A stretch of 33,550 bases of DNA from contig CANQLM010000005.1 of the NCBI GenBank assembly GCA_947624735.1, forward strand, positions 1-33,550. The letters run 5' to 3'. The translations under genes and the position numbers were made by a program. Under the pieces are notes generated by a model. It saw only the letters and a program-made list of their open reading frames with translations. It had not been told where the DNA came from and ran no database searches. Position 1 is the stretch's first letter, and every line of letters begins with the position of its first letter. The DNA comes from an uncultured Clostridia bacterium. Lineage in GTDB: Bacteria > Bacillota > Clostridia > TANB77 > CAG-508. This document shows positions 1 to 33,550 of the stretch, in pieces.

Positions 1-215
1 ATGCTCTGGGGTACTTTTATTTTTAGCACGGTTCCACCCGGATATTTTACTCATTTTGTAGCTTGTAACGCTGGCTTTAAGCGTCTAGTTTATTCACTAG
101 AACTATAAGAAGGTAGTTTTTCAAATATGTTTGCTAAAGTTAGCTTTCAGCCTATGACTAACTCTCTCTTTTAGTAACCTATATTTTACTTTGTCTTCTA
201 TTAGCTTTATTTATA
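1..215 (-). promoter_or_regulatory. T-box riboswitch leader (regulated gene lies off the left edge)
   Basis: The minus strand reads ATCCGGGTGGAACCGTG (T-box core GGGTGGAACCGTG at + 27-39), preceded by a stem-I-like AGAGAGAGTTAG...AAAGCTAAC region and further stems (TTCTAGTGAATAAACTAG, ACGCTTAAAGCCAGCGT). The TGGA bulge implies a tRNA discriminator U. The specifier is not resolved; ACC (Thr) is a weak candidate. Confidence 0.8.
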
Positions 216-274
216 ACTATTAATTATTATAGTGCAATTTTATTTAAAAGTCAATAATTTTTCAGCATTCGGAG

Positions 275-1502
275 CTACTTTAAATATAAAAGTGGTCGAA
301 AACCGTTGTACAGTGCGAAATCGCCAGAACCAGCGTAGTAGCGAGAAGCTGTGAAGTAGGTGCTACTACCATCGTACATGCCTCGAAAAACACAAGGATA
401 ATTGTTGTCGCCAACAGTTAACGTAGAATATTCTGTTGTCCACTCATATACATTTCCTGCCATATCACATATGTGACATCTTTCATCTCCTGATACTCCT
501 GTATTCTGAATACTCAAATTTTCAACTGTCCTATTCGCATAATTCTTATTTCCCATCGCTTGTATATATACTATTGCTGTATCCCATGCATAACTGTTTA
601 CTAAATCACTTGCATAACTTTCTTTTCCTTCATATATTCCGTGTGATACTTCAGCAGCTCTTGATTGAGTTATATTATTCCATACCACCTCTCCTACTCT
701 TGATACTGGCTTATCTCCATCACCTTTTCCTGCTTCATACCTTGCTATATAATATCCATGATTTGTTTCTACACTTCTTATAAATTCATCTAACTTTTCT
801 CCTCCTCCAAATACATTTGTCCTTCCCGTATTTGTATTCTCTCTAAAATAACCTGTAGGTTCATTATCAATTCCAATATCAAATGTAGGATCATCATCAT
901 CTCTTTCTGAGCCTTTCTGTACTAATAATGGTGTCCCATCTTCTAAGTCAAATTTATATCTTCCTAGTGTTATTTCTACTTCTTCGTTATCGCTTTTTTT
1001 GATTAATCCTTTTCCGATTTCCATCATTGTTTCCATCTATATTACTTACTGGTATCCATACAAATTGATTTTGTTCTACATCTTCTATCACTATTCCATC
1101 TTCTACATTTGTTCCTGCCACATATTTAAATCCACTTGGTATTACTAATAGATTTCCTAGACTATCTTGCACTTTTTTATTTTCTTCATGTTCCGTACTT
1201 GTTACTGTTGATACTAATGGTCTTTTTTCTCCATCTGGCGGAGTATTTGGGTCTCCTATTTCTCCTTTTTCATATTTGTCTAATTCTTTTTCTAGATTTA
1301 TTAATAAGTCTTGTTCGTTTGTTTGGGCTACTTTATATCTATCTGCTACATTTTTTGCTCTATGAAATAATCCATTTTCTGATAATGCTATATTTATTGT
1401 TACACCTGCTAGTATTAATAGTATTATTATTGTTACTACTAATGCTACTAATGTGATACCCTTTTCTTGTAAATTTCTTGCTTTGTTTTCTTCTTTTTTC
1501 AT
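275..1502 (-). pseudogene. Prepilin-like N-terminus plus formylglycine-generating/C-type-lectin-like C-terminal domain, copy 1; ORF split by an apparent +1 frameshift near 1016 (pseudogene or recoded)
   Basis: ORFs 987-1502 (KGITLVALVVTIIILLILAGVTINIALSENGLFHRAKN) and 275-1036 (..EVEITLGRYKF..CHICDMAGNVYEWTTEYS..GFRPLLYLK) are collinear with copy 2. Removing one base at ~1016 gives a continuous ..NNDGNGKGLIKKSDNEEVEITLGRY.. reading. Confidence 0.85.
284..412 (-). other. Candidate DGR variable region (VR) of pilin-like copy 1
   Basis: The C-terminal stretch GDNNYPCVFRGMYDGSSTYFTASRYYAGSGDFALYNGFRPLLYLK has locally raised GC and mostly NNC/NNT codons. It aligns with copy 2, with differences clustered between conserved anchors (CCTTGTGTT, ACAGCT, CGCTAC, GGTTTTCG, CCACTTTTATATTTAAAGTAG). 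Confidence 0.65.
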
Positions 1503-1714
1503 TTTAATTTTCCTTTCTTATTTCTTTTGTTTTTTAACCATTTTTGGTTTTAAAAATACTTTTTATTTAGTATCTCCTGAGCTTTATAATTTATACTTTG
1601 AAGATTTTTGTTTTATATTAAAGTTATCAACTTATTTGATTTAGATATATTTTATCAATCTGTCTGAATTAAGTCAATATATTGTTGTATGTCATTTCTT
1701 ATTTATTATGTAGT

Positions 1715-1909
1715 TTTTATTAATGAAAAAACTTAATAAAAAAGCAACAAATCTTATAATTCAATATTTCAAAGTATTTTATAAGATTTTTTGCTTTTAT
1801 TTTTTTACAAAAATGTAATATTTATTTTTGTTTAATTTATTGTAAAAGTATCATTGTTATGCTATATTATTTTTAATATACTTTTTATTAAGTTTTTTCA
1901 TTAATAAAA
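1715..1909. mobile_element. MITE-like element with 28-bp perfect terminal inverted repeats
   Basis: TTTTATTAATGAAAAAACTTAATAAAAA (1715-1742) is the exact reverse complement of TTTTTATTAAGTTTTTTCATTAATAAAA (1882-1909). The ~140 bp interior is non-coding and contains its own hairpin (AAATCTTATAA...TTATAAGATTT). Confidence 0.7.
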
Positions 1910-1961
1910 TATTTGTACTTTTACTAAATATTTAATTTTACTTTAAGTGATTAATGTTTTT

Positions 1962-2933
1962 CTATTTTTTTACTTTTACTAAGTTTTTTATTCTTCTTAG
2001 TTCAATTTCGTCTATATTGGCTATTTTCTTTATTTTATCATCTTCCACATTATTTTTTATCATTGACATTATAATTTGTTCCTTACCTTCATCTATTCCT
2101 GCTGCTCTTATTGCTTTCTCATCCATTATTGCTTTTTCCCTTAAAAATGCTATCCTCTCCATTTTCTCATCTTCTGTCAATTCTCTTATCTTTACTACTG
2201 CTTCTTCTACTCCTTTATTCTCTTCCATTATTTTCTCTACCTCCTTACTATTAGGGTTATCTAAAAATAATATCCATTGTGCTTTCCTATTTTTATGATT
2301 TTTCTCGTATGCCTCTTTGGCTTTCTTTAAGTCTATTATATGTATTTCTAAATCTTCTGTCAATACTTTTTGACTATTTTTCGTTTCTGTTATCTTCCAT
2401 ATTGTTTCCATTTCTTCTTGCCTTATTTCTTTTATTTCAAAATCTATTATTGCTATTAGTATTACTTTCTTTATCTTATTATAATCCTCTCCTATTTTTA
2501 TTTGTTTACTATATAGTTTCGAAAAGTACCATATTAACCTTTTTATAAAATCCTTTTTCTCTACTAATTGTATCTCTACATCTACTTTTTCATTATCATT
2601 TATATCTAGTTCTAAGTCTAGTATTCCCATTTTATCTTTTATATTATCTCTTATTAAATATTTATCATTATTTATTACTATTGATGTTATTTTTTCATTT
2701 AACAAATCCTCTGCAAATGCTTTTGTTATTGATATATTATCTTGATTAAATAAACTTTGAAATACTATGTCTATCGTTGGTCTTAGTAATTCTTTTTTGT
2801 TTTTCTTTAGTTTATTATCCTTATTCTGTTCTTTAAATTTTTCTTTGGCTTTAGAATTTTGTATTGCATTTTCCATTAAATTTAGACTCCTTTGAAATAA
2901 ATTTTCCCTGAATAAAATATAATAAAGAGCCAT
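1962..2933 (-). CDS. Rpn-family recombination-promoting nuclease / PD-(D/E)XK nuclease family putative transposase
   Basis: RPTIDIVFQSLFNQ..ILDLELDINDNEKVDVEIQLVEKKDFIKRLIWYFSKLYSKQI.. is typical of this family; C-terminal coiled region. Confidence 0.8.
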   Translation of the reverse strand: MALYYILFRENLFQRSLNLMENAIQNSKAKEKFKEQNKDNKLKKNKKELLRPTIDIVFQSLFNQDNISITKAFAEDLLNEKITSIVINNDKYLIRDNIKDKMGILDLELDINDNEKVDVEIQLVEKKDFIKRLIWYFSKLYSKQIKIGEDYNKIKKVILIAIIDFEIKEIRQEEMETIWKITETKNSQKVLTEDLEIHIIDLKKAKEAYEKNHKNRKAQWILFLDNPNSKEVEKIMEENKGVEEAVVKIRELTEDEKMERIAFLREKAIMDEKAIRAAGIDEGKEQIIMSMIKNNVEDDKIKKIANIDEIELRRIKNLVKVKK

Positions 2934-3077
2934 TATAGCTAAAAATTTAATATTTAATTTTAAAATATGGGGGTAAATTAAGAATTTAATTTTGAGTTAA
3001 AATGACTCTTTGAATTTAAAAATATATAAAATAAAAGGGCTGATTATATTGTATGACATATTTTACCAAAAGTCAAC

Positions 3078-3123
3078 AAAAATCGTATGCCATTTTTCGA
3101 CAAAATTTGACATACGATTTTTT
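3078..3123 (-). terminator. Rho-independent terminator downstream of the polC/DUF1294 transcription unit
   Basis: AAAAATCGTATG / CATACGATTTTT inverted repeat followed by a U-run on the minus strand. Confidence 0.7.
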
Positions 3124-3129
3124 ACTTTT

Positions 3130-3408
3130 TTACCTTTTTACTTTGTATATAATATAAAGTATTATACAGATTTCTATAAATATAACTAGAGGAATCCACT
3201 TTTTAAATATTCTTTCATTTTTTCTATAGTTAAACATTTCAGATGCTATCATAATTCCAACAAAGCCACCAAGTATCGAAAATACTAAATAAATTGTATC
3301 AATCCACTTTTTATCTATTTTTATAAATGTTGTTCTAATATTTATCCATATAAATATATATGAAATTAAATTTATACAAATAAAATATCCAACAATAAAA
3401 CTTATCAT
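3130..3408 (-). CDS. DUF1294-like small membrane protein
   Basis: 92 aa, three hydrophobic segments, VFSILGGFVGIMIASEMFNYRKNERIFKKWIPLVI pattern. Confidence 0.6.
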   Translation of the reverse strand: MISFIVGYFICINLISYIFIWINIRTTFIKIDKKWIDTIYLVFSILGGFVGIMIASEMFNYRKNERIFKKWIPLVIFIEICIILYIIYKVKR

Positions 3409-3435
3409 AAATTTTACCTCTCTTTTTGTAAGATT

Positions 3436-6400
3436 TTACCCAAATAAACTCATTTGATTACTTTGGCTCATTCCTTTTAAGCATCCTGCATTTTTTAGCA
3501 TTTCAATTCCACTTGTACCAATTTTTGCTCTTATCTTTAAGTCATCTATTGACATAAATTCACCTTGCTGTCTTGCCTCAGCAACACCATATGCTGCGAC
3601 ACTACCAAATCCAGGAATACTATTAAGTGGTGGTCTTATTCCGTCGTCTTCCATTTTAAATTTTATTGCATCTGATTCGTAAAGGTCAATTGGAAGAAAT
3701 TTTAACTTTCTTTCATACATTTCATTAACTATTTCTAGAGTTTCATACATTGCACTATCTTTTTGGGTTGCATTATTTCCTAAAAGTTCAATTTCTTTCA
3801 TTTTATTCTTTACTTTTTCTTGACCAAAGCACATTATTTCACTATCAAATGCATCTGCTCTTATGGTAAAGTATGCTGTATAATATGCTTTTGGAATATG
3901 AACCTTGTACCAAGCTATTCTAAATGCATTTGTAACATACGCCGCTGCGTGTGCTTTTGGGAAAAGATATTTTATCTTATTGCAAGAGTCTATATACCAT
4001 TCTGGAACATTATTTTCTTGCATAGTCTTTTTAAATTCTGCCCATTTTTCTGGTTCTTTTGCTACTTTGCCTTTACGTACAAGTTCCATTATTTTAAATG
4101 CTGTATTAGGCTTTAATCCTTGTTTTATTAAATATAACATAATATCATCACGAGTACAAATTGTTTCACTTAAACTAGCTGTTCCACTGTTAATTAATTC
4201 TTGTGCATTTCCAAGCCACACATCAGTACCATGGGATAATCCTGAAATTCTTATTAATTCCTCAAATGTTGTAGGCTTAGTATCTTTAAGCATTCCTCTA
4301 ACAAATTTAGTTCCTGATTCAGGAATTCCATAAGTTCCTACCTCTGATTTTATTGCTTCTGGTGTAACTCCTAAGGCTTTAGTTGATGAATAGATTGACA
4401 TTGTTTCTTTATCGTCTAATGGCACCTTGGTTGGATCTAATCCTGTTAAGTCATATAACATACGAATAACTGTTGGATCATCATGACCTAGAATATCTAG
4501 TTTTAATAGGTTTTGGTCTATTGAGTGATAGTCAAAATGGGTAGTTATTATATCTGAGTTAGGATCATCTGCTGGATGTTGAACAGGAGTAAACTCATAT
4601 ATTTCTCTTCCTTTTGGAACAACTATAATTCCTCCCGGATGTTGTCCAGTTGTTCTTTTTATTCCAGTACAACCCTTAGATAATCTAGCAACTTCTGCAT
4701 TACTTGTTGGCTCACCTTTTTCTTCAAAATATTTTTTTACATAACCAAATGCAGTTTTATCAGCTACTGTACCAACTGTTCCAGCTTTAAAAGTAGTACC
4801 TTTTCCAAAAATTACTTCTGTATACTTATGTGCTTTTGCTTGATATTCTCCTGAAAAGTTTAAATCAATATCAGGCTCTTTATCTCCGTTAAATCCTAAA
4901 AAAGTTTCAAAGGGTATATCCATACCATCTTTATCTAGCCTATGTCCACATTTAGGACACATCTTATCTGGAAGATCAAATCCGTTTTTTATTCCATAAT
5001 CAGTAAAATCTGAATATTTACATTTTGGACATCTATAATGTGGTGGAAGTGAATTTACTTCTGTTATACCTGTCATATTAGCTACAAATGAAGAACCAAC
5101 AGAACCTCTTGAACCAACAATGTAGCCATCCTCATTTGATTTCCATACTAGTTTTTGTGCAATAATATACATAACAGAGAATCCATTTTTTATAATAGAG
5201 TCTAACTCTTTGTCTAGTCTAGATTGAACAATTTCAGGTAAAGGATCTCCATACAATTCATGGGCTTTATTATAAGCAATTTCTTTGATTGTTTTCTCAC
5301 ATCCTGGAATATGAGGAGGACATTTTTCTGGAGAAATTGGTCTTATTTTTTCGCATTCATCTGCTATCTTATTTGTATTAGTTACAACTACTTCATAAGC
5401 TTTTTCTTTTCCTAAAAATTCAAATTCTTTAAGCATTTCTTCTGTTGTTCTCAAATAAAGTGGTGCTTGTACATCTGCATCATCATATTTTTGACCTGCT
5501 TGAATTATTCTTCTATATATTTCATCTTGTGGGTCTAGAAAATGAACATCACAAGTAGCGCAAACTGGCTTTCCTAGTTTTTCTCCTAATGCAACTATTT
5601 TTCTTACTATGTTTCTTAAATCTTCATCACTTGAAAGTGTTCCATCTCTTACTAAATATTCATCATTTCCTATTGGTTGAATTTCTAAATAGTCATAGTC
5701 TCTTGCAATTTCTTCAATTTCATCATCTGGCTTACCATTTAATATTGCTTGATAAAGTTCTCCTTGGTCACAGGCACTTCCTATAATTAATCCTTCTGAA
5801 TATTTTTTTAACAATGATTTTAATATGTTAGGCTTTTTATAAAAATATTTTACATGTGAAAGAGAGACTAATTTATATAAATTTTTTAGTCCTACATAAT
5901 CTTTTGCTAAAATTATAATATGATACCTTTTTAATTTTTTATAGTTTGCATTTCCAGCTTCTTTTTCATCAATATCGGCAAGTTTTTTAACACCTTTATC
6001 TTCAAGCATTTTGCACATTACATTAAATACTTTTACTGTTGTGTCAACATCGTCTAATGCCCTATGTGCTACATCTACTTTTATTCCTAAATTTTCAGCT
6101 ATAATTCCTAACTTGTATTTTTTATAATCTGGGAATAAATCTTTAGCTAATCTCAATGTATCTAGATATGTATAGTCAAATTTTAATCCTAATTTTTCAC
6201 AATTATATCTTAAAAAACTTGTATCAAAATCTGCATTGTGTGCAACTAAAACAGAGTCACCAAAGAATTCTAATATTTTTGGCATTAGTTCTTCTATTTT
6301 TGGTGCATCTTTTACCATGTCATCTGTAATATTAGTAATTTCTTGAACTTTATATGGAATAGGTCTTTCTGGATTAACAAAGGAACTAAATGAATCTATT

Positions 6401-7944
6401 ACTTCTCCATTTTTAACCTTCATTATTCCAACTTCAGTTATTTTATCTGTTCTAAATGAAGTTCCTGTTGTCTCCAAATCAAATACACAGTAAGTTGTAT
6501 CTTTTAAAGTTTGTCCTTTATCTTTTGAAATTACTGGATCTTTATCTGATACTAAATATCCCTCAACTCCATAAATAATCTTTATTCCTGCTTTATCATA
6601 TCCTATTTTTTCCATCAAATGATGTGCATCAGGAAAAGATTGAACAACACCATGGTCTGTTATTGCTATGGATTTCATTCCCCACTTCATAGCTCTTTTT
6701 ATCAAATCATCTGCTGAACTTACAGCATCCATTTGACTCATTTTTGTATGCATATGTAACTCTGTTCTTTTTATCTCCGAGTTGTCCATTCTAATTTCTT
6801 TTTTTAGCGGTTCTGACTCTACTACTGTACTTGCCATAACTGTAATTTCTTTTGCAAAATTATCAAATCCTGCTCTACCACCTATTTTTACTCCAACTCC
6901 TGCTTTTAGCCTTTTTTCAATTTTATCCTTTTTTTCAGGAGTTACAAATGCTTTACAAGTTATTGTGCTTGTCCCATCATAAACATCAAAAGAAAATAAG
7001 AATTTTCCTGTCTTTTTTAATTCTGTAGGTGCAGGAACATTTACAATTTCTCCTACTATCTGCACTTCAGAAGTATCCATTCCTATGTCTTCTATTTTAA
7101 TTAAATTTTCTTTTATGTTTGAATTTCTTCCATAAATTAAGCTTGGATCTTCTTGCACTGGTTCTTCTTCTGCTACATCATTACTAGAAGCATTGTAAGA
7201 ACTTTTTTTCTTAAATTCTGAATTTTTCCAATTAGAATTTGCATTTTGTCCATTCCAATCAGTTTTACTATATACTTTTTTTACTACTTGATTTGATTCA
7301 CTTGAATTTTCTGATGCAGTAGATTGTTCTTTATGTTCAGCAATTACTTTAGCTGAATTTTCAGAAAATTTTTTAACTATATTCTCTTTCTGTTTTAAGA
7401 ATTCATCTTCAAATTTTGCTATATTATCTTCTTTAAAAACTATTTTATATTTTTCAGAATAAATGTTATTTATAAAGTCAGAAATGTATTTATCAATTCC
7501 TTGTTTCTCAAGTAAGTCTTTTCCTTTTAAAGTTAAATTAATATCAATTGTATTATTTTCTAAATCTATTGTACTATTTTTTAGAAAAGCTTTAATAACT
7601 GGTACTTTTTTTGACATATAGCCTAATATATTTTTCCAATCATTTTTTATTGCTTTATTAATTTCTGCAATATCTTTTTTTAAAGGTTTACCATCTATTG
7701 AAACTATATTGTTATCTTGAAAAGATATCTTAAAAGACACTTCATTAAAGTTAAATCTTTTCTGTGCATATAATTCAAACTTTTCTAATTCTGACATTGG
7801 TATTAATTCTTGAGACTGCAAAAAAAGCTCTAATTTATTTGTTTTTTTATACAAATTAACATTAGAGATTTTTGCATTTGCTAAAGCAAAACTGTCAGTA
7901 TTATAATCACCAAATACAACTTTTAATTCCTTTAATTGTTCCAA
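3436..7944 (-). CDS. polC: DNA polymerase III alpha subunit, Gram-positive PolC type
   Basis: 1502 aa with PHP (ELHMHTKMSQMDAVSS), DnaQ-like exonuclease insert (YCVFDLETTGTSF) and the PolC polymerase core (GSRGSVGSSFVANMTGITEVNSLPPHYRCPKC; DIDLNFSGEYQ). Confidence 0.98.
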   Translation of the reverse strand: MEQLKELKVVFGDYNTDSFALANAKISNVNLYKKTNKLELFLQSQELIPMSELEKFELYAQKRFNFNEVSFKISFQDNNIVSIDGKPLKKDIAEINKAIKNDWKNILGYMSKKVPVIKAFLKNSTIDLENNTIDINLTLKGKDLLEKQGIDKYISDFINNIYSEKYKIVFKEDNIAKFEDEFLKQKENIVKKFSENSAKVIAEHKEQSTASENSSESNQVVKKVYSKTDWNGQNANSNWKNSEFKKKSSYNASSNDVAEEEPVQEDPSLIYGRNSNIKENLIKIEDIGMDTSEVQIVGEIVNVPAPTELKKTGKFLFSFDVYDGTSTITCKAFVTPEKKDKIEKRLKAGVGVKIGGRAGFDNFAKEITVMASTVVESEPLKKEIRMDNSEIKRTELHMHTKMSQMDAVSSADDLIKRAMKWGMKSIAITDHGVVQSFPDAHHLMEKIGYDKAGIKIIYGVEGYLVSDKDPVISKDKGQTLKDTTYCVFDLETTGTSFRTDKITEVGIMKVKNGEVIDSFSSFVNPERPIPYKVQEITNITDDMVKDAPKIEELMPKILEFFGDSVLVAHNADFDTSFLRYNCEKLGLKFDYTYLDTLRLAKDLFPDYKKYKLGIIAENLGIKVDVAHRALDDVDTTVKVFNVMCKMLEDKGVKKLADIDEKEAGNANYKKLKRYHIIILAKDYVGLKNLYKLVSLSHVKYFYKKPNILKSLLKKYSEGLIIGSACDQGELYQAILNGKPDDEIEEIARDYDYLEIQPIGNDEYLVRDGTLSSDEDLRNIVRKIVALGEKLGKPVCATCDVHFLDPQDEIYRRIIQAGQKYDDADVQAPLYLRTTEEMLKEFEFLGKEKAYEVVVTNTNKIADECEKIRPISPEKCPPHIPGCEKTIKEIAYNKAHELYGDPLPEIVQSRLDKELDSIIKNGFSVMYIIAQKLVWKSNEDGYIVGSRGSVGSSFVANMTGITEVNSLPPHYRCPKCKYSDFTDYGIKNGFDLPDKMCPKCGHRLDKDGMDIPFETFLGFNGDKEPDIDLNFSGEYQAKAHKYTEVIFGKGTTFKAGTVGTVADKTAFGYVKKYFEEKGEPTSNAEVARLSKGCTGIKRTTGQHPGGIIVVPKGREIYEFTPVQHPADDPNSDIITTHFDYHSIDQNLLKLDILGHDDPTVIRMLYDLTGLDPTKVPLDDKETMSIYSSTKALGVTPEAIKSEVGTYGIPESGTKFVRGMLKDTKPTTFEELIRISGLSHGTDVWLGNAQELINSGTASLSETICTRDDIMLYLIKQGLKPNTAFKIMELVRKGKVAKEPEKWAEFKKTMQENNVPEWYIDSCNKIKYLFPKAHAAAYVTNAFRIAWYKVHIPKAYYTAYFTIRADAFDSEIMCFGQEKVKNKMKEIELLGNNATQKDSAMYETLEIVNEMYERKLKFLPIDLYESDAIKFKMEDDGIRPPLNSIPGFGSVAAYGVAEARQQGEFMSIDDLKIRAKIGTSGIEMLKNAGCLKGMSQSNQMSLFG

Positions 7945-7969
7945 TTTTTGCCCCCATTTTTATTTGATT

Positions 7970-8734
7970 TTATACAATTCTTGAAATATCATTAAAAGCT
8001 ACAATTATTGAAAGTAATATTAACGCCAAGAAACCTATTGATTGAATTTTCATTTCTAACTCTTTATTTAATGGCTTTTTTCTAATTCCTTCAATTATTA
8101 AAAGCACAATTTTACCACCATCAAGAGGTATTATAGGAAGTAAGTTAGTTATCCCTAGAGAAATTGAAATTATAGATAATAAATATATAAACTCTGTTAA
8201 TCCTGAACTTTTAGATACCATATCAGAGATTCCAATAGGTCCTACCATATCTGAAATTCCTACATGCCCAGAAAATAGTTCTACAATAGAAAGCCACATA
8301 GTTTTAATAAGTTCAACTATTGCAAAAAATGAATATTGTATTGCTTCTAAAATATTTGCATTTTTTACAATTAAATATCTTATAAATATTAAGCAAAAAT
8401 ATGCCAGCATACCAAATACAATATTAACTACTGCTCCAGCAGCTACTACAATAATTCTTTTAGGTACACTTGCTTTGCTAAATGAACCATCTTTATCCGA
8501 TTCTTCCGCTTCTCCCTCAAGGTTTACAAAACCTCCAAGTGGAATTAGCCTTAATTCATACTCCGTTTGTTTACTTTTTTTCTTCCATATTTTAGGTCCA
8601 AATCCTATTGCGAACTCATTTACTCTTATTTTGCATAGTTTAGCTGATATATAATGACCTGTCTCATGTATAAGCACTAAAAATCCAAGTAAGAAAATAA
8701 TCTTAATAATTGTAAGCAAGTAAATATCCTCCAA
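7970..8734 (-). CDS. rseP: M50 site-2 protease, RseP-like, apparently lacking a PDZ domain
   Basis: HETGHYISAKLCKIRVNEFAIGFGP and NLLPIIPLDGGKI motifs; 254 aa, with no PDZ-sized region between TM segments. Confidence 0.9.
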   Translation of the reverse strand: MEDIYLLTIIKIIFLLGFLVLIHETGHYISAKLCKIRVNEFAIGFGPKIWKKKSKQTEYELRLIPLGGFVNLEGEAEESDKDGSFSKASVPKRIIVVAAGAVVNIVFGMLAYFCLIFIRYLIVKNANILEAIQYSFFAIVELIKTMWLSIVELFSGHVGISDMVGPIGISDMVSKSSGLTEFIYLLSIISISLGITNLLPIIPLDGGKIVLLIIEGIRKKPLNKELEMKIQSIGFLALILLSIIVAFNDISRIV

Positions 8735-8740
8735 TTAATC

Positions 8741-9568
8741 TTATATTATAAACATCGTAAGTAGAATATATGCAAAAGGCACTATAAAAATTACGCTATC
8801 AAATCTATCAAGAAGTCCTCCATGCCCTGGCATAATATTACTAAAATCTTTTATTTCACAATATCTTTTTATACTTGATTCTGCTAAATCTCCAATTTGT
8901 CCTATTATTGCTAAAATTCCAGTTATAAAGGCAATTTCGAAATAATTAATACTCAAAGAAGCTATATTATTAATTGCAAATGTATATAATAAGCCTATAA
9001 TAATTGCACTAACTATACCTGCTATACATCCTTCAATAGTCTTATTAGGACTAATTTCAGTAAATTTGTGTTTTCCAATTTTTCTTCCTATTAGGTAGGC
9101 AAATATATCGCTTCCCCAAGCACTAATAAGTGGATACCATAAAAATAACTTTCCTTTTGCATAAATAAGATTAAAGAATGATAACATAATAGCAATATAA
9201 CAAATTCCAAATAATGTAACTGTTATATCTATTATATTCTTTTTTCCATTAGAAAATAACAATTCTATGGTTAAAATTAAAATAGAAGCAAGTATCATCC
9301 ACACAATTGACATTCCTATATAAGCTTTATTATTTAGATTTACTAAAACTAAAATAATGCACACTAAATATCCAAGCCAACTTGATGGATTTGCTTTTTT
9401 ATTTATTTTAAATCCGTTAAAATATTCATATAAGCATATTATTGATAACATACCTATTGCTACACTAAACACTATATCATTTGCAAATATAAATATAATT
9501 AATACTAAAGGAAATCCTAATACTGCACTTATTACCCTAGTTAATAAATCTTTTTTCTTTTTCTCCAT
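8741..9568 (-). CDS. cdsA: Phosphatidate cytidylyltransferase
   Basis: Multi-TM protein with C-terminal GQIGDLAESSIKRYCEIKDFSNIMPGHGGLLDRFDS signature. Confidence 0.95.
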   Translation of the reverse strand: MEKKKKDLLTRVISAVLGFPLVLIIFIFANDIVFSVAIGMLSIICLYEYFNGFKINKKANPSSWLGYLVCIILVLVNLNNKAYIGMSIVWMILASILILTIELLFSNGKKNIIDITVTLFGICYIAIMLSFFNLIYAKGKLFLWYPLISAWGSDIFAYLIGRKIGKHKFTEISPNKTIEGCIAGIVSAIIIGLLYTFAINNIASLSINYFEIAFITGILAIIGQIGDLAESSIKRYCEIKDFSNIMPGHGGLLDRFDSVIFIVPFAYILLTMFII

Positions 9569-9613
9569 TAATATATTCCTTTCTTAAACAGTTGATATTT
9601 AAAAAATTTCTAA

Positions 9614-10315
9614 TTATTTTCCTTTTCTTCTTTGACGGTTAGAAAAATCTTCTATTGCTTTATCTATATCTTCTGTTTTAAAGTCAGGCCAATATTTATC
9701 TAAGAATAGGAATTCAGAATATGTAATTTGCCAAGGCAAAAAGTTACTTGTTCTATACTCTCCAGATGTTCTTATAACTAAATCTGGGTCGACTTGCCCA
9801 TATGTATAAAGATTATCTGAAATCATATCTTCATCAATATCATCTATTTTTATTTTACCTTCTTGCACTTTTTCAGCAATAAGTTTTGTTGCCCTTACTA
9901 TTTCTGCTCTTCCGCCATAATTAAATGCTATATTTAGTTTAAGACCTGTATTGTCCTTTGTTCTTTCTTCCATTTTAAGCATTTTTTCTCTTAATGTAGG
10001 TGGAACTCCTTCTTTATCTCCTAAAATTCTTAGTTTTATATTTTCCAAATCCGCTGTTTTTAAAAATCTATCAAGATAAAGCTCTAATATTTTCATTAAA
10101 GCTCCTACCTCTTCTTTTGTTCTTTTCCAATTTTCTGTAGAAAATGCATATACTGTTAATATCTCAAGTCCTATTTTATTACAATACTTTGTAATTTCTT
10201 CTAAAACTTCTGCTCCTTTTTTGTGTCCTAATGCTGTTTCTAAATTATTTTGCTTAGCCCATCTTCTGTTTCCATCCATAATTATTGCTATATGTTTTAT
10301 ATCAGAATTTTCCAT
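9614..10315 (-). CDS. uppS: Isoprenyl transferase (undecaprenyl diphosphate synthase)
   Basis: HIAIIMDGNRRWAKQ, FSTENWKR, DLVIRTSGEYRTSNFLPWQ motifs. Confidence 0.97.
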   Translation of the reverse strand: MENSDIKHIAIIMDGNRRWAKQNNLETALGHKKGAEVLEEITKYCNKIGLEILTVYAFSTENWKRTKEEVGALMKILELYLDRFLKTADLENIKLRILGDKEGVPPTLREKMLKMEERTKDNTGLKLNIAFNYGGRAEIVRATKLIAEKVQEGKIKIDDIDEDMISDNLYTYGQVDPDLVIRTSGEYRTSNFLPWQITYSEFLFLDKYWPDFKTEDIDKAIEDFSNRQRRKGK

Positions 10316-10349
10316 AAATATTTCCTTCCATATTATAATTTTATTGCAT

Positions 10350-10898
10350 TTAAACAGACATTATTTCATTTTCTTTTTTAGAAAATACTTCATCTATTTT
10401 TGCTATGCTACTATCTGTAGCTTTTTGAATTTTATCTTCTAAACTTCTTTCTTCATCTTCAGATATTTCATTATTTTTTAAACTAGCCTTTGCTTCATCC
10501 ATTTCATCTCTTCTAACATTTCTAATTGCAACTTTAGCATCCTCTGCCATTTTTTTAATATCTTTAACTATTTCTTTTCTTCTTTCTTCTGTAAGTTCTG
10601 GAAATACTAAACGGATTAGTTGTCCATCATTTACTGGATGAATACCTATTCCGGCAATTTCTATAGCTTTTTCAACTTGTGATAATATACTTCTATCCCA
10701 TGGTTGAATAACGATAAGTCTTGCCTCTGGAACTGAGATACTTGCAACTTGGTTAAGAGGTGTTGTCACTCCATAATACTCAACTTGTACCTTATTTAAT
10801 ATTGCAGGATTTGCCCTACCTGCTCTTACTTCTTGAAAACTATCTTGTAAATTGTTAATTACTTTTTCCATTTTTTCATTCATTACTTCTAAACTCAT
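10350..10898 (-). CDS. frr: Ribosome recycling factor
   Basis: RAGRANPAILNKVQVEYYG..PWDRS..LTEERRKEIVKDIKKMAEDAKVAIRNVRR. Confidence 0.98.
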   Translation of the reverse strand: MSLEVMNEKMEKVINNLQDSFQEVRAGRANPAILNKVQVEYYGVTTPLNQVASISVPEARLIVIQPWDRSILSQVEKAIEIAGIGIHPVNDGQLIRLVFPELTEERRKEIVKDIKKMAEDAKVAIRNVRRDEMDEAKASLKNNEISEDEERSLEDKIQKATDSSIAKIDEVFSKKENEIMSV

Positions 10899-10947
10899 AA
10901 AATCCTCCTAAAATTTTTTTATTATAAAAATCTTTTGTTAATTTATT

Positions 10948-11643
10948 TTAATCAACTTTTGTTCCCACATCTTCTTCATTTACAGCTTTAATGATATTAT
11001 CTGGGTCACTCATTGCAAATATAACAAGTGGTATGTCATTATCTTTGCAAAGTGAAATAGCTGTAGAGTCCATAACTTTTAAATCTTTTTCTAAAATTTC
11101 TTGATATGTTATATGGTCAATTTTTTGTGCAGTTGGATCTATCTTTGGATCTGCAGTATAAACTCCATCTATAGTTTTAGCAACTAAAATTGCATTTGCA
11201 CCAATTTCTGCTGCCCTTAAAGCTGCAGCTGTATCTGTTGAGAAAAATGGATCTCCAACTCCACAAGAGAATATAACTATTCTTCCTTTTTGCAAATGTT
11301 CCATTGCCTCTCTTTGAGAAAATGGTTCTGCTACTCTTTTCATTTCTATAGCTGTTTGAACTATTGCTTCTATTCCTCTTTTTTCAATAGCATCTTGCAA
11401 AGCTAAGCCATTCATTGCAGTAGCAAGCATTCCCATATAATCCGCTGTTGTTCTTACCATATTTTCGCCATATTTACCTCTCCAAAAATTGCCTCCACCA
11501 ACAACTATTGCAACTTCAACACCTAAATCATATATGCTTTTTATTGCATCACATACTTCATTAATTGTTTCTTCGTTGATTCCTACTTTTTGGTCTCCTG
11601 CTAGTGCTTCTCCACTTAATTTTAACAATACTCTTTTATACAT
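10948..11643 (-). CDS. pyrH: UMP kinase
   Basis: MYKRVLLKLSGEALAGD, GGGNFWRG, GANAILVAKTIDGVYTADPK. Confidence 0.98.
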   Translation of the reverse strand: MYKRVLLKLSGEALAGDQKVGINEETINEVCDAIKSIYDLGVEVAIVVGGGNFWRGKYGENMVRTTADYMGMLATAMNGLALQDAIEKRGIEAIVQTAIEMKRVAEPFSQREAMEHLQKGRIVIFSCGVGDPFFSTDTAAALRAAEIGANAILVAKTIDGVYTADPKIDPTAQKIDHITYQEILEKDLKVMDSTAISLCKDNDIPLVIFAMSDPDNIIKAVNEEDVGTKVD

Positions 11644-11891
11644 AATATATATCCTTTCTGCTCTTATGTAAATTATTGCTAATTCTACATTTGTATTCTA
11701 TCATATATATCTTAAAACTTAAATAGAATAAATAAAAAAATTTTAAATATGAGTATTTTTTATATTTATGATTGTAATAAAATGTAATATTAGTAAATGT
11801 AAATTTTTTCGCTAAAATACTGGATTTTTCTTATATTTTATGGTATAATATAAGTGTAGTGTTTTTTAGCTACTTGAAAGGATTTTGTATT

Positions 11892-12080
11892 ATGAAAATG
11901 AATAAAAATGAATTAATTATAAATAATATAAAAACTTCTATGGAAATGGAAAATCAATTTTTAACAGATAGAGATATTAATGTTTTAAACAATTTTGCTG
12001 ATGATAAAATCACATTACAAGATGCTATTTCTACTTTTAAAACTGATGCAATCTCTTCTTTTAAGAAAATGACTTTTTAA
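11892..12080 (+). CDS. VbhA-like antitoxin of a Fic toxin
   Basis: MKMNKNELIINNIKTSMEMENQFLTDRDINVLNNFADDKITLQDAI; SMEMEN matches the (S/T)xxxE(G/N) Fic-inhibitory motif. Start at 11892 preferred (upstream GAAAGG) over 11859. Directly precedes fic. Confidence 0.8.
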   Translation: MKMNKNELIINNIKTSMEMENQFLTDRDINVLNNFADDKITLQDAISTFKTDAISSFKKMTF

Positions 12081-12130
12081 ATATTTTAATGTACCATTTT
12101 TATACTTTTACAAAAGGAGTAATATTATAA

Positions 12131-12715
12131 ATGTATGAAGCTAGAAATTCTATATATTGTTATAAAGATACTAATATATTAATAAATAAGTTAGATATAA
12201 AAGACCCAGTAATTCTTTCAGATTATGAAAAGCGTATTGTTTCTTTAAAGTTACTTGCTCTTCATAAACAAGGTATTACTGGGAATTTTGATTCAAAGCA
12301 TTTTATTAGCATTCATAAATTTTTGTTTGAAGATATATATCCGTTTGCTGGAGAATTCAGAGCAGAAAATATCGCTAAAGATAATTTTAGCTTTGCTGAT
12401 TACCAATATATTGAGCAAGAACTAACTAAAATATTAGACAAACTAAAAAATGAAAATTATCTTCAAGGTTTATCTAAAGAAGATTTAGCAAAACGTTTAG
12501 CATATTATTGGGCTGAACTTAATGTTCTTCATCCTTTTAGAGAAGGTAATGGAAGAACTACTAGAGAGTTTTTAAGACAACTTGCTCTTAAAAATGGATA
12601 TTTATTAGATTTACAAAATGTTAATACTAATGAACTTCTAGATGCTAGCATCAAATCTGTTTTTAATGAAAATGAACTTGCTAATTTGATTTATAAAACT
12701 CTAGATGATGAATAG
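12131..12715 (+). CDS. fic: Fic family protein (putative AMPylase toxin)
   Basis: HPFREGNGRTTREFLRQLA matches the Fic core HPFxxGNGRxxR; AAAGGAG RBS upstream. Confidence 0.93.
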   Translation: MYEARNSIYCYKDTNILINKLDIKDPVILSDYEKRIVSLKLLALHKQGITGNFDSKHFISIHKFLFEDIYPFAGEFRAENIAKDNFSFADYQYIEQELTKILDKLKNENYLQGLSKEDLAKRLAYYWAELNVLHPFREGNGRTTREFLRQLALKNGYLLDLQNVNTNELLDASIKSVFNENELANLIYKTLDDE

Positions 12716-12737
12716 TCAAAAATTTTAAATTTATTAA

Positions 12738-12784
12738 AAAAATAAAACAAGAATTTTTCAATAAAATCCTTGCTTTATTTTTTT
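12738..12784. terminator. Bidirectional terminator between fic (+) and the ABC exporter operon (-)
   Basis: AAATAAAACAAG ... CTTGCTTTATTT inverted repeat with flanking A/T runs between convergent genes. Confidence 0.6.
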
Positions 12785-14606
12785 ATTGTTCTTCTTCAGT
12801 CTCAAATTGGGAATTATACAAATTAGCATAAGCACCATTTTTAGCTAAAAGTTCTGTATGAGTTCCTTGTTCTACTATATCTCCATGTTCCATAACTAAT
12901 ATTAAATCTGCATTTTTTATTGTTGATAATCTGTGTGCAATAATAAAACTTGTTCTTCCTTTCATTAAATTGTCCATTGCTTCTTGTATTTTTATTTCAG
13001 TTCTTGTATCAATGCTAGATGTTGCTTCATCTAAAATTAATATTTTAGGATTAGCTAAAATAACTCTAGCTATTGTAAGTAACTGCTTTTGTCCAGCAGA
13101 TATATTTGATGTTTCTTCATTTAATATCATATCATATCCATTTGGAAGAGTTTTTATAAAATGATGTACATTTGCTGCTTTGGCTGCTTCTATTACTTCA
13201 TTATCAGTTGCATCTGGTTTGCCATATTTAATATTTTCTTTAACTGTTCCGCTAAATAACCAAGTATCTTGAAGAACCATTCCAAATAATTTTCTTATAT
13301 CTTCTCTTTTATATTCTGCAACATTATTTCCATCTATATATATTGCTCCATCATTTAAATCATAAAATCTCATAAGTAGTTTAACTATAGTTGTCTTTCC
13401 TGCTCCTGTTGGACCAACAATTGCAATTTTTTGACCATCTTTAATGTTTGCACTGAAATCATTAATTATTATTTTATCTTCATTATATCCAAATTTTACA
13501 TTTTCAAATTTAATATTACCTTTTAGGTTTTCTAATTTCTTTGTGTGTTTTACTTTTTCAATTTCTTCTTTTTCTTCTAAGAAATTAAATATCCTTTCAG
13601 AGGCTGCTGCCATCTCTTGAAGCACACCTGATATTTGAGCAATTTGTGCAATAGGTTGGTTGAACTGTCTACTATATTGTATAAATGATTGTATATTTCC
13701 TACTGTTATTCTTCCTTTTATTGCTAGATATCCTCCAAGTATTGCAATAGCAACATAAGACACATTTCCAATAAAATTCATAATTGGATGCATTAATCCT
13801 GATAAAAATTGCGCTTTCCAACCTGCATTGTATAATGCATCATTTTCTTTTTCAAAAGCTTCTATTGTTTTTTCTTCACCATTAAATGCTTTTATAATGA
13901 TATGTCCACCATATGCTTCTTCTACTCTAGCATTTACATGTCCTATGCCATCTTGTTGAGCAGTAAAGTATTTTTGAGATTTTTTTACTATTATCCCAAC
14001 AAAAATTGTTGTAAATGGCAAAATAATTAGTGAGACAAATGTCATTGTTACACTTATTGAAAGCATCATTACTAAAATTCCTATTACTGTGCATATTGAC
14101 GATATTATTTGAGTAATGCTTTGGTTTAAGTTCATTGATAGAGTATCAATATCATTTGTAATTATTGATAATACTTCTCCATCTGTCTTTTTATCAAAAT
14201 ATCCCATTGGTAATTTATTTATTTTTTGTGCTAAGTCATTTCTCATTTTATATGTGATTTTTTGTGATACATTTGTCATAACAAACCCTTGAATTGCTGA
14301 GAAACACATACTTATTATATATAGAGTTAGAAGTGTCAATAATATATGTGCAATGTTTTCAAAGTTAATTCCTGCTCCACCTGATATTTTGCTCGTTAGT
14401 CCTGTATATATTTCAGTTGTAGCATTTCCTAAAACTTTTGGTCCAACTATATTAAATATAGTTCCACCTATTGCAAATACAAAAACTACTATCAGTTGCC
14501 ATTTATAATTTACTAAATAATTCTTGATTAGTTTAAGCATTGAACCTTTAAAGTCTTTTGCTCTATCTAGTCCACCATTTCTTGGTTTTCTTACTGGTCC
14601 TGGCAC
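12783..14606 (-). CDS. ABC transporter, fused TM/ATP-binding exporter subunit B
   Basis: Walker A GPTGAGKTT, signature ISAGQKQL, Walker B ILILDEATSSID. Confidence 0.95.
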   Translation of the reverse strand: MPGPVRKPRNGGLDRAKDFKGSMLKLIKNYLVNYKWQLIVVFVFAIGGTIFNIVGPKVLGNATTEIYTGLTSKISGGAGINFENIAHILLTLLTLYIISMCFSAIQGFVMTNVSQKITYKMRNDLAQKINKLPMGYFDKKTDGEVLSIITNDIDTLSMNLNQSITQIISSICTVIGILVMMLSISVTMTFVSLIILPFTTIFVGIIVKKSQKYFTAQQDGIGHVNARVEEAYGGHIIIKAFNGEEKTIEAFEKENDALYNAGWKAQFLSGLMHPIMNFIGNVSYVAIAILGGYLAIKGRITVGNIQSFIQYSRQFNQPIAQIAQISGVLQEMAAASERIFNFLEEKEEIEKVKHTKKLENLKGNIKFENVKFGYNEDKIIINDFSANIKDGQKIAIVGPTGAGKTTIVKLLMRFYDLNDGAIYIDGNNVAEYKREDIRKLFGMVLQDTWLFSGTVKENIKYGKPDATDNEVIEAAKAANVHHFIKTLPNGYDMILNEETSNISAGQKQLLTIARVILANPKILILDEATSSIDTRTEIKIQEAMDNLMKGRTSFIIAHRLSTIKNADLILVMEHGDIVEQGTHTELLAKNGAYANLYNSQFETEEEQ

Positions 14607-14609
14607 TTT

Positions 14610-16892
14610 TTACACTTCCTTTCTTTTTAGTTCTTCTTCAGATAATTGTGATGTAGCTATTTGTCTATATGTTTCGCAATTTTCTAGCAATTCCTCATGA
14701 GTACCTTTTCCAACAATTTTGCCTTCTTCTAATACTATAATTTGTTCTGCGTTTAAAATTGTACTTACTCTTTGTGCTACTATTATTACTGTTTTTCCTT
14801 CTGTCTTTTCTTTCAATGCTTCTCTTAAATTTCTATCTGTTTTTAAGTCTAATGCTGAAAAGCTATCGTCAAAGATAAATATTTCTGGGTCTATTGCCAA
14901 AGCCCTTGCTATTGACAAACGTTGTTTTTGTCCTCCTGATACGTTGTTACCACCTTGTGCTATTGGAGAATCATATTTATCTGTTTTGCTTTCGATAAAC
15001 TCTGTTGCTTGTGCTATATCTGCTGCTCGTTCCATTTCTTTATTAGAAATATTTTTTCCATATTTAATATTACTTTCTATTGTTCCAGAGAATAAAATGC
15101 CTTTTTGTGGAACATAGCCTATTTTTTCTCTTAGACTTTTCTGAGAAACATCTTTTACATTTACTCCATCAACAAGGAGTTCTCCTCCTGTTACGTCATA
15201 AAATCTTGGAATAAGATTTATTATTGTTGACTTTCCACTTCCTGTACTTCCTATAATTGCAGTAGTTTCACCAGGTTTTGCTGTAAAATTAATATCTGTT
15301 AATATTTCAGTATCTGCATCTGGATATCTAAAAGATACATTTCTAAATTCAACTAAACCTTTTTTATTTTTGTCGAATTTAGCCTGTTTTTCCTTTGGTT
15401 TGTCTTCTATTTGTGGTTTTGTTTCTATAACTTCATTTATACGGTTAGCTGAAACTGATGCTCTTGGAAGAATTATTGAAATCATTGAAATCATTAGGAA
15501 ACTCATAACAATATGCATTGCATATTGTAAAAATGCCATCATATTTCCAACTTGCATTACTCCTGAATCAATGTTATGTCCTCCAACCCATATTATAAGT
15601 ATAGTTATTCCTTGCATTATAAACATCATAACTGGCGTCATTAAGCTCATTGTTCTGTTTACAAATATACTGTTTTTCATTAAATCTTTATTTGCTAAAT
15701 CAAATCTGTCCTCTTCTCTTTTTTGAGTGTTAAATGCTCTTATTACTGGTATTCCTTTTAAAATTTCTCTTGCTACTAAATTAAGTTTGTCTATCAATGT
15801 TTGCATTAATCTAAATCTTGGCATTGCTAAAATAAATAAAGTTCCAACTAATATAATTATCAATACTACAGCTAAACCAATTATCCAAGCCATTGATAAA
15901 TTACTTGTTGTTATTACTGTAATTAATCCCCCGATTGCCATTATTGGTGCATATACAACAACTCTAAATAACATTGTTAAAAGGTCTTGTATCCTTTGAA
16001 TGTCATTTGTATTTCTGGTAATTAGTGATGCTGCTCCAAATTCTCTAAACTCTTTATTAGAAAAGCTAAGTGATTTTTTGAATACTTTTTCTCTTAGAGT
16101 TTTACCAAGTTTTGCTGCAACTTTTGAAGAGAAAAACATTATTAAAATTGCACAGCTCATACTGATTAAAGCTACTCCAAGCATTTGTAAGCCTGTTAGC
16201 AGTATGTAGCCATTAGAAATTGAAGTCGTATCTAATCCAATTTTTTCGTATTCACTTTTTATAAAAGCATTAGCTCCTTGCTCTTTAATTGACTCTGACA
16301 TACTATCTATTTGAGTATTAATTTGGGTAAGTAATGTATTTCTTGTATTTTCTGGCATTGTTTTTATAACATCAATCAGGCTGTTTGTTTCAAGCATACT
16401 ATCTATCACTTGTGGGTTTACAATACTATTTTGTCCTGATTGTGTACTTCCACTACTCATAGCTTGCTTTAATGCTTCTTTTATCTGATTTGAAAACTGT
16501 TCACTTTGCATTAAATTAAGTAACATAAGAGGCGCAGAAATATTATTATTTAAATCTTTTCTTTCCTCTTTTGAAATATTTTTTAATTTGTACAATTCTT
16601 CATTTTCTAAGATAGGATATTCTTTTACATTTTTTTCTGTCTTTTCCATCAGTTCATATTTAGACATGATTTCTTCATCTTTGTCTGTAAAATACATTAA
16701 TTCATCCATTGAGTTTTTGGTTATTACTTCTGGTGATGGATTAGTTATTCCACTTTGCTGAATTCCTACATTTACAATTTGTGATGTAAAATCTGGAAGT
16801 TTTAAATCTGCTGCTGCTTGAACACATAAAAGTATAAATATTATAAGAACAAAAGTCCACGATTCTTTAAGATTTTTTAATACTTTTAACAT
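14610..16892 (-). CDS. ABC transporter, fused TM/ATP-binding exporter subunit A, with a large insert between TM1 and TM2
   Basis: Walker A GSTGSGKST, VSGGQKQR, EIFIFDDSFSALD; adjacent to its partner, forming a heterodimeric exporter. Confidence 0.95.
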   Translation of the reverse strand: MLKVLKNLKESWTFVLIIFILLCVQAAADLKLPDFTSQIVNVGIQQSGITNPSPEVITKNSMDELMYFTDKDEEIMSKYELMEKTEKNVKEYPILENEELYKLKNISKEERKDLNNNISAPLMLLNLMQSEQFSNQIKEALKQAMSSGSTQSGQNSIVNPQVIDSMLETNSLIDVIKTMPENTRNTLLTQINTQIDSMSESIKEQGANAFIKSEYEKIGLDTTSISNGYILLTGLQMLGVALISMSCAILIMFFSSKVAAKLGKTLREKVFKKSLSFSNKEFREFGAASLITRNTNDIQRIQDLLTMLFRVVVYAPIMAIGGLITVITTSNLSMAWIIGLAVVLIIILVGTLFILAMPRFRLMQTLIDKLNLVAREILKGIPVIRAFNTQKREEDRFDLANKDLMKNSIFVNRTMSLMTPVMMFIMQGITILIIWVGGHNIDSGVMQVGNMMAFLQYAMHIVMSFLMISMISIILPRASVSANRINEVIETKPQIEDKPKEKQAKFDKNKKGLVEFRNVSFRYPDADTEILTDINFTAKPGETTAIIGSTGSGKSTIINLIPRFYDVTGGELLVDGVNVKDVSQKSLREKIGYVPQKGILFSGTIESNIKYGKNISNKEMERAADIAQATEFIESKTDKYDSPIAQGGNNVSGGQKQRLSIARALAIDPEIFIFDDSFSALDLKTDRNLREALKEKTEGKTVIIVAQRVSTILNAEQIIVLEEGKIVGKGTHEELLENCETYRQIATSQLSEEELKRKEV

Positions 16893-17084
16893 TTTGTTAG
16901 AACTCCTTTTTTATCTTTATAATTTTATTTGCATTATATTATTATAATTAATCATTATTTTTTTGTCAATGAAAACAATTGTTGATAAATGTAAATTTTT
17001 AGTGAATTTTTAAGTTTGAAAATATATTTTAATTTATATTTTGTTATGTTATAATGTCTATAGTAAGAAAGGAATGGAATTGTT

Positions 17085-17993
17085 ATGGAAGATTTAATTA
17101 GTGTTATAGTAACTGTTTATAATAATGAAAAAACATTAAAAGATTGTATAATGTCAATTATAAGTCAAACTTATAGAAATATTGAAATAATTATAGTTGA
17201 TGATGGTTCAACTGATACTTCTAGTCAAATTTGTAATGAACTTTTAATTAGTAATTCTAGATTGAAAATAATATCACAACTTCACTCTGGTTTGCCTTCT
17301 GCTAGAAATAAGGCTTTGGATGAAGCTCGTGGGAAATACATTACTTTTGTTAATGGCTCTGATAAGTTAGAAAAAGACTGTTTAGAAAATTTGCATCTAA
17401 TGGTTTCTTCTTATGATGTTGATATTGCTGTTTGCTCAGTTTACACTAATGAAATAAAAAATACATCTAACAAGATAATTACATTAGATAAAGAAGATGC
17501 TTTAAGACAACTTTTAATTGAAGATATTATTAAAAATACTCCTTGTGGAAAATTATTTTCTCGTGAACTTTTTAAACTAATTAGATTCTCCACAACTGAA
17601 GTTGAAACTGTTTTTAAATTATTTGAACAATGTAACAAAGTTGCTCTTATGAATAATGATTGTTATTTTTTAAGAAATAAATTAAGCTTCCCTCTTAATT
17701 TTTCATTAGATAAGGATTTAAGAATAATGAAATTATATCCAAGCCTTTCTATTTATTGTAAATGTAACATCATAAAAGAAATTCAAAATTATTTTTATGA
17801 TTGTATTACTAATAATAAAACTATTGAAGATGAAGAAAAAATTTATGATACTTTTATAAAACTTGTCCAAAGTGATGGAGATAAAATTAGTAGCTACTTT
17901 GGCAATGTAAGAAAAGCTCATTTATATTTGCTTGCAGATGACCTTAAAAATTATAAAATTGTATGCCCTGTTTTACCTGATTTAAATAATTAA
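17085..17993 (+). CDS. Family 2 glycosyltransferase
   Basis: ISVIVTVYNNEKTLKDCIMSIISQTYRNIEIIIVDDGSTDTS. Confidence 0.95.
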   Translation: MEDLISVIVTVYNNEKTLKDCIMSIISQTYRNIEIIIVDDGSTDTSSQICNELLISNSRLKIISQLHSGLPSARNKALDEARGKYITFVNGSDKLEKDCLENLHLMVSSYDVDIAVCSVYTNEIKNTSNKIITLDKEDALRQLLIEDIIKNTPCGKLFSRELFKLIRFSTTEVETVFKLFEQCNKVALMNNDCYFLRNKLSFPLNFSLDKDLRIMKLYPSLSIYCKCNIIKEIQNYFYDCITNNKTIEDEEKIYDTFIKLVQSDGDKISSYFGNVRKAHLYLLADDLKNYKIVCPVLPDLNN

Positions 17994-17996
17994 TAA

Positions 17997-18040
17997 AAAA
18001 GATTGTTTATATTTCTTTAAAGATTTATAAACAATCTTTT
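17997..18040. terminator. Bidirectional terminator between convergent genes
   Basis: AAAAGATTGTTTAT ... ATAAACAATCTTTT perfect 14-bp inverted repeat followed by a T-run. Confidence 0.8.
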
Positions 18041-18077
18041 TATTCGTAAAGAGACATGTATTTATTAGAATAATGTA

Positions 18078-19523
18078 TTATTCAACATTTTTCTTATAGT
18101 ATATGATATATTCTGAATCATCACAATTCATAACTATTTCATATTCTGATTTAATATTTTTTATTTCACTTGTAGTTAAACTATCATTTGAATTATAATC
18201 ATCATCTTCTATTTTATCACCAAGGCTTTTAATTATTTCATCAATAATGCTATCTTCATTGTTTTCTGAGTCATTAATCAAACTGTATCCCTCGATTTCT
18301 TTAAGATTATATTTCGTATTTTTTCCTTTGATTGTAGTTATTTTTTCTTCATATAAGATTTTGTCAGAGTCAATGTCTACATACTTTACATTCTTAATTT
18401 CATTATTACTCATATTTTGATTATTAACTTCTTGTTTTTCATTATCATTAATGTTTTGATTATTTGCTTCTTCTACGTATGTTTTTAAAGTATCTTCTAC
18501 TTTATCATAAATTAAACTAATCTCTTTATCACTATCCATAACTATTGTTTGCATATTGTTTTCACATATATAGCCATCTATTTCTGTTTTTCCTAATCTT
18601 ATTTTTTCGCCTTCATAACTTTGAGTTGTCTTTGATTCCATAAGTTCATTGCCAGTTGTTTTATCAACATAGTGAATAGTTAAAAATCTATTTTTAGCAT
18701 ACATATATTTTATAGTCATAGCTTCTTTTGATAGCTTTCCATTTAGTTTTCCGTCACTTTTAACAAATGTATATCCATCTATCTGTTTGCATAAATTATT
18801 TGCATCAAATTCATCATTTACCATTCCTGTAATTTTTTCTGGTGCAGAGATTGCACTTCCTGTATTAATATCAATATATTCAATATTAATTCCATTTGAT
18901 GGAATATCTATTTTAAAAGTTTTATTTTCAGAAAAATTGCCATTATTATCAACTGTTCTTATATGTAGATAATAGTTGTCATCAAAATTAATATTTTGTA
19001 GTACGAATGGTGAATCATCTAACTTATTAACTTTTTCTTCTGCTTCATCATCTTCACTATTACTAATTTTGTAGCTATATCCATATAATCCAGATTCTTT
19101 ATAAAAATCTAATTTTTCTTGATTTTCATTATTTTCTACTATATATTCATAGCTACTGCCATTATCCTTTGGTTTTTCAAAATTAACTATTACATTGTTT
19201 TCTAACACCTGTGGATTAATTGAGTTAAGGTTGTCTGGTGCACTTATGTCCTCTGTTTTTATTTCTACTTTGCTAGAATTTTTTTCTTTTGTCTCTTCCA
19301 TAATTGCATTTTGCACAGTTTCATTAGATATATTGTTAGATGTTTCATAAATCTTGCTTCCTGATTTGATTTCAACTATCGAAGATTTTGAATTTTCTTC
19401 TTTAATTGATGCAATGGAAACTTCTTTTTTATTAGTTGTATTTAATATAAATATACTAACAATTATTGCAAAAATTGCTATAATTATTTTTATCTTTGGA
19501 GTAATAATTTTAACCATAGGCAC
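18078..19523 (-). CDS. Membrane-anchored surface protein with MucBP-like repeats
   Basis: N-terminal TM segment; repeats IEYIDINTGSAISAPEKI.., LTIHYVDKTTGNELMESKTTQSYEGEKI.., VKYVDIDSDKILYEEKITTIKG.. resemble MucBP units; Ser/Asn/acidic linker. No LPxTG seen. Confidence 0.7.
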   Translation of the reverse strand: MPMVKIITPKIKIIIAIFAIIVSIFILNTTNKKEVSIASIKEENSKSSIVEIKSGSKIYETSNNISNETVQNAIMEETKEKNSSKVEIKTEDISAPDNLNSINPQVLENNVIVNFEKPKDNGSSYEYIVENNENQEKLDFYKESGLYGYSYKISNSEDDEAEEKVNKLDDSPFVLQNINFDDNYYLHIRTVDNNGNFSENKTFKIDIPSNGINIEYIDINTGSAISAPEKITGMVNDEFDANNLCKQIDGYTFVKSDGKLNGKLSKEAMTIKYMYAKNRFLTIHYVDKTTGNELMESKTTQSYEGEKIRLGKTEIDGYICENNMQTIVMDSDKEISLIYDKVEDTLKTYVEEANNQNINDNEKQEVNNQNMSNNEIKNVKYVDIDSDKILYEEKITTIKGKNTKYNLKEIEGYSLINDSENNEDSIIDEIIKSLGDKIEDDDYNSNDSLTTSEIKNIKSEYEIVMNCDDSEYIIYYKKNVE

Positions 19524-19650
19524 GTTTCCTTTCTTTGTTTTTTCTTAGCTAAGAATTTTAATTTTGATATTACCAAAATTTGGTTATATTATATTTTGCA
19601 TTTTTTATTTTGTCAATACATATTTTGATATTTTTTTACAAAAAAAATAA

Positions 19651-19748
19651 AAATATTGTAATTTGAAGTGATCCTAAGTTTGCTAACAATGATATGTAAC
19701 CAAATTGTTAGACAAAACTTTTAACAGTTCACATCAAATACAATATTT
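19651..19748. repeat. ~98-nt long imperfect hairpin, intergenic
   Basis: AAATATTGTAATTTGAAGTGA pairs with TCACATCAAATACAATATTT; inner AAGTTTGCTAACAAT pairs with ATTGTTAGACAAAACTT. Confidence 0.7.
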
Positions 19749-19765
19749 CTATTTAATAACTTATT

Positions 19766-20689
19766 TTATAAAACTTCTAATATTGGTGGTGCTACTTGTT
19801 TCTTTCTTGAAACAACACCTTCTAGCATAGCTGAATCATTTTCATCAAGTTTTACATTAAATGCTTTTTCAATTACTTCTTTTTCATTTCCTAATGCTAT
19901 TACTTTAGAATTTGTGTTGATTATATCTGTAATTAAAAATACGTACAAATCTAGCTTTCTATCTGAAATTTGTTTTTCCATTGCAAATTCTATTTCTTCT
20001 TTTCTTACAAATACATCATCAATATCTGCAGTATTAACTTGTGCTATAACTATTTTTTTATCATTAGCTGTAAATTCTTTAGCATCTAAGTTAATAACTT
20101 CATCTGCTGAATATGCACTTAAATCTGTTCCTGCTTTAAGCATTTCAAGACCATATTCTGATGCATTTATTCCTACAAGTGCTTCTAGTTCTTTAAAGGT
20201 TTCTACATCTTTTTCTGTGCATGTTGGTGATTTTAAAAGTAAAGTATCAGAAATTATTGCACTTAGCATAAGCATTGCAGTTTGTTTATCTATCTCGATA
20301 TTTTCTTGTTTAAATATTCCATATAAAACTGTTGCTGTGCAACCATAAGGTTTTGCAATGTAATATAAAGGAAGTACAGTTTCAAATGATGCAATTCTAT
20401 GGTGGTCTATTACTGCAATTACTTCTGCATCTTCTCTATTATTTACGCTTTGTTCTTTTTCATTATGGTCTACTAAAATAATTTTTTGACCTTTTTGAAC
20501 TTCTGATATTTTTCTAGGAACTTCTACTCCTAAATAATTTAAAATATATTCTGTTTCTTTATTTAAATTTCCTAATCTAACAGCTTCTGCTTCTAATCCA
20601 TAACTTTTAACTAGCTTTTCCATTACTAGACTTGAGCAAATTGTATCTGTGTCTGGGCTTTTATGTCCAAATATCAATATTTTTTCCAT
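19766..20689 (-). CDS. ppaC: Manganese-dependent inorganic pyrophosphatase (DHH family)
   Basis: ILIFGHKSPDTDTICSSLVMEKL, ILVDHNE, VIAVIDHHRIASFE; ~307 aa. Confidence 0.95.
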   Translation of the reverse strand: MEKILIFGHKSPDTDTICSSLVMEKLVKSYGLEAEAVRLGNLNKETEYILNYLGVEVPRKISEVQKGQKIILVDHNEKEQSVNNREDAEVIAVIDHHRIASFETVLPLYYIAKPYGCTATVLYGIFKQENIEIDKQTAMLMLSAIISDTLLLKSPTCTEKDVETFKELEALVGINASEYGLEMLKAGTDLSAYSADEVINLDAKEFTANDKKIVIAQVNTADIDDVFVRKEEIEFAMEKQISDRKLDLYVFLITDIINTNSKVIALGNEKEVIEKAFNVKLDENDSAMLEGVVSRKKQVAPPILEVL

Positions 20690-20785
20690 TTTATATTTTC
20701 CTTTCTTTTTTTATATTTAGCATTATACATTTTAAAGCCCAAATTGTCAACAACAAACATTGAGTAACATTTTTCGTAAACTAGC

Positions 20786-20793
20786 AATACAAT
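20786..20793 (+). promoter_or_regulatory. Possible SigE-like -10 (AATACAAT) upstream of cotJA
   Basis: AACATTT-N13-AATACAAT upstream of an AAGGAGG RBS and a spore-coat operon; similar to the SigE -10 consensus CATACAAT. Eye-based only. Confidence 0.3.
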
Positions 20794-20820
20794 ATAATAG
20801 AACCAAAAAGGAGGATAAAA

Positions 20821-21144
20821 ATGAATAGATGTAGAAGTTGTAATTGTTGCAAGCAAAATAATCAAGCACCAATAATTACAATAAATAATCAAAGCAATAA
20901 TATGGACGATAAATGTAGTTGTGGATTTAATGACCCATCAGTATTTCCAGAAAATTATATGTATGGTCAAAGCTATGTTCCAATTCAATATATAAATACT
21001 ACTTTTAAACCAAATGTAGCTCTAAAAATGGGAAGTCTTTATCCTGAACTTGTTAGCCCATATGAGGCAGGTCAAGGAATGGCTGAAATCGAATATTTAA
21101 GAAATGTAACTTATAATGAAGGGAGATGTCCAAATGCCTTATAA
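20821..21144 (+). CDS. cotJA: Spore coat-associated protein CotJA-like
   Basis: Cys-rich N-terminus, then YGQSYVPIQYINTTFKPNVALKMGSLYPELVSPYEAGQ; first gene of the cotJABC order. Confidence 0.85.
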   Translation: MNRCRSCNCCKQNNQAPIITINNQSNNMDDKCSCGFNDPSVFPENYMYGQSYVPIQYINTTFKPNVALKMGSLYPELVSPYEAGQGMAEIEYLRNVTYNEGRCPNAL

Positions 21145-21418
21145 TTGTGTTATAAATAACGAAGAAAATAATTTATCAAAGCAAGAATTGATGAATATGA
21201 TTCAATCTTATGCTTTTGCAGTTAATGATTTAACTTTATATTTGGATACTCATGTAGAAGATGATAAGGCATTAAAACTTCATAATGAATATACAAGAGA
21301 GTTAAAAAAATATGTAGATATTTATGAGAAAAATTATGGGCCACTTACAATGTATTGTCCTTGCAATAGTTGGAGATGGATTGCGAATCCATGGCCTTGG
21401 GAAGGAGGAAATAATTAA
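21116..21418 (+). CDS. cotJB: Spore coat protein CotJB-like
   Basis: YAFAVNDLTLYLDTHVEDDKALKLHNEYTRELKKYVDIYEKNYGPLT; between cotJA and cotJC. Confidence 0.88.
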   Translation: MKGDVQMPYNCVINNEENNLSKQELMNMIQSYAFAVNDLTLYLDTHVEDDKALKLHNEYTRELKKYVDIYEKNYGPLTMYCPCNSWRWIANPWPWEGGNN

Positions 21419-21420
21419 TT

Positions 21421-21753
21421 ATGTGGACTTATAATAAAACTCTTCAATACCCTGTTAATATAAAACAAAAGGACCCAAGACTTGCAAAATGGATTATATC
21501 ACAATATGGTGGTCCTGATGGAGAACTTGCTGCTTCTCTTAGATATTTATCTCAAAGATTTGGAATGCCTGATACTAGATCAAAAGCTGTGCTAAACGAT
21601 ATAGGCACTGAAGAACTTGCGCACCTTGAAATGGTTGGTACTATCGTTCATCAACTAACTAAAGATGCTTCTATTGAAGAAATAGAAAGAGCTGGTTTAG
21701 GCGCATATTACACTGACCACGGGATGGGTTTGGAATATTTCTTAAAAGATTAA
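21421..21753 (+). pseudogene. cotJC: CotJC N-terminal fragment (host sequence to ~21722, then read-through into the element to a stop)
   Basis: MWTYNKTLQYPVNIKQKDPRLAKWIISQYGGPDGELAASLRYLSQRF..IGTEELAHLEM..GLGAYYTDHG is a Mn-catalase/CotJC N-terminus; homology stops at ..TDHG and terminates after MGLEYFLKD. Confidence 0.95.
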
Positions 21754-21775
21754 AATTTTTGAATTAAAATTTAAC

Positions 21776-22111
21776 TTAAAATAAATTATTGAAATAATTA
21801 TGTATTTTTAATATAGTTTTTAAATCTTGTTTATTATTATAAATAAATCTAATATAAATAATATCTTGTTTTTCTAATAAATAATATATTATACTGTAGG
21901 AAATTCTTTTTCTTCTATATATAAGTTCTCGTAATTGCTTGTCCGAAGATTTTAATAATTCTTTTCCTAAATACGGTGAATGTTCTAAATTACTTATATA
22001 TTGAAGAATATTTATGTTTGTTTCTATTGCATTTTTCAAAGAGAACTTAGCGTTGTAGTCATATATACTATAAAGACACTCTTTTGCTAAGTTTGTTATA
22101 ATCACTTGCAA
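21776..22111 (-). CDS. RelE/ParE-family toxin
   Basis: LYSIYDYNAKFSLKNAIETNINILQYISNLEHSPYLGKELLKSSDKQLRELIYRRKRISYSIIYYLLEKQDIIYIRFIYNNKQDLKTIL. Confidence 0.8.
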   Translation of the reverse strand: MQVIITNLAKECLYSIYDYNAKFSLKNAIETNINILQYISNLEHSPYLGKELLKSSDKQLRELIYRRKRISYSIIYYLLEKQDIIYIRFIYNNKQDLKTILKIHNYFNNLF

Positions 22112-22301
22112 ACTTTGCCTCCATTTCTTTTTTTAATTCTTCTAATGTGCAAACTCTACCATTGTTTATATCGTCTGCACTTTTTACTAAAGAAATAAAA
22201 AATCCCAAATTATATAAAGAATCAAAAAATGTTCCATCATCTTCTTTGCATTCCCTAAATAATTTACTAATTTTTTCAATAGGTATTATTTCATTTTTCA
22301 T
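22068..22301 (-). CDS. Probable cognate antitoxin
   Basis: MKNEIIPIEKISKLFRE..CTLEELKKEMEAKF; GGAAGG RBS before the internal Met; overlaps the toxin start by 44 nt. Confidence 0.6.
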   Translation of the reverse strand: MKNEIIPIEKISKLFRECKEDDGTFFDSLYNLGFFISLVKSADDINNGRVCTLEELKKEMEAKFASDYNKLSKRVSL

Positions 22302-22317
22302 TTTACTACCTTCCTTT

Positions 22318-22533
22318 CTAATTTTTAATATAATTTGCTTTATTATTGTTACCAATTAAGCATTGAATAATCTCTTTGTCATCTTCAGATAAATCTTCTG
22401 TTCCATAACTATCTACATATCTTTGTGTTACATCCTTTAATATATCAATTGTTTTTCTTGTTTTGATTTCTTCTTCTAGTTCATATGGTAGATTTTCAAT
22501 AATATTTATAAATTTTTCTCTTACTGGCGTCAT
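22318..22533 (-). CDS. Small hypothetical protein upstream of the TA pair
   Basis: 71-aa ORF MTPVREKFINIIENLPYELEEEIKTRKTIDILKDVTQRY.. with GAAAGGAAA RBS. Confidence 0.6.
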   Translation of the reverse strand: MTPVREKFINIIENLPYELEEEIKTRKTIDILKDVTQRYVDSYGTEDLSEDDKEIIQCLIGNNNKANYIKN

Positions 22534-22672
22534 ATAGTTTCCTTTCTCTAAAACTTAAAAATAGTATATCATATATTTTTACAAATTGCTATACTTTTTT
22601 CCATATTTTACATAATATTTTAAAATTTCATTTACTTTTTCACTTGACCATATTTTAAAATTTTATTATTTA

Positions 22673-24259
22673 TTAAAAATTCCAGTGAATTATAACATCC
22701 TGTTTTTCTTTTGTTTCACTTGAATCTGTTTTTGATTTTTCTTTTTCTCCAATTTCTATAAAATCTATAAACTCATTTACTATTTCAAAATTAAGTATAT
22801 TAAAATTTTTATATTTATTAATTATTTTTTCCTTATTCTCTTTTATTAATTTACTATTTGCTTCTTTTTCTTTTAGCTTTAATAAATCATTTTCAATTCT
22901 TTCTATTTCTTTTTGTTTATTATCTTTATCTGCTAAAAAAGATTTATTTAAGTCTTCAAAAGTATTTTCTGTAACTTTTTTATTTACTTTATCTATATAA
23001 AGTTCTTTTATTGCTTGGTTTATATCATTCATTTCTTTTAATAGAATAGTTTTTTCTTTTTGCAAATTATCACATTTTAGCTTATTATCATTTATAACAA
23101 ATAACTCATCTGGTATATTATTAAAATCATAATACTTAATTATTTTTTCTCTTATTTTGTTTTCTATTATTTCCTTTAACTTATCATATCCAATAGAGTG
23201 TCTTGTGCAATTTCCATATAATTTTTTTGAAAACTTACATGAAAAAAATGTATATCCTTTTGAATTTTGACATTTATACATTTTGTTTTTACAGTCTTTG
23301 CATATTAGTTTATTTGCAAAAATATGTTTTTCTCCATTTTTACATTTTCTAGTTCTTTCTCTAAATAAAGCCTGTACTTTATTAAACTGCTCTTTTGATA
23401 TAATAGCTTCATGAGTGTTTTCTACTATAATTCTTTTATTGGTTGGAATTGTAATTTTCTTTTTGGATTTGTAGCTTACTTTTTTATTATATCCTTGTAC
23501 CATATTTCCAATATACATTTGATTTTTTAATATTTTAGTTATTGTAGATTCACTCCAGTAAGCATTATTTTTTCCATTATTCTTAAAATTAAGACCTTTT
23601 GAAATTTTATATCTTGTTGGTGTTAAAATTTTTTCATTATTTAATTGTGTGGCAATTTTACTTATTCCATATCCATTTTCATATAAATTAAATATTTCTT
23701 TAATTACTCCTGATACTTCTCTATCTACTACTAACTTATTTTTGTTGTCTTTATCGCTTTTATATCCATAACATACGAAACTTCCTATATGAAGTCCTTG
23801 TTTTCTTTTATTGTCAAATGTCTTTTTAATGTTTTCAGATAAATCTTCTAAATACCATTCATTGACTAGTCCATTTATCTGTCTTGATTTTTTATTACCT
23901 TTATCAAGAGTATCAACATGGTCTACTAAACTTATAAATCTAATATTCCACTCTACAAATTTATTATGTAAGTATTTTTCAACCACTTCCATATCACGAG
24001 TAAATCTACTTTGTGTTTTACAGAGTACTATATCAAATTTATGATTTTCGCCATCAGTTAATAATTTATTAAATTCAGGTCTTTTGCTATCTATTCCAGA
24101 ATAATCTTCATCACAGTAAATTTTATATATATCCCATCCTCTTTCTATAGAATAATTAATGAGCATAGATTTTTGATTTTGGATACTTTCACTCTCTAAC
24201 TCTTTGCTTGATTTATTTTCATCTTCTCGTGAAAGACGCACATAAATTGCAACTTTCAT
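22673..24259 (-). CDS. Large serine recombinase
   Basis: MKVAIYVRLSREDE (catalytic Ser region), SIQNQKSMLINYSIERGWDIYKIYCDEDYSGIDSKRPEFNKLL, recombinase domain, zinc ribbon LICKDCKNKMYKCQNSKGYTFFSCKF, C-terminal coiled coil. Confidence 0.97.
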   Translation of the reverse strand: MKVAIYVRLSREDENKSSKELESESIQNQKSMLINYSIERGWDIYKIYCDEDYSGIDSKRPEFNKLLTDGENHKFDIVLCKTQSRFTRDMEVVEKYLHNKFVEWNIRFISLVDHVDTLDKGNKKSRQINGLVNEWYLEDLSENIKKTFDNKRKQGLHIGSFVCYGYKSDKDNKNKLVVDREVSGVIKEIFNLYENGYGISKIATQLNNEKILTPTRYKISKGLNFKNNGKNNAYWSESTITKILKNQMYIGNMVQGYNKKVSYKSKKKITIPTNKRIIVENTHEAIISKEQFNKVQALFRERTRKCKNGEKHIFANKLICKDCKNKMYKCQNSKGYTFFSCKFSKKLYGNCTRHSIGYDKLKEIIENKIREKIIKYYDFNNIPDELFVINDNKLKCDNLQKEKTILLKEMNDINQAIKELYIDKVNKKVTENTFEDLNKSFLADKDNKQKEIERIENDLLKLKEKEANSKLIKENKEKIINKYKNFNILNFEIVNEFIDFIEIGEKEKSKTDSSETKEKQDVIIHWNF

Positions 24260-24260
24260 A

Positions 24261-24285
24261 AGTTTACCTCCCCAATTGGTAAACT
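24261..24285 (-). promoter_or_regulatory. Hairpin overlapping the recombinase Shine-Dalgarno
   Basis: Minus strand AGTTTACC-AATTGGGGA-GGTAAACT-TATG: 8-bp perfect stem, SD (GGGGAGG) in loop/stem, start codon at 24259-24257. Confidence 0.55.
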
Positions 24286-24303
24286 ACTCATTTTGTATAA
24301 TGA

Positions 24304-24332
24304 ATTATACTTATGTTTTAGTAGTTAATCAA
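24304..24332 (-). promoter_or_regulatory. Sigma-A-like promoter for the serine recombinase
   Basis: TTGATT-N17-TATAAT on the minus strand (-35 at 24327-24332, -10 at 24304-24309). Confidence 0.55.
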
Positions 24333-24453
24333 TGTTTTTGGAGAATTCACTTTTTATTAATTTGTTTATAATAGCAGTTATTTTTTCTTTTATATCCTTT
24401 TCATTTTTACTTTTATATAATTCCTTTACATCAAAAATAATCTTTTCTTTCAT
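24325..24453 (-). CDS. Small ORF (42 aa) upstream of the recombinase; possible accessory factor
   Basis: MKEKIIFDVKELYKSKNEKDIKEKITAIINKLIKSEFSKNID with a strong CAGGAGGAT RBS. Confidence 0.5.
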   Translation of the reverse strand: MKEKIIFDVKELYKSKNEKDIKEKITAIINKLIKSEFSKNID

Positions 24454-24508
24454 ACAAATCCTCCTGAAAATAATTTTATTCATTAGGACTTGTACTTTTA
24501 ACAAAAAA

Positions 24509-24536
24509 ATGGTATACCACTTGTGTGGTATACCAT
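24509..24536. repeat. Perfect palindrome, operator-like
   Basis: ATGGTATACCAC-TTGT-GTGGTATACCAT, upstream of the 42-aa ORF/recombinase, followed by a second dyad TTGTCCTGT...ACAGGAACAA. Confidence 0.6.
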
Positions 24537-24686
24537 AGCTTGTCCTGTCTTTTGTACAGGAACAATCCAAACGTACTATTTCACCTACAATACAAAAGTT
24601 ATCCGGCGAAATATTTATTTAATTTTCATACTCTAATAAGCTTCTAGCTTTTATTTTCTTTGTACTTACTTTTTCAGCGTTCAAAT

Positions 24687-26075
24687 CTACTTTAAATATA
24701 AAAGTGGGCGAAAACCGACGCTATCGGTGTTATCCGTTGGACCGTAGCTGTAGCGAAGAGCTGTCCAATAGTAGGTACTGCTGTACATACCGCCTCTAGG
24801 AACACAAGGGGTACCGATGCTACCGAGCCAATGCATCAGAATATTCTGTCGTCCATTCCAATAAATTACCTGCCATATCAAATATGTGACATTTTTCGTC
24901 TCCTGTTGCTCCTGTATTTAACACTGAACTTTTTGTTGATCCATTTGCGTTTGCATAATTGCTATGTCCCATTTTTTGTATATATACTATCGCTGTATCC
25001 CATGCATAACTATTTACTAAATCACTTTCTACATAACTTGATTCATTCCCACTACTATACATATTTTTACATACTATTGAACTATCTTCCTCTGTTATAT
25101 ATCTCCATAATTTTCCTTCTGCAATTGATGTTGCACTATCATTTGCATTAAGAGTATCATCATTACCTTTTTTGGTTGGTTTTACTTCTGGCTTTTGGTT
25201 TGTCATTATAGAAGTTTTAGCGGTATCAAAAAATCCATAGCCATCAGCTGGAACACTTCCACTTCCAAAACTTGCTTCATATCTTGCTAAGTAGTATCCA
25301 TTATTATTCCCTACACTTGTTACAAATCCTTCTAATGATTTTGCTCCCACTCCTCCATTTGTTCTAGGTTCTTCTGTGTTTGTACTTTCTATAAAATTTG
25401 TGTTAATTGACTTTCCTTTGACTGAACGATTTGCTCCTGATTGCTTTAATTCTTCTTTTCCATTTTCTGCATTAAATTCATATCTTCCTAGTGTTATTTC
25501 TACTTTGCTTCCATCTTTTTTCGTAATTAATCCTGTTCCTTTTCCGTCATTATTTCCGTTTATATTGCTTACTGGTATCCATACGAATTGATTTTTATCT
25601 GCATCTTCTATTACTATTCCGTCTTCTACTGTTTCTCCTTCTACTACTTTAAATGTTCCTGGTACTGTTACTGGATTTCCTAATTTGTCTTCTGCTTTTA
25701 TTGTTTCATGGTCAGTTGTTGTTACTGTCGTTACTAATGGTTTTCCATTTGGTCCTTCGCCTTCTTTTGGTGGGTTGGTTGGTGTTGTTGGTGTTGGTGT
25801 TGTTGTTATATTACTATATTGGTCTAATTCTCTATCTAGATTTGTTAATAAGTCTTGTTCATTTGTCTGGGCTACCTTATATCTACCTGCTGCATTTTTT
25901 GCCCTCTGAAATAATCCGTTTTCTGACAATGCTATATTTATTGTTACTCCTGCTAATATTAATAGTATTATTATGGTTACTACTAGTGCTACAAGTGTAA
26001 TTCCGTTTTTCTCTAATATTTATTTGTTTTGTTTTATTTTGTTTCTTTAACAATTTTGTTCTTTGAATGTTTCTC
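24687..26075 (-). pseudogene. Prepilin-like plus FGE/C-type-lectin-like protein, copy 2 (element cargo); apparent +1 frameshifts near 26005 and 24825
   Basis: The body (24820-25929) aligns with copy 1. The N-terminal ITLVALVVTIIILLILAGVTINIALSENGLF is present but out of frame with a GTG start preceded by AAAGGAGG (~26075). The C-terminal VR (..GTPCVPRGGMYSSTYYWTALRYSYGPTDNTDSVGFRPLLYLK) is in another frame. Confidence 0.85.
24695..24830 (-). other. Candidate DGR variable region (VR) of pilin-like copy 2
   Basis: GGT AGC ATC GGT ACC ..TAC AGC AGT ACC TAC TAT TGG ACA GCT CTT CGC TAC AGC TAC GGT CCA ACG GAT AAC ACC GAT AGC GTC GGT TTT CGC: NNC/NNT-biased, GC-enriched; flanking anchors shared with copy 1. 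Confidence 0.68.
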
Positions 26076-26412
26076 ACTTTTATGTTCCTCCTTTGTTTCT
26101 TATTTTTTATTTTTTTGTTTTCCTTATTTTTGTCTTTTTTTATTATTATCACTTTTTGCTTACTTTATACACATAATTACTACACATTTACCTATTTTAC
26201 GCTTATTTGTAACAAAATTAAATTTTTTATTTATTTTTCAATGTGCTCTCATTATGTTTATATTTTAGCTCATTTTAATTCTATATTAAATTCAATTTTA
26301 AGTCAATAGTAAATTTAATTTTCACTGAAACTTAAATATATTTTTATCAAATAACTGAACAAAATGAGTAATTACCTATATTCCTTTTAAGAGACATTTC
26401 TAACCCACACCA

Positions 26413-26763
26413 CACGGTGTTGATGTATATCCAAATTCTGCTGCTGGTGTTCCTTTCACAGCTGCATATATTGCTGCAAAAGGAGATCCTATTGCAAATT
26501 TACAAGAAGACTTGGCTGCTGAGCAAAAAGCAAGAGCAACCTATGAAAAATTAATTGATTTATCAAGAGATAACTGCGATGTTGTTGATGTTCTTAGATA
26601 TTTAAGACAAAGAGAAATTGTTCACTTCCAAAGATTTGGTGAAGCATTAAGGAATGTCCAAGATTTATTAATGCAAAAAAGATGCTTTATGATGAATGAT
26701 GGAACTACTAACACTAATATTGTAACTAATAATAATGTAGCAGATAATAATGATAAAAACTAA
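26413..26763 (+). pseudogene. cotJC: CotJC C-terminal fragment (no own start)
   Basis: HGVDVYPNSAAGVPFTAAYIAAKGDPIANLQEDLAAEQKARATYEKLIDLSRD..VLRYLRQREIVHFQRFGEAL: remainder of the Mn-catalase fold, in frame with the N-terminal fragment across the CACGG core. Confidence 0.95.
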
Positions 26764-26784
26764 CTAATTTATCTTATTAATTAT

Positions 26785-26817
26785 AAAAGATTCCCTATTA
26801 AATATTGGGAATCTTTT
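26785..26817. terminator. Bidirectional terminator
   Basis: AAAAGATTCCC ... GGGAATCTTTT perfect 11-bp inverted repeat between convergent genes. Confidence 0.8.
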
Positions 26818-27397
26818 CTTTTATAATTAATTCTTTTGCTTTCATAACATCCTTTTCATTTGTAGTTTTAATTCCAAGTTTTTGTATTTCTTTAAACATT
26901 CCTTCTTTTATTCTTTCTATTTCAGTATTGGACATTCCTCTATAGTCATTAGTATCTTCATATTCTAATAACAAACCTAAATTTTCTACAAGTTGAAGTG
27001 CTAATTCCATATTATCTTTTTTCAAAACAATTACTTGATATTTTACTCTAATTAATTCTTCAAATTTTAAACACTCAAATAATTTCTTGGCTGTTTCTAA
27101 ATCTTTACAGTCTATACTTATCTTTTGTTCAGATAATAAATTATTATTTTTATCATATTTTTTGTTTTTATACGTAATTTTTTTTATTTCTTCTCCTTCT
27201 ATATTTAAGTATCTAAGTAATACAGAATTTGATAATATGTATTGTATATTATCACTTTTTAATTTATCGACTAATTGTGACATATATAAATCATTTATTT
27301 CACTTTTTCTTATAATAACAAATTCTTCTTTTTTAAGTTTTGTTACAACATTTTCCAAACTTTCTTTTACTCTTACAGTTATTTCAATTTGCTCCAT
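26798..27397 (-). CDS. CYTH domain-like protein
   Basis: MEQIEITVRVKESLENVVTKLKK.. start, Lys/Glu-rich alternating strands, KISIDCKDLETAKKLFECLKFEELIRVKYQVIVLKKDNMELALQLVENLGLLLEYE. Confidence 0.65.
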   Translation of the reverse strand: MEQIEITVRVKESLENVVTKLKKEEFVIIRKSEINDLYMSQLVDKLKSDNIQYILSNSVLLRYLNIEGEEIKKITYKNKKYDKNNNLLSEQKISIDCKDLETAKKLFECLKFEELIRVKYQVIVLKKDNMELALQLVENLGLLLEYEDTNDYRGMSNTEIERIKEGMFKEIQKLGIKTTNEKDVMKAKELIIKEKIPNI

Positions 27398-27473
27398 ATC
27401 TTTTCATTTTTCCTTTCAAACTTATTGTAAAATATTATACAAAATTAATAAAAAAAAGTAAAGAATAAAAATA

Positions 27474-27506
27474 TCCCACAATTTGAATTGCTTTCAAATT
27501 GTGGGA
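27474..27506 (-). terminator. Terminator downstream of greA
   Basis: TCCCACAATTTGAA-TTGCT-TTCAAATTGTGGGA perfect 14-bp stem; T-rich on the minus side. Confidence 0.8.
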
Positions 27507-27546
27507 TTAAACATAAGAATTACTTATATTTAAGATTATAAAATGT

Positions 27547-28011
27547 TTATATTCTTTTAACCGAAATAATTTTAATGCTTATTCCATTAAAATCAATTGT
27601 TTCACCAACTTTTTTTCCAATTAATACTTGTGCTAATGGTGATTCGCATGAAATAATATCTTCATCTAAGTTACCTTCTTCATTTCCTAAAATAGTATAT
27701 TCCTCTTCATATCCATCGAAAATTAATTGGACTTTTGAACCTATAATTACTTTTGTGCCATCAAATTTTTTATAATCATCTGTTTCTTCTATAATTATTG
27801 CCGTTTGATATCTTTGAAAAAGTTGCTTCCGTTTTTCTGGCAGTGAATACATAGCTTGTACCCTTAAATCCATATATTCTGAATTTTCTCTTAAATCATT
27901 ATCTCTTTTGGCACTTTCGCCCATTTTTTTATGAGCTTCTATAATTTTACTTTCCATTTGGAGAAAATCTTGATAAAGTTTCTCATAGCCTTTTCTAGTA
28001 ATGTATTCCAT
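27547..28011 (-). CDS. GreA/GreB-family transcription elongation factor
   Basis: ITRKGYEKLYQDFLQMESK..AKRDNDLRENSEYMDLRVQAM..GSKVQLIFDGYEEEYTILGNEEGNLDEDIISCESPLAQVLIGKKVGETI. Confidence 0.9.
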   Translation of the reverse strand: MEYITRKGYEKLYQDFLQMESKIIEAHKKMGESAKRDNDLRENSEYMDLRVQAMYSLPEKRKQLFQRYQTAIIIEETDDYKKFDGTKVIIGSKVQLIFDGYEEEYTILGNEEGNLDEDIISCESPLAQVLIGKKVGETIDFNGISIKIISVKRI

Positions 28012-28014
28012 TTT

Positions 28015-28464
28015 CTAAAAATCCTCCTTTTTTTCTTTCAAATATTTTCTTACCATCATAACAATTTTTCCGTAATTATTTTGTCCATCTTTAAGTGGTC
28101 CACATCCCCAATAATTTTCTTTTACTGTTGCTTCAATTATTTCTTCTTCACCAGTTTCCAGTAATTTTTCTTTAATATCAGGATTTGCTTCAAATTTAAA
28201 CAATACAGCATCAAACATTACTTGTTTTTTTATTTTTTCCCAATCTTTGCGTAATTTATGGTTTCTATCACGTCCAATATTCGAAGCTATTTTAGGAGTT
28301 TCAGCATTAATTATTTGATTTCTAATATCTTCATTTTCAAACTTTTGGGCTTGATAATAATGTTCAGATGTTTTCCAGTAAATTCCATCCCTATAAAAAC
28401 CATGATTTGAATATGTTGCCAAATACCCAAGAGGACCATTTTCTTTATAAAAATATATAGCCAT
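28015..28464 (-). CDS. NADAR (YbiA-like) family protein
   Basis: IYFYKENGPLGYLATYSNHGFYRDGIYWKTSEHYYQAQKF..NYWGCGPLKDGQNNYGKIVMMVRKYL. Confidence 0.92.
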   Translation of the reverse strand: MAIYFYKENGPLGYLATYSNHGFYRDGIYWKTSEHYYQAQKFENEDIRNQIINAETPKIASNIGRDRNHKLRKDWEKIKKQVMFDAVLFKFEANPDIKEKLLETGEEEIIEATVKENYWGCGPLKDGQNNYGKIVMMVRKYLKEKKEDF

Positions 28465-28466
28465 TT

Positions 28467-30116
28467 TTATCTCCTTCTTTGACCTGGAATTTGATAACTT
28501 ATCTCTAAATCCGACTGACTTAATATTTCATCATCTTCATTAAGGCTTACTTGTCTTCTAAAAGAAACTTGTCCAGATTCATCGGTAGTGTTAAAGAGTT
28601 GTAATTCTTCAATTGTAACAGTATTATTATAATCGCAACTTAATCTCCAAGCTGTTCCTTCTTGTGACATTTTACTATTATAGCTTCCATAATTTCGCTC
28701 ATGTGTTGGAGTTAGAGGCTCATTCTTTTTACTTGTTAGTCCACAAAATTCAGATACTGCCCTACCAAGATTACAAATAATTCCTGTATCGATTGTAAAA
28801 TCAGGATTAAAGAAATCTGATGCTTTATATTCAGCTTCTTGTAATGCTGTTACATATGCATTTACCATTGGTAAAATTTCTTCCATAATATATTGACTTT
28901 TATCTTTCTTACCATTTTTCTCGTAGTATTTTGCTTGTTGCATACAAATTGTCAATGTATTATACACATCTTGCCATGTTGCATTATCAAATTTTTCAAG
29001 ACTTTTTAATCCTTTTTTAGCTTTGTACTGTATCATTGAGTTTACTAAAAATCTTTCAGTTACAATGTAACCAGAATTAACTCTATAATCTGTTTTAGGA
29101 TATATATTAAATCCATAATTTCCATTCTCTTCTATGCTCGGATTGATTGAATAGTATATACCTTCTGCATTTTGCATCAAATATAGTTTCACAATTTTAT
29201 AATCTTTAACTTTTAAAAACTTAAAAGCTATTTTTTTCAATTCTTGAATAGAAGATACTTTGTCATAGAGGTCAATCTCATAAAATAGTGTCGCTTCTTC
29301 TGTGAGTCTAATTTTATGTTCATACGGGTCACTTATTTGGGCTACATTTAATTTACAATTTTCATCTACAGAGATATATAGATAGTTTTCTGTGCAAATT
29401 ACTTTGTGTCCAAGTACATCAGTATCAAATACTTCGGCAATTTTGACTAATGGCTTATACCTAATTTCTACACACATTTTTCTACTTCCAGCTCCAACTT
29501 TGTTATAGTATGGTTTATAGATTTTTAAGAAATTAGCCATATCACTCACATAGTCATATCTACTAAAAGATTGTGTTCTTGCACATTCCCAACCAGTTTC
29601 ATATGGTGTAAACGATAATCTTACTCCTCCTAATGCTTCCAACAGTTGTTTGTTAATTTGAGCATGCATTTGATTTAATTGTTGGTTGTGCCTGCTATAT
29701 CCTACTGTTGAGATTCTTGTCAAAACCCCTAATTCTCTGTATGCCAGTTTAATAAAGCTATACAAATATGGATAATTTCCTATATCATTGTCTAAATATG
29801 AGAAAATTACACCGGTTCTGTGTTCAAATCTGTCCCATACAATTAATGGCTTACTTTTTTCTTCCTTTGGAGAAGAATATTTTAAAGCAGCAATTACATT
29901 TCTCTGTCTTTTTTCAGTCCAATATTCTGTTGTGGTACCAGCAAATTTGCTACATATTTTACATGCATTCAAGCATCCTATTTGTGGTTGAAAATGCCGA
30001 AGTTTTGAAAAGAATTCTACTGGTAAGTTAGAAAATTCTTCAATCAATTTTTTTCTTTCCAAATAGTCTTCTTTACAAATTTCGTTTTCGTCAGATAATA
30101 GAAATTTCTTATACAT
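28467..30116 (-). CDS. Putative radical SAM enzyme of unknown function
   Basis: CLNACKIC matches the CX3CX2C cluster motif. Start at 30116 preferred: AGGAGG RBS and ATGTATAA overlap with the kinase stop. Confidence 0.65.
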   Translation of the reverse strand: MYKKFLLSDENEICKEDYLERKKLIEEFSNLPVEFFSKLRHFQPQIGCLNACKICSKFAGTTTEYWTEKRQRNVIAALKYSSPKEEKSKPLIVWDRFEHRTGVIFSYLDNDIGNYPYLYSFIKLAYRELGVLTRISTVGYSRHNQQLNQMHAQINKQLLEALGGVRLSFTPYETGWECARTQSFSRYDYVSDMANFLKIYKPYYNKVGAGSRKMCVEIRYKPLVKIAEVFDTDVLGHKVICTENYLYISVDENCKLNVAQISDPYEHKIRLTEEATLFYEIDLYDKVSSIQELKKIAFKFLKVKDYKIVKLYLMQNAEGIYYSINPSIEENGNYGFNIYPKTDYRVNSGYIVTERFLVNSMIQYKAKKGLKSLEKFDNATWQDVYNTLTICMQQAKYYEKNGKKDKSQYIMEEILPMVNAYVTALQEAEYKASDFFNPDFTIDTGIICNLGRAVSEFCGLTSKKNEPLTPTHERNYGSYNSKMSQEGTAWRLSCDYNNTVTIEELQLFNTTDESGQVSFRRQVSLNEDDEILSQSDLEISYQIPGQRRR

Positions 30117-30684
30117 AAAGCTGTTCCTCCTTAATTTTTTCATAAAGTTTTTTTATGTTTGTATCAATGTCTGGATTAGAATTATCAAAATATATTACGT
30201 TTTTGCTTAATAGACTTTGAAACTTTTCCAAAAAGGAATCTCTTTTTTGTTTATCATCTAAGACTTTATCTAATATTGATTTTCCTCTCTTATTTATTCT
30301 ATCTTGTCTAATTTTTTCAGGCAATCCGACAAATATCGTTAAATCTGGTTCCAGTATATTAAATTTTTCATAGTCAAATTCTACATTTAATCCTGCTACT
30401 TGATGAGAAACAGTAGTATCTATAAAATATCTTACACAGTAGACATTTCTATTTTTATAATCTAGATTTTTCTTAATGTAGTCTGAGATGAATACAACTG
30501 AAGATAAATAATATAAATAATGTGCCATTTGAGATGTTTGTCTCACAATATTATCAATTTTTTCACGTTCTTGATATTCTTTGCTTGGTGTCCGCGTTAG
30601 GAATGATGTTAAATCTAGTGCGTGAAGTTTTTCCGCTACAGTACTAGTTCCCGAACCATCTAGTCCTGTAATTACTATAAACAT
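30109..30684 (-). CDS. P-loop nucleoside/nucleotide kinase, thymidylate-kinase-like
   Basis: MFIVITGLDGSGTSTVAEKL (Walker A), FLTRTPSKEY (TREP-like), PDLTIFVGLPEKIRQDRINKRGK. Confidence 0.85.
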   Translation of the reverse strand: MFIVITGLDGSGTSTVAEKLHALDLTSFLTRTPSKEYQEREKIDNIVRQTSQMAHYLYYLSSVVFISDYIKKNLDYKNRNVYCVRYFIDTTVSHQVAGLNVEFDYEKFNILEPDLTIFVGLPEKIRQDRINKRGKSILDKVLDDKQKRDSFLEKFQSLLSKNVIYFDNSNPDIDTNIKKLYEKIKEEQLYV

Positions 30685-30872
30685 TTTATTTCCTCCTTTA
30701 CAAAAAATAATTATATTTTTGTATCTAAAAAATTTGATACAATAAAATTATACTATTAATTTACATAATTTTCAAGTTTTTATTAAAAAAATATTTAATT
30801 ATTCATTTATATTAAAATTTTAAAATGAGTAGTAATCTAAATTCATTTTTTAATATAATAATAAGAAAAACT

Positions 30873-30911
30873 AACTTAAAAGAGATTCTATTTTAGAATC
30901 TCTTTTAAGTT
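30873..30911 (-). terminator. Terminator overlapping the 3' end of the M29 peptidase gene
   Basis: AACTTAAAAGAGATTCTA-TTT-TAGAATCTCTTTTAAGTT perfect 18-bp stem, then a T-rich tract on the minus strand. Confidence 0.8.
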
Positions 30912-32039
30912 TTCTGAATTTAATATTTCCAATTCTTTTAATACAAATTTTCCATCTTTCATAATTAAAATATCGTCAAAATATATTTCTCCACCACCAT
31001 ATTCTTTTTTCAATATTTTTACTATATCCCAATGAATAGCTGACCTATTTCCATTATCACTTTCTTCTAGTGCCATTCCCGGTGTAAAATGAAAACTTCC
31101 ATTTATTTTTTCGTCAAATAATGTATCAAACATAGTATTATTTATATATGGATTAAGTCCAAATGCAAATTCTCCTATGTATCTTGCTCCTTCATCTGTG
31201 TCTAATATTTTATTAAGTTCTATGCTATGTTCTTTAGCCGTCGCATTTACTATTTTTCCATCTATAAAATCAAATCTTATATTTTCAAAAATTATGTTGT
31301 TATACTTAGTTTTAGTATTGTACGTAATATAACCATTAACACTTTCCCTTATCGGGGCTGTGGCTACTTCTCCATCTGGCAAATTAAATGTTCCATAATA
31401 CTTTTCTGCTGGAATTCCTTTAATGCTAAATGTTAAATCAGTATCAGATGATACAATATGAACTTTATCAGTTTTATTCATTAGTTTCTTTAATGGTTCC
31501 ATTAAATTTTTCAACTTATCATAATTTATTGTATTAACATTATAATAAAAGTCTTTAAATTCTTCTAATTTCATACCGCTTTTATTTGCAAAATATTCAT
31601 TTGGATATCTTAAAATGCACCATTTGGTATGTTTTACTCTTTGCTCTAGATGTACTAATGCTGTATAATATTTATTATACATTTCTAATTTTTCTATTGG
31701 AACACTTGATAATGGTTTATCTTTATTTTGAGAACTTATTCCTATATATGCTTGCATTGCTTTCATTCTGTCATAATCTTTTTTGCCATATTCAATAATT
31801 TCTTTTTCGCTTGCGTTTATTAAAAAATTTTTAAGTTCTTGATAGTTTACTATACTTAAAGTAGGTTTAGCACCAAGATTTTTTGCTTGTGATACAATTT
31901 CATTTGCAAGTTCTAGACCATCTTCTCCAATTAATTCTACTAATAAATTTTCTTCTTTATTTAGTGATATGGAATTTTCTAAAATATTCTTTGCAAGTTT
32001 TACATTTCTTTTATCCAAAATATTACCTCTTTTAACCAA
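30888..32039 (-). CDS. M29 family aminopeptidase
   Basis: NLPDGEVATAPIRESVNGYI, EFAFGLNPYINNTMFDTLFDEKINGSFHFTPG, NRSAIHWDIVKI. Confidence 0.93.
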   Translation of the reverse strand: MVKRGNILDKRNVKLAKNILENSISLNKEENLLVELIGEDGLELANEIVSQAKNLGAKPTLSIVNYQELKNFLINASEKEIIEYGKKDYDRMKAMQAYIGISSQNKDKPLSSVPIEKLEMYNKYYTALVHLEQRVKHTKWCILRYPNEYFANKSGMKLEEFKDFYYNVNTINYDKLKNLMEPLKKLMNKTDKVHIVSSDTDLTFSIKGIPAEKYYGTFNLPDGEVATAPIRESVNGYITYNTKTKYNNIIFENIRFDFIDGKIVNATAKEHSIELNKILDTDEGARYIGEFAFGLNPYINNTMFDTLFDEKINGSFHFTPGMALEESDNGNRSAIHWDIVKILKKEYGGGEIYFDDILIMKDGKFVLKELEILNSENLKEILK

Positions 32040-32089
32040 TTACATTTTATAAAATCATTATAATTAGTTTAATTTTAAAAGTCAATTTT

Positions 32090-32857
32090 TTATATCCTAT
32101 AATTACCATTTAAATAATAAATAAAAAATGGAGTATTATTTTTTTCAATAAGTTTTTCTAATATTTCTTCTTTAGATTTAAAAAAGTTATATTTTAAAAT
32201 CAATTTTTGTTTATTGTTAAAAAACACCTGAGCAAGAAGATAATCATTCATATTGATATTAAATAAGTTATTCTTTTTCAAATAATTGCATACAAAAAAT
32301 TTGCAAGATATATTTTCTGTAGTACATCTTTTATCTTTACCAAGATATTTGCAAACTTTAACATTATCAATGAACTTAAATACATTTTTAGAATAATTAA
32401 AGGAATAGCAACATCCATTCTCTTTATGGGCAGCTTTGTGATTCTTTGATGCAATACAAACATCATTACAAAATTTGCAAGGATTACATTGATTCCATAA
32501 AGTATCTAAAGATTTAAAAATATTATCATACAAATATAAATATCTATCTTTACCTTCATTTATAAAAATTGCTTTTATAGCTGTTAATATGTTATCATTA
32601 CAATTAGATAAAATATACTGTATTTTGAAGTCATTACATTCAGTAACAAAATCTATATGCGATTTTTGGAAATATAATAATTTCTTTATACATTTTACAT
32701 TATTGTTTATATCATTTGAAAAATTGATTTTTAGTGCAGGATTAATATCATTATATTTTTGATTAATATTAAAGTCTATACTTTTGATATTAGAAGAATT
32801 TATATGTGAATTTTCAATTATATTACCAGTATAATCTATATAAATCATTGATATCAC
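32090..32857 (-). CDS. Hypothetical Cys-rich protein
   Basis: CNPCKFCNDVC..CCYSF..CKYLGKDKRCTTENISCKFFVC; candidate metal/cluster-binding. Confidence 0.6.
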   Translation of the reverse strand: MISMIYIDYTGNIIENSHINSSNIKSIDFNINQKYNDINPALKINFSNDINNNVKCIKKLLYFQKSHIDFVTECNDFKIQYILSNCNDNILTAIKAIFINEGKDRYLYLYDNIFKSLDTLWNQCNPCKFCNDVCIASKNHKAAHKENGCCYSFNYSKNVFKFIDNVKVCKYLGKDKRCTTENISCKFFVCNYLKKNNLFNINMNDYLLAQVFFNNKQKLILKYNFFKSKEEILEKLIEKNNTPFFIYYLNGNYRI

Positions 32858-32931
32858 CTTTCATTAAGTCATTATCTTTTCAGAATAAACTTGCGCTCCT
32901 TCTGATATTTTAAGTTTATATATTTTCTTTT

Positions 32932-33550
32932 TCATTCTATAACTTTAGGCATTGGTAGTCCAAATTTAACTTGTTTGAATATTTCAATTTTTTGATTTTT
33001 ACATAGTTCTGTATACTTATCATCCCATGAAAGTCTATATGCATTTTTCTGTTTTAATCCTAATTTTTTTATCCAAAATAAAATTGTTTCTTCAGCATCT
33101 TTTATTTTACTCTTGTTTTCTATTTCAAGAGCTACTCCAAATGGATATTTATCAATTACTATTTCTATATCTTCATTATCAAATACATTCCTATATCTCT
33201 CATAAGATTCTATATTTTTCATTTTTATGACTTTTTCTAATAAGTATTCTAATTCATTAAGTTCATTATAATCAAAATTAACTTCTATTTCTTCTTCTTT
33301 ATTAACAATTCCATTTAAAGTATTAGCATTTCTCTTTTTCCAACTTATTTTTGCTTTAGAATTTCCATTCTCCATATTTTTCGAACATCTAACTCTAAAT
33401 CTTCCATCAACATTTTTACTGTAAAAACTTTGATTCTTATTTGGATGGTCATATTGTGTAGTAATTTCATAAAAACAACCTTCATATTTTAAATTATCAA
33501 ATTTTTTTAATTTATTTAATAATTCTTCATATTTTTCAAGTCCATAGTAA
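32932..33550 (-). CDS. CYTH-like domain protein, 5' end off the window
   Basis: The frame stays open upstream of the tracked Met: ..NLKYEGCFYEITTQYDHPNKNQSFYSKNVDGRFRVRCSKNMENGNSKAKISWKKR..EIEIVIDKYPFGVALEIENKSKIKDAEETILFWIKKLGL. Confidence 0.75.
   Translation of the reverse strand, partial: YYGLEKYEELLNKLKKFDNLKYEGCFYEITTQYDHPNKNQSFYSKNVDGRFRVRCSKNMENGNSKAKISWKKRNANTLNGIVNKEEEIEVNFDYNELNELEYLLEKVIKMKNIESYERYRNVFDNEDIEIVIDKYPFGVALEIENKSKIKDAEETILFWIKKLGLKQKNAYRLSWDDKYTELCKNQKIEIFKQVKFGLPMPKVIE

Follow-up and report, generated by a model that had tools for sequence, protein, structure and literature searches.

We analysed a 33,550-nucleotide stretch of DNA from an uncultured Clostridia bacterium (the window), in which four tightly coupled genes occupy the minus strand from 30684 to 27547. 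They encode a TMPK-fold P-loop protein (191 aa; 30109..30684; PF02223, 5.8e-13), a radical-SAM protein (549 aa; 28467..30116) that combines an N-terminal CX3CX2C barrel with a C-terminal domain without known relative, a NADAR protein of the YbiA-type N-glycosidase family (149 aa; 28015..28464; TIGR02464 over cut-off; PF08719, 1.7e-33), and a GreA-like paralogue of the transcript-cleavage factors (154 aa; 27547..28011; PF01272 (GreA_GreB), 5.2e-17). The kinase stop and the radical-SAM start codon (ATG) overlap within ATGTATAA (30116-30109), and an alternative longer radical-SAM start lies at 30143, inside the kinase gene. A 2-nt spacer separates the radical-SAM and NADAR genes, and a 3-nt spacer the NADAR and GreA-like genes. 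Checking the original prediction of four near-gapless genes, we confirmed its coordinates, the overlap, both spacers and the terminator, and its family names (kinase, radical-SAM, NADAR, GreA) were correct. The limit to four genes was too narrow: those four are indeed coupled, but a fifth gene on the minus strand (26798..27397), encoding a CYTH/CyaB-like protein of 199 aa (TIGR00318, 1.2e-12, below cut-off), is conserved in the cassette and belongs to the unit.

The gap between the GreA-like and CYTH genes holds an intrinsic terminator on the minus strand (27473..27507), a 15-pair hairpin with a T-run; the region has 2 terminator-like sites compared with 0.9 ± 1.0 in shuffled sequences. A promoter-like TTTACT-17-TATAAT element on the same strand (27434..27462) precedes the CYTH gene and matches the consensus at 10/12 positions, although the AT-rich region offers many such matches. 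The same gap in the L008, L011, L012 and L027 copies also shows a hairpin and then TATAAT; that of L013, as cut, is not of this form. The CYTH gene therefore seems to have its own promoter in those copies, and it is apparently transcribed separately from the other four genes. Upstream of the operon, we found a promoter-like TTGAAA-17-TATAAT element with an 11/12 match (30747..30775, minus strand). Between it and the ribosome-binding site lies a palindrome, TTGTATC-N10-GATACAA (30719..30742), a possible operator. This reading is suggestive only, since other Clostridial copies carry different AT-rich palindromes there.

The CX3CX2C motif of the radical-SAM protein reads CLNACKIC (C48, C52 and C55 of the 549 residues). 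A motif search found CX3CX2C in 40/40 locus rows as well as in the window protein, and the three cysteines together with 21 further residues are invariant in a 41-row alignment (A4). Searches of Pfam, NCBIfam, PADLOC, PHROGs and PDB sequences returned no significant match to the protein. The PF04055 profile missed the window protein and matched 9 of 41 relatives, at best with an E value of 0.0015. The original prediction had noted the motif in a protein of otherwise unfamiliar look, and both remarks were borne out: the radical-SAM protein founds a family absent from curated libraries. Weak matches in seven genomes of the same family extended over only some 40-75 residues around the cysteines, one of them ELP3-like by eye, and were set aside; a match in G141 was spurious, with stops inside. 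The tree of the radical-SAM proteins sets Bacillota apart from all others (full SH-aLRT support), on rows of very uneven letter make-up.

Performing AlphaFold2 prediction, we obtained a high-confidence model (pLDDT 92.9, pTM 0.91), whose Foldseek matches were remote radical-SAM barrels (prob 0.93-1.0). The best PDB match was CteB (5why; prob 0.93, E 0.044), remote and at the level of the fold; a viral (phage) radical-SAM protein matched over 197 columns (prob 1.00, E 1.7e-3), again remotely. At this remote, fold-level similarity, the model has a partial TIM-barrel radical-SAM fold, while no convincing Foldseek match was found for the C-terminal half. Membership in the viperins was rejected, as the PADLOC viperin model gave no hit at E up to 1; a viperin structure stood at rank 39 of the Foldseek list (E 1.1).

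The first gene product has the fold and profile of thymidylate kinases. It scores 49.4 bits against PF02223 (Thymidylate_kin; cut-off 27), and its family profile matches yeast TMPK at 8.8e-8. In the window protein, the P-loop reads GLDGSGTST, the Walker-A lysine being replaced by threonine, and DRY has become VRY. Every full-length Bacillota member (13-14 homologues) carries GLDG[S/T]GTS[T/S] in place of GxxGxGK[T/S], together with VRY, whereas the housekeeping TMPK of the same genome retains GKQT and ADRY and the Actinobacterial cassette kinases retain the P-loop lysine. Because the Walker-A lysine and the DR-motif aspartate are lost in every Bacillota member, kinase activity cannot be assumed. 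The earlier label of a TMP-kinase-like enzyme is weakened to that extent, while its assignment to the TMPK fold stands. The open-access papers searched gave no usable precedent for a TMPK P-loop without lysine.

The NADAR protein matches TIGR02464 over its full length at 120.9 bits (curated cut-off 73.7) and YbiA (2b3w) at 1.1e-28. The YbiA-type motifs TSEHYYQAQKF and YWG are retained in most or all NADAR members; L015 deviates from the first pattern. Unlike YbiA, the cassette NADAR is an obligate partner of a radical-SAM gene and in some loci forms a fusion with radical SAM, GreA or DHH. The GreA-like protein shares with GreA/GreB the coiled-coil tip, DLREN, and the C-terminal FKBP-like domain, and it matches 1grj at 7e-9. 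The acidic tip (equivalents of E. coli D41/E44) is present in 13/13 separate homologues and in the fusion of L019; judged by these residues, it is catalytically intact. At 81.9 bits against the GreA subfamily model TIGR01462 (cut-off 139), the cassette copy is a diverged second paralogue that lies in a mobile operon and is once fused to NADAR. Since its D..E tip is invariant and a separate housekeeping GreA is encoded in the same genome, we consider it an extra, specialised copy.

The CYTH-like protein scores 48 bits against the cyaB profile TIGR00318 (cut-off 57.95), and the CYTH family profile matches the archaeal CYTH protein 1yem at 1.6e-4. Its ExExK motif is degraded, reading QIEIT in the window and QIE[IV]T in 9/9 full-length members. 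With the lysine and aspartate of the TMPK-fold protein also lost, two of the five proteins may not be the usual enzymes of their families. Away from the cassette, the genome of L018 (G912) encodes a second, more distant CYTH homologue (locus L101, C6:53130-53666; E 2.5e-28). In the window, a protein cut by the contig end (32932-33549, minus strand) has no Pfam match and looks CYTH-like by eye in its KISWKKR and VALEIE segments.

Scanning genome contigs, we collected 42 loci of the radical-SAM family. In Bacillota, a NADAR gene was adjacent or fused to the radical-SAM gene in 24/24 loci. The Clostridial order is kinase, radical SAM, NADAR, GreA and CYTH, some copies being cut by contig ends; G119, from another genus of the same family, has the identical gene order and then the CYTH/CyaB-like gene, and in L006 the CYTH gene lies upstream of the kinase gene. 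The gene set named in the original prediction is thus co-conserved elsewhere, in G119 and other Clostridia. Most Bacilli loci instead read LysR, radical SAM, NADAR. In six of them (L017, L020, L021, L022, L025 and L044; L017 checked with Pfam) the NADAR protein is extended by a DHH phosphoesterase, and neither the cassette kinase nor the CYTH gene was found anywhere in these six genomes, which are drafts, so that their absence is suggestive only. In three others (L018, L019 and L023), genes for a PLP aminotransferase, CYTH and kinase come after NADAR. Pfam confirmed a radical SAM-NADAR fusion in L016 and a NADAR-GreA fusion in L019.

Actinobacteria, Berkelbacteria and one Gemmatimonad show a different arrangement of kinase, ATP-grasp, radical SAM and NUDIX, with varying completeness. 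The radical-SAM gene stands without these partners in the Daviesbacteria copy L029 and in L037, L042 and L047. GreA is absent from most Bacilli loci and from every Actinobacterial locus. The five families correlate in their pairwise identities (r = 0.76-0.98, uncorrected for shared phylogeny). None of the open-access papers searched describes radical SAM and NADAR together in an operon of this kind, or a combination of radical SAM with ATP-grasp, thymidylate kinase and Nudix.

The distribution of the cassette is patchy, its hosts being scattered among gut and environmental bacteria. At full length, it is found in 3/145 genomes of the family and 0/7 other genomes of the genus; a sample of the phylum contained it in 1/399 genomes, namely the window's own. 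Between L008 and L009, 4,025 bp align at 95.5% DNA identity, beginning about 110 bp ahead of the kinase gene and ending about 85 bp past CYTH; outside this segment the stretches compared have nothing in common. L007 is 96-97% identical to both, and L010, L012, L013 and L027 form a second set (88-95%). Near-identical copies (95-97%, about 4.0 kb) in unrelated flanks show that this is a discrete, horizontally moving cassette. Mobile-element genes lie near 8 of the 11 Clostridial loci with usable flanks, while the same queries found none in 195 kb of this genome, a background that may be understated because these are the longest contigs. They include MobC and a relaxase upstream of L007, Mob_Pre beside L008 (with a Fic protein), an IS200 transposase beside L009 and an integrase beside L012. 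L013 is preceded by an endolysin-type amidase and followed by UPF0236. Large serine recombinases lie near the cassette in L015, L027 and the window (22673..24259, minus strand; Resolvase and Recombinase Pfam matches).

Composition was compared with a baseline of 195 kb of the genome's other contigs plus the window. CGG makes up 3 of 55 arginine codons in the cassette versus 6 of 1880 in the genome's other genes (Fisher p = 0.0016), so the CGG bias claimed earlier holds, on small counts. Only the CYTH gene, which is very AT-rich, departs from a normal GC content, and the kinase and radical-SAM genes lie at the 3rd-4th percentile of codon adaptation. Horizontal transfer, which had been proposed from codon use, is now also backed by the near-identical copies in unrelated flanks and by the patchiness. 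At the level of sequence, the five genes are shown to be inherited together and to move horizontally as a single unit, with radical-SAM and NADAR at its centre.

Carriage of the radical-SAM gene by phages or plasmids was not found, apart from a relative on a Streptomyces globosus plasmid (L004, NZ_CP030864.1) that is a C-terminal piece only, beside a NUDIX gene and close to transposase genes. A single IMG/VR match was rejected as a virus, having the same extent and coordinates as the Bailinhaonella genome contig of L039 (74% GC). Elsewhere in the window, on the minus strand, we noticed a ParE-type toxin gene (21779-22355; PF05016, 24.4 bits) overlapped by a small ORF on its upstream side, likely a toxin-antitoxin pair, and two prepilin-like proteins that resemble each other and have an N-terminal segment in common (275-1502, split over the frames 987-1502 and 275-1036, and 24820-25929). 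A Fic/DOC family protein is encoded on the plus strand (12131-12715; PF02661, 1.8e-18).

Nearly all partners belong to nucleotide- or phosphate-acting families (TMPK-fold, NADAR, CYTH, NUDIX, and DHH/PPase fused to NADAR). From these partners we infer the nucleotide chemistry of the cassette, and a nucleotide as the radical-SAM substrate is guilt by association. A nucleotide-linked role, as proposed earlier, is plausible, its kinase basis being weakened by the lost residues. The GreA paralogue is the most informative component: finding a cleavage factor intact within a mobile operon of biosynthetic appearance suggests a product that stalls RNA polymerase. We therefore put forward tentatively, as somewhat short of probable, a mobile five-gene nucleotide-tailoring cassette in which the radical-SAM protein would tailor a nucleotide affecting RNA polymerase and the GreA paralogue would provide self-protection. 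A 5'-deoxyadenosyl radical generated at a [4Fe-4S] cluster would alter a nucleoside or nucleotide, which the TMPK-fold protein, devoid of two catalytic residues, may bind or present instead of acting as an ordinary kinase. NADAR would break the N-glycosidic bond in an intermediate or unwanted product, and the CYTH-like protein may bind or clear the phosphorylated form. The GreA paralogue would enter the secondary channel of RNA polymerase and cleave transcripts at which the modified nucleotide has caused a stall. Around the shared radical-SAM core in Actinobacteria, the equivalent phosphate and ligation steps would fall to an intact kinase, ATP-grasp ligase and NUDIX. Protection of the polymerase is not a general feature, as GreA is missing from most Bacilli and all Actinobacterial loci.

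This logic resembles that of viperin (RSAD2/pVip) and CMPK2, with a Gre protection factor added. Both systems pair a CX3CX2C radical SAM with an adjoining TMPK-family protein and invoke a modified nucleotide acting on a polymerase; human CMPK2 is a TMPK-family kinase. Its gene lies alongside that of viperin, and the kinase feeds into the making of ddhCTP (PMC10058120). The cassette differs in a radical-SAM protein without viperin-model match and with an extra C-terminal domain of about 300 aa, in a TMPK-fold protein without the Walker-A lysine, and in its NADAR, GreA and CYTH partners. By logic, it can also be likened to nucleoside-antibiotic clusters (pseudouridimycin, oxazinomycin), which involve nucleotide-type tailoring and target RNA polymerase; these clusters are not known to include a radical SAM of the cassette type, NADAR or a Gre factor. 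In one context, GreA relieves the RNA polymerase arrest caused by oxazinomycin triphosphate; in another, GreA/GreB reactivate the enzyme after the analogue is washed out (PMC6821320). In its most far-reaching form, which we regard as rather unlikely, our reading would make the cassette an as yet undescribed mobile antimetabolite or antiviral pathway with a transcript-cleavage antidote: a non-viperin radical-SAM protein makes a nucleotide that stalls RNA polymerase, and the dedicated GreA confers producer immunity.

Could the cassette instead clean up nucleotides? It would then remove aberrant nucleotides or riboflavin-type intermediates, NADAR cleaving damaged N-glycosides as YbiA does, NUDIX, CYTH and DHH removing phosphates, GreA excising misincorporated RNA residues, and the radical-SAM protein repairing or degrading the damaged base. 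The NADAR is of the ribofla_fusion/YbiA type above its curated cut-off, the Actinobacterial NUDIX partners best match MutT/NudI-like house-cleaning enzymes, and the LysR regulator and stable flanks of the Bacilli loci look metabolic. House-cleaning functions, however, are usually stable and widespread, while this cassette is rare, patchy and mobile in Clostridia, and the ATP-grasp ligase and PLP aminotransferase favour synthesis over clean-up; we consider sanitation rather unlikely. Those two partners, an ATP-grasp protein of the D-Ala-D-Ala-ligase/PurK type among Actinobacteria and their relatives and the aminotransferase in three Bacilli loci, would also suit the biosynthesis of a secondary metabolite or cofactor (e.g. 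a nucleoside-amino-acid conjugate) unrelated to RNA polymerase, and the actinobacterial hosts are rich in natural products. Yet no carrier, transporter or further biosynthetic gene recurs beside the core, and unless there is a link to transcription the presence of a GreA paralogue is difficult to account for, which leaves this explanation distinctly unlikely.

The original prediction had also proposed a defence module. Such a module might act against phages through an antiviral nucleotide or in another nucleotide-mediated way. Defence would be compatible with the mobility of the cassette, its patchy distribution, its transfer as a unit and the mobile-element genes around it. Single defence-like neighbours were seen, Fic in L008 and, in L024, a NACHT NTPase with pentapeptide repeats (954-3356) directly upstream of the radical-SAM gene of an Erysipelotrichales genome. 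Beyond single Fic, UvrD and NACHT neighbours, no enrichment of defence genes and no defence islands were detected around the loci, nor was phage enrichment seen; in some Bacilli the cassette is a chromosomal locus with a LysR regulator. Among single components of PADLOC systems, the kinase and NADAR match those of PDC-M51/PDC-M42 and VakA (the kinase matching PDC-M51B and VakA), and no other component was matched in the cassette. The PDC-M51B match is unspecific, since this model also picks up proteins in ordinary control genomes (E. coli plus 11 others) and, in relatives, plain dTMP kinases, so a known PADLOC system was rejected. NADAR falls far under the cut-off of the DS32_2 anti-phage protein (NF053876; 73.1 versus 240 bits), and the radical-SAM protein has no PADLOC match and no relative in phage records or genuine viral contigs. 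The defence claim thus found no direct support, and we hold it unlikely.

What is new is a radical-SAM family unrecognised by curated libraries, which in Bacillota is always coupled to NADAR and in Clostridia travels as an intact 4-kb cassette. If our reading of a nucleotide directed at RNA polymerase is true, the cassette would represent a new way of producing such a nucleotide and of surviving it, the antidote being a transcript-cleavage factor.
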